Shown in pieces: positions 1 through 64,000 of a stretch of DNA of 64,000 nt (the first letter of the stretch is position 1; each line of letters starts with the position of its first letter). This stretch comes from Rhizobiales bacterium TMED25 (GTDB lineage Bacteria > Pseudomonadota > Alphaproteobacteria > Rhizobiales > TMED25): the NCBI GenBank assembly GCA_002168075.1, contig NHCE01000010.1, positions 1-64,000 of the forward strand, read 5' to 3'. The notes below the pieces were generated by a model. The model was not told the origin of the DNA. It ran no database searches and saw only the letters and a program-made list of their open reading frames with translations. The position numbers and the translations under genes were made by a program.

Positions 1-4
1 ATTT

Positions 5-81
5 TGGTACCACTGCCTGGATTCGAACCAGGGACCTCCTGATCCACAATCAGGCGCTCTAACCAGCTGAGCTACAGCGGC
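5..81 (-). tRNA. tRNA-His (GTG anticodon), non-canonical, no encoded G-1
   Basis: Read on the minus strand this folds as a complete 77-nt cloverleaf with a genomically encoded CCA end. The anticodon arm is CCTGA-TTGTGGA-TCAGG, giving anticodon GTG (His). The acceptor stem pairs GCCGCTG with CAGTGGT, so the first pair is G1:U72 and the discriminator is A73. The base before G1 is U, so the usual extra G-1 of tRNA-His is not encoded, and C73 is absent. Loss of G-1 together with U72 and A73 is the documented state in Caulobacter-type alphaproteobacteria, where HisRS reads the anticodon, A73 and U72 instead. The matching hisS lies about 8 kb away in this window. Confidence 0.97.
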
Positions 82-182
82 ATATTCAATCTTAATTTAA
101 ATATTATATCAAAATCCGTAAAAAATATGTATAATACCATTCATAAAAAATTATTATATCATTTTCAGTCAAAGTTCAAGCA

Positions 183-371
183 ATGGGAATAAATACACCT
201 CATAATAAAGTAACCGATCTGCAGGTAGGTCCAACTACAGGAGGTATGGTTCGAATATTTATTCAAAATAAAGATATTAGCTTACCCCTCGATTTTAGTC
301 CTGAAGAAGCAATCACAATTGCAGAAGAGATTATAGCCTCAGCTAATCTGGTGAAGTCTTCAGATAAATAA
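183..371 (+). CDS. Small conserved alphaproteobacterial protein (DUF6324-like)
   Basis: A 62-residue acidic, soluble protein with no signal peptide or membrane segment. The pattern of a Gly-Pro-Thr turn, a short beta segment beginning GMVRIFI, then an aspartate-rich turn followed by an EEA...AEEI helix resembles the small DUF6324 family of alphaproteobacteria; this match is from memory of the family pattern. Function is unknown. It stands alone between tRNA-His and the iron transporter, and the sigma70-like promoter of fbpA begins about 10 bases after its stop. The start ATG has no strong ribosome binding site. It could be a different small family, but the composition and codon use are those of a real gene. 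Confidence 0.7.
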   Translation: MGINTPHNKVTDLQVGPTTGGMVRIFIQNKDISLPLDFSPEEAITIAEEIIASANLVKSSDK

Positions 372-381
372 AAAATAGTTA

Positions 382-410
382 TTGACAGCCTCGAAAAAGA
401 AGACTATCTA
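382..410 (+). promoter_or_regulatory. Sigma70-type promoter for fbpAB
   Basis: A perfect TTGACA -35 hexamer is followed after exactly 17 bases by TATCTA as -10. Transcription would start near 417 and leave a leader of about 75 bases before fbpA, which carries a candidate Irr-type operator. This is one of the best consensus matches in the window. Confidence 0.7.
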
Positions 411-437
411 CACGCGTTATTTTTTTTCACAAGTTAA

Positions 438-454
438 ATTATAACAATTCTAAA
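438..454 (+). promoter_or_regulatory. Candidate Irr-type iron control element upstream of fbpA
   Basis: The sequence ATTATAA-CAA-TTCTAAA matches the published alphaproteobacterial ICE motif TTTAGAA-N3-TTCTAAA at 12 of 14 defined positions, with a perfect right half. It lies between the predicted transcription start and the start codon of an iron-uptake gene, a sensible place for iron-dependent control. In such AT-rich DNA a chance match is possible, and no irr, rirA or fur gene is in the window. Confidence 0.35.
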
Positions 455-491
455 TTAAACAAGAATACAAAAATAGAAGGAGCTAATTATA

Positions 492-1514
492 ATGTTTAGA
501 TTTGTAACAGGCTGTTTCATGGTAGCTACATTTTGTGCGTTATCCATAGCAACAGTTCGCGCTTCTGAAGTGAACGTATATTCATATAGACAACCCTATT
601 TAATAGAGCCAATGTTAGAAAAGTTTACTGATGAAACAGGAATTAAAGTAAATGTTTTATTTGCAGGTAAAGGTCTTGTCGATAAAATGGTTCAAGAAGG
701 AGATAGTAGTCCGGCGGATGTGCTTCTAACTGTAGATATTGGTCGTTTAAGTGACGCAGTTAATCAAGAAGTTTCACAATCTTTTTCTTCATCAGTAGTT
801 AATGCAAATATTCCGTCACAGTATCGTGATCCAGATGGTCACTGGGTAGGTCTAACAGCAAGAGCTCGTGTAGTTTATGCATCTATTGATAGAGTTGCAC
901 AAGACGAAATAACATATGAAGAGTTAGCTGGGCCAAAGTGGGCTGGAAGATTATGTACTAGATCAGGCCAAAATGCATATAATTTAGCATTATTCGCATC
1001 ATTAATTGCACATCACGGTGAAGCGGAAACAATTGAATGGCTAAAGGGTGTAAAGGCAAATATGGCAAGAACACCTCAAGGTAATGATAGAGGCCAAGTA
1101 AAAGGAATATTCTCCGGTGAATGTGATATTTCAATCGGTAATACTTATTATATGGCAAAAATGCGTACAAATGATAAAGAGCCAGAGCAAAAAGATTGGG
1201 CTGCAAGTGCAAAAATTATTATGCCTAATGCCGACGGTCGAGGTACTCACATGAATCTGTCAGGCGCGGTGCTAGCAAAACATGCTCCAAATCAGGATAA
1301 TGGAATCAAACTTATTGAATTCCTTACTGAAGATATTGCACAAGAAATGTATGCCGAAACTAATCATGAATATCCCTTAAAAGAAGGGGTTGGTATTTCT
1401 GACATGGTTGCATCATTTGGTGATCTTAATGCTGACACGCTTGATCTTATCACTATTGCTAATAATAGAGTTGTAGCAAGTGAAATGGTTGATCTTGTTG
1501 GATACGACGAATAA
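492..1514 (+). CDS. fbpA: Iron(III) ABC transporter, periplasmic binding protein
   Basis: A 340-residue extracellular solute-binding protein of the FbpA/FutA/IdiA type, which carries Fe3+ across the periplasm to an inner-membrane ABC permease. Residues 1-24 form a classical signal peptide ending in VRA, after which the mature protein opens with the EVNVYSYRQ strand typical of the family. The adjacent tyrosines at about 219-220 (GNTYYMA) correspond to the tyrosine pair that ligates ferric iron in this family. A strong AAGGAG ribosome binding site lies 8 bases before the ATG. A consensus promoter and a candidate Irr box lie upstream. The permease follows after a 63-base gap with a hairpin. No ATPase gene is present nearby. 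Confidence 0.93.
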   Translation: MFRFVTGCFMVATFCALSIATVRASEVNVYSYRQPYLIEPMLEKFTDETGIKVNVLFAGKGLVDKMVQEGDSSPADVLLTVDIGRLSDAVNQEVSQSFSSSVVNANIPSQYRDPDGHWVGLTARARVVYASIDRVAQDEITYEELAGPKWAGRLCTRSGQNAYNLALFASLIAHHGEAETIEWLKGVKANMARTPQGNDRGQVKGIFSGECDISIGNTYYMAKMRTNDKEPEQKDWAASAKIIMPNADGRGTHMNLSGAVLAKHAPNQDNGIKLIEFLTEDIAQEMYAETNHEYPLKEGVGISDMVASFGDLNADTLDLITIANNRVVASEMVDLVGYDE

Positions 1515-1529
1515 TTGATTTTGTCTATG

Positions 1530-1553
1530 TAAAAATTGTTATGACAATTTTTA
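1530..1553 (+). other. Intercistronic hairpin between fbpA and fbpB
   Basis: A perfect 10-bp inverted repeat, TAAAAATTGT / ACAATTTTTA, with a 4-base loop sits between the stop of fbpA and the start of fbpB. With one bulge it can be extended by TATG/CATA. It lacks a U-tract of its own. Such structures between a binding protein and its permease commonly protect the upstream mRNA or lower downstream expression; that role here is inference. Confidence 0.6.
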
Positions 1554-1577
1554 CCATAGGTGGTATTACAATTATTC

Positions 1578-3233
1578 ATGAAAGCATTAATTAAAAATGT
1601 TGATATTAAAGAGCTCCTAGAATCACTGGGAGCTCTTTTTATTGCAGCAATTATTGCCATACCGATACTAACTATTTTTTATATGGCCCTCTCATCTGAG
1701 AAAAATATTTGGCCACATCTCTCTTCAACTGTTTTACCAGGTTATATTATCACAACTCTAATTGTTCTATTTGGAGTTGGTCTCATAACATTAGTTATTG
1801 GAATTGGTTTAGCTTGGATAGTTACTGTCTATAATTTTCCATTCAGAAGAATATTAGAATGGCTTTGTTTAATACCATTAGCTATGCCAACATACATAAT
1901 TGCGTATACTTATGGTGAGATCTTTGATTATCCCGGTTTTTTACAGTCATCATTAAGATTTATATTTGGATGGCAATCCTATAAAGATTATTGGTTCCCA
2001 GATATCTATTCTAATGGTGGTGTTATATTTGTAATGTCATTTGTTCTCTATCCATATGTATACCTCACGTCTCGTGCAGCATTCCTGAGACAGTCAATAT
2101 CACTAATTGAAGTAAGTAGTACACTCGGGTATTCCCTCACTTCAAGTTTCTTTAGAATAGCTTTACCGATGGCTAGACCTGCAATAATTATTGGATTAAT
2201 CCTTGTTATGATGGAGTCCATGAATGAGTTTGCCGCTTTTGAGTATTATGGTGTCAATACATTAAGTGTTGGGGTTTATGTAACATGGCTCGAAAAAAAT
2301 AATCTTAGTGGGGCAGCTCAGATCGCAATTTTTATGCTTATATTTGTATTCTTATTGATGATTATTGAGAGGAAACTTAGAAATAAGCGTTCATTTGTTC
2401 AAAAGAATAATAATACATTAGCGATAAACAGAGTTCAACTTGTTGGATTGAGGGCATATATAATATCAATGATTTGCTTTCTTCCAATTTTGATTGGATT
2501 TATATTCCCATCAATTGTTCTTCTTGATTTTATAATACAAAGATATTACGAAATTGATATTATCAAGTATCTTCAACTTGTACTTAATTCAATTTATTTA
2601 TCAAGTTTCGCAGCATTCCTGACGTTAGTAATTAGTATTTACCTGATAAATGTATCGATCTCATCTAATAATTTTATAATTAAATTGTCTATTGGAGTAT
2701 CAAGATTAGGATATGCTCTTCCAGGAGTTGTACTTGCCCTCGGGATTATTGTTCCAGTTATTACAGTCGATAATTTTCTAAAGGGCTTAATTGGTGACGT
2801 CTTCGGTATATCAATGGGGTTAATTATTTCAGGTACAGCTATTGGAGTTCTTTATGCTTATATTGTAAGATTCTTAACAATAGCATATGGAACTATAGAG
2901 TCAGGTTTTTCAGCTTTAAATCCGGATTTGGGTGCTGCATCACGTGTACTTGGAAGATCAAGGATTCAGACTTTACTGGGTATACAATTGCCAATCATTA
3001 AGCCCGCCTTGATAGCCGCTGTATTATTGGTTTTTGTAGATTCGATGAAAGAATTACCAGCCACTTTACTTCTAAGACCATTCAATTTTGATACTTTAGC
3101 AACTCATGTCTATACTTATGCCTCTCTGTCTTCCCTAGAAGATGCAGCCCTTCCAGCTATGACCATTGTTGCTGTTGGTATAATACCAATTATTTTCATA
3201 AATCGTGTTCTTATGCGGAGTATAGGTTCCTAA
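1578..3233 (+). CDS. fbpB: Iron(III) ABC transporter, permease (two fused TM domains)
   Basis: A 551-residue membrane protein with about twelve hydrophobic segments, arranged as two homologous permease domains as usual for FbpB/FutB. Each half carries the cytoplasmic EAA-like loop that contacts the ATPase, seen as a GYSLTSSFFRIALPMARPA segment in the first half and a LGRSRIQTLLGIQLPIIKPA segment in the second. I chose the ATG at 1578; a GTG 18 bases upstream would add six residues, and the AGGTGG stretch overlapping that GTG could serve as a rather distant ribosome binding site. It is co-transcribed with fbpA. The next gene is on the opposite strand, so the FbpC-type ATPase must be encoded elsewhere or be shared. 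Confidence 0.9.
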   Translation: MKALIKNVDIKELLESLGALFIAAIIAIPILTIFYMALSSEKNIWPHLSSTVLPGYIITTLIVLFGVGLITLVIGIGLAWIVTVYNFPFRRILEWLCLIPLAMPTYIIAYTYGEIFDYPGFLQSSLRFIFGWQSYKDYWFPDIYSNGGVIFVMSFVLYPYVYLTSRAAFLRQSISLIEVSSTLGYSLTSSFFRIALPMARPAIIIGLILVMMESMNEFAAFEYYGVNTLSVGVYVTWLEKNNLSGAAQIAIFMLIFVFLLMIIERKLRNKRSFVQKNNNTLAINRVQLVGLRAYIISMICFLPILIGFIFPSIVLLDFIIQRYYEIDIIKYLQLVLNSIYLSSFAAFLTLVISIYLINVSISSNNFIIKLSIGVSRLGYALPGVVLALGIIVPVITVDNFLKGLIGDVFGISMGLIISGTAIGVLYAYIVRFLTIAYGTIESGFSALNPDLGAASRVLGRSRIQTLLGIQLPIIKPALIAAVLLVFVDSMKELPATLLLRPFNFDTLATHVYTYASLSSLEDAALPAMTIVAVGIIPIIFINRVLMRSIGS

Positions 3234-3414
3234 CTTTGCTTTTAATCAACAAGTAGTAGGCGTTCAGTTGCTTAAATGATTTTCATAGATACTGTATAAA
3301 TCAATTAAAAATAAAGGTAATTATCTCCAAATTTCATAACTGCTATAGAAATATTTTATCAAATTTATCATCTTCATTTTTGATATCTAAGAAAAAAAAT
3401 TAAAACCAATATTA

Positions 3415-4848
3415 TCAACCAACATGCTTTTGAATAATTTTTTTTGTATTATCTGAATTTCGTATCTGTGCTTTGAGTGCATACAATTTAGAAGCGGCAT
3501 TCTTTCTTGTTTCTGCTTCATTTATTATTGGCTTCACGTAATTACTCTTAAATAATGGACTTTTCCAGGGCTCATGGATCATTTCAATTGGGTGATTCTC
3601 TAATTCACTTACCCAACGCTTTATAAATATTCCATCTTGGTCTTGGTCATAACTTTGTTTGATTGGATTATAAATTCTTACTGTATTTATACCCGTAGTA
3701 CCTGATTGCATTTGCAACTGATAGTAATGAATTCCAGGTTCATAGTCAGTGAATATCTTAGATAAAAAATGAGAAAATTTCTTCCAATCTAACCATAAGT
3801 TATTTGCAGCAAAACTTACCAACATTGCTCTCATTCTGAAATTTATCCACCCAGTATTAATAAGAGATCTCATACAAGCATCTACAAAGGGAAAACCTGT
3901 TTGCCCAGTACACCATTTATAATATAGTTCTTCATTAAAGTCATTCTCTCTCAGCCCATCATAAGCACTATGCAAATTTTTATATTCAATATTAGGTTGA
4001 TCTTCTAATTTTTGTATAAAATGTGACCTCCATCTTAGACGACTTTTAAAGGCATTGATTGACCGTATATTTATATTTGTTATTGATTTATTTTTTTTAT
4101 TTTCGTCAATAAACTTATTTGTCTCATAAAATATTTGTTTTAGTGAGATATTCCCAAATGCTAGGTAAGTTGATAGCCTAGAACATGAGTCAGCTGAATA
4201 TAGGGGGGAGGATATATTTTTTGAATAATCATAAGATCTTTCATTCAAGAAGCTATCCATAACTTGATAAGCTTGCATCTCACCACCCTTTTGCCTAGAT
4301 AAATAATTTATTTTTTCAATTCCTAAGCTTTTAGCACTTGGAATATCTTCAGAGACTATGTTAATTTTTTTTAGCTTACTTGGATGTTGAAAAGGTTCCT
4401 TATTCATCTCCTGATAAAATAACCTCGCCCAGTCTTTCCTGTATTTTAATAGACGTGCAACTCCATTAATAGGAAGCTCATTCCAATTAACATTATTTAC
4501 TCTAAATAATTTTCTTAATTTTATATCTCTTTGATAAGTCCAGTCATTCCATGTTTCTTGATGAGACCATACATTTTTTACGGTGTACTGGTTTATCAAA
4601 TTTATGAATATTTCTTCAGCATTACCAACTCTAATTATCATCTCTTGACCTAATTTTTGAAGAGATTGAGTAAGATCCTCTAGTGACTCGCATAGAAAAT
4701 CATATTGTCTATCACTAACATCCGGTTGTTTCCAGAGATTGGGTTCTATTATATATAAAGGAATTACGCATCCTACCAGGGATGCATCGTGGAGTGGCTG
4801 ATGATCTTTTATTCTTAGATCACGTTTGAACCAGACTATTTCTACCAT
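3415..4848 (-). CDS. DNA photolyase / cryptochrome family flavoprotein
   Basis: A 477-residue protein with an N-terminal photolyase antenna-binding Rossmann domain (opening VEIVWFKRDLRIKDHQPL) and a C-terminal FAD-binding helical domain with the TGFPFVDACMRSL, TGWINFRMRAMLVSF and RIYNP segments of the photolyase/cryptochrome superfamily. The family uses blue light and FADH- to reverse pyrimidine dimers. The stretch equivalent to the E. coli photolyase region around Asn378/Trp382 reads YYQLQMQSGTTG, so the inner tryptophan of the classical electron-transfer triad is not at its usual place. This may be a feature of its own subgroup, so the exact substrate is uncertain. It is a single-gene unit about 180 bases from fbpB; that gap shows nothing convincing. 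Confidence 0.88.
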   Translation of the reverse strand: MVEIVWFKRDLRIKDHQPLHDASLVGCVIPLYIIEPNLWKQPDVSDRQYDFLCESLEDLTQSLQKLGQEMIIRVGNAEEIFINLINQYTVKNVWSHQETWNDWTYQRDIKLRKLFRVNNVNWNELPINGVARLLKYRKDWARLFYQEMNKEPFQHPSKLKKINIVSEDIPSAKSLGIEKINYLSRQKGGEMQAYQVMDSFLNERSYDYSKNISSPLYSADSCSRLSTYLAFGNISLKQIFYETNKFIDENKKNKSITNINIRSINAFKSRLRWRSHFIQKLEDQPNIEYKNLHSAYDGLRENDFNEELYYKWCTGQTGFPFVDACMRSLINTGWINFRMRAMLVSFAANNLWLDWKKFSHFLSKIFTDYEPGIHYYQLQMQSGTTGINTVRIYNPIKQSYDQDQDGIFIKRWVSELENHPIEMIHEPWKSPLFKSNYVKPIINEAETRKNAASKLYALKAQIRNSDNTKKIIQKHVG

Positions 4849-4871
4849 CTTGAAAAATAATACCTGGTTAT

Positions 4872-5501
4872 CTAATCTTGTATTCTAGCATGAGTTTTTG
4901 ATTTTATTTCATCAAGTGATACATTTGGAGCTATTTGCAGTACTTTCAATCTGCAACTTGATATTTCGAAGACACCGAGCTCTGTAATCACCTTATCCAC
5001 AACTCCTCTTCCAGTTAGGGGTAGTGTACATTCTTCAAGTAATTTTGGTTGGCCATCTTTTGCTGTGTGTTCCATTAAAATCAAAACTTTCTTTACACCA
5101 GCCACTAAATCCATTGCGCCACCCATACCTTTAACCATTTTTCCAGGAACCATCCAATTTGCTAAATCACCGTTTTCTGATACCTGCAGGGCACCAAGTA
5201 TAGATAAATCTATATGTCCTCCTCTTATCATAGCAAATGACTCGGAGCTATCGAAATAGGAGGTTTCAGGAAGTTCAGTAATTGTTTGTTTCCCTGCATT
5301 AATTATATCAGCATCAACCTCATTTTTCGATGGGAATGGACCCATTCCAAGCATTCCATTCTCTGATTGCAAAGTTACATTTATGCTATCCGGAATATAA
5401 TTTGCAACTTTTGTAGGCATCCCAATACCCAGATTACAATAATAACCATCCTTCAGTTCTAGTGCTGCAATTTTACATATATCTTCTCTTGTCCAAGGCA
5501 T
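4872..5501 (-). CDS. scoB: 3-oxoacid CoA-transferase, subunit B
   Basis: A 209-residue beta subunit of the succinyl-CoA:3-ketoacid (or related) CoA-transferase, which activates acetoacetate using succinyl-CoA. The [10 protein letters not shown] motif near residue 47 contains the glutamate that forms the covalent CoA thioester in this family. Length is normal. It starts 6 bases after the end of subunit A, so the two subunits are surely co-translated. Substrate choice (acetoacetate versus another 3-oxoacid) cannot be read from sequence, and no other ketone-body or phenylacetate genes are adjacent. Confidence 0.93.
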
Positions 5502-5507
5502 AGCTTC

Positions 5508-6212
5508 TTATTCCTCTCTCAGTGTAATAAATTCGATTTTCTTTTCCAGATATTTACCCTGGAAAACTCTGTCTACGTAGATACCAGGTAAGTGAATGTG
5601 ATCCGGATCTAGATCACCTGTTTTTACTAACTCTTCAACCTCGACAACACATATCTTTCCTGCTTTTGCCATTGGTGGATTAAAATTTCTTGCAGCTTTT
5701 CTGAATACAAGATTTCCTGAATAATCAGCTTTCCAAGCCTTTATAATTGCTAAGTCTCCCTTAATAGCTTTCTCAAGTAGATACTCTACCCCATCAATTG
5801 ATTTAATTTCTTTGCCCTCAGCAACAATTGTTCCAATACCGGTTTTTGTATAAAAAGCTGGTATGCCTGATCCTCCAGCTCGACATCGCTCAGCAAGCGT
5901 ACCTTGTGGAGAAAATTCTAATTCTAAGTCTCCATTAAGATACTGTTCTTCAAAGAGTTTATTTTCACCAACATAGGAAGAAATCATTTTTTTAATTTGC
6001 CGCGTTTGTAACAGAGTACCTAAACCATACCCATCAATTCCACAATTGTTTGATACAACAGTTAAGTCCTTAACTTTACTATTTTTTATTTCCTCAGTTA
6101 AATTTTCTGCAATACCAGAAACACCAAAACCACCTGAGAGAATAGTCATTCCGTCAAATAGTATACCATCTAGGGCATGACTTGCATTTTCAAATATTTT
6201 ACTCAATGACAT
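5508..6212 (-). CDS. scoA: 3-oxoacid CoA-transferase, subunit A
   Basis: A 234-residue alpha subunit of CoA-transferase family I, partner of the downstream subunit B. The GGFGVSGIAENL loop near residues 27-38 is the conserved CoA-binding glycine-rich segment, and the later GGSGIPAFYTKTG stretch is characteristic of the A subunits. It starts with ATG and forms the head of a two-gene operon; the divergent gene moaA begins about 80 bases away, so the two promoters share a short AT-rich gap. Confidence 0.93.
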   Translation of the reverse strand: MSLSKIFENASHALDGILFDGMTILSGGFGVSGIAENLTEEIKNSKVKDLTVVSNNCGIDGYGLGTLLQTRQIKKMISSYVGENKLFEEQYLNGDLELEFSPQGTLAERCRAGGSGIPAFYTKTGIGTIVAEGKEIKSIDGVEYLLEKAIKGDLAIIKAWKADYSGNLVFRKAARNFNPPMAKAGKICVVEVEELVKTGDLDPDHIHLPGIYVDRVFQGKYLEKKIEFITLREE

Positions 6213-6294
6213 TATTTTTTTATTAATATTTTATAATGAACATATCATATAAATTGAATTTATTTATTACAAGAAGTTTGTTATCATAAGGTCT

Positions 6295-7323
6295 ATGGAA
6301 AAAAATTTTATAAATACTGATCATAAGGCTAATCTTGTGGATCCTTTCAATAGAAATATAGATTATTTGAGAATATCCGTTACTGATAGATGTGATTTCA
6401 GATGTGTTTATTGTATGGCAGAGAATATGACTTTTTTACCCAAGGTTAATCTTCTTACATTAGAGGAGCTATACAGATTAGCTTCACTGTTTATTGATTG
6501 TGGTATAAAAAAAATTAGGCTAACTGGTGGGGAACCTCTTGTAAGGAAAAATATTATGTGGCTCATAGAGCAGCTATCAAAAAAAATTAATAGTAATTTT
6601 TTGGATGAGTTGACATTGACTTCAAACGGAAGTCAGCTCTCAAAATATGCTTATGATCTAGTAAAAAATAATGTTAATAGGATAAACGTGTCAATAGATA
6701 CCTTAAATGAGGATTTGTTTAAGAAGATAACTAGATGGGGCGACTTAAGAAAAGTAATTGAGGGTATTACGGTTGCAAAGAAAGCTGGTCTCAGAATCAA
6801 AATAAATACCGTTGCATTAAAGGGGTTAAACGATAAAGAAATACCCGATATTATTAAATGGGCTCATGATAATGATATGGATATAACACTTATTGAAACC
6901 ATGCCCATGGGTGATATAGATGGTGATAGAACTGAAAATTATCTCTCACTATCAGCTTATAGAGCAACCCTTGAAAAATATTTTACTTTAAGTAGTTGTG
7001 AATATAAAACTGGTGGTCCATCGCGGTATTATATTTGCAAGGAAACAGGTGGTATATTAGGGTTAATAACTCCACTGAGCCACAATTTTTGCGCTGATTG
7101 TAACAGGGTGAGAATAACATGCACAGGTAAAATGTATATGTGTTTGGGTCAAGATGACTCTGTAGATTTCAATAGCCTTATGAGGTCAAAGGCAACAGAT
7201 GATGATATAATTAACCTAATATATCAATCAATCAGAATGAAACCAATAAGTCATGACTTTAAGATTGATAAGTACAACTCGCAGCCAGCTGTCAGCAGAC
7301 ACATGTCAGTCACAGGCGGATAA
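6295..7323 (+). CDS. moaA: GTP 3',8-cyclase (molybdenum cofactor biosynthesis)
   Basis: A 342-residue radical-SAM enzyme that converts GTP to 3',8-cH2GTP in the first step of molybdopterin synthesis. The N-terminal cluster motif is CX3CX2C at Cys33, Cys37 and Cys40. The C-terminal MoaA cluster motif CX2CX13C is complete (CADCNRVRITC...C). The protein ends in the conserved GG pair needed for activity. It is a single gene with no moaC, moaD or moaE beside it; moaB is about 50 kb away in the window. It ends one base from the convergent Lrp-type regulator. Confidence 0.96.
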   Translation: MEKNFINTDHKANLVDPFNRNIDYLRISVTDRCDFRCVYCMAENMTFLPKVNLLTLEELYRLASLFIDCGIKKIRLTGGEPLVRKNIMWLIEQLSKKINSNFLDELTLTSNGSQLSKYAYDLVKNNVNRINVSIDTLNEDLFKKITRWGDLRKVIEGITVAKKAGLRIKINTVALKGLNDKEIPDIIKWAHDNDMDITLIETMPMGDIDGDRTENYLSLSAYRATLEKYFTLSSCEYKTGGPSRYYICKETGGILGLITPLSHNFCADCNRVRITCTGKMYMCLGQDDSVDFNSLMRSKATDDDIINLIYQSIRMKPISHDFKIDKYNSQPAVSRHMSVTGG

Positions 7324-7324
7324 A

Positions 7325-7828
7325 TCAGGCTAGATCATCATTCTTTATTAGAGTTGCTTCCTCTGTATAATTGAGAGGAAGGGCCGTGGTGTACTTTATT
7401 TGCTCCATTGAAAAGCTTGTAGATACATCTGTGAGGTCAATTCTGTCCATTAAATTTTTATAAAATTTATCAAAACTTGCAATATCTGGGACAACAACTC
7501 TTAGTAAGTAATCTATATCACCTGCCATTCGATAAAATTCTACTACTTCAGGGAAGGGATGCAAAACTTTTTTAAATGCATTTAGCCACTGATTGCTGTG
7601 TTGATTTGTCTTGATCGCAACAAAGGCTGTAACTTCAGCGTTTATTTTTTTTGGATCTAAAAGAGCAACTCTTTTAGAGATTATTCCCTCCTTCTCCATT
7701 CTTTGAATTCTTCTCCAGCAGGGTGTAGAAGATAAGGCAACTTTTGCAGAAATTTCGGAAACAGCCATAGTACAATCTTCTTGCAAAATATTTAATATTT
7801 TTCTATCAATTCTATCTAGCTTTGCCAT
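7325..7828 (-). CDS. Lrp/AsnC family transcriptional regulator
   Basis: A 167-residue regulator with an N-terminal AsnC-type winged helix-turn-helix (about residues 4-65, opening LDRIDRKILNILQED) and a C-terminal RAM/AsnC effector domain with the VVEFYRMAGDIDYLLRVVV strand pattern. These proteins bind amino acids and regulate amino-acid metabolism. It is divergent from hisS, with a 215-base AT-rich gap that probably holds both promoters and its own operator. The effector cannot be read from sequence. Confidence 0.93.
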   Translation of the reverse strand: MAKLDRIDRKILNILQEDCTMAVSEISAKVALSSTPCWRRIQRMEKEGIISKRVALLDPKKINAEVTAFVAIKTNQHSNQWLNAFKKVLHPFPEVVEFYRMAGDIDYLLRVVVPDIASFDKFYKNLMDRIDLTDVSTSFSMEQIKYTTALPLNYTEEATLIKNDDLA

Positions 7829-7995
7829 TTTTATACTCTCTTACTTTAGTAATGTATTTTCATATATAGTATATTATAAGTATTTTATTCTAAATTCAAT
7901 ATGTAAAAGATATAAAATAGATTATTATTCTAATAAATATATATATATTCTGTTATCATAATTTTAATAATTTTCTTGTAAAAATGAAAATCTAG

Positions 7996-8001
7996 TATAA
8001 T
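7996..8001 (+). promoter_or_regulatory. Candidate -10 element of the hisS-hisZ-hisG promoter
   Basis: A perfect TATAAT lies 42 bases before the hisS ATG in an otherwise featureless AT-rich gap. A weak -35 (TTCTTG) lies 17 bases upstream. In DNA this rich in A+T a TATAAT can occur by chance, so the call is tentative. Confidence 0.35.
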
Positions 8002-8043
8002 TTTTAAAACTACTTTTTAAATAAAAATTCTTGTACCTAGCAA

Positions 8044-9522
8044 ATGTCAAATATTAAGTCAAAAGATATCATAAAAGCATGCCTACCTCGGGGCCAAAGG
8101 GATATAAATAGCTCAGAACTCAGATTATTGAGAAGCATAATTGATAAAATATCAAAAGTTTATGAGTCATATGGATTCGAGGAATTATCAACACCGGCTT
8201 TCGAGTATAGTGATGCTATTGGAAAATTTTTACCAGACCAAGATAGACCAAATGCTGGTGTTTTCTCATTTCTGGATGATGATGAAAAATGGCTTTCACT
8301 TCGATATGACCTTACAGCACCACTAGCTCGGTATGTGGGTGAGAATTATGATAAAATTACAAAACCATATAAAAGATTTCAAGTTGGGAGTGTCTGGAGG
8401 AACGAAAAACCTGGGCCTGGAAGGTTTAGGGAATTTATTCAATTAGATGCTGATATTATAGGTGCCGATAATAATCTTGCTGATAGTGAACTAATAATGC
8501 TTGCATGTGATTGTATGCGGGTACTCGGACTTGATAAAAATAGTTATAGAATTAAAGTCTCAAATCGAAAGTTATTAGATTCGATTCTTCAGCTAATAGC
8601 TGTTAACGAGCCAATCAATGATGCTCGAAGATTAATAATATTAAGAGCAATAGATAAACTGGATAGAGTTGGTATTGGTGGTGTAGAGAAATTATTGGAT
8701 GCTGGACGTAAAGATGACTCAGGTGATTTTACAAAAGGTGCTGAATTATCTCCGGTCAGTATAAGTAAAATATTAGATTTTTTATCAATCGATAATCAAG
8801 ATAGAAAGAAATTCATTATTCAAGCAGATGAGATTGTAAATCAAACAGATACCGGTCAAGAAGCTATAAAAGATCTAATAGAAATAGATAATTTATTGGA
8901 AAAATTAGATTACTTAGATGAAATTTCATTTGATAGCTCAATAGTCCGTGGCCTTGAATATTATACAGGTACTATTTTTGAAGCTAACCTTCAATTCCAA
9001 ACAGATAATGATAAAGACCTTCCAATAATTGGTTCAATTGGAGGAGGAGGTAGATATGATAATCTAATTTCAAGGTTTAGAAAGGATCAAATAGGTGCTG
9101 TTGGTTTTTCAATAGGCATAAGTCGACTTGTAACTATTTTACAGATGGCTGAATTTAGTTCGGACAAAGTGAAGAATGGTCCAATTCTAGTACTTAAGAT
9201 GGATAATGAATATAGCTATAGTTATTATCAGATTGCGAAGGATTTAAGGGATAGCAATATCTCAGCGGAAGTATATGTTGGATCATCAGGTATGAAGGCG
9301 CAAATGAAGTATGCCGATAAAAGAAGATCCCCAATTGTTATCATTGAAGGTACTGTCGAAAGAGAAAAAGGGATTGTAACGATTAAAAATTTAATAAGAG
9401 GAAAGGAAATTTCTAAATCAATTGATTCTCGTGAAGATTGGATTAAAAATACTGATATTCAATTTGAAGTTAATAGAGCAGAATTAGTTGAAACAATTTC
9501 AAAGCTTTTAAAGAATGATTAA
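8044..9522 (+). CDS. hisS: Histidyl-tRNA synthetase, divergent alphaproteobacterial type
   Basis: A 492-residue class II synthetase that charges tRNA-His. Motif 2 appears as RNEKPGPGRFREFIQLD, the histidine-binding loop as RGLEYYTGTIFE (about residues 301-312), and motif 3 as GGGGRYDNL...GFSIGISRL; the C-terminal anticodon-binding domain follows. The motif 2 loop and a long insert opening DRVGIGGVEKLLDAG differ from the E. coli type (KGRYRQFHQ loop) and match what I recall of the divergent HisRS of Caulobacter/Rhizobium-type alphaproteobacteria, which charge tRNA-His lacking G-1. That fits the tRNA at the start of the window. It overlaps the downstream paralogue hisZ by 8 bases. Confidence 0.95.
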   Translation: MSNIKSKDIIKACLPRGQRDINSSELRLLRSIIDKISKVYESYGFEELSTPAFEYSDAIGKFLPDQDRPNAGVFSFLDDDEKWLSLRYDLTAPLARYVGENYDKITKPYKRFQVGSVWRNEKPGPGRFREFIQLDADIIGADNNLADSELIMLACDCMRVLGLDKNSYRIKVSNRKLLDSILQLIAVNEPINDARRLIILRAIDKLDRVGIGGVEKLLDAGRKDDSGDFTKGAELSPVSISKILDFLSIDNQDRKKFIIQADEIVNQTDTGQEAIKDLIEIDNLLEKLDYLDEISFDSSIVRGLEYYTGTIFEANLQFQTDNDKDLPIIGSIGGGGRYDNLISRFRKDQIGAVGFSIGISRLVTILQMAEFSSDKVKNGPILVLKMDNEYSYSYYQIAKDLRDSNISAEVYVGSSGMKAQMKYADKRRSPIVIIEGTVEREKGIVTIKNLIRGKEISKSIDSREDWIKNTDIQFEVNRAELVETISKLLKND

Positions 9523-10681
9523 AGAAATAAAAAATAACAAGTTATCGAGTATAGACCCTCAATCAATCAGGGAATTCTATGTACAACAAGGTTATAAATT
9601 TTTTAATCCAAACATGACAATTCCTGCTAATGTTGTTATGAACTTTATGGGGGAAGATGTCAGAAATAGGCTCTTGTTTACTGATGCTCCTGACGGAGAA
9701 GAACTTTGTCTTAGACCAGACTTTACACTGCCCTTGGCCTTAAATTATTTGAATAATCAAGTTTCAGCACATAAATTCGTATATGATGGATACGCCTTTA
9801 GATTTCCGTCAGATAATGAAGAAACCCGATCATGTCCTGAGTTTAGACAAATCGGAATAGAAAATTTTGGTTCGTTAGATAAAATAAAGACTGAAGTAGA
9901 AATTATTAGCCAGACTTATGATATTTTATCAAAATTATGTAACTTTGAGCTAGAAATTAAGATCAGTGATATCTCTCTCTTTTTTCAATTACTAAGTCAT
10001 TTGGAACTTGATTCATTCCTAACTAATAAAATTAAGCGACTATATTGGCAAGGTCAGGGTGGAAAGGAGATTAAAAAATCTCTCGAGAATATTATAAAAA
10101 GAAAATTTGATACAAAAATAGATATAAAAATCATCGAAAGCTATAAAAAAGGTAAACTTACAAACTTGGAATTTATAAAAGAATTTACAGGATATGATGA
10201 TTTATCTATATATTCAAACAGAACACCAGAACAAATTGTTACTAATTTCATAAATAAGTATGACTCTAATTATATTGGGGAGCTCAATATTTCAAACCTT
10301 GATATCATTTTAGAATTTCTATCATTAGATGAAGATCTGCAATCAACTATAGAAAATCTGCATAAATTTCAGAATAAATATAAGCTTGATTTATCAAAAG
10401 GTATAATTGACTTTGAAGATAGATTAGAAAAGCTAGAGAAGAGTAATGTAGAACTAAATAATATTAAGTTTAATGCAACTTTATCTCGAAAAGTAGAATA
10501 CTATACGGGATTAATATTTCAAATTAGTAATAAGAATAGCCAAACAATAGACCCACTTGCAATTGGTGGTCGTTATGATAAAATTTTTGAGGAACTTGGC
10601 TCATATGAACCAATACCATCCGTAGGTTGCTCTATATATATTGATAGACTATTGCATGAAGAAGTTTCCAATGAAAAATAA
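9515..10681 (+). CDS. hisZ: ATP phosphoribosyltransferase regulatory subunit
   Basis: A 388-residue catalytically inactive paralogue of histidyl-tRNA synthetase that is required by the short form of HisG and confers feedback control by histidine. The synthetase fold is visible in the LRPDFTLPLAL segment (near residue 70), the CPEFRQIGIENFG segment and the C-terminal VEYYTGLIFQ and GGRYDKIFEELG motifs, while the aminoacylation residues and anticodon-binding domain are missing. The middle part (roughly residues 150-300) is rich in Lys, Asn and Ile and weakly conserved. It overlaps hisS by 8 bases and hisG by 11, so the three genes are translationally coupled. Confidence 0.93.
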   Translation: MIKEIKNNKLSSIDPQSIREFYVQQGYKFFNPNMTIPANVVMNFMGEDVRNRLLFTDAPDGEELCLRPDFTLPLALNYLNNQVSAHKFVYDGYAFRFPSDNEETRSCPEFRQIGIENFGSLDKIKTEVEIISQTYDILSKLCNFELEIKISDISLFFQLLSHLELDSFLTNKIKRLYWQGQGGKEIKKSLENIIKRKFDTKIDIKIIESYKKGKLTNLEFIKEFTGYDDLSIYSNRTPEQIVTNFINKYDSNYIGELNISNLDIILEFLSLDEDLQSTIENLHKFQNKYKLDLSKGIIDFEDRLEKLEKSNVELNNIKFNATLSRKVEYYTGLIFQISNKNSQTIDPLAIGGRYDKIFEELGSYEPIPSVGCSIYIDRLLHEEVSNEK

Positions 10682-11429
10682 TTTAATAATTGCGATCCCA
10701 AATAAAGGTAGATTGGAGCAAGATACACAAAAGATCTTTTCTTCTCATAATATGGAGATCATAAGGGATAAGGGAGATCGTGATTATAGGGGTAAGATAT
10801 TAGAGCTTACAGGAGTAGATATAGTCTTTTTATCACCAAAAGAAATAACACTCGAATTGTTAAAAGGTAGCATTGATTTGGGTATAACAGGTCTAGATTT
10901 AGTCCATGAAAATATTTATGACACTGAAAATAATGTTGCTTTGGCCCATAATCTAGGATTTGGCTTTGCAGATATCGTAATAGCTGTCCCAGTATCGTGG
11001 ATTGATGTTATATCACTCGAAGATCTCGAAGACGTAATCTATGATTTTAGGCTTACAAATAAAAAACGTTTGAGGATTGCTACTAAATACCCCAAAATTT
11101 CACGTGAATTTTTTGTAAATAAGGGGTTTTCAGATTATATTCTTGTAGATAGTCACGGAGCTACTGAAGGTGCTCCTGCATATGGAGCTTCGGAAATAAT
11201 TATTGATATAACAAGTACAGGATCTACACTAAAAGCTAATCAATTGAAAAGGTTGGATTCTGGTACAATACTAAAAAGTCAAGCCTGTATATTTGCAAGC
11301 TTTAATTCAGCTTGGAATAAGTCAAAACTAGATATGCTAAGAGAAATTTTAGGTTTATTAGAAGTCAGCAAGGATTCTGCTGCTAATATACAAAGTAAGA
11401 TACTAAGTTTTCAAAAAAAACCCCTTTAA
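10671..11429 (+). CDS. hisG: ATP phosphoribosyltransferase, catalytic subunit (short form)
   Basis: A 252-residue HisG that joins ATP and PRPP in the first committed step of histidine synthesis. It opens IIAIPNKGRL and has the DLGITGLDLV and ITSTGSTLKAN segments typical of the family, the latter forming the PRPP site. The regulatory C-terminal domain of long HisG is absent, in line with dependence on the adjacent HisZ. I chose the ATG at 10671 rather than the TTG 30 bases upstream because the protein then begins right before the first strand. Its stop codon lies within the left arm of a strong bidirectional terminator. Confidence 0.94.
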   Translation: MKNNLIIAIPNKGRLEQDTQKIFSSHNMEIIRDKGDRDYRGKILELTGVDIVFLSPKEITLELLKGSIDLGITGLDLVHENIYDTENNVALAHNLGFGFADIVIAVPVSWIDVISLEDLEDVIYDFRLTNKKRLRIATKYPKISREFFVNKGFSDYILVDSHGATEGAPAYGASEIIIDITSTGSTLKANQLKRLDSGTILKSQACIFASFNSAWNKSKLDMLREILGLLEVSKDSAANIQSKILSFQKKPL

Positions 11430-11447
11430 ATAATAATTTAAAGGGGT
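11420..11447. terminator. Bidirectional intrinsic terminator between hisG and groEL
   Basis: An 11-bp perfect stem, ACCCCTTTAAA / TTTAAAGGGGT with a 6-base loop, is preceded by a run of eight A and followed by a T-rich tract, so it can terminate both converging transcripts. The hisG stop codon TAA is inside the left arm. It is the clearest intrinsic terminator in the window. Confidence 0.88.
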
Positions 11448-11472
11448 AATATTTTTGTGCTTGGATAATGAT

Positions 11473-13125
<1,653 letters not shown>

Positions 13126-13148
13126 TTATTCCTCTCTAATTTAAAAAT

Positions 13149-13436
13149 TTATTCTACAATGCCCATGATATCAGACTCTTTCATAATTAAGAGTTCTTCA
13201 TCACCAACTTTGACTTCGGTTCCTGACCATTTACCAAAGAGTACTTTATCTCCTTTTTTTACGTCAAGAGCGACTCTTTTTCCATTATCATCTCTTTCAC
13301 CTGGACCAACTGATACAACTTCACCTTGGCTTGGTTTTTCTTTTGCTGTATCTGGAATTATAATTCCACCAGATGTTTTCTCATCTTCATCGACTCGACG
13401 TACTAGTACGCGGTCGTGCAAAGGACGAAAGCTCAT
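13149..13436 (-). CDS. groES: 10-kDa co-chaperonin GroES
   Basis: A 95-residue co-chaperonin forming the heptameric lid of GroEL. The mobile loop with [10 protein letters not shown] near residues 20-30 and the ending in ...ESDIMGIVE are typical. It is the first gene of the operon; transcription starts from a consensus promoter about 90 bases upstream, with a CIRCE element between the promoter and the start codon. Confidence 0.98.
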
Positions 13437-13480
13437 TTTCTATTCTCCAATACTTTGTTTGTTAAAATATAAAATTATTT

Positions 13481-13507
13481 TTAGCACTCACTCTAATGAA
13501 GTGCTAA
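13481..13507 (-). promoter_or_regulatory. CIRCE operator (HrcA binding site)
   Basis: The sequence TTAGCACTC-N9-AAGTGCTAA matches the CIRCE consensus TTAGCACTC-N9-GAGTGCTAA with a single G-to-A change in one arm. It lies immediately downstream of the -10 hexamer of the groES promoter, so bound HrcA would block initiation until heat shock. The hrcA gene itself is not in the window. Confidence 0.95.
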
Positions 13508-13511
13508 TGTA

Positions 13512-13540
13512 CATATAAGTTCTCGTAGATAATTTGTCAA
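13512..13540 (-). promoter_or_regulatory. Sigma70-type promoter of groES-groEL
   Basis: On the minus strand a perfect TTGACA is followed after exactly 17 bases by TATATG. The transcription start would fall inside the CIRCE element, the usual arrangement for HrcA repression. No alternative RpoH-type promoter is obvious. Confidence 0.8.
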
Positions 13541-13668
13541 TAGATGTATAACAAGATTTTTTTATTGTGATAAATTAGTAAATGTATAGTAATTTTCTTT
13601 AATATTACTAATTTAAGTATTTAATGTAAAAAATTCGTAGATAATATGGATAGCCAGTAGAAAAAAAT

Positions 13669-14526
13669 ATGAAAAATCATTACGAGGTGATCATCTGTGA
13701 TATATGGGGAGTGTTGCATAATGGAAAAAATTACTTTCCCAGAGCGGTAAAGTTTTTAAAAGATTTTATTGATAAAGGAGGACTAGTCATTCTTCTAACG
13801 AATGCACCAAGAAGATCAAAGAATGTTAGAGATTACTTGCTAAAAATGGGAATTGATAGTGGTATTTGTCAATATATTGTCTCTTCGGGAGATTGTACTT
13901 TTGAGTGGCTAAATACTCTTAATTCATCTCCTTTATACCATTTAGGTCCTGCCAAAGATAATTCACTATTCGATAATATAAAAATAAACAAAGTCAATTT
14001 TGAAAATTGTGATAATTGTATTTGTACAGGTTTTTTTGATGAGTTTAATGAGTCAATTGAAGATTATGAGAGTATCTTAAATAATCTTAAAGAGAGATCA
14101 ATAACGCTGCATTGTGCTAATCCAGATTTATATGTTAATAAAGGTTCCACTATTTTGCCTTGTGCTGGTCTAATTGCTCAAAGATATGAAGAAGTAGGTG
14201 GAAAGGTTGTTTATTTTGGGAAACCATACTCAATTATTTATGATCAAGTCATAAAAAGGGCAAATCAAATACTTGGTAAACAAATTTCAAAAAAACAAGT
14301 ACTTGCAATTGGTGATGGTTTGTATACTGATATTATGGGAGCAAGTATGAATGATATTGATTCATTATTTATTACGGATGGCGTTCATAAGGAAGAATTA
14401 GATGAATATATTGGCAATAGTGAATTTGAGAGAAATATAATTATCAACTTTATTCAAGAAAATAATATAAACATAAAAATGCCAAAATATATTCAACGTG
14501 AATTGGATTTTTTCAATTACATATAA
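13669..14526 (+). CDS. HAD-superfamily IIA hydrolase (TIGR01459/NagD-like)
   Basis: A 285-residue phosphatase-like protein with HAD motif I as CDIWGVLHNG near residues 10-19, a motif II threonine in LLTNAPRR, a cap domain of the IIA type, and motif III/IV in the segment opening AIGDGLYTDIMGA near residue 222. Such proteins dephosphorylate small phosphometabolites; the substrate of this family is not established. It starts at the only in-frame ATG after an upstream stop, giving a somewhat short N terminus. It is followed after 12 bases by ribF, and the ribF-ileS-lspA run downstream is probably one operon with it. Confidence 0.88.
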   Translation: MKNHYEVIICDIWGVLHNGKNYFPRAVKFLKDFIDKGGLVILLTNAPRRSKNVRDYLLKMGIDSGICQYIVSSGDCTFEWLNTLNSSPLYHLGPAKDNSLFDNIKINKVNFENCDNCICTGFFDEFNESIEDYESILNNLKERSITLHCANPDLYVNKGSTILPCAGLIAQRYEEVGGKVVYFGKPYSIIYDQVIKRANQILGKQISKKQVLAIGDGLYTDIMGASMNDIDSLFITDGVHKEELDEYIGNSEFERNIIINFIQENNINIKMPKYIQRELDFFNYI

Positions 14527-14538
14527 ATAAGTGCCAGC

Positions 14539-15495
14539 ATGAAAATCATAGAAAATTATACCGACCTTAATCAGGAATACCATAAATCAGTTGTTGCAAT
14601 TGGTAATTTTGATGGTATCCACAATGGCCACAAAGCTCTTATAAGAAAAGTAGTACAATTGGCCAATCAAAATGCCCGTTTGGCAGGACTGATCACATTC
14701 ACCCCACATCCACGAGTTTTCTTCTCAGGTGAGAAAAATTTCTCACAAATAAATGATGAAGTTACAAAGCAAGATATTCTCAGTAGGCAAGATCTGGATA
14801 TTTTATTTAAAATTAAATTTAATAAACAACTATCTTTGATGCCACCAGATGTTTTTTTTAATCATGTGCTTAAGAATGGTATAAACGTTTCTCATATAAT
14901 AGTAGGGTCAGATTTTAAATTTGGTTATAAGAGGTCGGGAAATATAGAAATACTCAAATATCTATCAAAAGAGAATAATATAGGTTTTGACGTAATTGAA
15001 AAACAAGCGAATAGTTTGTCAAAGACTTATTCATCTTCTTCAATCAGAGAATATTTATTACAGGGAAATATTGCCGAAGTAAATAAAATGCTGGGACATT
15101 ATTGGTATACGATGGGTGTTGTAATAACGGGTGCGAATAAAGGTAATCAAATAGGATACCCAACAATCAATATAAGATTAGACGGTTCAATTAAATTTGC
15201 ACATGGAATATATGCAACAAATGTATATATAGACTCAAAGCGATATCAAGGCGCTACATATTATGGAAAAAGACCAACTTATGAAGGAACTGAAGAATTC
15301 TTAGAGACCTATATATTTGATTTTAATAGCAATATTTATGATCATGAAGTCAAGATAGAATTTATTGATTTTGTAAGATATGATCAGACATATGAGAGCG
15401 ATAATAAATTAAAAAATCAAATGAAAATTGACTGTGAAAATGTTTTAATTAAATTGCAATACTATGACAAAAAATTTAGTTTATTAGATAAATAA
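14539..15495 (+). CDS. ribF: Bifunctional riboflavin kinase / FAD synthetase
   Basis: A 318-residue enzyme that phosphorylates riboflavin to FMN and adenylates it to FAD. The N-terminal nucleotidyltransferase domain shows AIGNFDGIHNGH (near residues 21-32) and TYSSSSIREYLLQG, and the C-terminal flavokinase domain shows ANKGNQIGYPTINI near residue 200. Length and domain order are normal. It follows the HAD gene and precedes ileS by 17 bases, an arrangement common in Proteobacteria. Confidence 0.95.
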   Translation: MKIIENYTDLNQEYHKSVVAIGNFDGIHNGHKALIRKVVQLANQNARLAGLITFTPHPRVFFSGEKNFSQINDEVTKQDILSRQDLDILFKIKFNKQLSLMPPDVFFNHVLKNGINVSHIIVGSDFKFGYKRSGNIEILKYLSKENNIGFDVIEKQANSLSKTYSSSSIREYLLQGNIAEVNKMLGHYWYTMGVVITGANKGNQIGYPTINIRLDGSIKFAHGIYATNVYIDSKRYQGATYYGKRPTYEGTEEFLETYIFDFNSNIYDHEVKIEFIDFVRYDQTYESDNKLKNQMKIDCENVLIKLQYYDKKFSLLDK

Positions 15496-15512
15496 TTAAA
15501 AATGTGGCATAG

Positions 15513-18467
15513 ATGAATAAAAAAATTGAGGATGTAAAAAGTTGGGCAGACACTATACTGCTTCCAAAAACAGATTTTGCCATGCGCGCAAATCTTCCCG
15601 ATGCTGAACCTGAAGTATTAAAATATTGGCAAAAGTTGGATCTATATAATGAAAATATAAGAATTTCTAGTGGTAGAGAAAAATTTACTCTTCATGACGG
15701 ACCTCCATACGCAAATGGAAACTTACACATCGGTCATGCCTTAAATAAGGTACTAAAAGATTTAATTGTTCGGTCAAAGTTTATGATGAATTATGATGTA
15801 TCTTATATTCCCGGATGGGATTGTCATGGTTTGCCAATAGAATGGAAGGTTGAAGAGAAATACAGAAATAAAGGTATGGATAAGGATTTAATTCCGGTAA
15901 ATAAGTTTAGGGATGAGTGTAGGGATTTTGCAGAGCACTGGATTAATATCCAAAAAGAAGAATTTAAGAGGCTTGGTGTAATTGGTGATTGGGAAAATCC
16001 ATACACTACTATGAAATTTCAATCCGAAGCATTGATCGCGAAGGAGTTATTGAAAATAGCAATGCAGGGTTCTTTATATCAAGGATCAAAGCCTGTAATG
16101 TGGTCAGTAATAGAAAAAACAGCTCTTGCAGAGGCAGAAGTTGAATATCTAGATTATACTTCAGATGCCGTCTGGGTTAAATTTAAAATTGATCCTGAAA
16201 AAACAGAACTTAATGATTCAGAAATAACTGAACAAATCAATAATGCTTCCATATTGATATGGACAACAACTCCATGGACGATGCCAGGGAATAGGGCAAT
16301 ATGTTACTCATCGAAAATAAATTACTCTATATTTGAAATATCCGAAGTTGAAGCGGATATGTGGGCAATAAAGGGTGATAAGTTAATAATTGCAGATGCA
16401 CTCGTGGAAGAAGTAATGCAGGTCTCAAAAGTTACTTCATTCAAGAAAATTGGGTCGGTCCCAGCAAAAGTATTAAACAAGATTATATGCAATCACCCAT
16501 TCAGAAATTCTCTGAAGAATTTTGACTTTTCAGTACCATTACTAGACGGAGATCATGTGATGGATGACACTGGAACTGGGTTTGTCCATACTGCACCTGG
16601 GCACGGGATTGACGATTTTGAAATTTGGATGAAAAACAAGAAGAACTTGGAAAAGATGAATATTGAGAGTTCAATTCCATATACTGTAAACGAAGATGGT
16701 AGTTTTGATAAAAAAATAGATGGATTTGAGAATATTAGTGTAATTGATACAAGTGGTAAAAAAGGTAAGGCCAATGATCACGTAATTAGTAAGCTTGTTG
16801 AAACTAACTCAATAATTGCCAGAAAGCGATTTGATCATCAATATCCTCATTCTTGGAGATCAAAAAAACCTGTAATTTTTAGAAATACACCCCAATGGTT
16901 CATATCAATGGAAGATAATAAAGAGGATGGATTGAGGGTTAAAGCAATAAAGTCAATCGAGAATACAGTCTTTCACCCAGAGAGCGGCAAAAATAGACTT
17001 AAGGCTATGATAGAGAATAGACCAGACTGGGTTTTATCGAGACAAAGATCATGGGGAGTACCAATTTCTCTATTTATCAATAAATCTACTGGTATTTTTA
17101 TTCCGAATCCAACTTTTGAAGGCTCAGAAAAATTAATTAGCCGTATACAAGATATTTTTTCTAAAGAAGGCGCAAATGCATGGTTTGCAGAAAATGCAAA
17201 AGAGAGATTTTTAGATGGAATTATCGAAGATTTTTCAGATTGGGAAAAGGTTGATGATATTCTAGATGTGTGGTTTGAATCGGGAACAACACATGCATTT
17301 GTATTAGAAGAAAATCCGTCAGCAAACTGGCCAGCGGATCTTTATTTAGAAGGCAGTGATCAACACAGGGGCTGGTTTCATTCATCATTATTAGAAAGCA
17401 GTTTAACAAGAGGTCGTGCACCATATAATGCACTTCTTACACATGGTTTTACGATGGATAAAGATGGCAAAAAAATGTCAAAATCTTCTGGCAATGTAGT
17501 TTCTCCGCAGGATATTGTTAAGAAATATGGGGCTGATGTCTTAAGGCTTTGGGTAGCATCAACAGACTATACTGATGATCAAAGAATTGGCGATGAGATT
17601 CTCAAATCAGTAGTAGACTCGTATAGGAAAATTAGAAATACAATAAGATGGATGCTTGGAGTCTTATCATATTATGATTCTCAATGGGAGTACTCATATA
17701 GTGATCTTAATGAATTAGAGAAATATATGCTTCATAAACTTACTAATTTACAAAATGATGTAGCAATTGCTTACGATCAATATGAATTTAAGAAGGTCAC
17801 ATCTTTATTAATTAACTTTATAAATCAAGATTTGTCTGCATTTTATTTTGATATCAGAAAAGACTCCCTCTATTGTGACAGCTTTTCAAGTAGTAAGAGA
17901 CGATCTACTCTTTATGTTATAAATATAATTTTTAACAGAATAATTAAACTATATGCCCCAATTCTGAGCTTTACGATGGAAGATGTATGGAAAAATTATC
18001 AATACAGTGACAACGAGTCAATTCACCTCACGAGATTTGATGCTGCTGACTTAAGTTTGATTAATAACAAAGTTAACGAAAAATGGGAGAATATCCTTAA
18101 ATTAAGGCGAACAGTCACTGCTGCTTTAGAAATTCAAAGAAGGAATAAGACTATTGGCTCTAGCCTTGAGGCTGATATACAGATTTGTGTTAAAAATGAT
18201 AATATTTTACAATTTATCCAAGATATTGATATTGCTGAAGTTTGTATCACAAGCCATGCCGAAATTGTCAAAGATCAATTGACGGATAAATATTTTATTC
18301 TTGAAGATCAGCCTGATATTGGGGTCTTAGTATTGCATGCAAAGGGTAATAAATGCCAGAGATCATGGAGAATTTCTGAAGATGTTGGAAAAGATAATGA
18401 TTATCCAGATTTATCAATCAGAGATGCGAATGCAGTACGAGAGTTTATAAAAGAAAATAAACCTTAA
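15513..18467 (+). CDS. ileS: Isoleucyl-tRNA synthetase
   Basis: A 984-residue class Ia synthetase that charges tRNA-Ile. The HIGH motif is at residues 72-75 (LHIGHALNK), the editing (CP1) domain with TTTPWTMPGNRA follows, and the signature KMSKS is near residue 655 (DGKKMSKSSGN). The C terminus is short and lacks the four-cysteine zinc finger found in E. coli IleRS, as is common in alphaproteobacteria. It sits between ribF and lspA with gaps of 17 and 5 bases, so the cluster is almost certainly one transcript. Confidence 0.97.
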   Translation: MNKKIEDVKSWADTILLPKTDFAMRANLPDAEPEVLKYWQKLDLYNENIRISSGREKFTLHDGPPYANGNLHIGHALNKVLKDLIVRSKFMMNYDVSYIPGWDCHGLPIEWKVEEKYRNKGMDKDLIPVNKFRDECRDFAEHWINIQKEEFKRLGVIGDWENPYTTMKFQSEALIAKELLKIAMQGSLYQGSKPVMWSVIEKTALAEAEVEYLDYTSDAVWVKFKIDPEKTELNDSEITEQINNASILIWTTTPWTMPGNRAICYSSKINYSIFEISEVEADMWAIKGDKLIIADALVEEVMQVSKVTSFKKIGSVPAKVLNKIICNHPFRNSLKNFDFSVPLLDGDHVMDDTGTGFVHTAPGHGIDDFEIWMKNKKNLEKMNIESSIPYTVNEDGSFDKKIDGFENISVIDTSGKKGKANDHVISKLVETNSIIARKRFDHQYPHSWRSKKPVIFRNTPQWFISMEDNKEDGLRVKAIKSIENTVFHPESGKNRLKAMIENRPDWVLSRQRSWGVPISLFINKSTGIFIPNPTFEGSEKLISRIQDIFSKEGANAWFAENAKERFLDGIIEDFSDWEKVDDILDVWFESGTTHAFVLEENPSANWPADLYLEGSDQHRGWFHSSLLESSLTRGRAPYNALLTHGFTMDKDGKKMSKSSGNVVSPQDIVKKYGADVLRLWVASTDYTDDQRIGDEILKSVVDSYRKIRNTIRWMLGVLSYYDSQWEYSYSDLNELEKYMLHKLTNLQNDVAIAYDQYEFKKVTSLLINFINQDLSAFYFDIRKDSLYCDSFSSSKRRSTLYVINIIFNRIIKLYAPILSFTMEDVWKNYQYSDNESIHLTRFDAADLSLINNKVNEKWENILKLRRTVTAALEIQRRNKTIGSSLEADIQICVKNDNILQFIQDIDIAEVCITSHAEIVKDQLTDKYFILEDQPDIGVLVLHAKGNKCQRSWRISEDVGKDNDYPDLSIRDANAVREFIKENKP

Positions 18468-18472
18468 TAAAA

Positions 18473-18985
18473 ATGTATAAAATTGATATTTTTAATAACA
18501 TAATTCAAAAAAAATTCTTAATTTTTTTTATGGTCTTATTTATATTTGATAGATTGATAAAATATCTTCTATTAAGATATTTTGAGCAATTTGATATTAA
18601 AGCTATAGATGTAACTAGTTTTTTTGAAATTATACTGGTTTGGAATAGAGGTTTTAGTTATGGTCTTTTCCCACAGGAGAGTTATTTAGGACAAATATTT
18701 ATTTGTATTTTTTCTCTTTTAATTTGTCTATGGATCACAAAGTTTATATTTAGTTCTAAAATTAAATTTAAAATGGTATCACTTACCTTAATCCTTGCAG
18801 GTGCACTATCTAATATTATTGATAGGCTGTTATATTCGGGTGTTGCAGATTTTTTTCATTTTTATTTAAAAGAATATAGTTGGTATGTCTTCAATATTGC
18901 GGATATTTATATAGTAACCGGATTAATGCTATTGCTTTTGGTATTTACTTGGCCTAAAATTAATTTTAAATTATCTAATAAATAA
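18473..18985 (+). CDS. lspA: Lipoprotein signal peptidase (signal peptidase II)
   Basis: A 170-residue inner-membrane aspartyl protease that removes signal peptides from prolipoproteins. Four hydrophobic segments are visible. The catalytic aspartates correspond to Asp126 (in GVADFF) and Asp144 (in FNIADIYI), both present, and the conserved NxxDR is at about residues 114-118. It lies 5 bases after ileS and is followed by a predicted lipoprotein, its likely substrate. Confidence 0.93.
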   Translation: MYKIDIFNNIIQKKFLIFFMVLFIFDRLIKYLLLRYFEQFDIKAIDVTSFFEIILVWNRGFSYGLFPQESYLGQIFICIFSLLICLWITKFIFSSKIKFKMVSLTLILAGALSNIIDRLLYSGVADFFHFYLKEYSWYVFNIADIYIVTGLMLLLLVFTWPKINFKLSNK

Positions 18986-18997
18986 TATAAATTGAAT

Positions 18998-19783
18998 ATG
19001 TCACTTGCCAAATATAGTAGAATATTTTTTGTTTGTTTACTTATTTTGCCAAGTTGTGGATCTTCATTAAAGGAATTTGTATCTTCATCTACTACTGGAA
19101 GCGCATTCCAAGCCGGTCCTCCAGATGAATTTCTAACTGTTACCAAAAAACCATTGATAATGCCCCCGGATTACTTGCTAAGGCCGCCATCAGATGAGGA
19201 CCCTGCTTTCCTTATTAATACCCGAGAAGAAGCTAAGCTTTTAGTATTAGGTGAAGAAGCACCATCGAGTATATCAAGGGCTGAAGAGGATATTCTACTT
19301 ATGGCAAATAGTAAGAGTGCCAATCCTAATATAAAAAAGGAACTATATGCTGAAGAGGGGGCTATAAAAGATGAAAACCTTACTGAATATCTGGCAAGAC
19401 TCAAAGATGAGAATGCCCAAGTATTGGACACTGAAGAAGAATTTAAAAGACTAAATAAGAGAGAAATTATTGATAATAAGACTATGGCTGAGAATGAAGA
19501 AAAAAATTCGATTAAAGTTGAGGCTCTTAGTTTGAATCGATTGATGTTAAAAAATCTTCAGGAAACAGATGATATTTCTGACAAGAGTAAGATAAATTAT
19601 GAGCTATCAATTGATGATATTATAGATTTAGATGGAAAAGAAAACTCAAAAAGTGATAGTGAAACAGAATTTGAAAGTAGCGTAGATACTACAAAACGAG
19701 ACGAGATTCCACCTGTTGACAGGATGCCAACAGTGTTTAAAGGTTTAATGGGCGGTATAACAAGTGGATTTGGTTTATTTTAA
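18998..19783 (+). CDS. DUF3035-type lipoprotein
   Basis: A protein of about 261 residues with a lipoprotein signal ending in the lipobox LPSC, then a conserved proline-rich N-terminal region containing GPPDEFLTVTKKPL and PPDYLLRPP typical of DUF3035, and a low-complexity acidic remainder rich in Glu, Asp, Ser and Lys. Its function is unknown. The gene regularly follows lspA in alphaproteobacteria, which suggests an envelope role. I use the ATG at 18998; a TTG six bases earlier is also in frame. The stop codon abuts an 18-bp palindrome. Confidence 0.8.
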   Translation: MSLAKYSRIFFVCLLILPSCGSSLKEFVSSSTTGSAFQAGPPDEFLTVTKKPLIMPPDYLLRPPSDEDPAFLINTREEAKLLVLGEEAPSSISRAEEDILLMANSKSANPNIKKELYAEEGAIKDENLTEYLARLKDENAQVLDTEEEFKRLNKREIIDNKTMAENEEKNSIKVEALSLNRLMLKNLQETDDISDKSKINYELSIDDIIDLDGKENSKSDSETEFESSVDTTKRDEIPPVDRMPTVFKGLMGGITSGFGLF

Positions 19784-19800
19784 CCGAACGATCGTTCAGT
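19783..19800. promoter_or_regulatory. TetR-operator-like palindrome upstream of mutL
   Basis: ACCGAACGATCGTTCAGT is palindromic at 16 of 18 positions, with a perfect 12-bp core GAACGATCGTTC and no loop. It is markedly G+C-rich for this region and of the size and form of TetR-family operators. It begins at the last base of the lipoprotein stop codon and ends 13 bases before the mutL start. No TetR gene is in the window. The lack of a loop argues against a terminator hairpin. Confidence 0.5.
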
Positions 19801-19813
19801 ATGAGGTATGGTA

Positions 19814-21595
19814 ATGGTTATTAAATTACTAGATAGCAATACTATTAATCAAATTGCAGCTGGTGAAGTAATTGAGCGTCCATCCTCTATTGTAAAAGAG
19901 TTGGTTGAAAACGCAATTGATGCGAACTCTAGAAATATATCTATAAAAATCAAAGATGGTGGCAAAGAGTTCATAGAAATAGAAGATGATGGCTGTGGTA
20001 TGTCAAAAGAAGACCTTGCTTTATCTATAAAGAGACATGCTACATCTAAATTAGAAAAAAATAATATTGAAAAAATTAATACACTAGGATTTAGAGGTGA
20101 GGCACTTCCATCGATTGGATCTGTTTCAAGGATTCGGATTATCTCTAAGGTTATATCAGATAATGGGTATCAAATTACAGTCGATTATGGTAAAGAAAAA
20201 AAAATAAGACAATCCCCATGTAATCAAGGAACTATCGTAACCGTTGAAAATTTGTTTTTAAAATTACCAGCAAGGTATAAATTTTTAAAAAGCGCCCGCA
20301 GTGAGTTAGGTGCTATCCTTAATTTATTAAAGAAACTGGCGATATCGAACCCAGAGGTCTCTTTCAAAATTGAGGTAGATGGAAAACAATATCTAAGTTG
20401 GGTCAGAGGAGAATCTTCAAAAGAGTCATTGTTTGAAAATCGTATTATTGATATTTTTGGAATAGATTTCCTCAATAACATGACCACGCTTAATCATGCA
20501 AGTTCTGATGTCACTATTCAGGGTTATATTGGATTACCCGCTTACAATAGAACTAATTCAAATTCACAGTATATCATTGTCAATAATCGCGTGATAACCG
20601 ACAGAAGATTATCTGGTGCTATAAGATCAGCTTACAAAGATAGGCTGGCCAAAGGAAGATTTCCAATTTTTATTATAAAAATAACCATACCAACATACGC
20701 CGTAGATGTTAATGTCCACCCAGCTAAATCAGAAGTTAGATTTGCTAACGATAGGCAGGTTACATCTATCTTGATTTCTGCCATTAATAAATCACTAGCA
20801 AAATCGAACTCCAAAAGCTTGAATCTATCATCAACATTGAAGAATGTTAATACTATTCATGAGAAATATCAAAGTTCAGTTTACCAAACTCAGGGTGAGA
20901 TGGCCATACAGGCTGATAAAACAACATACAACGAATTAGTAAAAAATAGTAGAAACACAAATGATATTTCAGAAATAAATGATAAAAATATTTTAATAAA
21001 TAGTAATCAAAACAATAATTATCCTCTTGGATTTGCAAGAGCACAAATTTTCAAGAATTATATATTGGCACAAAACCAGAATGGAATGATTATCGTTGAC
21101 CAGCATGCGGCTCATGAGAGAATAGTATATGAGAAAATGAAGCTAAGTTTCCATAATAATGAGATAGAAAGACAGACGCTTTTGATACCGTATATCCATA
21201 ATTTAAGTCAGATAGATAAAGAAAAAATATTATCTGTAGATTCTGATTTATTGAGTTTTGGAATCGAAATTGAAGACTTCGGTAATGAAATAATTATTAG
21301 AGCAATCCCCACTCTAATAATTGGAGCTAATTTAAAGGATCTTATTAATGATATATTGGATTGTATTAATGATGATTTTTTACTAAAAAACTTTGATGAT
21401 AGATTAAACTTAATCCTCTCAAGGATCGCTTGCTATGGGTCAATTAGGAGTGGAAGACAATTAAATATCGATGAAATGAACGCTTTATTAAGAGAAATTG
21501 AAGTTACACCAGACTCAGGACAGTGCAATCATGGTCGACCCTCACATATTTACCTTAGCCAAGAGGAGATAGAAAAACTATTTGAGAGAACGTAG
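19814..21595 (+). CDS. mutL: DNA mismatch repair protein MutL (endonuclease type)
   Basis: A 593-residue MutL with the N-terminal GHKL ATPase motifs (VIERPSSIVKELVENAIDA and GFRGEALPSI) and a C-terminal dimerisation domain. The metal-binding endonuclease motif DQHA(X)2E(X)4E is intact from Asp429 (DQHAAHERIVYE), and the C terminus has CNHGRPS, a variant of the CPHGRP motif. It should therefore nick DNA itself, as in bacteria without MutH. I chose the second ATG because GAGG lies 7 bases before it; the ATG six bases upstream has no usable spacing. It overlaps the convergent rsmD by 18 bases. Confidence 0.95.
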   Translation: MVIKLLDSNTINQIAAGEVIERPSSIVKELVENAIDANSRNISIKIKDGGKEFIEIEDDGCGMSKEDLALSIKRHATSKLEKNNIEKINTLGFRGEALPSIGSVSRIRIISKVISDNGYQITVDYGKEKKIRQSPCNQGTIVTVENLFLKLPARYKFLKSARSELGAILNLLKKLAISNPEVSFKIEVDGKQYLSWVRGESSKESLFENRIIDIFGIDFLNNMTTLNHASSDVTIQGYIGLPAYNRTNSNSQYIIVNNRVITDRRLSGAIRSAYKDRLAKGRFPIFIIKITIPTYAVDVNVHPAKSEVRFANDRQVTSILISAINKSLAKSNSKSLNLSSTLKNVNTIHEKYQSSVYQTQGEMAIQADKTTYNELVKNSRNTNDISEINDKNILINSNQNNNYPLGFARAQIFKNYILAQNQNGMIIVDQHAAHERIVYEKMKLSFHNNEIERQTLLIPYIHNLSQIDKEKILSVDSDLLSFGIEIEDFGNEIIIRAIPTLIIGANLKDLINDILDCINDDFLLKNFDDRLNLILSRIACYGSIRSGRQLNIDEMNALLREIEVTPDSGQCNHGRPSHIYLSQEEIEKLFERT

Positions 21596-22150
21596 CTTAA
21601 ATTGAAAGAAAAGAACTTGAGAGTTTCCATATATTTTTTTACAGATTAACTCAAAATTTTCATCTTCAATAATTTTACTTTTCTTATCTTCTTCAACTAC
21701 AAGCAGCCCATTTTTATTTAAAAGTTCATTTTTCAATATGAATGCAAATACTGTACTGATATAATTTTTATTATATGGTGGATCTGCAAAAATAAGATCA
21801 AATTTTTTTTCAGACTCAAATTTTTTTGAATTACTAATATTAAAAACTAAGTTCTTTGACTTGTTTAATAAATTACAATTTTCTAAATTTGTACGACAAA
21901 TTTTTTGCGATATCTTACTAATATCTATAAATAAGCAATGTGCCGAGCCTCTTGAAAGAGCTTCAATTCCGAGGCTTCCAGAACCAGAAAAAAGATCCAA
22001 AACATTTTTATTATAAAGTGAAAAGCTTATGTTTCCATGCTCAATAATATTATATATTGCCATCTTAACTTTATCAGATGTTGGTCTAATTTTTTTATCA
22101 TTACTTGAGACTAATTTTTTTCCTTTAGCGATACCAGATATAACTCTCAT
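21578..22150 (-). CDS. rsmD: 16S rRNA (guanine-966-N2)-methyltransferase
   Basis: A 190-residue Rossmann-fold methyltransferase that modifies G966 of 16S rRNA. The SAM-binding motif is DLFSGSGSLGIEALSRG (near residues 51-67) and the catalytic motif is FADPPYN (near residue 118). It opens with MRVISG, the usual start for the family. It lies 5 bases downstream of the pseudouridine synthase gene in a two-gene operon and overlaps the end of mutL on the other strand. Confidence 0.93.
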   Translation of the reverse strand: MRVISGIAKGKKLVSSNDKKIRPTSDKVKMAIYNIIEHGNISFSLYNKNVLDLFSGSGSLGIEALSRGSAHCLFIDISKISQKICRTNLENCNLLNKSKNLVFNISNSKKFESEKKFDLIFADPPYNKNYISTVFAFILKNELLNKNGLLVVEEDKKSKIIEDENFELICKKIYGNSQVLFFQFKLRSLK

Positions 22151-22155
22151 GGTTA

Positions 22156-22911
22156 TTACCTTATATTAAAACCAATTTTTTTTAATCTTTGATTCACAAT
22201 TTTATAATCAATTTCAACAAAATGTCCTTTTTGAATATTACCAAGTTCGAATGGTCCAAATTTTGTTCGGATAAGCCTATTTATTTGAAGATTAAAATAT
22301 TGACAAATTTTTCTAATTTCTCTGTTCTTTCCTTCAGATATCTCAATTTGAAGCCAAGTATTCGCCTCGCTGTAAGATAATATACTTGCAGAAATTATGT
22401 TATATTTTATATGCTCAATTATTATTTCACCACACATTTTATCTATAAGCTTTTGCTCTAGTTTTCCTCGAGTCTTAATCTTATACCTCCTTATCAATTT
22501 ACTTCTGGGGTGCTCCATAAATCTGGATAAATCTCCATTATTTGTGAATAGTAATAATCCTTCAGTATTTATATCTAGTCTTCCAATAGATATTAGGTGA
22601 TTAACTTTTCTTGGTAATAAGCTGAAGACAGTTTCTCGTTTTTGTGGATCTTTTGTTGTTGTTATATAACCCTTGGGCTTATTTAGAATCCAGATTTTAG
22701 TGGTTAATTCATAAGAGAGGACCTTGTCATCAATGGATATAGTGTCTCTGCTTGTTACAAAAGTTATTGGAGACATTACTAGCTCCCCATTTATTTTTAT
22801 TCTACGATCTATGATTAATTTTTCTGCGTCTCTTCGTGAGTAGGCACCAGAACGAGATATTATTTTGGCGATACGTTGATTTTCTATTTTGTAATTTGCA
22901 TTATTAGGCAT
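22156..22911 (-). CDS. rRNA pseudouridine synthase (RsuA/RluB/E/F family)
   Basis: A protein of 251 residues from the ATG chosen here. An N-terminal S4 RNA-binding domain (RIAKIISRSGAYSRRDAEKL) is followed by the catalytic domain with the family motif GRLDINTEGLLLFTNNGD, containing the nucleophilic aspartate. These enzymes convert a specific uridine of 23S or 16S rRNA to pseudouridine; RluB is the commonest match in this gene order, but the target cannot be proved from sequence. An in-frame start 36 bases upstream would add a hydrophobic stretch that is not part of the family. Confidence 0.9.
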   Translation of the reverse strand: MPNNANYKIENQRIAKIISRSGAYSRRDAEKLIIDRRIKINGELVMSPITFVTSRDTISIDDKVLSYELTTKIWILNKPKGYITTTKDPQKRETVFSLLPRKVNHLISIGRLDINTEGLLLFTNNGDLSRFMEHPRSKLIRRYKIKTRGKLEQKLIDKMCGEIIIEHIKYNIISASILSYSEANTWLQIEISEGKNREIRKICQYFNLQINRLIRTKFGPFELGNIQKGHFVEIDYKIVNQRLKKIGFNIR

Positions 22912-22965
22912 AACTTTAATTATATAAATAAAAAATAAAATTAGCATTAATAGTTAAGTTATATC

Positions 22966-23412
22966 ATGAAATTTATGAAAGTAGCTATTGAAGAAGCGAA
23001 ACTTGCTCAAAATAATAATGAGGTTCCAGTTGGAGCTGTCATAACGGACACTCACGGAAAGATCATATCTCAAGCTCATAATATGACAAGAACCTTATAT
23101 GACCCAACCTCTCACGCAGAAATTATGGCGATAAGATTAGCATCTTCAAAGTTAGCCAATAATGTATTATCAAATTGCGATATTTATGTAACCCTAGAGC
23201 CATGTTCAATGTGTTATTTTGCAATTTCTTATGCAAGGATTCGACGTATTTATTTTGGAGCCTATAGCTATGAGATTGATAGAAATATACTCGAAGATTA
23301 CTCAAAGCCTAATGGAGTAGGTTCCTCTAATCATAAACCAGAAATATATGGTGGAATATTAGAAGAAGAGAATAGAAATTTACTAAAATTATTTTTCAAG
23401 AGTAAAAGATGA
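22966..23412 (+). CDS. tadA: tRNA-specific adenosine deaminase
   Basis: A 148-residue zinc deaminase that converts A34 of tRNA-Arg(ACG) to inosine. The zinc motif HAE is at residues 50-52 with the catalytic glutamate, and PCSMC is at 79-83. Length is typical. It is divergent from the pseudouridine synthase across 54 bases and ends one base before the convergent purD. Confidence 0.95.
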   Translation: MKFMKVAIEEAKLAQNNNEVPVGAVITDTHGKIISQAHNMTRTLYDPTSHAEIMAIRLASSKLANNVLSNCDIYVTLEPCSMCYFAISYARIRRIYFGAYSYEIDRNILEDYSKPNGVGSSNHKPEIYGGILEEENRNLLKLFFKSKR

Positions 23413-23413
23413 A

Positions 23414-24682
23414 TTATTCTGACTGGATACCCCTCCATGCAATATCTTTTCTATAAAATTTATCTTTATATGTGATTTTATCCACTGCTTCATAGGCCTG
23501 GTCTCTTGCTTCTTGAATTGTGTTAGCAGTTGAAGTCACATTAAGAACTCTTCCACCTGTCGCAATTAACTCTCCATTTACAATGGATGTTCCTGCGTGA
23601 AATACTTTTATGTTTTTATTCGCCTCAGCATCTTCAATTCCGGTTATCGATGAATCAATATTATATTCGAGTGGATATCCTTTATTGGCTAACACGATAG
23701 TAAGAGATTTTTTATCATGCCACTGAATTTTATGATTCTTTAAATTTACATTAACAGTATCTAGCACAAGTTCTGTAAAGTTTGATTTTAAGAGCATAAG
23801 TAGTGCTTGAGTTTCAGGATCACCAAATCTTATATTATATTCAATTAAGCTTGGTTCACCATCTCTGATCATCAATCCAGCAAATAAAACACCAGTATAC
23901 GAAATATCTCTTTTTTTTAAACCACTTAGAGTTGGTTCTAATATAAGGTTAATAATCTTATTTTCTAATTTTTTTGTTAGAATTGGAGGCGGGCAGTAGG
24001 CTCCCATTCCACCAGTATTTGGACCTTTATCTCCATCTAAAAGTCTTTTATGATCCTGAGCACCCATCAACGGGAGAATATTCTCACCATCTGAGATAGC
24101 GAAATAACTTATTTCTTCACCATCAAGGAATTCCTCGATTAGAACTGATTGATTTAAACCAAAACGACCATCAAATATATCATGTACAGCAGTTTGTGCC
24201 TCCAAGAAGGAGTCACATATAAACACACCTTTTCCGGCAGCTAATCCATCTGCCTTAATAACATATGGGGGTTGCATCTTTTTTAAATATTCAATACTTT
24301 CTGCATATACATTGAACGATTTTGCAGCAGCAGTTGGAATATTATTTTCAAGAGCAATTTCTTTAGTAAATTTCTTTGACGATTCTAGTAATGAGGCTTT
24401 TTCTCTGGGTGCGAATACCTTTACTCCTAACTCCAACAAATAATCTGTTAACCCATTGCATATTGGAACTTCTGGACCAATAATAACCAACCCTACTTTG
24501 TTCATAGAAACAAAATTACATAGAGCTTTAAAATCTAAGGGGTTAATTTTAATACATTCACAATATTGACTAATCCCAGGATTTCCTGGGATAGCATATA
24601 ATATGTCTGAGGGTGATCCATTATATAAAGATCGTGCTATTGCATGTTCTCTACCTCCATTCCCAATTAAAAGTATTCTCAT
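23414..24682 (-). CDS. purD: Phosphoribosylamine-glycine ligase
   Basis: A 422-residue GAR synthetase of the ATP-grasp family, second step of purine synthesis. The N-terminal GNGGREHAIA loop, the ATP-grasp lysine-rich segment VIKADGLAAGKGV and the IEYNIRFGDPETQ motif are all present. Length is normal. It is a single gene, divergent from xseA, with an 84-base AT-rich gap likely to hold both promoters. Confidence 0.97.
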   Translation of the reverse strand: MRILLIGNGGREHAIARSLYNGSPSDILYAIPGNPGISQYCECIKINPLDFKALCNFVSMNKVGLVIIGPEVPICNGLTDYLLELGVKVFAPREKASLLESSKKFTKEIALENNIPTAAAKSFNVYAESIEYLKKMQPPYVIKADGLAAGKGVFICDSFLEAQTAVHDIFDGRFGLNQSVLIEEFLDGEEISYFAISDGENILPLMGAQDHKRLLDGDKGPNTGGMGAYCPPPILTKKLENKIINLILEPTLSGLKKRDISYTGVLFAGLMIRDGEPSLIEYNIRFGDPETQALLMLLKSNFTELVLDTVNVNLKNHKIQWHDKKSLTIVLANKGYPLEYNIDSSITGIEDAEANKNIKVFHAGTSIVNGELIATGGRVLNVTSTANTIQEARDQAYEAVDKITYKDKFYRKDIAWRGIQSE

Positions 24683-24766
24683 TATATTATTTTATTATTT
24701 TGAATTATCTGCTAATTGATATTAACCTATAAAACCGTAATGTTAATTGATAATTTTATATTTTAG

Positions 24767-26128
24767 ATGAATTTTGTTAATGAAAATATTCCTGAGTATG
24801 GAGTAAGTGAAATATCAGCTGCCATTAAGCAGAAGATTGAGGATAGCTTTGGATATGTCAAAATTAAGGGCGAGGTATCGGGTCTCGCTATAAAAAATGG
24901 GATTGCATATTTGAAAATAAAAGAAAATGATGATGTAATCAATGCAATCATTTTTAATAATGCCTATCGTCAATTAAAAATAAAACCCCAAGATGGATTA
25001 GAAGTTGTTGTATCTGGGAAAATAACAACATATTCAAAGAGGGGGATATCAAGCTATCAAATACAAGTGGATAATATTGAATTAGCTGGCGAAGGGGCCC
25101 TCCTCGCTCTTTTTGAGAAATTAAAAAAACAGTTACAGGAAGAAGGTTTGTTTGATAATAGATTTAAGAAGACAATTTCAAAATATCCAAGAAATATTAT
25201 TATCATTACTTCAATTCATGGGGCAGTTATAAGGGATATATTGAGAGTATATAAGGATAATGGTTATCCTATCAATATTTCTATTTATGATGTATCCGTC
25301 CAGGGGGTAAAATGTCCAACTGAGATTAGTGAAGCGGTCGATAGGATAAATTTAATAGAAGAAACCAATAATCTCAGACCTGATATTATCCTTATAGCAA
25401 GAGGGGGAGGGAGCTTAGAAGATTTATGGGGATTTAATGATGAAAGGCTAGTACGGAGTGTTTTTAATTCAACAATACCAATCGTAAGTGCGGTTGGCCA
25501 TGAAACAGATAATACATTGATTGATTTTGTCTCAGATCTAAGAGCCCCGACTCCAACGAGTGCCGCTAATTTACTTTTTCCAAAGATTTATGAGATAGAG
25601 TCTTTAATTAAAAATAATCAAAGATTATTATTTTCAAATTTAAATGATAAAATGGAAAAGCATGGCATGAAGCATAGTCAGTTAGAAAATATGATAGACT
25701 TTATGGGTCTAAATTTTATCACAGATATGAATCTACAATTTGAAAAAATAAATTCAAAAATTTCAAAACAATCACTACTTGCTAATATTCTATCAAAAAA
25801 AATAGAATTTGAGAGTAACCTTGATTTCTTCTCCAGAGAAAAAATGAAATATATCAAAGACCAAAGGGATAATATGACAAGGCGTTTTGATAGAATTTTT
25901 AATCAAATACATTCAACACTCCCATTGCAGAAACAACAATTGGAGGGATTACAAAGAATCCTTCAATCACTAAATTATAAGAATATCCTAAAAAGGGGAT
26001 ATACTCTCATAAGGGGAACAGATAAGGAGATTATTGGTTCAAAATATGAATCAAAAAGTTATAATTCATTCAACATATTATTTTCAGATGGCGAGATTAA
26101 TGTCAAAAAAAATCAAGATAAAGAATAG
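24767..26128 (+). CDS. xseA: Exodeoxyribonuclease VII, large subunit
   Basis: A 453-residue catalytic subunit of exonuclease VII, which degrades single-stranded DNA from both ends. It has an N-terminal OB-fold, the central nuclease domain with IARGGGSLEDLWGFNDE and SAVGHETDNTLIDFVSDLRAPTPT, and a long C-terminal helical region. The small subunit xseB is not adjacent. It is followed after 11 bases by a DUF2093 gene, an association common in alphaproteobacteria. Confidence 0.96.
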   Translation: MNFVNENIPEYGVSEISAAIKQKIEDSFGYVKIKGEVSGLAIKNGIAYLKIKENDDVINAIIFNNAYRQLKIKPQDGLEVVVSGKITTYSKRGISSYQIQVDNIELAGEGALLALFEKLKKQLQEEGLFDNRFKKTISKYPRNIIIITSIHGAVIRDILRVYKDNGYPINISIYDVSVQGVKCPTEISEAVDRINLIEETNNLRPDIILIARGGGSLEDLWGFNDERLVRSVFNSTIPIVSAVGHETDNTLIDFVSDLRAPTPTSAANLLFPKIYEIESLIKNNQRLLFSNLNDKMEKHGMKHSQLENMIDFMGLNFITDMNLQFEKINSKISKQSLLANILSKKIEFESNLDFFSREKMKYIKDQRDNMTRRFDRIFNQIHSTLPLQKQQLEGLQRILQSLNYKNILKRGYTLIRGTDKEIIGSKYESKSYNSFNILFSDGEINVKKNQDKE

Positions 26129-26139
26129 GTAGTAAACTT

Positions 26140-26355
26140 ATGAATAAATCTATAGATGATAAAATGGCTTTATTAAAATATAGACACGGTGAGTTTGATG
26201 TAATTCATGATGGACAATATGTATTATGCGGCATTAGTGGAAAAAAAATAGAAATATCAGATATTAAATATTGGTCAGTAGATAAACAAGAAGCTTATGT
26301 ATCTCCAGAGTTTGCTTTAGAAGCATATAAGAAAAAAACTAATACAGATAAATAA
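26140..26355 (+). CDS. DUF2093 small protein
   Basis: A 71-residue soluble protein with the conserved core GxYVLCxxSGKxIxxxxLxYWSVxxQEAY, seen here as QYVLCGISGKKI and KYWSVDKQEAYVSPEFAL. The family is restricted to alphaproteobacteria and its function is unknown. It shares a transcript with xseA and ends 3 bases before the convergent lpxK. Confidence 0.87.
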   Translation: MNKSIDDKMALLKYRHGEFDVIHDGQYVLCGISGKKIEISDIKYWSVDKQEAYVSPEFALEAYKKKTNTDK

Positions 26356-26358
26356 TTA

Positions 26359-27333
26359 TTATAGGAATTTCTTTAAGCTCTCAACATCTTCAAATCTGAC
26401 TTCCATGTCCAGAACATCAATTATTTCTCTCAATTCTCTTTTGGGGTCATTTATATCATTAAATCTTACATAATCTTTTGCCGTCGTTATCAAAGTATAT
26501 TTATCAAATTTTCTTGAAATTTTTATTAGCGAATAGACATCATTTCTTGAGTAGTAATGATGATTACTAAAAGTGATCTTTTCAATTACATTGGTACCAA
26601 GATCTTCAAGACTTGCGAAGAATTTCTTTGGTACACCAATACCACAAAAAGCTATTCTATCTCTAACACTACTGTGTCTAAACACATAATTTATTGATGT
26701 ATTTATTTTTATTTTATTCAAAGCCTCTATTTCTTTTTTAATTTTTTGTGGAATTCTATTATCATTTAGGAGAATTACAGCATCAGAAATTTCAATAGTT
26801 TTTCTGGTTATTCCAAGTAATTCACCAGATGGAAAAGGACGATTATTATCAAGTTTCGTATTACCATCAATAACTAGAAGATTGACCTTATTTAGTATTG
26901 AAATATCCCTGAATCCATCATCCATTACGACAAAATTATAGTTATTATTTTTTATTACTTCTAAGGCATCTTTCCGTTTTTTTGATACATATGTATCAAT
27001 AGTTTTAGAAATCAAGAGTGGTTCATCTCCCACATCTTTTACGCTATGCTTATTATTAATTAAAGTTGGGATTTTTATAGATCCCTTATAGCCTTTGGCT
27101 AGTGCACAAGGATTTTTTTGATTAGCGATCAAAAAATTTAAAATAGCTATAACAACAGGTGTTTTTCCACCACCACCAATTAGAGGGCTACCAACAGATA
27201 CTATTGGTATATCAGAAATATATTTCTTTTTTAGATAATAGTGTAATTTAGATATTGAATAGTAGATAAAGCTAATTGGTATTAAAAAGCTTGATAAAAT
27301 ACCATTATCTTTCCAAAAAAATGGTCTATTCAT
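26359..27333 (-). CDS. lpxK: Tetraacyldisaccharide 4'-kinase (lipid A)
   Basis: A 324-residue membrane-associated kinase that phosphorylates the 4' position of the lipid A precursor. The P-loop-like GGGGKTPVV segment follows the N-terminal membrane anchor, and the MDDGFRD motif holds the catalytic aspartates. I take the internal ATG at 27333 because GAGGAAAG lies 5 bases before it; it then overlaps the end of waaA by 8 bases. Together with waaA upstream it forms a lipid A/Kdo operon, showing the organism makes a Gram-negative outer membrane with lipid A. Confidence 0.93.
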   Translation of the reverse strand: MNRPFFWKDNGILSSFLIPISFIYYSISKLHYYLKKKYISDIPIVSVGSPLIGGGGKTPVVIAILNFLIANQKNPCALAKGYKGSIKIPTLINNKHSVKDVGDEPLLISKTIDTYVSKKRKDALEVIKNNNYNFVVMDDGFRDISILNKVNLLVIDGNTKLDNNRPFPSGELLGITRKTIEISDAVILLNDNRIPQKIKKEIEALNKIKINTSINYVFRHSSVRDRIAFCGIGVPKKFFASLEDLGTNVIEKITFSNHHYYSRNDVYSLIKISRKFDKYTLITTAKDYVRFNDINDPKRELREIIDVLDMEVRFEDVESLKKFL

Positions 27334-28621
27334 TTTTGCTTTCCTCAATTTCTTCAAATATCAAATTTTTGATTTCTTTTATAACATTATCTCTTTTATT
27401 ATTTATCACTTTTTCAAGATTACTCAGAGGCTCATTATTTTTTTTCTTGTCCTTAATAAAAATACTAATTTGTTCAAATAATTCTCTTTCATCACTAATC
27501 ATATAAGTACAATTAAGTTGGCCGAGAGATTGATAAATATCACTAAAATTCTGCGTATATTTACCATGGATCACTCTGCAATTGTGTTGAAGTGCTTCAA
27601 TAGGATTATGTCCACCGTGATTTTGGAATGACCCACCTAATATAGCAAAGTCTGATATTGCAAAATATGTGCCCAAAATACCAATCTGACTTACTATGAA
27701 CAATTTAGTACTTTTATCATATATTTTTGAAGGCAAATATGACCAATTCATTCTCTTCTGTTGAGCTAATTGAATTACTTCGTTAATTGTACTTGGATGT
27801 CTCGGCGCTATAATACAAACAAGATTTGGAAAAGATCTAAGGAGTTTCTCATGATTATTTATTATGAACTCATTCTCTTTTTTATGCGTAGATGCAGCTA
27901 TATAGAATATTTTATCATTTATTGATTTTTTGAGTTTCTGATACTCATCTCTATTAATTGGAAGCTTTGGATTAGCAAATTTTATATTTTCTGATAGAAT
28001 TGCATTAGATGCACTAAGATTATTTAATCTATCCAGTGTATCTTTATCCTGGCAGGAAACTATATTTGGAATATTTATAAGCTTAGATGCTAATTGGCCT
28101 TGCCGAGACCAGTTTTTGTAGCTTCTTTTTGAGAGCCTTGCGTTTAAAATATAAAATGGAGTTTCACTTTTTTCTATTTCAAGAAAGTAATTCGGCCACA
28201 TCTCAGATTCCATAAATATACAAATTTTAGGATTCCAATGCTTGAGAAATTTAAGGATATATACTTTGATATCTAAGGGTAAGAATTGATGAATAATATT
28301 CTTATTTTTTGAATTATTTATCATCTCTGCCGAAGTTATTGTACTAGTTGTAAGAAGAATATTTAATTCTGGAAAATTACGGAGAATAATTTCTGCAACC
28401 GTAAGTCCTGTATATGCTTCGCCAACACTTGCAGCGTGTATCCAAATTATTTTTTTTTGAATTTTGACTGGCATATTCAAAGCAAGTTTTTGTTTAATGC
28501 TTATGCTTGTTTCTTTATCGTTCTTGAGCCTTAGTGATAGATAAATCTTTGCTACAACTCTAAATAAATTTGTTAAAATAGAATATATAAATATGCTGAT
28601 ATTTATTTTAATTTTCTTCAT
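27326..28621 (-). CDS. waaA: 3-deoxy-D-manno-octulosonic acid transferase
   Basis: A 431-residue glycosyltransferase (GT-B) that adds Kdo to lipid IVA. It has an N-terminal membrane anchor, the WIHAASVGEAYTG motif near residue 50 with the catalytic glutamate, and the AILGGSFQNHGGHNPIEAL nucleotide-sugar motif. The ATG chosen (opening MKKIKINI) is 7 bases after the ubiA stop; a start 33 bases further up would overlap ubiA. It is the middle gene of ubiA-waaA-lpxK. Confidence 0.94.
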   Translation of the reverse strand: MKKIKINISIFIYSILTNLFRVVAKIYLSLRLKNDKETSISIKQKLALNMPVKIQKKIIWIHAASVGEAYTGLTVAEIILRNFPELNILLTTSTITSAEMINNSKNKNIIHQFLPLDIKVYILKFLKHWNPKICIFMESEMWPNYFLEIEKSETPFYILNARLSKRSYKNWSRQGQLASKLINIPNIVSCQDKDTLDRLNNLSASNAILSENIKFANPKLPINRDEYQKLKKSINDKIFYIAASTHKKENEFIINNHEKLLRSFPNLVCIIAPRHPSTINEVIQLAQQKRMNWSYLPSKIYDKSTKLFIVSQIGILGTYFAISDFAILGGSFQNHGGHNPIEALQHNCRVIHGKYTQNFSDIYQSLGQLNCTYMISDERELFEQISIFIKDKKKNNEPLSNLEKVINNKRDNVIKEIKNLIFEEIEESKNE

Positions 28622-28628
28622 GGCATTA

Positions 28629-29549
28629 TTATATTGATACCAAAATAGAAGCACATATTAAGGATCCAATATACTTGTTCATTGAAAAGAAATTTGCACA
28701 GGATTGTATATCATCAATTCGAAGCCTTTTAATGAGAAATGAGGTATATAAAAAAGCTCCAAGAAATAAAAATAAACTGATATTTTTAACACTTATCATC
28801 ATTAAAGATATTAACATAATCAAAAAACTAAGGCTGTAAAATAACCAAATAATTTTTTTAGATTTTTTCCCAAATAATACGGATGTAGATTTGATACCTA
28901 TCTTCTGATCATCATTTATATCTTGATAACCATAGACAGTATCGTAACCTAATGTCCAAAAAATGGAGGATAAATAAATTAGAAACATCTCCAGTTGAAC
29001 TGAATTTGATATTGCTGTCCAGCCAAGAAGAACTCCCCAATTGAATGTAATCCCCAAAAATAATTGTGGCCAATACGTAATCCGCTTCATGAATGGATAT
29101 ATTACTACTAAGGCCATTGAAGAGATTCCAAGAAAGATTGTTAATAGATTAAAGCTTATTAATATTAAGAAACTAAAAAATAATAGTAAGCATAATAGAA
29201 GTATTGCCTCATAGATACTCATACTTTGATTAGCTAAAGGTCTATTTTTTGTTCTTTCTACTTTAGCATCAATATTCCTATCAATTATATCATTAAAAAT
29301 ACACCCCGAAGATCTCATAAGTATGGCCCCAAGGAGAAATAGAGCAATAATTTCCATATTTATTTCTTGATTTGTATAAATTGATCCAGCGGCTGAACCG
29401 TATAAGCAGGGTATAAATAGAAGGATCCAGCCTGTTGGTCTATCAAGGCGGGTAATTAGAAGATAGTTTCGGATTTTTTTTTTAATCGCATTCACAATAT
29501 TATCTTGTATAATTTCTCTTAATATTATTGATTTACCCCCTGATTTCAA
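28629..29549 (-). CDS. ubiA: 4-hydroxybenzoate octaprenyltransferase
   Basis: An integral membrane prenyltransferase (306 residues from the TTG used here) that attaches the polyprenyl tail to 4-hydroxybenzoate in ubiquinone synthesis. The two aspartate-rich motifs are seen as NDIIDRNID and as the stretch opening YDTVYGYQDINDD, and LDRPTGWILLF is the conserved first loop. The start is uncertain: there is no ATG; a TTG at 29549 has no ribosome binding site and a GTG at 29495 would give the more usual N terminus. It heads the ubiA-waaA-lpxK run and is divergent from rsmE by 15 bases. Confidence 0.92.
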   Translation of the reverse strand: MKSGGKSIILREIIQDNIVNAIKKKIRNYLLITRLDRPTGWILLFIPCLYGSAAGSIYTNQEINMEIIALFLLGAILMRSSGCIFNDIIDRNIDAKVERTKNRPLANQSMSIYEAILLLCLLLFFSFLILISFNLLTIFLGISSMALVVIYPFMKRITYWPQLFLGITFNWGVLLGWTAISNSVQLEMFLIYLSSIFWTLGYDTVYGYQDINDDQKIGIKSTSVLFGKKSKKIIWLFYSLSFLIMLISLMMISVKNISLFLFLGAFLYTSFLIKRLRIDDIQSCANFFSMNKYIGSLICASILVSI

Positions 29550-29564
29550 GAATTATATAAATAT

Positions 29565-30314
29565 ATGGATAATAAAACAAATAATCTCTCACACAAAAGT
29601 ATAAGGCTTTTTACAAATAATACTTTGGAGAGACATTTATTAATAAAAATTGATGGGGAGGACTATCATTATTTAAAAAATGTGATGAGAATATCTTCAG
29701 GCGATGAGCTATTTCTCTTCAATGGTATTGAGGGTGAATGGAAATCTAAAGTAGTCCAAATCACTAGAAAATATATCAAATTAGAAATTCTACATAAAAA
29801 TAGAGAACAAATTAATTATACTAATATTGAATGCTTCTTTTCTCCATTAAATAATAATAGGCACAATTACATAATAGAAAAACTTACAGAGTTGGGTATC
29901 TTATCTTTTACTCCTGTCTTAACTTCTTACTGTAATATTAGAAAATTTAATCAGAGTAAAGCCTTCCTTAGGGGGAAAGAAGCCGCAGAGCAGTGTGGGC
30001 TTCTGCAGGTACCAAATGTAAATGAAATGATTAAATTTAATGAATTACTTAAGCAAGAATTTAAGAATAAAATTCTAATATTTTTTGATGAAGAGTCACC
30101 ACTTAAAAACCCAATTGAAATTATAAATTCATTAAAGGGTAAAAAAATTTCTTTTTTGATTGGACCAGAAGGAGGTTTTTCTGATATTGAAAGAGCTAGT
30201 ATTCTTGAGTTGAATAATGTTGTAAGATTATCTTTGGGTTCAAGAATATTAAGAGCTGATACAGCAGCTATTGTTTCCGCTTCAATAATACAATTTACTT
30301 TTGGAGATATTTAG
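29565..30314 (+). CDS. rsmE: 16S rRNA (uracil-1498-N3)-methyltransferase
   Basis: A 249-residue SPOUT-class methyltransferase. An N-terminal PUA-like domain (DYHYLKNVMRISSGDELFLF) is followed by the knotted SAM-binding core with LIGPEGGFSDIE and LGSRILRADTA, both hallmarks of RsmE. Placement between ubiA and gshA is the usual alphaproteobacterial order. The start is only 15 bases from the divergent ubiA start, so the promoters must overlap. Confidence 0.94.
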   Translation: MDNKTNNLSHKSIRLFTNNTLERHLLIKIDGEDYHYLKNVMRISSGDELFLFNGIEGEWKSKVVQITRKYIKLEILHKNREQINYTNIECFFSPLNNNRHNYIIEKLTELGILSFTPVLTSYCNIRKFNQSKAFLRGKEAAEQCGLLQVPNVNEMIKFNELLKQEFKNKILIFFDEESPLKNPIEIINSLKGKKISFLIGPEGGFSDIERASILELNNVVRLSLGSRILRADTAAIVSASIIQFTFGDI

Positions 30315-30374
30315 AGAAAGTTAGCTTTGACCTGTTATTTAAAAAGAATTAAAAAAAAGTAAGATAAGAATTTT

Positions 30375-31730
30375 ATGAATAAACTTTTATCAGAAAGTGA
30401 TCTTATTGATTATTTCATTGCCGGTTCAAAAGAAAAAGAAAATTGGACAATTGGTACTGAAAATGAGAAATTTCTATTTGGTAAAGAAAATTTTTTACCT
30501 GTGCCATATGATGGTAGTAAAAGTATTGTTGAGATTTTTAGAATACTTATTTCCGAATTTTCTTGGAAGCCAATTCTAGAAGAAGAAAAAATCATAGGTT
30601 TAACAGATATCGCTAATGATAAAAATATTACTCTAGAACCAGGAGGTCAAATTGAATTATCGGGAGCAAAATGTTCAAATTTACATCAAACATTTGACGA
30701 GATCCAAAATTATAATAAGCAATTAGAATTTGTATGTAAAAAATTGGATATAGGAGCTCTAGAGATTGGTTTCTGTCCCGATTGGCGACTAAGTGATATG
30801 CCAAGAGTTCCAAAAAAGCGCTATACAATTATGCGAAAATATATGCCATCTGTTGGAAAAAATGGATTAGATATGATGCATAGAACTGCAACTACCCAGG
30901 TTAATCTCGATTATTCATCTGAGATAGATATGAAAAAGAAATTTAAAGTTAGTATGGCATTACAGCCTCTTATTTCCATGATGTTTTATAATAGTCCATT
31001 TAATGAAGGAAGTTTGTCAGGTTTATTCTCATATAGAAGTAAAGTCTGGAAATATACAGATCCTACAAGAGCAGGTTACTTATCATTTGTATTTGATAAG
31101 TCCTTCAACTTTGACACATATACTCAGTATGCCTTAGACATACCAATGTATTTTATTTTACGTGAAGGAAAATACGAGCAAACCAAAAATCTTACTTTTA
31201 GAAACTTTCTACTAAATGGGTACAAAAGTAATAGCGGAAAAAGATATATTGCTGATATACAAGATTGGGAGTTACACCTTTCAACTTTATTCCCTCAAGT
31301 TCGATTAAAAAAATTTATTGAAATGCGAGGTGCCGACTCCGGAAACCAAAATTTAATAATGAGTTTGGCAGCAATATGGACGGGACTTTTATATAGCCAA
31401 GTTTCATTAGATGCATGTCACGATATAATATCTAAATGGACCTTTGAAGATATAGTTCAATTAGATATTTCTTTAAATAGTGAAGGTTTTGAAGCAAAAT
31501 TTAAAAACTATAAATTATCTGAATTATTATCTGAATTATTAGATCTATCAAAGCATGGATTAAAAGATAGGAATAGAAAAGACTCTAAAAATCAATTAGA
31601 AGATATATATTTAGAAGAGCTATTTGAAATAGTAAAAAATCAGAAGACCCCAGCACATAATTTAATTGAGCAGTATTCAAGATTATGGTCAAAAGATATA
31701 CTTAATATCTATAGTCATTTTAATTCATAA
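30375..31730 (+). CDS. gshA: Glutamate-cysteine ligase (plant/alphaproteobacterial type)
   Basis: A 451-residue ligase joining glutamate and cysteine, first step of glutathione synthesis. It belongs to the GCS2 family found in plants and alphaproteobacteria: GTENEKFLF near residue 27, LEPGGQIELSGA near residue 85, and MMHRTATTQVNLDY in the middle are recognisable. Length is normal for this type. It follows rsmE by 60 bases. The TAA stop is followed, in the same frame, by an MFS gene whose start is non-standard. Confidence 0.93.
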   Translation: MNKLLSESDLIDYFIAGSKEKENWTIGTENEKFLFGKENFLPVPYDGSKSIVEIFRILISEFSWKPILEEEKIIGLTDIANDKNITLEPGGQIELSGAKCSNLHQTFDEIQNYNKQLEFVCKKLDIGALEIGFCPDWRLSDMPRVPKKRYTIMRKYMPSVGKNGLDMMHRTATTQVNLDYSSEIDMKKKFKVSMALQPLISMMFYNSPFNEGSLSGLFSYRSKVWKYTDPTRAGYLSFVFDKSFNFDTYTQYALDIPMYFILREGKYEQTKNLTFRNFLLNGYKSNSGKRYIADIQDWELHLSTLFPQVRLKKFIEMRGADSGNQNLIMSLAAIWTGLLYSQVSLDACHDIISKWTFEDIVQLDISLNSEGFEAKFKNYKLSELLSELLDLSKHGLKDRNRKDSKNQLEDIYLEELFEIVKNQKTPAHNLIEQYSRLWSKDILNIYSHFNS

Positions 31731-31745
31731 ATAGAGGAAAAGCAT

Positions 31746-32918
31746 ATTAATAAGATCCCTCCTTCAATTTGGTTACTAGCCGCTGTCACCGGTCTTGCCC
31801 CCTTAACACTGAATTTAATAGTTCCCTCCTTACCTTCTCTATCGATACATTTTGATATTAGTTATGCCAGTGCTCAAATTGCAATATCAGCATTTATTAT
31901 CTCAATGGCAATTGGCCAAATATTCATAGGGCCGCTATCTGATGCCTATGGAAGACGATCAATATTGATGTACGGAATAATAATTTTTTTAATTGGTACT
32001 TTAATATGTAGTTTCGCGACAACAGTTGAAGCACTAATCTTTGGTAGATTTATTCAAGCATTTGGTGGTGTTGCTGGAGTTGTTCTGGGCAGGGCAATTA
32101 TTAGAGATGTCTACTCAAGGGAGAAGTCCGCAAGTGCATTAGGATACGTAACATCAGTAATGGTGATAGCCCCAATGGTTGCACCGCCAGTTGGGGGATT
32201 ATTAGAAGATATATTTGGTTGGAGGAGTATATTTTATCTAATGTTTTTTGTTGGATGTGTATTACTGATAAATATTTATATCAATTTACCAGAAACAAAA
32301 ACTGATAACAGAATAAAGGGTGATATAAGATCTCTAGTTGGAAGTTTTAACGAGTTATTGAAATTACCGAAATTTATATTCTATACCATAACTATGGCAT
32401 GCTCTAATTCCATGTTCTTCACATTCTTAGGGGTTGCACCATTCTTGGTTATCCAAAAATTAGATTTCACACCAACTCAATACGGATTTACTTTTATGCT
32501 AATTTCATTAGCCTTCATGGCCGGAAGTTTTACCACAGCAAGATTATCGGAACGACTTGGATCGCTTAGGATGATAAGTTACGCTGTATTTGGTACAATA
32601 ATCGGATCAATATTAATGCTTATTATATTCCTCTCTGGAGTTATTAATATTTACATTATTTTCGGTGCAATGATGGTCATAACTTATTCAAATGGGATTG
32701 TAATACCAAATATTATTGCAAATATAGTAAGTATTAAGCCACAATTAGCAGGAGCAGCATCAGGCCTCTCAGGTTGTGTTCAATATACACTTGCTGCCAT
32801 ATCTTCTTACGTTGCTGCATTATTGGCTTCTATTGATGTTATATACATGCCCTTACAGTTAATAATTCTTGCTTTGGTGGGCACATGCACTTTTTATATT
32901 GCTGAGGCAATTAAGTAA
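31746..32918 (+). CDS. MFS drug/metabolite exporter (Bcr/CflA type), ATT start
   Basis: A 390-residue transporter with about twelve membrane segments, including the MFS signature GPLSDAYGRRS after helix 2 and the helix 5 motif APPVGG. The first ATG (31905) would lose helix 1, but the frame is open upstream and encodes NKIPPSIWLLAAVTGLAPL, exactly the usual first helix of this family. No ATG, GTG or TTG is available there. The ATT at 31746 lies 8 bases after AGAGG, so it is the best start; ATA and ATC codons are the only alternatives. It is probably co-transcribed with gshA, 15 bases upstream. Substrate is unknown. Confidence 0.88.
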   Translation: MNKIPPSIWLLAAVTGLAPLTLNLIVPSLPSLSIHFDISYASAQIAISAFIISMAIGQIFIGPLSDAYGRRSILMYGIIIFLIGTLICSFATTVEALIFGRFIQAFGGVAGVVLGRAIIRDVYSREKSASALGYVTSVMVIAPMVAPPVGGLLEDIFGWRSIFYLMFFVGCVLLINIYINLPETKTDNRIKGDIRSLVGSFNELLKLPKFIFYTITMACSNSMFFTFLGVAPFLVIQKLDFTPTQYGFTFMLISLAFMAGSFTTARLSERLGSLRMISYAVFGTIIGSILMLIIFLSGVINIYIIFGAMMVITYSNGIVIPNIIANIVSIKPQLAGAASGLSGCVQYTLAAISSYVAALLASIDVIYMPLQLIILALVGTCTFYIAEAIK

Positions 32919-32924
32919 TTTTTT

Positions 32925-33440
32925 TTACTCTTCACTATATAAAATAGCTACATTATTTTTAATATGCTTATACAGTTCTTTTGATGGGAAACCATTAGCT
33001 ATTAGGCTATTATTTTGCTGATAACTCTTAATCGCATCGGCAGTATTTTGTGTAAATGATCCATCATAAACTCCGACATAATATCCAAGACTAATTAATG
33101 CAATTTGTGTATTATAGACCATACTTATGGGATATTCTGTTGATATAATCTGATTATTTTCTATGTAATTTTCTATGTAAGCATCATTATTTACTGAGGA
33201 TGTGTTATCACCTTGCTTTTCAGCTTCATTTATTCGAGAAGTTACTCCGATTAATGCACCAATTAATGCGCCAGCCTTCGCACCATCATCACCATCGATA
33301 GCGGAACCAATTCCACCTCCAATCCCTGCTCCACATAGCAAACCACCTCCAGGTCCATCACATAGTTTTCCAACGGACTCAGATACAAAAATCATGTTTA
33401 CCATAACAAGTAAGAGAATTATTGCTATTAAATTTCTCAT
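32925..33440 (-). CDS. Exported glycine-zipper / peptidoglycan-binding-like protein
   Basis: A 171-residue protein with a signal peptide (about residues 1-23), a glycine-rich zipper (GAGIGGGIGSAIDGDDGAKA, residues about 37-56, continuing AGALIGALIG), and a C-terminal PG_binding_1-like domain with IALISLGYYVGVYDGSF and TADAIKSYQQ. This layout suggests an envelope protein that spans or contacts the outer membrane and binds cell wall; the exact role is unknown. It ends 6 bases from the convergent MFS gene and is transcribed in the same direction as the IalB-like gene upstream. Confidence 0.72.
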   Translation of the reverse strand: MRNLIAIILLLVMVNMIFVSESVGKLCDGPGGGLLCGAGIGGGIGSAIDGDDGAKAGALIGALIGVTSRINEAEKQGDNTSSVNNDAYIENYIENNQIISTEYPISMVYNTQIALISLGYYVGVYDGSFTQNTADAIKSYQQNNSLIANGFPSKELYKHIKNNVAILYSEE

Positions 33441-33513
33441 TTTTTCACCTATAGAATAAAAGATTATTTATAATAATTATTGTATAATTTAAGTAATATT
33501 ACTAGTGATATTT

Positions 33514-34068
33514 TTATTTATTTTCTAATTGCTTATACATTTCGGCAAATCCAATTGAATTAATCAAATATCCAATTGTATTATTTTTTTTTAAATTTTT
33601 AATACCAATTATAAATTTATCATCTGCGAGTAGTTTTTCGATTAGCGGATTCTGCATTGAAATCGAATATTCACAACTATTTTCGTAACAATCTTTATTA
33701 TCCAGATCAAAATTCATACCCCTTGAACTTGTTAATAATGTAATCTTATCTGCTAATGATTCTGTATCGTAGACATTCATAATAGTCACGAACATATAAT
33801 TCTTATTATTTATTAGAATTGATAGGGTCGTGTCGTCACTCTTAGATTTGACAAACTGACTCATCGAACAGTCTTTAGTATTATTCTCTTCACATGTGAC
33901 GGACCAAAAATCCCCTTCGGCTTTAAGATATCCTATAAATTTGTCTTGAATATAAATCCTATTTTTATTTAATTCGTATGAGTTTGCATTTATATTAGAT
34001 AAATGAGCTTGGAATAATACAAAAATGGCTATAATAAAGATGTAATATTTTATATTTTTAAAGTACAT
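33514..34068 (-). CDS. Exported IalB-like protein
   Basis: A 184-residue protein with an N-terminal signal peptide ending near residue 29 and a mature domain with two cysteine pairs (FWSVTCEENNTKDC and DNKDCYENSC). The pattern WxVxC...C...Q, central beta strands, then CxxxxC and a final ...INSIGFAEMYKQL helix resembles the invasion-associated locus B (IalB) family of periplasmic proteins. Similarity is by eye and only moderate. The family function is unclear outside Bartonella. It is divergent from the cytochrome oxidase operon across a 200-base gap. Confidence 0.5.
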   Translation of the reverse strand: MYFKNIKYYIFIIAIFVLFQAHLSNINANSYELNKNRIYIQDKFIGYLKAEGDFWSVTCEENNTKDCSMSQFVKSKSDDTTLSILINNKNYMFVTIMNVYDTESLADKITLLTSSRGMNFDLDNKDCYENSCEYSISMQNPLIEKLLADDKFIIGIKNLKKNNTIGYLINSIGFAEMYKQLENK

Positions 34069-34186
34069 TTGTCCACTAATCTGATTAGCAACCTTTTTAA
34101 TTAATTATTTTAATTCTACAGGAAATAAATAAATACCAAATTAATAAAATAAATATTTTTTCCAAAAATTTATTAGGATTAACCTA

Positions 34187-34215
34187 TTGATTACTTGTGT
34201 AAAAAATATTATCTC
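34187..34215 (+). promoter_or_regulatory. Candidate promoter of the cytochrome oxidase operon
   Basis: TTGATT and TATCTC are spaced by exactly 17 bases, about 55 bases before ctaC. A short inverted repeat TAGG-ATTAA-CCTA lies just upstream of the -35 and could be an operator. The 34069-34269 gap otherwise shows only AT-rich sequence. Tentative. Confidence 0.35.
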
Positions 34216-34269
34216 TATATAAAAGTAATTACTAAAACTGCATATAATTTTTAATTCAGGATACTATCT

Positions 34270-35139
34270 ATGAAGCTATCAAAAAATCTAAGTTTTACTC
34301 ATAAATTTATACTTGCTTTATCTACAATGATAATTGCGATGAATTCTCCTTTATTTGCTGCTGAAAATATTGGAGTTCCACAAGATTATCAGATGATATT
34401 CCAGGATGCAGCTACACCAAATATGGCAGATATTACTTGGTTTCATAACTTATTCCTATTTCCGGTGATGCTTGCAATAGCGTTATTTGTTACATTGCTT
34501 CTCATTTATGTAATGTTTAAATTCAGTGCTAAAAAAAATCCTAAACCATCAAAAACATCTCATAATTCTCTAATCGAAGTTTTATGGACTGTGATACCTG
34601 TGATAATTCTGGTGGCTATCTCCATTCCGTCATTCAGAATTTTGTACACGCAACAGGCAATACCAGTTGATGCCGACTTGACAGTAAAAGCGACTGGCTA
34701 TCAATGGTATTGGGGTTATGAATATCCTGATAATGATGCAATATATTTTGACTCACTTCCACTTGAGGAAGAAGAACTTACTGAAGGAAAGATCAGACTA
34801 CTATCAGTAGATAACCCTCTAGTAGTTCCCGCGGGGAAAGTTGTAAGAGTTCAAGTTACATCATCTGACGTAATACACAACTGGGCTGTTCCATCTTTTG
34901 GTGTCAAAATGGACGCAATACCTGGCAGGTTGAATGAAACTTGGTTCAAAGTTGATAAACCAGGTGTTTATTATGGTATGTGCTCGGAATTATGTGGAGT
35001 CCGTCACTCATTTATGCCCATTGAAGTCCACGTACTCGAACAGAAGGATTATAATAATTGGCTGAATATGGCCAAAGACCAGTTTGCAAATAATAATTAT
35101 TTTCAAAATAATAAACAACTAGTAAGATTAGTTAATTAA
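34270..35139 (+). CDS. ctaC: Cytochrome c oxidase subunit II
   Basis: A 289-residue subunit that takes electrons from cytochrome c through the CuA centre. After a signal peptide (to about residue 30, ending FAAE) come two transmembrane helices and a periplasmic cupredoxin domain. The CuA ligands are complete in CSELCGVRHSFM, and the aromatic electron-entry segment GYQWYWGYEYP is present. It is the first gene of the oxidase operon, 15 bases before ctaD. Confidence 0.97.
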   Translation: MKLSKNLSFTHKFILALSTMIIAMNSPLFAAENIGVPQDYQMIFQDAATPNMADITWFHNLFLFPVMLAIALFVTLLLIYVMFKFSAKKNPKPSKTSHNSLIEVLWTVIPVIILVAISIPSFRILYTQQAIPVDADLTVKATGYQWYWGYEYPDNDAIYFDSLPLEEEELTEGKIRLLSVDNPLVVPAGKVVRVQVTSSDVIHNWAVPSFGVKMDAIPGRLNETWFKVDKPGVYYGMCSELCGVRHSFMPIEVHVLEQKDYNNWLNMAKDQFANNNYFQNNKQLVRLVN

Positions 35140-36819
<1,680 letters not shown>

Positions 36820-36849
36820 ATATTACAATACTCGTGATAGGGACATCTA

Positions 36850-37740
36850 ATGGTGTATTCTTCAGGATCTGTTTACGATTATTTCACTTTGATGAAGCCT
36901 AGAGTCATGTCACTTGTAATTTTTACAAGTTTTGTTGGTTTAATATTATCACCTTTGGCTATCAATCCTTTTTTAGCCTGTATCGCAATTATCTGTATTG
37001 CAATCGGAGCCGGAGCTTCAGGGGCATTAAATATGTGGTTTGATGCGGACATAGATAGTATCATGAAGCGTACTTCAAATAGACCAATACCTTCAGGAAA
37101 TATCTCTAAATCTGAAGCATTAACATATGGCATTATCATGGCTGCTGGGTCGGTATATGTAATGGGAGTTTTGATTAATTGGTTCTCGGCAATATTTTTA
37201 GCATTCACTATTTTTTTTTATGTTTTCATATACACGATTTGGTTAAAAAGAAAAACTATACAGAATATTGTTATTGGAGGTGCAGCTGGTGCATTTCCTC
37301 CTGTTATTGGTTGGATATCGACTGAGGCATCAATAACACTAGAACCTATTTTATTATTTTTAATTATCTTTTTGTGGACTCCGCCGCATTTCTGGGCATT
37401 AGCAATTGTAACCTCCAATGAGTATGAAAAGGCAAATATACCAATGATGCCAAATGTAATGGGCAATAAAGTCACAATCAATCGAATACTTGTTTACTCT
37501 ATTATTATGTCTTTTACAGCAATTTCTCCATATTTTATTGATATGGTGTCTATTATTTATCTCATACCAGTTTCTATACTTAGTCTAACTTTCGTCTTTT
37601 TGGCAGCACAGCTCTATGTGTCGAAAAATGATAAATCAATAAAAAATCATTCAAAAAAATTATTTATATATTCTATTTATTATTTATTTATGGTCTTTGT
37701 GATTTTTTTAGTGGATTATACTTATTCTTATTACAACTGA
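36850..37740 (+). CDS. ctaB: Protoheme IX farnesyltransferase (haem O synthase)
   Basis: A 296-residue polytopic prenyltransferase that farnesylates haem b to haem O for the oxidase. The first aspartate-rich motif NMWFDADIDSIMKRTSNRP and the conserved WTPPHFWALA segment are present. It sits between ctaD and the small CoxF-like gene, as is usual in alphaproteobacteria. Confidence 0.96.
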   Translation: MVYSSGSVYDYFTLMKPRVMSLVIFTSFVGLILSPLAINPFLACIAIICIAIGAGASGALNMWFDADIDSIMKRTSNRPIPSGNISKSEALTYGIIMAAGSVYVMGVLINWFSAIFLAFTIFFYVFIYTIWLKRKTIQNIVIGGAAGAFPPVIGWISTEASITLEPILLFLIIFLWTPPHFWALAIVTSNEYEKANIPMMPNVMGNKVTINRILVYSIIMSFTAISPYFIDMVSIIYLIPVSILSLTFVFLAAQLYVSKNDKSIKNHSKKLFIYSIYYLFMVFVIFLVDYTYSYYN

Positions 37741-37754
37741 GAGGATTTTTATTA

Positions 37755-37913
37755 ATGCCAGATGACAAAGAAATAAAAAAAAAGGATAGTGAATTAGATA
37801 ATTTCATTGCAAATAGAAAGAAAAAATCAATAGCAATTGCTGTAATATTATTTGCATTAGTATTGGTTTTCTTTTTCACAACCGTAGTTCGTATCACTTC
37901 AAATATTTCTTAG
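37755..37913 (+). CDS. Small single-span CoxF-like protein
   Basis: A 52-residue protein with a charged N-terminal half (MPDDKEIKKKDSELDNF) and one transmembrane helix near residues 26-46. A small membrane protein of this kind, sometimes called CoxF or CtaF, is found in the same place between ctaB and ctaG in alphaproteobacterial oxidase operons. GAGG precedes the ATG by about 10 bases, and the gene fits tightly between its neighbours. Its short length makes it easy to miss. The function is unknown, presumably in oxidase assembly. Confidence 0.75.
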   Translation: MPDDKEIKKKDSELDNFIANRKKKSIAIAVILFALVLVFFFTTVVRITSNIS

Positions 37914-37929
37914 ATGATAAATTAATATT

Positions 37930-38466
37930 ATGAAAAATACTCAAAAAAATACAAAGATACTTTTGTTATGTGTTTCAATTGTATTCTTCATGGGAGCACT
38001 CTCTTTGGCTGCAGTACCTTTGTATGATTTATTTTGTAAAGTCACGGGTTATAAAGGGGCTCCACGAGTTGTTAATTTGGTTACTTCAGATATCGGAGAA
38101 AGAGAGTTTTTGATAAGATACGATGTTAATGTTTCAAATGATCTGAACTGGGAGGTTGAGCCTGAAAAGAAAGTAGATAGTATCACAAGCGGGGGTAATA
38201 AATACACGTATTATAATGCAAAGAATTTATCTTCTAATAAGACTAATGGAGTTGCAACTTATAATATAATTCCTGCAGAAGCTGCAGCATATGTATTGAA
38301 AGTTGAGTGTTTTTGCTTTAATGGGCAGGAGCTTGAACCCAATGAAAAAATCGAGATGCCATTAACCTATTACATCGATCCAGCAATAGATAGAGACAAG
38401 GAATTAAAAAATGTTGATACGATTACAATTTCGTATACTTTTTTTAAAAATAAGGATTTATTGTAA
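37930..38466 (+). CDS. ctaG: Cytochrome c oxidase assembly protein CtaG (Cox11)
   Basis: A 178-residue copper chaperone that delivers CuB to subunit I. It has one N-terminal membrane helix followed by the conserved VPLYDLFCKVTGY and a periplasmic immunoglobulin-like domain. The copper-binding CFCF motif is intact (KVECFCFNGQ near residue 135). Located between the CoxF-like gene and ctaE. Confidence 0.96.
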   Translation: MKNTQKNTKILLLCVSIVFFMGALSLAAVPLYDLFCKVTGYKGAPRVVNLVTSDIGEREFLIRYDVNVSNDLNWEVEPEKKVDSITSGGNKYTYYNAKNLSSNKTNGVATYNIIPAEAAAYVLKVECFCFNGQELEPNEKIEMPLTYYIDPAIDRDKELKNVDTITISYTFFKNKDLL

Positions 38467-38526
38467 TAAAATATCGTATATAATGTATCAAAATCGAAGC
38501 TATCATCAAATTGTAAGATCATCAAA

Positions 38527-39360
38527 ATGAGCGAACTAGATTCAAAAAATCATGATTATCATTTAGTCGACCCAAGTCCATGGCCTGTGATTGGAGCTGT
38601 TTCAGCTTTTGTGACAGCTATTGGCGCTGTTATATATTTTCACCAAGACAGTTATTGGCTTTTGATTTTAGGCTTAATAGCGGTTCTATTTACAATGTAT
38701 GGGTGGTGGAGAGAAGTGATTAAAGAAGCTCACAATGGTGATCATACGCCTGTTGTTCAAATTCACTTAAGGTATGGGATGATAATGTTTATCGCTTCAG
38801 AGGTTATGTTCTTTGTGGCGTGGTTTTGGTCATACTTTGATGCATCACTTTATGCGGGTGATATTCCGCAGTATTTAAGAACTGAATTGACGGGGGGTCA
38901 CTGGCCGCCAGATGCAATTGCGACTTTTGATCCATGGCATCTACCTCTGCTTAATACTCTAATCTTGCTTACATCTGGAACAGCTGTAACTTGGGCGCAT
39001 CACTCTTTACTTCATGATGATCGAAAAGGTTTAAGAATTGGATTATTATTAACAGTTGGACTTGGTGCAATTTTTACTTGTGTACAAGCATACGAATATA
39101 GCCATGCAGCCTTCAATTTTTCCGGACATATTTATGGAGCTACTTTTTTTATGGCTACTGGTTTTCATGGTTTTCATGTATTAGTAGGAACTATTTTTCT
39201 ACTAGTTTGTAGCTTTAGGGTCAAAGCCGGGCATTTTAATAAAGATCAGCATTTTGGTTTCGAAGCCGCTGCTTGGTATTGGCATTTTGTTGACGTTGTA
39301 TGGTTATTCCTTTTTGCTGCCATATATGTATGGGGAGCAGGGGATATAGTTCCCCATTAG
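38527..39360 (+). CDS. ctaE: Cytochrome c oxidase subunit III
   Basis: A 277-residue subunit III with seven helices, including WWREVIKEA, RYGMIMFIASEVMFFVAWFW, WAHHSLLHDDRKG and the family ending AAAWYWHFVDVVWLFLF. It stabilises the catalytic core and supports proton uptake. Normal length. Separated from ctaG by 60 bases. Confidence 0.97.
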   Translation: MSELDSKNHDYHLVDPSPWPVIGAVSAFVTAIGAVIYFHQDSYWLLILGLIAVLFTMYGWWREVIKEAHNGDHTPVVQIHLRYGMIMFIASEVMFFVAWFWSYFDASLYAGDIPQYLRTELTGGHWPPDAIATFDPWHLPLLNTLILLTSGTAVTWAHHSLLHDDRKGLRIGLLLTVGLGAIFTCVQAYEYSHAAFNFSGHIYGATFFMATGFHGFHVLVGTIFLLVCSFRVKAGHFNKDQHFGFEAAAWYWHFVDVVWLFLFAAIYVWGAGDIVPH

Positions 39361-39383
39361 GAATGTATCTTAAAGTTTTTTAA

Positions 39384-39761
39384 GTGAATAGACAAAAACC
39401 AATATTATATATTCTAAAAACTCTTATTTTAGGCCTTTGCCCATCTTGTTTAAAAGCAAGTATCTTTCATAAAATAATAATACTAAAGAGAGATTGTCAT
39501 ATATGTTCGGAAGATTTTTCAAAATATAATCTTGGCGATGCTGATAATTTTTTTGTAATACTTGTTGTTGGTATTATCATAATGGCAGGACTGGTCTTTG
39601 CGGAAATACATTACCAGCCTTCATTATCTCTACAGATGATTATTTGGATACCGGCTACTATTATTTTATCCATATTATTCACTAGGCCAATAAAAGCCTA
39701 TTTTTTGTATTTAGGATATAAATTAGATAAAAAAAGAAAAAACACTCAATATGAAAAGTAA
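39384..39761 (+). CDS. DUF983 membrane protein
   Basis: A 125-residue protein with a zinc-ribbon-like N terminus (CPSC near residue 19 and CHIC near residue 38) and two transmembrane helices, the DUF983 pattern. It is routinely found between ctaE and the SURF1 gene in alphaproteobacteria, so a role in oxidase biogenesis is likely but not shown. The start is GTG. It overlaps the SURF1 gene by 11 bases. Confidence 0.87.
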   Translation: MNRQKPILYILKTLILGLCPSCLKASIFHKIIILKRDCHICSEDFSKYNLGDADNFFVILVVGIIIMAGLVFAEIHYQPSLSLQMIIWIPATIILSILFTRPIKAYFLYLGYKLDKKRKNTQYEK

Positions 39762-40476
39762 AATAAAAATTATTCTTGTAAATACTACTGTATTGATAAG
39801 CTTTATTATTCTTGTAACATTGGGTACATGGCAATTAGACCGTAAGGAACAAAAAGAACAACTATTTGAAAAAATAAAGAGAGTAAACTTAGTAGTGGAA
39901 GATTTTGAGAATATAGTGATAAATGAAAATAATCTGAATGATTGGATATACAAGAAAGTCTCTTTTAAAGGTAATTATAGGTATGAAAAAGAGCTATATG
40001 TATTTACACATTTATCTGATCCTCGAGGAGATTATGGCGGAGCTGGATATTGGATTTTTAACTTATTCGTCTCATCCAAGGGTAGTTTAATTATTATTAA
40101 TAGAGGCTTTGTGCCTCAAGATATGATTAATGAATTCAAATCAAAAGATTCTTCAGAGCCTGTCAATAATTCACAAATAGGTTATATAAGAAGTTTTGAA
40201 AAAAGAAATATTTTTACACCAGATACAGATTTTAATGGTAAGATTTTATACTCAATTTTAAAAGAGGATATAAAAAAGATATTTGATATTAATGGCATTG
40301 AACCATATTTTGTAGATCTAATTTCGTCAAATCAATTAATTCCCCAGTCAAATGAAACTAGGTTAAAATTCCCAGATAATCACCTTTCTTATGCAATAAC
40401 ATGGTATGGTCTTGCAACAAGCTTATTATTTATATATTTTTATGCCAGAATAAAAAGAAGAAAATCAAATCATTGA
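39751..40476 (+). CDS. SURF1-family cytochrome oxidase assembly protein
   Basis: A 241-residue SURF1/Shy1 homologue, with one membrane helix at each end and a large periplasmic domain between. The LGTWQLDRKEQK start segment, the central VNRGFVP-like IINRGFVPQD, and the C-terminal NNHLSYAITW-like PDNHLSYAITWYGLA are diagnostic. It helps insert haem a into subunit I. It ends 2 bases before thrC. Confidence 0.92.
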   Translation: MKSKIKIILVNTTVLISFIILVTLGTWQLDRKEQKEQLFEKIKRVNLVVEDFENIVINENNLNDWIYKKVSFKGNYRYEKELYVFTHLSDPRGDYGGAGYWIFNLFVSSKGSLIIINRGFVPQDMINEFKSKDSSEPVNNSQIGYIRSFEKRNIFTPDTDFNGKILYSILKEDIKKIFDINGIEPYFVDLISSNQLIPQSNETRLKFPDNHLSYAITWYGLATSLLFIYFYARIKRRKSNH

Positions 40477-40478
40477 AA

Positions 40479-41864
40479 ATGCGTTATATCAGTACAAGAA
40501 ATAATAAAGAGGAATATTCTTTTGAAGATATTCTTTTGAAGGGACTTGCAGATGATGGTGGGTTATATATTCCAAATCAAGTTCCGTCTCTAAGTAAAGA
40601 TGATCTCTCCGAGATATTAAAAATGGATTACCAGTCTATTGCTTTAAGAATAATAAAATTATTTACTCAAGATACATTCAGTGAGGCAGTCCTTCGAAGG
40701 ATGGTCAATGACTCCTATAAATGTTTTAATAAAACAGAAATTACACCAATTCATAACTTGGATAAAAAAACTTCCATTCTAGAATTATATCATGGCCCAA
40801 CACTTGCTTTTAAAGATATTGCAATGCAATTATTGTCTAGAATGATCGAAGAAGTTTTATCAAAAGATAATAGTAAAGCATCAATAATCTGCGCTACGTC
40901 AGGTGATACAGGTGGAGCTGCAGTTGCTTCTTTTGCAGGAAAGAAGAATATCGACTTATATATACTATTCCCAGAGGGTCGGATATCAGAAGTTCAAAGA
41001 AGGTTCATGTCAACATCTCAACAGAATAATATCAATGTAATCTCAATAGATGGAAATTTTGATGATTGTCAAAATATTGTGAAATCTCTTTTCAGAGATA
41101 AAAGCTTTTCCCAATCTGTGAACTTAACAGCTGTTAATTCAATAAATTGGGCGAGAATCATGATTCAAATAATCTATTATTTTTCAGCTATAGCACAAAA
41201 TCCAAAAGATAAAAAAAATCCAGATATTATTGTGCCAACTGGCAACTTTGGTGATATATTTGCCGGTTATATAGCAAAAAAAATGGGATTGGGTATCGGT
41301 AAATTAGTTATTGCATCCAATGTGAATAATATTCTTGAAAGGTGTCTAAATACAGGAACATATGAGATATTGGAAGCTATTCAAACAAATTCACCATCAA
41401 TGGATATACAGATTTCCAGTAATTTTGAGAGGCTCTTATATGATCTAGTTAACCACGATACAAAAAAATTAAGTAAAATGATGGACGAATTAGCTAAAGA
41501 TGGTCAATTTTCACTTGATGAAGCAGAGCTTTCGAAATTAAACTCTATATTTGATGCAGGATCCATAGAACAGATTGAGACAATAAACATTATTAAAAAG
41601 ATTTATAATCAGCATAATCTTATTCTTGATCCACATACTGCTATAGCCGCAGGGGTGTCGTCAAAGAATAACTATCATAATTCAATTATTCTCTCAACTG
41701 CACATCCTGCCAAGTTTCCTCAAGCTATTAAGGATGCTATTGGAATTGAAGCTGAACTTCCATTAAAAAACAAAAATATATTTGAATTACCAGAGCATAT
41801 TAAAAATATGAAAAATGATATGAGTTTGGTAAAAAATCATATAGTCTCAAATTTTAAAAGGTAA
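40479..41864 (+). CDS. thrC: Threonine synthase
   Basis: A 461-residue PLP enzyme converting O-phosphohomoserine to threonine. It opens MRYISTRN, has the PLP-binding lysine in GPTLAFKDIAMQ near residue 110 and the ATSGDTGGAA phosphate loop. The ATG used is 2 bases after the SURF1 stop; an open frame extending back into SURF1 is not part of the protein. thrB lies on the opposite strand about 3 kb away. Confidence 0.96.
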   Translation: MRYISTRNNKEEYSFEDILLKGLADDGGLYIPNQVPSLSKDDLSEILKMDYQSIALRIIKLFTQDTFSEAVLRRMVNDSYKCFNKTEITPIHNLDKKTSILELYHGPTLAFKDIAMQLLSRMIEEVLSKDNSKASIICATSGDTGGAAVASFAGKKNIDLYILFPEGRISEVQRRFMSTSQQNNINVISIDGNFDDCQNIVKSLFRDKSFSQSVNLTAVNSINWARIMIQIIYYFSAIAQNPKDKKNPDIIVPTGNFGDIFAGYIAKKMGLGIGKLVIASNVNNILERCLNTGTYEILEAIQTNSPSMDIQISSNFERLLYDLVNHDTKKLSKMMDELAKDGQFSLDEAELSKLNSIFDAGSIEQIETINIIKKIYNQHNLILDPHTAIAAGVSSKNNYHNSIILSTAHPAKFPQAIKDAIGIEAELPLKNKNIFELPEHIKNMKNDMSLVKNHIVSNFKR

Positions 41865-41868
41865 TTAA

Positions 41869-43128
41869 ATGACAACAAATATTAGTAGCCTAACAAATAA
41901 TATCAAAATTATTTCTAATAATATGCAGAATTTTAGTTCTGTATCCCTTGGTATATGGATAGAAGTTGGATCTCGTAATGAGATTGAAGATGAACAAGGA
42001 ATATCACATCTACTAGAGCATATGGCGTTTAAAGGTACTAAAACTCGCTCCTCAAAGCAGATCGCATTAGAAATTGAAAATGTTGGTGGTGACATAAATG
42101 CCTCAACTAGTGTTGAGAGAACTAATTATTATGTTAGATTATTAGAGAATGATCTTGAAATAGGTGTCTCAATATTATCCGATATTATACAAAACTCAAC
42201 TTTTGATCCAAATGAATTAAAAAAAGAAAAGAGTGTAATTTTTCAAGAACTTGCAGCAACGTTAGACTCTCCAGATGATATGGTTTTTGAAAATTTCCAA
42301 AGTGCAGCATATCATGATCAACCAATTGGAAGGTCCATACTCGGTAATAAAGAAACTTTATTAAATATTGACTCGACAAAGTTGGTCTCATATTTAAACA
42401 AATTCTATCATGCTGATAATATTATTATTGTAGCAACAGGTGCTGTTGATCATGAGAAATTGCATAGTCTATGTGAAAAGTATTTATCTAACTTAGATAG
42501 AACTGACTCACCTAAGACAAATATTGCAAGCTATAGACCAAATGAAATTAGAGAAATCAGAAATATAGAGCAAGCACACATAATATACGCTTTTGAAGGG
42601 TGTTCTTATCATGACAGCCAGCTTTATGTTTCACACGTCTTCTCAAATATATTAGGAGGGGGAATGTCATCTAGATTATTTCAAAATATTAGGGAAAATT
42701 TAGGTCTTGCTTACTCTATATTTTCATTTTCTTCGAGTTATAAAGATACGGGAGTATTTGGAATATATTCTGCGACGTCCCCAGATAAGGTAAATGATTA
42801 TAGTATCTCTGTAGCCCAAGAAATAAAAAATAGTGGATCCAGTATAAGCGAGGAAGAAATTCAAAAAGCAAAAAAACAAATAAGAGCTGGATTATTAATT
42901 TCATCCGAGAATCCTGTTGCAAGAATGAATCAAGTTGCAAGACAGATGTCGATATATGGTAAATTAATTGAGATGAATGAAATACTAGAAAAAATTGAAA
43001 GTATCAACAAAAACCATATTAATGATTTTATAGAAAATACATTTAAGCCTGAGAAAATGACTATAAGTGCCTTAGGAGCGATTTCTAAACTTGATGAAAT
43101 TTCTAAAATCCGACGTTTATATGAATAA
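41869..43128 (+). CDS. M16 family zinc peptidase (processing peptidase type)
   Basis: A 419-residue peptidase of the pitrilysin/MPP-beta type. The inverted zinc motif HXXEH is HLLEH (near residue 46), with the distal glutamate in the EKSVIFQEL helix. The N-terminal VSLGIWIEVGSRNE strand and the glycine-rich loop GGGMSSRLFQNIRENLGLAYS are typical of the single-domain bacterial enzymes related to mitochondrial processing peptidase. No signal peptide is seen, so it probably acts in the cytoplasm. It follows thrC by 4 bases. Confidence 0.94.
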   Translation: MTTNISSLTNNIKIISNNMQNFSSVSLGIWIEVGSRNEIEDEQGISHLLEHMAFKGTKTRSSKQIALEIENVGGDINASTSVERTNYYVRLLENDLEIGVSILSDIIQNSTFDPNELKKEKSVIFQELAATLDSPDDMVFENFQSAAYHDQPIGRSILGNKETLLNIDSTKLVSYLNKFYHADNIIIVATGAVDHEKLHSLCEKYLSNLDRTDSPKTNIASYRPNEIREIRNIEQAHIIYAFEGCSYHDSQLYVSHVFSNILGGGMSSRLFQNIRENLGLAYSIFSFSSSYKDTGVFGIYSATSPDKVNDYSISVAQEIKNSGSSISEEEIQKAKKQIRAGLLISSENPVARMNQVARQMSIYGKLIEMNEILEKIESINKNHINDFIENTFKPEKMTISALGAISKLDEISKIRRLYE

Positions 43129-43143
43129 TATTAGGTATTTTAA

Positions 43144-43731
43144 TTGCTTAATCTCTCTAATGAAAAATATAAAATTCTTGCAGAGGATATTTATCTAAGA
43201 CCTCCATCTTTGCTTGATTATAATAAATGGAGACTAATAAGAGAAGAAAGTAGAAATTTCTTAACACCTTGGGAGCCCACATGGCATATAGGTGAACATA
43301 CTCTCAAAAGATATATCAGGTTAATAACGATATATTCCCGAAGAAGAAGAAGTGACTCTCAATATTCCTTCTTTATCTTTGACAAAAATGATCAATTACT
43401 TGGCGGTATTAATGTATTCAATATTAAGAGAGGAATATCTCAAAGCTGCACAATTGGTTATTGGATTGGTAAAAAATATTCCAATAAAGGTTATATGACA
43501 AAGGCCTTAAGTATATTGATAGTTTATTTATTTAATCAATATAGAATTAATAGAATCGAAGCTGCATGCTTACCTATTAATAATGCATCAATTAAATTAT
43601 TACTAAGGCTTGGTTTTTCAGAAGAAGGGTATGCAACAGATTATCTAAGAATTAATGGTCGTTGGGAAGATCATTTATTGTTTGCGATTACTAAAAAAAA
43701 ATATGATCTTGATAAGATAAATGATAAGTAA
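43144..43731 (+). CDS. GNAT-family N-acetyltransferase (RimJ/RimL type)
   Basis: A 195-residue acetyltransferase with the RimJ/RimL fold: an opening YLRPPSLLDYNKW, the acetyl-CoA loop IGYWIGKKYSNKGYMTKAL near residue 110 and the ending HLLFAITKKKY. Relatives acetylate N termini of ribosomal proteins, but the target here is not known. The start appears to be TTG, with AGG 8 bases before it; there is no ATG before the first conserved strand. It overlaps the DsbD-like gene by 11 bases and lies in the thrC-M16 run. Confidence 0.87.
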   Translation: MLNLSNEKYKILAEDIYLRPPSLLDYNKWRLIREESRNFLTPWEPTWHIGEHTLKRYIRLITIYSRRRRSDSQYSFFIFDKNDQLLGGINVFNIKRGISQSCTIGYWIGKKYSNKGYMTKALSILIVYLFNQYRINRIEAACLPINNASIKLLLRLGFSEEGYATDYLRINGRWEDHLLFAITKKKYDLDKINDK

Positions 43732-44548
43732 AAATAATATATATAATATATGTTTTATTCTAATTTTTATATTATTAGCTATAATAAATAAAGCTAGCTC
43801 TATCCCAGAAAATACTGAGTGGCAAGCTAATCATAGTTCAGATTTGAGGATCATATCAGCAACGGTATTAGAAGATAGGCTTATGATTGGACTTAATATC
43901 AGATTACATGATGGGAGCTATACTTATTGGAAAAACCCTGGTGATAGCGGTGTTGAACCATCTATCCAAATCTTACCTAATCCTGAAATCATACAATATA
44001 ATGTTCAATGGCCGGCCCCAATAATAATTAAAAATCAATATGGAACAAATTATGCTTACAAAGATGACTTAGTAATTCCAATAGAACTAGAATTAACAAA
44101 TAAAGGTAATCTCTTAAATTTAGATTTAGATGTAGAATATGGGGTTTGTAGAGAAATCTGCATCCCAGTCAAAGACCGAATAGAATTTAAAATAATAAAT
44201 GATATTGAAAACTATAGGAGCCACACTAATAAATTACTGAAGAGTGTTTTTACAGATATTCCAAAATATCGACTTGATGATGAAAAAGTGATTCTCAGAA
44301 CAAAATTATTGAATGTAAATGGAACCAACGTCCTAAGTATTATATTTTCTGAGCAAGTTAAGGGCGTAATTATTGATCAATCAGATAATTTTCAATTTTT
44401 TGATACAGGAAATTCATTACAATATTACGAAGAATATCAATTTACTTTCAGAGAGATCTATAATGACAGAGAAATTAGAGGAGAAAAAGTTTCAGCATTG
44501 ATATTTCTTGAAAATGAATATTTTCTAGAAGATTTCATAATTGAGTAG
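43721..44548 (+). CDS. Periplasmic DsbD N-terminal-domain-like protein
   Basis: A 275-residue exported protein with a signal peptide (to about residue 27) and a beta-rich domain like the N-terminal domain of thiol:disulfide interchange protein DsbD. The cysteine pair in YGVCREICIPV (near residue 145) matches the family motif. The transmembrane and thioredoxin domains of full DsbD are absent, so it must receive electrons from another membrane protein such as CcdA. Its last 14 bases overlap rnhA on the other strand. Confidence 0.8.
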   Translation: MISKNNIYNICFILIFILLAIINKASSIPENTEWQANHSSDLRIISATVLEDRLMIGLNIRLHDGSYTYWKNPGDSGVEPSIQILPNPEIIQYNVQWPAPIIIKNQYGTNYAYKDDLVIPIELELTNKGNLLNLDLDVEYGVCREICIPVKDRIEFKIINDIENYRSHTNKLLKSVFTDIPKYRLDDEKVILRTKLLNVNGTNVLSIIFSEQVKGVIIDQSDNFQFFDTGNSLQYYEEYQFTFREIYNDREIRGEKVSALIFLENEYFLEDFIIE

Positions 44549-44984
44549 ATTTTGCGTCTAGTATTGCGTTCGTAGCTAGATTATCAGCTATTTCATTTCC
44601 AACATTTCCAATATGTCCTTTAACCCACCTCCATTCAATTTGGTGTTTTTCAACAGACTCTATTAGAGAAACCCATAAGTCTTTATTTTTGACATCTTTT
44701 TTGTTAGCATTTTTCCAGTTATTCTTCTGCCAGTTAAAAATCCATTTAGTTATACCATCTTTTAAATAAACAGAGTCCGTATAAATAATAACACTTGAAG
44801 ATCTTTTTAGTGCGTTTAAGCCTTTAATAGCTGCAGTTAGTTCCATACGATTATTTGTTGTATCATATTCTGATCCAGACATTTCTCTTTTATTATCACC
44901 ATATAAAAGATATACACCCCATCCTCCAATTCCGGGATTACCCGAACAGGCACCATCTGTATATATTTCTATTATTTTACTCAT
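44535..44984 (-). CDS. rnhA: Ribonuclease HI
   Basis: A 149-residue endonuclease that cuts RNA in RNA-DNA hybrids. The four catalytic carboxylates are in place: Asp10 (IYTDGACSGNPG), Glu48 (NNRMELTAA), Asp70 (IYTDSVYL) and the C-terminal Asp in GNEIADNLA. It overlaps thrB by 8 bases, third gene of ispH-thrB-rnhA, the usual alphaproteobacterial order. Confidence 0.97.
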   Translation of the reverse strand: MSKIIEIYTDGACSGNPGIGGWGVYLLYGDNKREMSGSEYDTTNNRMELTAAIKGLNALKRSSSVIIYTDSVYLKDGITKWIFNWQKNNWKNANKKDVKNKDLWVSLIESVEKHQIEWRWVKGHIGNVGNEIADNLATNAILDAKSTQL

Positions 44985-45945
44985 ATATTCCGTAGTCTTT
45001 TACACTTAAAACCGACTGATGAAATCTTAATTTATTAAAATATTCAAGTGGATCTTTTGGAATGACAAGAGCTCTTTTATCATCTCTTTGCCAATCAATT
45101 ATTCTTGTTAAGAGAAACCTCAGGGCACTACCTCTGCATAATATAGGCAAATAATATAATTCATCCATAGATAAATCTCTAAATTTTTTATATCCTTCAA
45201 GCAGGTGTTTGGCCTTGGTAATATTAAAGGAGTTATCTTTTTCGAAACACCATGCATTAATACAAATTGCTATATCAAATGCATAAAATTCATTACAGGC
45301 AAAATAGAAGTCAATTACTCCAGAAAGTGAAGACGCATCAAAAAATATATTATCAGGAAATAAATCGCCATGTATAATGCCAAGAGGAAGATTTTGTGGC
45401 CAATTACTAGTCAGAAAATTTAATTCTTTCACTATCTCTTTATCAAGATTATTTTGTAAATCTTTTATTGGGTATTTAATAGATTTATAAAGTTTGCTCC
45501 AATGGTTAAAAGAAAGGTTATTATCTCTATATATATCCAAATTAACTGTCTTTTGATGTATATCAGCAAGAGTTTGCCCAACTAAACTACAATGTTCGTT
45601 TTTAATATTAATCGTAGATTTTCCATATAAAAAACTGAATATTGCAGCGTGGCGCCCATTGAGATTTTCTGTATACCTTTTACTTTTCATTATTATAGGC
45701 TTTGGACAGACTATATCTCTTTTATCGAGGTGGACCAAAAGGTCTATAAAAAAAGGAATATCTGAAGATGATACCCGTTGTTCATATAATGTGAGTATAT
45801 ATTTACAATTATTTGTCTCAATTATATAATTTGTATTTTCGACACCTTGAGTTATTTCAGTTATTGATACCAAATTTCCCAAATCATAATATTTATCTAA
45901 AAACTCATTTGCATCTTCAAGAGTAACTTTTGTATATACGGCCAT
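44977..45945 (-). CDS. thrB: Homoserine kinase (ThrB, aminoglycoside-kinase-like type)
   Basis: A 322-residue kinase phosphorylating homoserine. It is not the GHMP type; it has the choline/aminoglycoside kinase fold, with the opening MAVYTKV, QGVENTNYII, the catalytic IHGDLFPDNIFF and GVIDFYFA. It supplies the substrate for threonine synthase, encoded about 3 kb away on the other strand. It begins 4 bases after ispH. Confidence 0.95.
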   Translation of the reverse strand: MAVYTKVTLEDANEFLDKYYDLGNLVSITEITQGVENTNYIIETNNCKYILTLYEQRVSSSDIPFFIDLLVHLDKRDIVCPKPIIMKSKRYTENLNGRHAAIFSFLYGKSTINIKNEHCSLVGQTLADIHQKTVNLDIYRDNNLSFNHWSKLYKSIKYPIKDLQNNLDKEIVKELNFLTSNWPQNLPLGIIHGDLFPDNIFFDASSLSGVIDFYFACNEFYAFDIAICINAWCFEKDNSFNITKAKHLLEGYKKFRDLSMDELYYLPILCRGSALRFLLTRIIDWQRDDKRALVIPKDPLEYFNKLRFHQSVLSVKDYGIYE

Positions 45946-45949
45946 TGGA

Positions 45950-46909
45950 TTATATTTTTTTTATTTTTGGAAGCCTAAAACTTATATTTTCTTCTGTAAA
46001 AGTATCATTTATCAACTTCACATCAAATTTGTTAGAGAGTTTATTGATAATCTCTTGGACTAACACCTCTGGAGCTGATGCACCTGCAGTGATGAATAAA
46101 TTATCTATATTATCTATAATTTTCCAATCAATTTGATTTACGTTTTCAATCAAATAAGATTGCTCACACCCTGATCTTTTTCCGACTTCAACGAGCCTCA
46201 GAGAGTTAGAACTATGACTAGATCCAACAACAAGCATTACATCAGCATATTTTGCTAATTTCTTTACTACCTCTTGTCTATTTGTTGTTGCATAGCATAT
46301 ATCTTCTTTATGTGGAGATTTAATATTTGGATATTTAGATTTTAATAAAGCAACTATTTCCAATGTATCATCTACTGATAATGTAGTCTGGGTAATATAA
46401 GCAATCTTTTTGGGATTAATTGGGGTATATTTTTTAGCGTCATTAATGTTTTCAATTAAATTAATAGAATTTTCTGGAAGTTGTCCAATCGTACCTATCA
46501 CTTCTGGGTGGTTTCTATGACCGATGAGAATTATTTCGAAACCTTCTTTATGTAATTTCTTTGCTTCGATATGTACTTTTGAAACCAGTGGACAAGTAGC
46601 ATCTATGAAATTTAGATTTTTATGCTCTGCATCTTTAACTACAGACTCTGCGACACCATGCGCCGAAAATATTATTGGTTGATCGGTTCTCGGAATTTCA
46701 TCCAATTCTTCAACAAAAACAACCCCTTTTTTGATTAGTTCATTTACAACTGTTTTATTATGTACAATATCATGTCTGACATAAACTGGTGCGCCATATT
46801 CAATTAGAGATTTTTCAACAATTTGAATGGCACGTTCTACTCCAGCACAAAACCCACGCGGGTTGGCAAGGTATACATTTAATTCTTTTTTAATTACATC
46901 TATATTCAT
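45950..46909 (-). CDS. ispH: 4-hydroxy-3-methylbut-2-enyl diphosphate reductase
   Basis: An iron-sulfur enzyme that makes IPP and DMAPP in the last step of the MEP isoprenoid pathway. The three cluster cysteines are in NPRGFCAGV, DATCPLVSKVH and the C-terminal segment with EDICYATTNRQ, and the substrate loop SSHSSNSLRL is present. I prefer the ATG that gives MNIDVIKKEL; a GTG 18 bases upstream is possible, and neither has a clear ribosome binding site. First gene of ispH-thrB-rnhA. Confidence 0.95.
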   Translation of the reverse strand: MNIDVIKKELNVYLANPRGFCAGVERAIQIVEKSLIEYGAPVYVRHDIVHNKTVVNELIKKGVVFVEELDEIPRTDQPIIFSAHGVAESVVKDAEHKNLNFIDATCPLVSKVHIEAKKLHKEGFEIILIGHRNHPEVIGTIGQLPENSINLIENINDAKKYTPINPKKIAYITQTTLSVDDTLEIVALLKSKYPNIKSPHKEDICYATTNRQEVVKKLAKYADVMLVVGSSHSSNSLRLVEVGKRSGCEQSYLIENVNQIDWKIIDNIDNLFITAGASAPEVLVQEIINKLSNKFDVKLINDTFTEENISFRLPKIKKI

Positions 46910-47026
46910 ATTTTGATTATTATCCACATATGTAAATCAGTCTATAAATTTCTATAGCATTCTATAGGATATTATGAATAATATAGATATCAAAATAAAT
47001 GTTCAAATATAATAGTCGAATCAAAA

Positions 47027-47608
47027 ATGAAAAAGATATTATCCTTACTCTTAGTTTTTTTTCTGACTTCATGTGAAACCGTTTCTGATTTCAGTATGCC
47101 AAATCTTGGTATGCCAGATCTTAATCAATATAAAATGAACCCTTTTAGTAAAGACAAATCGGTGCAAGAAAAATGTTCCATTCCTATGATATTAGCTGAT
47201 GCTATAAGTATAACAAATTTTCAGGAGTTTGGATCAAGTATTGACTCAAATATTATTTATCGTGGCAGAGTCGATAGAGTAGATTATAATTGTAATATTG
47301 AGACTGACTATTCAGCTGGTGATTTATATATCACGGGTACAATCTCATTGGGACAGCAAGCATCAAGTAATTTTTATTCTCTTCCAGCATTTGTTGCAAT
47401 TGTTAAGAATAATAAAGAAGTTATTTCCCGAAAATATATTAACATTGACGTTAATATTCCAAATAATGCAACTATAGCTAGATTTGAATATGTTGAAAGT
47501 AATTATAGGATAAATTTCGAAGAGTCTAGAAATCCAAGTGATTATCAGATACTTGTTGGTTTTAAACTATCTGCAGACCAAGCTGATTTTAATAAAAATA
47601 GAAACTAA
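47027..47608 (+). CDS. Predicted lipoprotein of unknown function
   Basis: A 193-residue protein with a lipoprotein signal ending in the lipobox FLTSC at Cys16. Next comes a short repetitive stretch, SMPNLGMPDLNQYKMNPF, then a domain of alternating strands with two cysteines (near residues 50 and 87) that may pair. I do not recognise the family. It is a single gene divergent from ispH, ending 7 bases from the convergent atpF. Confidence 0.7.
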   Translation: MKKILSLLLVFFLTSCETVSDFSMPNLGMPDLNQYKMNPFSKDKSVQEKCSIPMILADAISITNFQEFGSSIDSNIIYRGRVDRVDYNCNIETDYSAGDLYITGTISLGQQASSNFYSLPAFVAIVKNNKEVISRKYINIDVNIPNNATIARFEYVESNYRINFEESRNPSDYQILVGFKLSADQADFNKNRN

Positions 47609-47615
47609 TTGTAAT

Positions 47616-48098
47616 TTATTTTTTTCCAATTTGCTCTATGCCTTGATCTATTATTTCTTGGCTGACCTTTGGTTTAATATTATTCCCTTTTACAGAATTT
47701 TTTACAGTTTCTAGTACAATATCTGTTATATTATCTTTTATTTGATTTATTACGTCATTCTCTAAGCGATTCAGCTTTTCATCGAGTAATTTCTTTTTTC
47801 TAACGACATTCTGATCAAATTTATCTTTAGCATCTTTTTCATAATTTTTTGCTAATTTTTTTGCATTATCAATAATAGTTTTAGCTGTTTGTTCTGCCTC
47901 TGTATTTTTCTTTTGAAATTCTGATAGAATTGTCTGCGCTGCTTCTCTAAGTCTTTTGGCTTCATCCAGTTCTTCCTTTATTTTTTTAGAGCGATCATCT
48001 AATATTTTAATGATTTGATTTGGTATTTTGAAATAAATTAATAGAAGGATAAAGAGAATAAATCCTATAGCTACCCATGTTGCATCTTTTTCTAACAT
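47616..48098 (-). CDS. atpF: F0F1 ATP synthase subunit b
   Basis: A 160-residue peripheral-stalk subunit with one N-terminal membrane helix (VAIGFILFILLLIYFKIP) and a long charged coiled coil. It is the last gene of the F0 operon, 6 bases after the paralogous b' gene. Having two b-type subunits is typical of alphaproteobacteria and photosynthetic bacteria. The F1 genes are not here, as expected for this lineage. Confidence 0.93.
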   Translation of the reverse strand: MLEKDATWVAIGFILFILLLIYFKIPNQIIKILDDRSKKIKEELDEAKRLREAAQTILSEFQKKNTEAEQTAKTIIDNAKKLAKNYEKDAKDKFDQNVVRKKKLLDEKLNRLENDVINQIKDNITDIVLETVKNSVKGNNIKPKVSQEIIDQGIEQIGKK

Positions 48099-48104
48099 AT
48101 TATT

Positions 48105-48614
48105 TTACTCTCTAATTTTTATAATTCGTTTAATATTATCTTTTACATTATCTTCAATAAGTGCATCTTTCCCTAATATCTTGCTAATTATATCATGAGA
48201 AATTTCATAGGCTAAACTTTCCTTATCTTTTAGTATGGAAGATTTCTTTGCATCCAGTTCTGATTCAAATTTAGATATTACTATTCCATTTTCTTTCTCA
48301 AAGTTTTCATTCGCTTCATCTAGACTCTGATGTAATTTCTTTTTTGAATTTACAATTGAAGCAGAAGCTTTTTCTCGAGCTGCTTTTATTGAGTCTAGGT
48401 AATTTTGCTCTATGATTACAGAATCTTTCTTATAGTCCTCGGCATCTTCAAAATCTCTGGCAATTATATCTCTCCTAGACTCTATAACATCGGCAATTTT
48501 GGGTAAGGCAAATTTTGCCATTACTATGTAGAGTATTGCAAATGATATAATTAACCAAAATATTTGAGATGCAAAAAACTCAGGATTTAGTTGTGGCATG
48601 CTTGATTCAGACAT
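48105..48614 (-). CDS. atpG: F0F1 ATP synthase subunit b'
   Basis: A 169-residue b'-type stalk subunit (also called atpF'). It has the N-terminal PQLNPEFFASQIFWLIISFAI membrane segment and IESRRDIIARD coiled-coil start typical of b'. It pairs with the b subunit encoded downstream. It lies 52 bases after atpE. Confidence 0.93.
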   Translation of the reverse strand: MSESSMPQLNPEFFASQIFWLIISFAILYIVMAKFALPKIADVIESRRDIIARDFEDAEDYKKDSVIIEQNYLDSIKAAREKASASIVNSKKKLHQSLDEANENFEKENGIVISKFESELDAKKSSILKDKESLAYEISHDIISKILGKDALIEDNVKDNIKRIIKIRE

Positions 48615-48666
48615 TACTATATTCCAGTACTTAAATAGTTTAAGGGTTTAATAGTTTGAGAGCTAT

Positions 48667-48894
48667 TTAAACAACGAATAATAATATCAACGCGATAACT
48701 AAGCCAAAAAGACCTGTTGCTTCTGCAAGAGCAAAACCTAATAATAGATTTGGGAATTGCCCTGGTGCCGCAGACGGATTTCGTAGAGCCCCTGATAAAT
48801 AATTACCAAATATTGTTCCAATACCAATACCTGCACCTGCTAGTGCTATCGTGGCTAGACCTGCTCCAATTAATTTTGCTGCTTCTGGTTCCAT
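48667..48894 (-). CDS. atpE: F0F1 ATP synthase subunit c
   Basis: A 75-residue two-helix proteolipid forming the rotor ring. The glycine-rich first helix ([11 protein letters not shown]) and the ion-carrying glutamate in the second helix ([11 protein letters not shown]) are present. The residues around it do not show the Gln/Ser set of sodium-binding rings, so it is probably proton-driven. A perfect AAGGAG ribosome binding site precedes the ATG, fitting the high copy number of this subunit. Confidence 0.97.
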
Positions 48895-48921
48895 TTTGTT
48901 CTCCTTTTTTAAATTAAGTAA

Positions 48922-49689
48922 TTAATGCATATGGATTGCATCATTGAGGTAAATACAGGTAAGTATTGCAAATACATATGCCTGTAAAAATGCTACAAGT
49001 ATTTCTAAGCCAGTAAAGGCAACTATAAATGCTAGAGGCGCAATTCCGAGTGGCGATATAAAAATATTACCCGAGAAAAACATTCCCGCAACAAAAAACC
49101 CAAATACTTTTAACATGGTATGACCTGCCATCATATTTGCAAATAATCTTACAGATAGACTAACAGGTCTTGTGAGGTATGATATAACTTCAATAATAAC
49201 TAGCAGTGGTAATAGTGCTTTTGGAACACCCTTTGGGACAAAAAAATTAAAATATTTTATTCCGTGTACTATAAAACCAATAATGGTTACACCAAAAAAT
49301 ATTACAATGGCTAAAGCAAATGTTACTATAATATGACTTGTCACTGTAAATGTATATGGGATCATTCCTAGCATATTACAAAACAGAACAAACATGAATA
49401 GAGAAAAAATAAAAGGGAAATATCTCTGGCCCTCATCCCCAATATTATCTCTTACCATCTTTGCAACAAACTCATATGAGAGTTCGGCTATAGACTGAAG
49501 TCTTGTCGGTACAGTAGCTCGTCCATTAAATGCAAATAAGGTTAGAAAAATAATAAGCGCCACACTAGCAACCATGAATAAAGATGAATTTGTGAAGGAG
49601 AGATTTAGACCAAATAACTCTATATCAACAAGCTCAACAATATCAAATTGATGCATTGGATCTGGGGCGCCAGACTTTTCTACTGCCAT
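48922..49689 (-). CDS. atpB: F0F1 ATP synthase subunit a
   Basis: A 255-residue membrane stator subunit. The essential arginine is in the segment RPVSLSVRLFANMMAGH, and the last helix GLEILVAFLQAYVFAILTCIYL is conserved. The opening PMHQFDIVELV is typical for alphaproteobacteria. It is separated from atpI by about 100 bases. Confidence 0.97.
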   Translation of the reverse strand: MAVEKSGAPDPMHQFDIVELVDIELFGLNLSFTNSSLFMVASVALIIFLTLFAFNGRATVPTRLQSIAELSYEFVAKMVRDNIGDEGQRYFPFIFSLFMFVLFCNMLGMIPYTFTVTSHIIVTFALAIVIFFGVTIIGFIVHGIKYFNFFVPKGVPKALLPLLVIIEVISYLTRPVSLSVRLFANMMAGHTMLKVFGFFVAGMFFSGNIFISPLGIAPLAFIVAFTGLEILVAFLQAYVFAILTCIYLNDAIHMH

Positions 49690-49790
49690 TAAATAATCCT
49701 CATATATTATCTCTACCTTATATATAAATTTTTATCATTTTGGTAGTAATTTTATTAGTTTTAATTAAAAATATCTCAGATATTTGTGAA

Positions 49791-50099
49791 TCATTTACTT
49801 TTTGGAATATTTTCATACAATTGTCTAGATGTATTAATCGCAGTTTTTATTCCTGAGATAATACCAAGTATTAATAAAATAATAAAAAATATGGGCTTTG
49901 TATCTAACCATTTATCTATATACCATCCCAAAACAGCACCTACTACGCAGGAGACAACCAATTCAGTAGACAGCCTCATAGCTATTGATATTTGCTTACC
50001 TCTCTTCTCTTTATACTTTGCGTTTATATCATTGCGACTTGATTTATAGCTATCAATTTTTCCTGAAATTTCTTCTAATTTTTTTTTCTGTTTATCCAT
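49791..50099 (-). CDS. atpI: ATP synthase accessory protein AtpI
   Basis: A 102-residue protein with a charged N terminus and two membrane helices containing GAVLGWYIDKWLDTKP and FFIILLILGIISGI, the alphaproteobacterial AtpI pattern. It assists assembly of the c ring. It begins only 8 bases after the stop of smc, which places the F0 genes in the smc transcription unit. Confidence 0.88.
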   Translation of the reverse strand: MDKQKKKLEEISGKIDSYKSSRNDINAKYKEKRGKQISIAMRLSTELVVSCVVGAVLGWYIDKWLDTKPIFFIILLILGIISGIKTAINTSRQLYENIPKSK

Positions 50100-50107
50100 A
50101 TTGCTAT

Positions 50108-52384
50108 CTATACTTGAGTCATACTTTCAGCTTCATTTAAATCAACTGATAAAATTACACTTTCACCTTTCTTAGCCATTGTAACACCATATAATCTATC
50201 CATCTGTGACATTGTGTATGGATGATGGGTAACAATTAGAAATTTTGTTTGTGAATTTAATGATAATTCCTTTAGAAGATCACAGAATTTCTTTATATTA
50301 TTATCATCAAATGGAGCGTCTACTTCATCTAAAATACAGACAGGGGATGGATTTTCAAGGAATACAGCGATTATTAATGCTATGACTGTCAAAGCCTGCT
50401 CACCTCCAGATAGGAGTGATATGGTTTGAGGTTTCTTACCTGGTGGCCAAGCTATTATTTCTAAACCTGATTCTAATATATCTTCTTCATCATTTATTTT
50501 TAATTCAGCGTTCCCACCATTGAATAATTTTTCAAATAATAATTTGAAATTATTATTCACTTTTTCAAATGACTCTCTGAGTCTGGTTCTTGCTTCTTTA
50601 TCAATTTCTATTATACCTTTTTGTAGAGTATCAGTTGCGGATATGAGATCATCTTTTTCTGCACTTAAATTGTCGAATCTTACTTTTATTTCATTATATT
50701 CGTCCTCCGCCGCTAAATTTACAGAACCAATTTGTTCACGTTGCCTAATAGCTTGTGACAATTTTTCTATAATTATGGATTTATCCAGTAAATCGGATTT
50801 GAAATCATCAAGAATATTAAGTGGATTTATTCCGATTTTTATTTTTATTTTATCTTTTAGATCTAATTTTTTTTCGTCCAGATTTTCTTTTTGTGCTTTT
50901 AGTTGAATCAAAGCCTCATTATCTTTTATCAATGTATTTTCACATAACTTCAGATGTGTATTAACTTTATATAATTTATTTTCATACCGGCTCAAATTCT
51001 CATTTATTGTGTTCTTTAAATCTCTGAATTTAGTTATTTCATTTTGTAATTCTAATTGCTTTTTATTAATTTCGTTGGGTAATTTTTCCAATTCACCACT
51101 AGTTAATTGACATTGTTCTAGTCTATTATTGAGTTCGGATATGTGATTGATTGATATCGAATTCCTATTTTTCCAAGATACTTCTTCTTTCATCGTATCA
51201 TTTAAATTTTTATCTAATTCTCTTTTCTCACGCAGCAGATTCTGTGAACTTGTCTCTTTTATATCAGCAATAGTCTTTGCGTTATAAAAATCTAGTTTAA
51301 TTTTCTCCAAACTATTTTCCAGCTTATTTATATTACCTATACTAGAGAATCTAGATTTGTACTCCTTTATATTTTTTCTATAAATTTTTATATTCTGATC
51401 TAAGCTTTCAATTCGTGAGGCCGATGATATAATTGATTCATTTTGCAAGAGGATTTGTTTTTCAATATTATAGCTATTTTCAGCTATGATATTTTTTTCT
51501 TCGACAAGTTCCTGCCATTTCTTTCTGAGTTTTATTTCCCTTATTCTCTCTTGTTTTAGACTTTTTACTTTGTCTTCATAATCGAATTGAATGGAGTTAA
51601 TTTCAATCTCTTTTTCTTTAATTGATTTTATTTTTTCTGATAATTCTTTTTTAGCTAATAAGATATTCTTCTTTTTATCTTCTGGTTTTAGCTTTGTTAT
51701 TAAACCATCCCACCTAATTATAATGCCGGCAGAAGTTAATACCACTTGACCAGGCTTTAATAGAGATATTATTTCATCTATATTCTCGTTATTTGTAAAT
51801 CCAGTATAATTGAGATAATTATTTAATTCATTTGGACCTTCAACTATTTCATTTAAGGGGTATATTCCACTAGAAAATTTTTCTTGGAATTTATTATCTT
51901 GAGATATCCAATATTGGCTATCATTATTATTAAAAGTTGAATTTTCGAGGTCAGATAAAATATATGCAATTTTTTCTTCGTAACCTTTTTTTATTTGTAT
52001 TTTATCAATCAGTGTATTCTGCTTACTGGCAGTATTTATAAATTCTTCTGTCTGATCTTTTGAATTTATCAGCTGTTTAATTTTTATCTCGATATCTATT
52101 TTTTTACTTTGAATTTGATTTTCCGCCTTGGATAGTATTTCAATAATACTTTGGCATTTCTCAACATCATCTAAAATTTTTTTGATTTCATTATCCAAGT
52201 TTTTGTGTCTAGTGGTCAGAATATACTTTTCTTTATTCAAGGTATTGCTTGTTTCACTATTTTTTAGGCCCTGGGAAATTCTAATTTTCTCATCCTCACA
52301 GATTTTAAGCTCTGCATTATTTTTATGGATCAGAGTTTCTAGATTTTCTCTTTCAGTTTTTTTTGTACTATTTCGGACAAACAA
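50108..52384 (-). CDS. smc: SMC chromosome segregation ATPase, C-terminal part (shifted frame)
   Basis: About 750 residues: coiled coil, the hinge domain (around residues 165-250, with the segment opening SGIYPLNEIVEGP), the returning coiled coil, and the C-terminal head with the ABC signature LSGGEQAL and Walker B CILDEVDAPFDD. It continues the N-terminal part encoded immediately upstream but in the -1 frame; joined at the A8 run the product would be about 1,145 residues, the normal SMC length. The only start in this frame near the boundary is a TTG without a ribosome binding site, so independent translation is unlikely. Programmed frameshifting, transcriptional slippage, or an indel in the homopolymer (biological or sequencing) are the options. 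Confidence 0.9.
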   Translation of the reverse strand: MFVRNSTKKTERENLETLIHKNNAELKICEDEKIRISQGLKNSETSNTLNKEKYILTTRHKNLDNEIKKILDDVEKCQSIIEILSKAENQIQSKKIDIEIKIKQLINSKDQTEEFINTASKQNTLIDKIQIKKGYEEKIAYILSDLENSTFNNNDSQYWISQDNKFQEKFSSGIYPLNEIVEGPNELNNYLNYTGFTNNENIDEIISLLKPGQVVLTSAGIIIRWDGLITKLKPEDKKKNILLAKKELSEKIKSIKEKEIEINSIQFDYEDKVKSLKQERIREIKLRKKWQELVEEKNIIAENSYNIEKQILLQNESIISSASRIESLDQNIKIYRKNIKEYKSRFSSIGNINKLENSLEKIKLDFYNAKTIADIKETSSQNLLREKRELDKNLNDTMKEEVSWKNRNSISINHISELNNRLEQCQLTSGELEKLPNEINKKQLELQNEITKFRDLKNTINENLSRYENKLYKVNTHLKLCENTLIKDNEALIQLKAQKENLDEKKLDLKDKIKIKIGINPLNILDDFKSDLLDKSIIIEKLSQAIRQREQIGSVNLAAEDEYNEIKVRFDNLSAEKDDLISATDTLQKGIIEIDKEARTRLRESFEKVNNNFKLLFEKLFNGGNAELKINDEEDILESGLEIIAWPPGKKPQTISLLSGGEQALTVIALIIAVFLENPSPVCILDEVDAPFDDNNIKKFCDLLKELSLNSQTKFLIVTHHPYTMSQMDRLYGVTMAKKGESVILSVDLNEAESMTQV

Positions 52385-53541
52385 TTATTATAATCACTTT
52401 CTAGCTTTTTATAATTTTTTGTAGCCTGGGTAGATGCCTCAATTACATTTTTCTCAACTTTTAGGATCTCATCAATACTATTTGATATTTCATTTTTCTT
52501 TGCCACTAAATAATTAAGCTGTTCATCCTGATCTAAGGTATTTTTAGTCTCTCGTTCCAGGTCATATTTAATTTGATCAATTTGGGCTTTATTATTCTTA
52601 ATTCTCTCAACTGTATATTGAAGCTCATTTTTTAGGTTAAGTTCATCTCCATTTTTTTGTTGAAGTTCTTCTTGAGTATTTTGAAGATCAACTTTTATTG
52701 GTACGATTTTTCCTATTATATCTTCGGCTTCTTCTGATGACTTATTTATTTCAGCTTTGCTATTATTGATTTTAACTTCAATATTTGATATGCCATTTGT
52801 ATACGTTGTTTCTTTTGTTTGCACATCATACCAGTCTAATTGCAGAATCTCACGTTCATACTGGCGGATCTTTGCTACAATTGATTTAAATCTCTCTGCT
52901 TGATTTGATTGCTTTCTTAGGCTTGTTAGTTGTGATCCAATTTCATTCAATATATCTGATATTCTATCTATATTTGTTTTCGTAGCATTAAGCCTGAGTT
53001 GAGCTTCATGTTTTCGATGATGAAGACCACTAATTCCAGCGGCTTCTTCTAATATTTTTCTTCTTTCATTTGGCTTTGATTCAATTATTTGATTTATTTG
53101 GCCCTGCTTAACAATTGAAACTGAATGGGGGCCTAAAGAATGATCTGCGAAAAAGAGCTGAACATCTTTAGCCCTCTTCTCAATTGAATTTATGTAATAC
53201 TTAGATCCAGAATTTCTCTCTATTCTTCTTTTTATCTCGTATTCACCTATTTCGTTATTTGAGCTTACGGATACATTTTGTTTGCTATTTAAAATAACAG
53301 ATACTTCAGCAAAATTTCTTGAAGCCGATGTATCAGTTCCTGAAAAGATAACATCATCCATTTCAGATCCTCTAAGATTTTTATAAGATGTCTCTCCCAT
53401 AACCCATTGTAAGCTATCCAGCACATTTGATTTACCACAGCCATTTGGACCAACAATCCCTGTTAGTCCATGCAATATGTCGAACTCTGTAAGTTTGTCA
53501 AAAGATTTAAATCCATGAAGTTTTATTTTTTTTAATTCCAT
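52339..53541 (-). CDS. smc: SMC chromosome segregation ATPase, N-terminal part
   Basis: A 400-residue frame with the SMC N-terminal head, Walker A GPNGCGKSN at residues 31-39, followed by the start of the first coiled coil. SMC dimers bind and loop DNA to organise the chromosome, together with ScpA/ScpB. In this frame it stops soon after an A8 run, about 25 bases after the point at which homology continues in the -1 frame. The ATPase needs the signature motif and Walker B of the downstream part, so the fragment alone cannot be active. It follows the DsbA-like gene by 9 bases. Confidence 0.92.
   Translation of the reverse strand: MELKKIKLHGFKSFDKLTEFDILHGLTGIVGPNGCGKSNVLDSLQWVMGETSYKNLRGSEMDDVIFSGTDTSASRNFAEVSVILNSKQNVSVSSNNEIGEYEIKRRIERNSGSKYYINSIEKRAKDVQLFFADHSLGPHSVSIVKQGQINQIIESKPNERRKILEEAAGISGLHHRKHEAQLRLNATKTNIDRISDILNEIGSQLTSLRKQSNQAERFKSIVAKIRQYEREILQLDWYDVQTKETTYTNGISNIEVKINNSKAEINKSSEEAEDIIGKIVPIKVDLQNTQEELQQKNGDELNLKNELQYTVERIKNNKAQIDQIKYDLERETKNTLDQDEQLNYLVAKKNEISNSIDEILKVEKNVIEASTQATKNYKKLESDYNNCLSEIVQKKLKEKI
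52357..52364 (-). other. smc: A8 run / A_AAA_AAA slippery site within smc
   Basis: On the minus strand the smc reading frame runs CAA AAA AAA CTG, giving a zero-frame A_AAA_AAA heptamer. Reading the last A twice (-1) or transcribing nine A instead of eight joins the two smc frames without loss of residues. The stop of the N-terminal frame is only about 16 bases downstream. A possible stimulatory hairpin downstream is weak (5-bp stem, 16-base loop). Confidence 0.85.
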
Positions 53542-53550
53542 ATTATAATC

Positions 53551-54237
53551 TTAAATTCCTCTATAACTTTCCAAAACTTTATCAATTTCTTTTTTAAAAG
53601 TAGAATATGGTTTATTTCCAGTAATCACTTTTCCATTTATAACAAATGACGGTGTAGAATTAATATTATAATCAGTAATTGCTTGATCCTTTATCGATAT
53701 TAGTTCATCTAGCAAGGTTTGATTATTTAGACATTTATCAAATTCTTCATTACTTAAACCTGCTTGTTTTGATAGATTTTTTAATTCTGATAGAGCATTT
53801 TCTGAAATCCATTGGTCTCTTGTTTTAAAAAGCACCCCAATAAATGGAAGTGATACATTTTTATCAACACATCTAGCTAGCATTGAGGTTGCCATAGCTA
53901 ATTTATCTATTGGAAATTCTCGAAATATGTATCGTACTTCTCCAGTTTCTATATAGTCTTTTTTAATTTTTTGAAAAGTTGTATTGTGAAATTCAGCACA
54001 ATGCGAGCAGGTCATCGAGGCATATTCAATAATAGTAACTGGTGCATTAGTATCACCTAAAGATATTTCTTCTAATGCTACATTGTTTATGAAAGTTCCA
54101 TCTGAATATTCTAAAATATTACTATTAATAACTAGTTCATCTATTGATTTAGCATCTTGTTTATCGCTTGTGGTGTAATAAAAAAATCCAACAAATATTA
54201 TTGCAGTTAAAATATATATAACTTTTTTATTTTGCAT
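53551..54237 (-). CDS. DsbA-family periplasmic thiol-disulfide protein
   Basis: A 228-residue protein with an N-terminal membrane anchor and a thioredoxin-fold domain (DsbA/ScsC/BdbD-like). The active site is CSHC in the segment EYASMTCSHCAEFH (near residues 74-77), and the cis-proline loop STPSFVING is present. It should oxidise or isomerise disulfides in the periplasm. It overlaps the upstream DUF721 gene by 11 bases and precedes smc, a conserved alphaproteobacterial gene order. Confidence 0.92.
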   Translation of the reverse strand: MQNKKVIYILTAIIFVGFFYYTTSDKQDAKSIDELVINSNILEYSDGTFINNVALEEISLGDTNAPVTIIEYASMTCSHCAEFHNTTFQKIKKDYIETGEVRYIFREFPIDKLAMATSMLARCVDKNVSLPFIGVLFKTRDQWISENALSELKNLSKQAGLSNEEFDKCLNNQTLLDELISIKDQAITDYNINSTPSFVINGKVITGNKPYSTFKKEIDKVLESYRGI

Positions 54238-54754
54238 TTGATTTTCCCTCCTCTATTTGCTTGCCTAATTTTAATAGAGCAAACTTTAAATGATTATTTT
54301 TGATTCCAATATTTTTATCTTGATTTATTTTTTGTTTTACGTCCCTTTTTTTCTCAATATTATCACAGTTTTTATGCTGTCTTATTGTTTTATAGTTTTG
54401 TTTGAGCAATAGTTCTGAAATAAAATTTACACCATAAATCTGGTTAATATTTTTTATTATCAAATTCTGATTATATTTTATTTCTAAAGCATTTGAACCG
54501 GAAACTTCAATATGTAGTTTTCTTATCAACTTTTTTCCCCCATTAACTAACTTATATTCAGTAGAAATACGTAAAGGCCTGGTGATTTTTGCATAATCCT
54601 CTCCGACAATAGAGCCCCAAAATATAGATAACTCACTTAAATCTTTTCCAAATTTATCCTGAAATGGTTTTATTATTGGTTCTATAATATTGCTAATGTG
54701 TAATTTGGAATGTTTTTTTAGGAGTATATTGTAAATATTATCTTGTTTAGACAT
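54227..54754 (-). CDS. DUF721 / DciA-like protein
   Basis: A 175-residue protein with the DUF721 domain: the W-G-x-I-V-G segment IFWGSIVGEDYAKITRPLRI and the following strand KLHIEVSGSNALEIKYN. DciA members help load the replicative helicase in bacteria without DnaC, which is likely but unproven here. The C-terminal tail is Lys/Asn-rich. It is the first gene of the minus-strand run through smc and the F0 genes, divergent from mutY by 50 bases. Confidence 0.82.
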   Translation of the reverse strand: MSKQDNIYNILLKKHSKLHISNIIEPIIKPFQDKFGKDLSELSIFWGSIVGEDYAKITRPLRISTEYKLVNGGKKLIRKLHIEVSGSNALEIKYNQNLIIKNINQIYGVNFISELLLKQNYKTIRQHKNCDNIEKKRDVKQKINQDKNIGIKNNHLKFALLKLGKQIEEGKSNAK

Positions 54755-54804
54755 TACGATTCCACTTCTTATGTATATTTTATATATTATTATTAAATAT
54801 TAAG

Positions 54805-55866
54805 ATGTACAATTCAAACGATATCACATACCCATTAATTTCCTGGTATAAACTTTATAAGAGGGATCTTCCATGGCGAAGAGATTTTAACCATGCTAAT
54901 ACCCCATATAATATTTTAGTTAGTGAATTTATGCTTCAACAGACAACTGTTAATTCAGTTATCGATCACTACAATAGATTTATTGATAGATGGCCAGATT
55001 TAAAAATTTTTTCAGATGCAACAGAAGATGAGGTGTTAGAAATGTGGTCTGGTCTTGGATACTATTCTAGAGGAACAAATTTGCTAAAAACATGCAAAAT
55101 TATAAATGAACAATATCAAGGGAAAGTTCCAAATAGTATGGATATTTTAAAAACTCTACCTGGCATTGGTGATTATATATCTTCAGCTATTGTTTCCATT
55201 GCATATGATATGCCCTCACAAGCGGTTGATACAAATATTCAAAGAGTTATAACACGATATTTTTCATTAAAGTATGACGATCCAACTAAAAATAAAAAGA
55301 ATGTTCAAGATATAATTTTTGAACTCACTTCCCACGATAGTCCGAGGGAAGTCATTCAAGGGTTAATGGATCTTGGATCAAAATTTTGTAAGCCAAGGGA
55401 GGTTCATTGCAAAGAATGCCCATTAAACGATGGATGCGTTGCTTTTTCAAATAAGTTTTTTGATTATTCGAAAGTGAAAAAACAAAAGAAAATTCCGATT
55501 AAATATGGATATGTTTTTTTAATTAAAAAGTCGAACGGAAGCTATATGATTACTAAGAGAAGTTCGAAGGGTGTCCTTGCAAATACATATCAATTTCCAA
55601 CGAGTGAGTGGCAAGAGGAAATCCAAATTCAAGGCTTAATAAAATCATCTCGTAAAAATTATGGGGCATATCATGAGATCGCATCTATAAATCACCAGTT
55701 TTCTCATTTTAAACTCGAATTAAAAATAATTAATGTAACTAAATATAATTCAGAGTTTCTAGATAGCTCCATTACTTTCGGTGGAAAGTGGGTATTCCCA
55801 GATGAATTAAATAAAATGGGTTTTTCAAGCCTAATGAAAAAAGTATTTCCTTATCTAGGATACTAA
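54805..55866 (+). CDS. mutY: A/G-specific adenine DNA glycosylase
   Basis: A 353-residue base-excision repair enzyme removing A opposite 8-oxoG. The helix-hairpin-helix segment LPGIGDYISSAI is followed by the catalytic aspartate in VDTNIQRVITR. The iron-sulfur ligands are C-X6-C-X2-C-X5-C (CKPREVHCKECPLNDGC). The C-terminal MutT-like domain is present but short. Its stop codon overlaps that of the convergent ccrM. Confidence 0.95.
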   Translation: MYNSNDITYPLISWYKLYKRDLPWRRDFNHANTPYNILVSEFMLQQTTVNSVIDHYNRFIDRWPDLKIFSDATEDEVLEMWSGLGYYSRGTNLLKTCKIINEQYQGKVPNSMDILKTLPGIGDYISSAIVSIAYDMPSQAVDTNIQRVITRYFSLKYDDPTKNKKNVQDIIFELTSHDSPREVIQGLMDLGSKFCKPREVHCKECPLNDGCVAFSNKFFDYSKVKKQKKIPIKYGYVFLIKKSNGSYMITKRSSKGVLANTYQFPTSEWQEEIQIQGLIKSSRKNYGAYHEIASINHQFSHFKLELKIINVTKYNSEFLDSSITFGGKWVFPDELNKMGFSSLMKKVFPYLGY

Positions 55867-56972
55867 CTTAAAGAATTTAGACCAGATCTAATTTCCTCAC
55901 GAAGGGTGTCAATTGGTAATAAATTATTATCTTTTATAATGTGCCAATATGTCCAGCCATTGCAACTCTCTGTTCCTTGATGATGGGCTCCAATTTTATG
56001 AATTGATCCAACAATATCACAAGATTGGATTGATCCATCAGCTTTTACAATTGCTATATTTTTTTGTTTTGAGCAGTAGAGTTTTTCTCCAATTTGAATT
56101 AGTCCCCTCTCAACTAATATACCAAAAGGAACCCTAATTTGGTCACGTTTTGTTGATTTTATGTCAATGGCAATTGAGTTTGGCGAGTTAATATTATCTA
56201 TTCGTTTTTTTGCCGCAGATATATATTTTTTTTCGCTCTCAATTCCTATCCATCTTCTGCCTAACCTCTTCGCCACCACAGCCGATGTTCCACTTCCTAA
56301 AAATGGATCAAGTATTATTGCCTGTGGATCTGTCGAGGATAATATAATTCTATGTAGAAGTGCCTCTGGCTTTTGAGTGGGATGTAATTTAACTCCATTT
56401 TCATCTTTTAATCTCTCTTTACCATTACATATTGGAATATTCCAATCAGATCTCATTTGCATTTCACCATTTAGGGATTTCATAGCGTCGTAGTTAAATC
56501 TATATCGGGATGTTTTGGTTTTTGTAGCCCAAATGAGTGTTTCATGAGCATTTGTAAAACGTCTACCTCTAAAATTTGGCATCGGATTGGTTTTTGCCCA
56601 AATAATATCATTTAGAATCCAGAAATCCAAATTTTGTATAATATTTCCCATACGATAAATATTATGGTAGCTTCCCACAACCCACAAACAACCATTAGGT
56701 TTTAGTAATCTTTTGCACTCCTTGAGCCATTTATTAGTAAAATCATCGTAACATTGAAAGTTTTTGAATTTATCCCAATCATCGGTAACAGCATCAACTG
56801 CAGTATAATCAGGACGATATAGTGTCTCATTCAGTTGAAGATTATATGGTGGATCAGCAAATATAAGATCAATAGAATTATCAGGAAGGGTTTTCATTTC
56901 CTGAATACAGTCGCCATTTATTACCTTATTAACTTGTGCCAGTGATAATTCATTAATATTTTTTTTCAGCAT
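55863..56972 (-). CDS. ccrM: Cell-cycle-regulated adenine DNA methyltransferase (GANTC)
   Basis: A 369-residue beta-class N6-adenine methyltransferase. The catalytic DPPYNLQ is at residues 40-46 and the SAM motif DPFLGSGTSA comes after it, as in beta-class enzymes. The C-terminal extension of about 90 residues (with DIVGSIHKIGAHHQG and CNGWTYWH) is the RAMA-like domain that distinguishes CcrM from plain HinfI-type enzymes. It should methylate GANTC and link replication to CtrA/GcrA control in alphaproteobacteria. No cognate restriction enzyme is present. Confidence 0.94.
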   Translation of the reverse strand: MLKKNINELSLAQVNKVINGDCIQEMKTLPDNSIDLIFADPPYNLQLNETLYRPDYTAVDAVTDDWDKFKNFQCYDDFTNKWLKECKRLLKPNGCLWVVGSYHNIYRMGNIIQNLDFWILNDIIWAKTNPMPNFRGRRFTNAHETLIWATKTKTSRYRFNYDAMKSLNGEMQMRSDWNIPICNGKERLKDENGVKLHPTQKPEALLHRIILSSTDPQAIILDPFLGSGTSAVVAKRLGRRWIGIESEKKYISAAKKRIDNINSPNSIAIDIKSTKRDQIRVPFGILVERGLIQIGEKLYCSKQKNIAIVKADGSIQSCDIVGSIHKIGAHHQGTESCNGWTYWHIIKDNNLLPIDTLREEIRSGLNSLS

Positions 56973-57030
56973 CAGATCAAAGCCATATATTTCAAACTAA
57001 ATTTAATTTGATACTAAAAAGGTTATTATT

Positions 57031-57663
57031 TTATAAATTATTTTTATTTATAATCTTATTTATGGGTTTGAAGCTTTTCCTATGTAACGAGCAAATTCCG
57101 AAATTATTGACAATGTTTAAATGATCTTTGGTTGGGTACCCATTATTTTTAGCAAACTTATATTTTGTGAAAATATGAGAAAATTTATTCATTAAATTAT
57201 CTCTTGTAACTTTTGCAATAATTGATGCGGCTGCAATTGATAAGGATTTCGTATCCCCACTAATTATCGGAATATTTTGTGTGTTATTGTTGATTGTAAA
57301 GTTTCCATCAATTAAAAGGAGGTCAGGTTTATCATCTAATCTTTCAACAGATAAGTTCATCGCATATTTTGTGGCATTTAGAATATTTATAGAGTCAATT
57401 TTTTCTACATCACCAATACCTATCCCAACAATTGCAGTGAGCATAATTTGATGAAAAATTATTTCGCGAGATGCAGGAGAAAGTTTTTTTGAGTCATTTA
57501 TACCTTTGGGTATATTATTTTGATCTAATATAACAGAAGCTGCAACAACTGGACCTGCGATAGGTCCTCGGCCAGCCTCATCAATACCAGCGATTCTTCT
57601 ATATCCTTTTCTAAAAAATTTTTCTTCAAATATTAGCGATGGCTTGTCATAAGAATTTTTCAA
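57031..57663 (-). CDS. rnhB: Ribonuclease HII
   Basis: A 210-residue enzyme that removes single ribonucleotides from DNA. The catalytic Asp-Glu pair is in GIDEAGRGPIAGPV (near residue 27), with later aspartates in LLIDGN and near the C terminus. The start is TTG, overlapping the moaB stop as TTGA, which indicates translational coupling. The C terminus is Lys/Asn-rich. Confidence 0.95.
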   Translation of the reverse strand: MKNSYDKPSLIFEEKFFRKGYRRIAGIDEAGRGPIAGPVVAASVILDQNNIPKGINDSKKLSPASREIIFHQIMLTAIVGIGIGDVEKIDSINILNATKYAMNLSVERLDDKPDLLLIDGNFTINNNTQNIPIISGDTKSLSIAAASIIAKVTRDNLMNKFSHIFTKYKFAKNNGYPTKDHLNIVNNFGICSLHRKSFKPINKIINKNNL

Positions 57664-58181
57664 GTTTCTGATAACCTTGGCATTATCTCGACAAGGTTAC
57701 AGGGTTTATGATTTATGTCTAGCTGATATTTCAGTATCTCATTCCATGCATCACTGCATGCACTTGGTGAGCCGGGAATACAAAAAATAAAAACATTATT
57801 GCAGATACCAGCTAAAGCTCTGGATTGAATTGTTGACGTTCCAATTTTCTTTGAACTAATTTGATGAAAAAGTGAGGAAAATCCATCTATTTTTTTTTCA
57901 AGTAATGGTTCAACTGCTTCAGGAGTTATATCTTTACCAGTTAATCCCGTTCCACCAGTACTTATTATTACGTCCACATTATTTGTTTTAATCCAGCTAA
58001 TTATACACTCACGAATTTGATCAATGTTATCTGGGACAATAATTTTATTAAATACATTATGTTTACTATCTATGATTGCATCATATAGTACCTTTCCAGA
58101 TTTATCATTCTCTTCCGACCTAGTATCTGAAATTGTTATTATACCAATATTTAAGCTTATAAACTTCATTCTTTTATTCAT
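57660..58181 (-). CDS. moaB: Molybdopterin adenylyltransferase-like protein MoaB
   Basis: A 173-residue MoaB/MogA-fold protein. The family motifs are GIITISDTRS near residue 14, VIISTGGTGLTGKDITPEAV in the middle, and FCIPGSPSACSDAW. It adenylates molybdopterin before metal insertion. It is coupled to rnhB by a 4-base overlap. moaA lies elsewhere in the window, so molybdenum cofactor genes are dispersed. Confidence 0.92.
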   Translation of the reverse strand: MNKRMKFISLNIGIITISDTRSEENDKSGKVLYDAIIDSKHNVFNKIIVPDNIDQIRECIISWIKTNNVDVIISTGGTGLTGKDITPEAVEPLLEKKIDGFSSLFHQISSKKIGTSTIQSRALAGICNNVFIFCIPGSPSACSDAWNEILKYQLDINHKPCNLVEIMPRLSET

Positions 58182-58208
58182 GATATCCTAATTTATCAAT
58201 TTTAAGGT

Positions 58209-58919
58209 TTACAAATCTTCCTTTATTATTTTTAAGTCTTCCCATGCTAGCCTCTTAAGAGTTGGTTGTTTTATAAGTATTCTTGGATGAAATAATGGGT
58301 ATATCTTGATATTTGTATATTTATTATCAAAACTTTTGCCCCTCACGTCGATAATATTGATAGACTCTTCAAGAATAGTGCTTGTTGCCAATTCTCCTAG
58401 TGTTATTATAAATTTTGGCGATAATAATTCAATAATCTTTTTAACGAATGGATTACAATCATTTATTTCCTTTGCTAAGGGTTTCCTGTTATCAGGGGTT
58501 CGCCAAAAGAAAACATTAATTCTAGCGGTTTTATCAAAATCAACAGAGATCGCATTTAACATATTTTTTATTAATATCTCACATTGATTTGTAAAAATTT
58601 TTTTACTTTTTTCTTCCTCTTCACTAGGATAATCATTTACAATTAATATATCTGGTCTTTTGCTACCCTCAAATATACAAGAATTTGAAGAGTAATTCTT
58701 TAGATCAGTAATTTGTTGGCTCTCAACAGCTTCCAATAATTCATTAATATTTGTGATATTATTTAATTCTGTTTGATCATGTATATTATTTTTATCTAAA
58801 GAACTCGGTATTTTAATATCAGATGATTCTTTATTTAGAAAACCTTCGTTATTTATTATTAAATCAATATTTTCACTCTTATACCAGTTTAGAAGAAATA
58901 TTTTTTCAAGATTTTTCAT
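58209..58919 (-). CDS. Uracil-DNA glycosylase superfamily protein, degenerate motif A
   Basis: A protein of 236 residues from the ATG chosen here. The C-terminal half matches family 4/5-like uracil-DNA glycosylases: FFWRTPDNRKPLAKEINDC (near residues 137-155), PKFIITLGELA, VRGKSF and the HP motif at His211. The first catalytic motif, normally GEGPG or GEAPG followed by acidic residues, is replaced by NDYPSEEEE near residue 95. Only Cys81, Cys113 and Cys155 are candidates for the four iron-sulfur cysteines. Residues 1-80 are unlike the family. It may have lost glycosylase activity or changed function. It heads the moaB-rnhB-ccrM run. Confidence 0.8.
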   Translation of the reverse strand: MKNLEKIFLLNWYKSENIDLIINNEGFLNKESSDIKIPSSLDKNNIHDQTELNNITNINELLEAVESQQITDLKNYSSNSCIFEGSKRPDILIVNDYPSEEEEKSKKIFTNQCEILIKNMLNAISVDFDKTARINVFFWRTPDNRKPLAKEINDCNPFVKKIIELLSPKFIITLGELATSTILEESINIIDVRGKSFDNKYTNIKIYPLFHPRILIKQPTLKRLAWEDLKIIKEDL

Positions 58920-59049
58920 TGGATGGCTTTCAAAAAAAATACAAATTATCTTTTTAATTACAACTATCAATACTATATTTATAATATATATATAAAATAA
59001 AAAATATTAATAATAATTGTAAAAATTTGAAAGTGATATTTAAATAATT

Positions 59050-60708
59050 ATGAATGATGTGCAGAAAAGAGACTCAATAGAAGTTGATGTTGTAATTATA
59101 GGTGCCGGACCTGCGGGTTTGGCCACGGCAATTAGGTTAAAGGATCAGGCGACGATTGCCAATAAAGAGATAAGTATCACAGTTTTAGAAAAAGGTTCTG
59201 AAGTTGGAGCACATATTCTCTCGGGAGCGGTGGTTGACCCTATCGGGCTTGATCAGCTCTTGCCTAACTGGAAAGAATTAAGCCCCCCTGTAATGAGCCA
59301 AGTTACAGATGATAGATTTTATGTCTTAGGCCCAGCTGGGAGCATGAGAATTCCTAACTTTTTACTTCCTCGTTTAATGTCTAATCATAATTGTTATGCT
59401 ACCAGTCTTTCAAATGTAGTTAAATGGTTGGCGTCTATTGCAGAATCAAAAGGTATTGATATATATCCTGGTTTCCCAGCATCTAAGTTAATTTTTGAGG
59501 AAGATGTTGTAAAAGGTGTTATTACAGGTGATTTTGGTATTTCAAAAGATGGGAATACTAAAGAATCATTTATGCAGGGCATGGAAATAAGGGCAAAGTA
59601 TACAATATTTGCTGAGGGTGCACGTGGCCAGTTGGCTAAAGAGGTTATTGCAAAGTATAATTTAGACTCAGATTCCGATCACCAAAAATATGGACTCGGA
59701 ATAAAAGAACTATGGGAAATACCACCTGAAAATCATAAGCCTGGACTCGTTCAGCATACTATGGGATGGCCTCTAGACAACAAAACAGGTGGTGGTTCAT
59801 TCATGTATCATTTTGATAAGAATTTAGTATCCGTTGGTTTTGTTGTTCATCTTAACTATTCAAACCCCACGCTATCACCATTCAACGAATTTCAAAAATT
59901 TAAAACGCATCCTCTTATGAAGGACTATTTAACTAATGGTAAAAGGTTATCCTATGGGGCCAGAGTTATTAGTGAAGGTGGATATCAATCAGTACCAAAA
60001 CTTACGTTTCCAGGTGGGCTCTTAGTTGGATGCTCAGCAGGACTTGTCAATGTGCCAAGAATAAAAGGATCCCATAATGCGATTCTTAGTGGTATGATTG
60101 CCGCAGATGAAATTATGAAAAAGTTTATATCCAACACAACAAATGAAGAAGTTTTTGGGTATCAGAAAGAATACTTTAAAAGTTCAATATCAAAAGAATT
60201 AGCAAAGGTCAGAAACGTAAAGCCTCTATGGTCAAGATTTGGAACAGTAATAGGTATCATGCTTGGAGGAATTGATATGTGGATGAGAGATATTGGGATT
60301 GGGCTTCCTTTTACTCTCTCGCATAAAAATTCTGACTATCAAACCCTAAAAAATATAGATCAAGTGAAAATCATTGAATACCCAAAACCAGATGGTGTTT
60401 TCTCTTTTGATAAGCTTTCTTCTGTGTATTTATCATCAACAAACCATGAAGAAGATCAACCTGTCCATCTTAATGTTACAGATACAAATCTCCAATTATC
60501 AAGTGAATACGAAAATTTTGGTGGACCATCACAGCATTACTGCCCAGCTGGTGTATATGAGTGGATAAATCAAGACGGAGTAATAAGCTACCAAATTAAT
60601 GCCCAAAATTGTGTTCACTGTAAAACATGTGATATTAAAGATCCAAACCAAAACATCATTTGGAAAGCTCCTGAAGGTGGAGGGGGACCAAACTATTCTA
60701 ATATGTAA
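59050..60708 (+). CDS. Electron transfer flavoprotein-ubiquinone oxidoreductase
   Basis: A 552-residue membrane-associated flavoprotein that passes electrons from ETF to ubiquinone, linking fatty- and amino-acid oxidation to respiration. The N-terminal FAD motif is VVIIGAGPAGLATAIRL (near residue 15). The C-terminal 4Fe-4S domain has HYCPAGVYE and CVHCKTCDIKDP. Full length. It is separated from ispE by 17 bases. Confidence 0.97.
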   Translation: MNDVQKRDSIEVDVVIIGAGPAGLATAIRLKDQATIANKEISITVLEKGSEVGAHILSGAVVDPIGLDQLLPNWKELSPPVMSQVTDDRFYVLGPAGSMRIPNFLLPRLMSNHNCYATSLSNVVKWLASIAESKGIDIYPGFPASKLIFEEDVVKGVITGDFGISKDGNTKESFMQGMEIRAKYTIFAEGARGQLAKEVIAKYNLDSDSDHQKYGLGIKELWEIPPENHKPGLVQHTMGWPLDNKTGGGSFMYHFDKNLVSVGFVVHLNYSNPTLSPFNEFQKFKTHPLMKDYLTNGKRLSYGARVISEGGYQSVPKLTFPGGLLVGCSAGLVNVPRIKGSHNAILSGMIAADEIMKKFISNTTNEEVFGYQKEYFKSSISKELAKVRNVKPLWSRFGTVIGIMLGGIDMWMRDIGIGLPFTLSHKNSDYQTLKNIDQVKIIEYPKPDGVFSFDKLSSVYLSSTNHEEDQPVHLNVTDTNLQLSSEYENFGGPSQHYCPAGVYEWINQDGVISYQINAQNCVHCKTCDIKDPNQNIIWKAPEGGGGPNYSNM

Positions 60709-60725
60709 ATTAACCAATTAATAAA

Positions 60726-61574
60726 ATGATTTCTCCCAGAGTATTTCGAGCAAGTGCAAAAATAAACTTCACATTAGATGTTCTGCGAAAAAGAGAAGAT
60801 GGCTATCATCAAATAAGAAGTTTAGTAGCTTTCGTAGATTTACATGATGAAATACATATTACTCGCTCCGATAAGTTGAATGTAAGTTTTATAAGTGATT
60901 TCGAAGAGCAAATTTCACAACAAAATAATAGCCTTACCAGATTACATCAATATCTAAAATTTATCTATCCTAAAATATATAATTATAGAATAGAAATTAA
61001 AAAAAATATTCCAATTTCAGCAGGGCTAGGAGGAGGGTCTGCAGATGCTGCTATATTTTTGAAATATTTAATAGAGGATAATGATTTAAATTTAACTCAA
61101 ATGGATCTTCAGGAAATAGGATTTGAAATTGGTGCCGATATTCCAGTTTGTTTCTATAATAGACCCGCACTTATTAATGGAATTGGAGAGCATATTACTG
61201 AGGCAAAAATTAATAAAAAATTTTATTTAGTACTTGTTAATCCTATGTTTTCTATTTCTACAAAATATATATATAAAAAATATGATCACAGAGCATCTGT
61301 AAAAAATATTAATCCTCAAAATATGCCATTTGAAGATATGATAAAATACGGAAAAAATGACTTACAAGATGTTGTTATATCTCAGTCTAAAAATGTAAAA
61401 CATATTATTGATACAATAGCGCAAACAAATAAATGCTATCTTGCAAGGATGACAGGTAGTGGCCCAACATGCTTCGGAGTCTATCAAGATGAGGATAATG
61501 CTAGAATAAATGAATTTGAATTGAAAAAAAAATTTCCCAAATACTGGATCAAGATGGTTAATTTAATATCTTAG
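60726..61574 (+). CDS. ispE: 4-diphosphocytidyl-2-C-methyl-D-erythritol kinase
   Basis: A 282-residue GHMP kinase of the MEP isoprenoid pathway. The opening KINFTLDVLRKREDGYH and the ATP loop PISAGLGGGSADAA are diagnostic, and the C-terminal MTGSGPTCFGVY completes the GHMP fold. It supplies the same pathway as ispH. Its last 4 bases overlap the convergent prenyl synthase gene. Confidence 0.96.
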   Translation: MISPRVFRASAKINFTLDVLRKREDGYHQIRSLVAFVDLHDEIHITRSDKLNVSFISDFEEQISQQNNSLTRLHQYLKFIYPKIYNYRIEIKKNIPISAGLGGGSADAAIFLKYLIEDNDLNLTQMDLQEIGFEIGADIPVCFYNRPALINGIGEHITEAKINKKFYLVLVNPMFSISTKYIYKKYDHRASVKNINPQNMPFEDMIKYGKNDLQDVVISQSKNVKHIIDTIAQTNKCYLARMTGSGPTCFGVYQDEDNARINEFELKKKFPKYWIKMVNLIS

Positions 61575-62563
61575 CTTTTGCGGCTATATGAAAAATGTGC
61601 TCCTTCAATTAGGGCGTCTCTTATATCTGATTTTGGGAATACTTGAAGAGCATCTATTGCCTTTTGCCCATATTTCTTTGCTTCATCTAAGGTGATATTT
61701 ATTGCATTTTTACTTCCGAGTAACTCCAAAACAGTATTAAAATCATCGTGATCTTTATCCACTTTATTATGTAACTCTTCCCATACCTTTTTCTCAATGG
61801 CTGAGGATTTCCTATATGCTGCAATTATTGGAAAGGTTATCTTCCCCTCATAAAAATCATCTCCGATATCCTTACCAAGTGCATCATTAGTTGAACTATA
61901 GTCGAGAGCATCATCAGATAATTGAAAGGCTATTCCAAGGAATTGGCCATAGTCTCTCAATGAATTTCTAAAATCAGTTGAGCTATCAGATATAATTGCA
62001 CCGACTTCTGATGCTGCGCTAAATAATTTGGCTGTTTTATTATTTATAATTTTGAAATATTGTTCTTCAGATATATTTATATTATTAGAATAAACTAATT
62101 GCATCACTTCGCCTTCGGCAATTATGGATGCAGCACTAGATAATACCTCTAATGATTCGAGTGATTTTGCATCTACCATCATTTTGAACGCTTCACCCAA
62201 CAGATAATCACCAACCAAAACACTGGCTTCATTCCCCCATAACATTCTTGCACTAATTTTTCCTCTTCGCATACTACTATCATCAACAACATCATCGTGT
62301 AGCAAAGTAGCTGTATGCATAAACTCGACACTTGCTGCTAAGGAAATATGATGATCATTTTTACACTCACATATCTGACTTGCTGATATTGTAAGCATTG
62401 GGCGTAACCTTTTCCCTCCTGATGAAATTAGGTACTGAGATATTTTAGGTATTATTTCTGTATCAGACAGAGTTCTCTGAATTATTAAATCATTCACTCG
62501 GCCCATATCTTTTGAAGTAATATTTATGAGTTTATCTATACTAGTTATTTTTTCAGGTATCAT
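61571..62563 (-). CDS. ispB: Polyprenyl (octaprenyl-type) diphosphate synthase
   Basis: A 330-residue trans-prenyltransferase making the ubiquinone side chain. The first aspartate-rich motif is DDVVDDSSMRRG (near residue 90) and the second is SDDALDY. GGKRLRPML and the GKITFPII segment are also present. Chain length cannot be fixed from sequence; gene symbol follows family membership. The product is the substrate for UbiA, encoded elsewhere in the window. Confidence 0.92.
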   Translation of the reverse strand: MIPEKITSIDKLINITSKDMGRVNDLIIQRTLSDTEIIPKISQYLISSGGKRLRPMLTISASQICECKNDHHISLAASVEFMHTATLLHDDVVDDSSMRRGKISARMLWGNEASVLVGDYLLGEAFKMMVDAKSLESLEVLSSAASIIAEGEVMQLVYSNNINISEEQYFKIINNKTAKLFSAASEVGAIISDSSTDFRNSLRDYGQFLGIAFQLSDDALDYSSTNDALGKDIGDDFYEGKITFPIIAAYRKSSAIEKKVWEELHNKVDKDHDDFNTVLELLGSKNAINITLDEAKKYGQKAIDALQVFPKSDIRDALIEGAHFSYSRKS

Positions 62564-62639
62564 ATTTTTTGCTTTTATTATTTACATAATTTATAAATTG
62601 TTTTTTTATATAAATAAACATATTTAATCTAATGATTTA

Positions 62640-63437
62640 ATGAAAAAAGAAAAAGAAAAAGTATATCAAACAACCCATGATAAGTTTCTAAATGGGTCTA
62701 TTACGATTGAGCAATTATTAGATGGTGGAAGATCAGGATCTGATACTATTCTTCTTGCTGCATCCATTCCAGCTAATCCTGGTGAGGCAATATTAGAGAT
62801 TGGGACAGGTAATGGAACTGGGACAATTGCATTAGCAAAGCAGATAGCAGATTTAAAAATAATTGCTATAGATATTGATCCAATAAATCTAAATATTGCA
62901 AAACGGAATGTCATCTTAAATAAATTATCTAAAAATATTGAAATGCTTAACGAAGATATTACAAAAAAAAATTTATCTTTTTGTTTTAAAAATAAACTAA
63001 TTAAATCTTTTGATCATATATTTATGAACCCACCATATTATGATGCCAAGAAAATTATTTTACCCACTTCAGATCATAATAAAGTTGCGAAATCTTTTGA
63101 CTATAATTTAATGGATTCGTGGTTGGATATTTCACTAAGATTGATTAAACAAAAAGGTACAATAACAATCATCAATAAAGTATCTAATTTAGATATCATC
63201 ATAAGAAAGTTAACTAGATATGGGAGTCTAATCATACTTCCATTAGTTGCAAATAATAAAAAAGAAACAGATAGGATTATTATTAATTTCAAAATGGGTT
63301 CAAAATCTAATACTAGAATTCTAAATTCTATTATTCTTCATACTGATTTGGGTAAGTACTCTGATGATGTTGAAAATGTTCTGCGGGGAAGAGCTCGAAT
63401 TGATATTACTAAAACAAATTATTTTTATCAAATATAG
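62640..63437 (+). CDS. Class I methyltransferase (TrmN6/tRNA1(Val)-like)
   Basis: A 265-residue SAM-dependent methyltransferase. The SAM motif ILEIGTGNGTGTIALAKQ is near residue 50 and the catalytic motif MNPPYYDAKK near residue 130, the NPPY form used for N6-adenine or glutamine methylation. Overall pattern resembles tRNA1(Val) A37 methyltransferases, which in alphaproteobacteria often follow a prenyl synthase gene and lie upstream of glyQ. The exact target is inferred only. Confidence 0.83.
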   Translation: MKKEKEKVYQTTHDKFLNGSITIEQLLDGGRSGSDTILLAASIPANPGEAILEIGTGNGTGTIALAKQIADLKIIAIDIDPINLNIAKRNVILNKLSKNIEMLNEDITKKNLSFCFKNKLIKSFDHIFMNPPYYDAKKIILPTSDHNKVAKSFDYNLMDSWLDISLRLIKQKGTITIINKVSNLDIIIRKLTRYGSLIILPLVANNKKETDRIIINFKMGSKSNTRILNSIILHTDLGKYSDDVENVLRGRARIDITKTNYFYQI

Positions 63438-63520
63438 GGAAATACTAAAAAAGTAGTATGGCATTGAGAATATTTCTTATATAGATAATATTAGTTTAAT
63501 TAACGGAAATAGCTACCGAT

Positions 63521-64000
63521 ATGGCTAAACAAATTTATAAAAAAAAAGAACCCACCAAATCATTTCAGGATCTTATACTTATGTTACAAGATTATTGGTC
63601 TGCGAAAGGATGTGTTATATTACAACCTTATGATATGGAAGTCGGTGCCGGGACATTTCATCCGGGAACAATACTTCGGGCTTTAGGGGAAGATGAATGG
63701 TTTGCTGCATACGTTCAGCCCTCAAGAAGACCTAGTGACGGGAGATTCGGTGAAAATCCAAATAGATTACAGCACTACTATCAATTTCAAGTAGTTTTAA
63801 AGCCATCACCTGAGAATATTCAAGATTTATATTTGGATAGTCTCGAATATATCGGCATCGATAAACAAAAGCATGATATTAGATTTGTTGAGGATGATTG
63901 GGAGAGTCCAACCCTTGGTGCTTGGGGTTTGGGATGGGAGGTTTGGTGTGATGGTATGGAAGTCTCACAGTTTACGTATTTTCAACAGGTTTGTGGTCAT
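63521..64000 (+). CDS. glyQ: Glycyl-tRNA synthetase alpha subunit (5' part, cut by window end)
   Basis: The first 160 codons are in the window and run open to its edge. The sequence [53 protein letters not shown] and [19 protein letters not shown] are hallmarks of bacterial GlyQ, the class II catalytic subunit of the tetrameric enzyme. The beta subunit glyS is expected downstream. An 83-base gap separates it from the methyltransferase. Confidence 0.97.

Follow-up and report, generated by a model that had tools for sequence, protein, structure and literature searches.

Probable assembly slip, or else a private mutation, behind a frame break at an A8 run in smc of Rhizobiales bacterium TMED25

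In the programmed -1 frameshift site of Escherichia coli dnaX, the heptamer A_AAA_AAG is accompanied by an upstream Shine-Dalgarno sequence and a downstream stem-loop; the heptamer A_AAA_AAA is also a usable -1 slippery sequence. In Blochmannia, four to eight genes per genome are frameshifted at poly-A tracts, and the rates of the genes tested were not above normal (PMC3017870). In addition, a laboratory drift yielded a functional enzyme from a gene frameshifted in an 8A run, through bypass of the shift (PMC3812077). Here, a similar break is described in the smc gene of Rhizobiales bacterium TMED25. The analyzed DNA (hereafter, the window) covers the first 64 kb of contig 6 in a draft genome of 1.42 Mb that comprises 10 contigs and is 98% complete.

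In the window, smc is represented by two minus-strand frames of 400 and 758 codons that overlap by 46 bp. The 5′ part (52339..53541, minus strand, 400 aa) contains the ATPase N-lobe with the Walker A motif GPNGCGKSN and the first coiled-coil arm, and it ends at an out-of-frame TAG. The 3′ part (50108..52384, minus strand, an open frame of 758 aa) contains the remaining first coiled coil, the hinge, the second coiled coil and the C-lobe, with the signature motif LSGGEQ and the Walker B motif CILDEVDAPF. The Pfam SMC_N domain was detected in both parts. The frame changes at a run of eight A's (52357..52364, minus strand), which is read as GTA CAA AAA AAA CTG in frame zero and includes the heptamer A_AAA_AAA in that frame. 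According to the TBLASTN analysis, residues 1–393 of the 1144 aa SMC protein of the nearest sister genome (G008, locus L039) match the first frame with 80% amino acid identity and residues 394–1144 match the second one with 71% identity, the junction being located at position 52363. Judging from these sequences, the two parts together would form an SMC condensin ATPase of ~1150 aa with two lobes, coiled coils and a hinge. The open reading frames and the sister alignment thus confirm the initial annotation, in which smc was split into two frames with a 46-base overlap and a switch on the A8 run. Its further statement that Walker A lies in one part and the signature and Walker B in the other, with a normal SMC length for the joined protein, is borne out by the motifs, the Pfam matches and the alignment with the sister protein.

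The gene order around the break is ordinary. The minus-strand order of DciA-like, DsbA-like, smc, atpI and atpB genes is identical in the nearest sister, which upholds the earlier claim that smc is followed by atpI-atpB; the names of the four neighbors were assigned by reading the sequences. The atpI-like gene (49791..50099, minus strand) is located directly 3′ of smc, and atpB, encoding F0 subunit a (48922..49689, minus strand), is located downstream of it. The genome is AT-rich with many A runs (the GC content of the window is 32%), and A8 was matched 58 times across the window, overlaps counted, versus 38 ± 8 expected. A8 runs account for just 0.7% of the bases of smc; that the break falls on one of them is thus non-random, and is what slippage or a homopolymer error of any kind would lead one to expect.

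Apart from the one-base break, smc shows no decay. No further stop codons were found in either part, and Walker A, the signature and Walker B are intact. The dN values were 0.12 for the 5′ part and 0.18 for the 3′ part, far below dS, which was above 1.3 and saturated; the earlier impression that both parts are otherwise undecayed therefore holds. In the protein trees, the branch lengths of the window and the sister were 0.17 and 0.13, respectively, for the 5′ part, and 0.28 and 0.18 for the 3′ part. The resulting 3′/5′ ratio of the window (1.66) is close to that of the unbroken relative L046 (1.61) and gives no sign of a pseudogene. Relaxed selection on the 3′ part was considered and rejected, as identities to outgroups were almost equal to those of the sister in both parts and the branch ratios were only mildly elevated.

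In the nearest sister, smc is a single frame and the site of the break is read GTT CAA AAG AAA ACT, with nine bases between C and CT (AAAAGAAAA), where the window has eight A's. The remaining members of the genus and both other members of the family also have a single frame across the break point, and among the relatives compared only the window has a pure A8 there. Neither the slippery run nor the frame layout is conserved in the sisters, and a search for the site in viral contigs gave no match. The ancestral site probably had nine bases, CAA AAR AAA ACT, as suggested by the alignment. The initial annotation had taken a frame-restoring run length in reads or close relatives as a sign of an error or a strain-specific mutation, and the nine bases and single frame of the nearest relative point that way. 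The four options it had listed without choosing among them were programmed -1 frameshifting, transcriptional slippage, mutation and error; the last two are favored here, and programmed frameshifting is unsupported. The presence of a whole smc in nearly all sisters makes an assembly slip, or else a private mutation, the likeliest origin of the break, rather than a frameshifting device.

One other member of the genus, MED766 (G011), also has a broken smc. Its gene (locus L047, PAHC01000011.1) is out of frame ~830 bases from its start, one base short at an A10 run; this position is ~115 codons earlier than that in the window, and in the neighboring L046 the run is interrupted by a C. Across the break point of the window, the MED766 gene stays in one frame. 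Since the two breaks are at different A runs, they were not inherited and represent two separate one-base losses.

Internal frame breaks were further counted in a gene-by-gene comparison of stretches from six genomes of the genus. Two breaks were found in 412 genes of the window genome and two in 178 genes of MED766, versus none in 785 genes of G001, G008 and G010 together and none in 184 genes of G009. All four breaks are located at A runs and each is one base short. The second break of the window genome is in a gene encoding a Kdo/WaaP-like kinase (L128, contig 6, ~247119–247128), where the frame changes by one base at a cluster of A8, A5 and A6. In MED766, the second affected gene is sigma-54 rpoN, which goes out of frame at an A10 run (contig 5, ~196255–196285). 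Several other candidate frame changes were dropped as antisense shadow frames or over-long starts.

The genomes also differ in isolated N's, which are strewn in the window genome (340 in 707 kb of the assembly), MED766 and G009, and are absent from G001, G008 and G010. Among 80 named loci, N's were present only in NAT392 and NP992. Contig 1 of the window genome and the region of ~173–234 kb of contig 6 contain hundreds of isolated N's, several of them at third codon positions by eye. This suggests that the isolated N's reflect a consensus of merged strain variants. Taken by N content, N-bearing genomes had 4 breaks in 774 genes and N-free genomes had 0 in 785 (p = 0.06). The names NAT392, NP992, MED766 and NAT146 (G009) are similar in form, province plus number, to those of the Tara Oceans genomes of PMC5769542, for which per-sample Megahit assemblies were merged using Minimus2 at 95% identity. 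It may be that the window genome was assembled in the same way. An error-prone long-read assembly was rejected, since only 2 breaks occur in 412 genes.

The data are thus best explained by an ordinary full-length smc gene from which one A is missing in this draft assembly only, and we consider this explanation probable, though by no means secure. The likeliest cause would be a consensus error: a strain-merged consensus can drop a homopolymer base, and a short-read metagenome assembly combining several samples would then have eight A's instead of nine in its consensus. The SMC protein encoded by the true gene would function normally. Ranking second as the cause would be a genuine one-base deletion that arose recently through slippage during replication; an error is the more likely of the two. 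Several points count against an error. A run of eight A's poses no great difficulty for Illumina reads; the N-bearing G009 has no breaks; and no N's were found inside the 64-kb window, so that no consensus conflict is visible at smc. This last point, together with the weak contrast between N-bearing and N-free genomes, leaves a real mutation a smaller but appreciable chance.

Under such a mutation, one A would have been deleted recently in the lineage or in part of the population, and slippage at A8 would yield a little full-length SMC, either because RNA polymerase adds an A or because the ribosome shifts -1 on A_AAA_AAA, as proposed for Blochmannia. We regard this as possible but less probable than a consensus error. 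It accords with the position of the break exactly on A8 in a gene whose two parts are otherwise intact, a one-base indel in an A run of an intact gene being the pattern from which slippage can rescue a product, and with the abundance of A runs at 32% GC. However, the window genome contains ~180 coding runs of A8 or longer in ~490 kb and still has only two broken genes. In addition, bypass at A8 would be expected to be partial, and if the A8 is real, SMC made by slippage would be scarce. In some bacteria, smc null mutants survive slow growth. A broader version seems unlikely to us, namely that routine slippage during transcription lets free-living AT-rich marine alphaproteobacteria tolerate A-run breaks in core genes, such as smc in the window and both smc and rpoN in MED766; such a habit has so far been described mainly in insect endosymbionts.

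Programmed -1 ribosomal frameshifting or programmed transcriptional slippage, by which two SMC products would be made on purpose, was raised by A_AAA_AAA standing in the correct frame at the break. This interpretation is very unlikely. The nearest sister has AAAAGAAAA in one frame, so that the slippery run lacks conservation, and the zero-frame product would be a truncated N-terminal part with no known role. No upstream Shine-Dalgarno-like stimulator was found before A8 in the sequence. The RNA folds downstream, modeled free of pseudoknots, are weak (z from -0.9 to -1.7, with 10–40 of 200 shuffles as good). With the run and the break unconserved and a stimulator not found, the suggestion of programmed frameshifting lacks support. 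Compared with E. coli dnaX, the window smc shares an in-frame A-rich heptamer and differs in that neither stimulator was seen.

An incipient loss of the SMC-ScpAB condensin in the lineage, with smc as a pseudogene, is extremely unlikely. Neither scpA nor scpB was detected in the window genome or in MED766, the two genomes in which smc is broken, which would fit such a loss; against it, smc shows no decay beyond one base. In relatives, scpA and scpB are located between argS-nagZ and kdsA-eno, and a search for eno and argS in the window genome showed that both are missing as well. Since these two genes, implausible to lose, are missing from the same neighborhood, loss of the condensin partners was rejected, and the absence of the argS-scpA-scpB-eno stretch from a 98%-complete draft most likely reflects a gap in assembly or binning.

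The least credible interpretation is a true split gene whose halves are translated separately and associate via the coiled coil. In its favor, each half is long and free of decay, and the split is located within the first coiled-coil arm. Against it, no ATG occurs in the 3′ frame before codon 398 (only TTG or GTG are candidate starts, the first being a TTG at its head with no Shine-Dalgarno sequence), the 46-bp overlap and homopolymer join resemble a slip, and the split layout is absent from all sisters.

The observation on smc is confirmed, and its cause is most likely ordinary. An error at this site would warn against taking a homopolymer indel that is private to one draft metagenome genome for recoding. 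Should the breaks at poly-A runs be true for smc and rpoN in the two members of the genus, slippage-tolerant core genes would extend to free-living plankton.

Among the described systems, tssM1 of Citrobacter rodentium (PMC4256274) resembles the window smc in that a stop follows soon after the A run and additional A's in the transcript can bring back the frame. However, tssM1 has an A11 run, demonstrated transcriptional slippage and two required products, whereas the smc run is an unconserved A8 at which slippage would be putative. The frameshifted genes of Blochmannia vafer (dnaX, dnaG, pth and others; PMC3017870) are similar in having an A-run indel in an intact important gene of an AT-rich genome that slippage could restore. 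At least one Blochmannia frameshift, in dnaX, is common to species, whereas the smc break is private and A8 is at the short end. With homopolymer indel errors of draft metagenome assemblies, the window differs in its own freedom from N's and shares the loss of one base at an A run, intact relatives and N's elsewhere in the genome.
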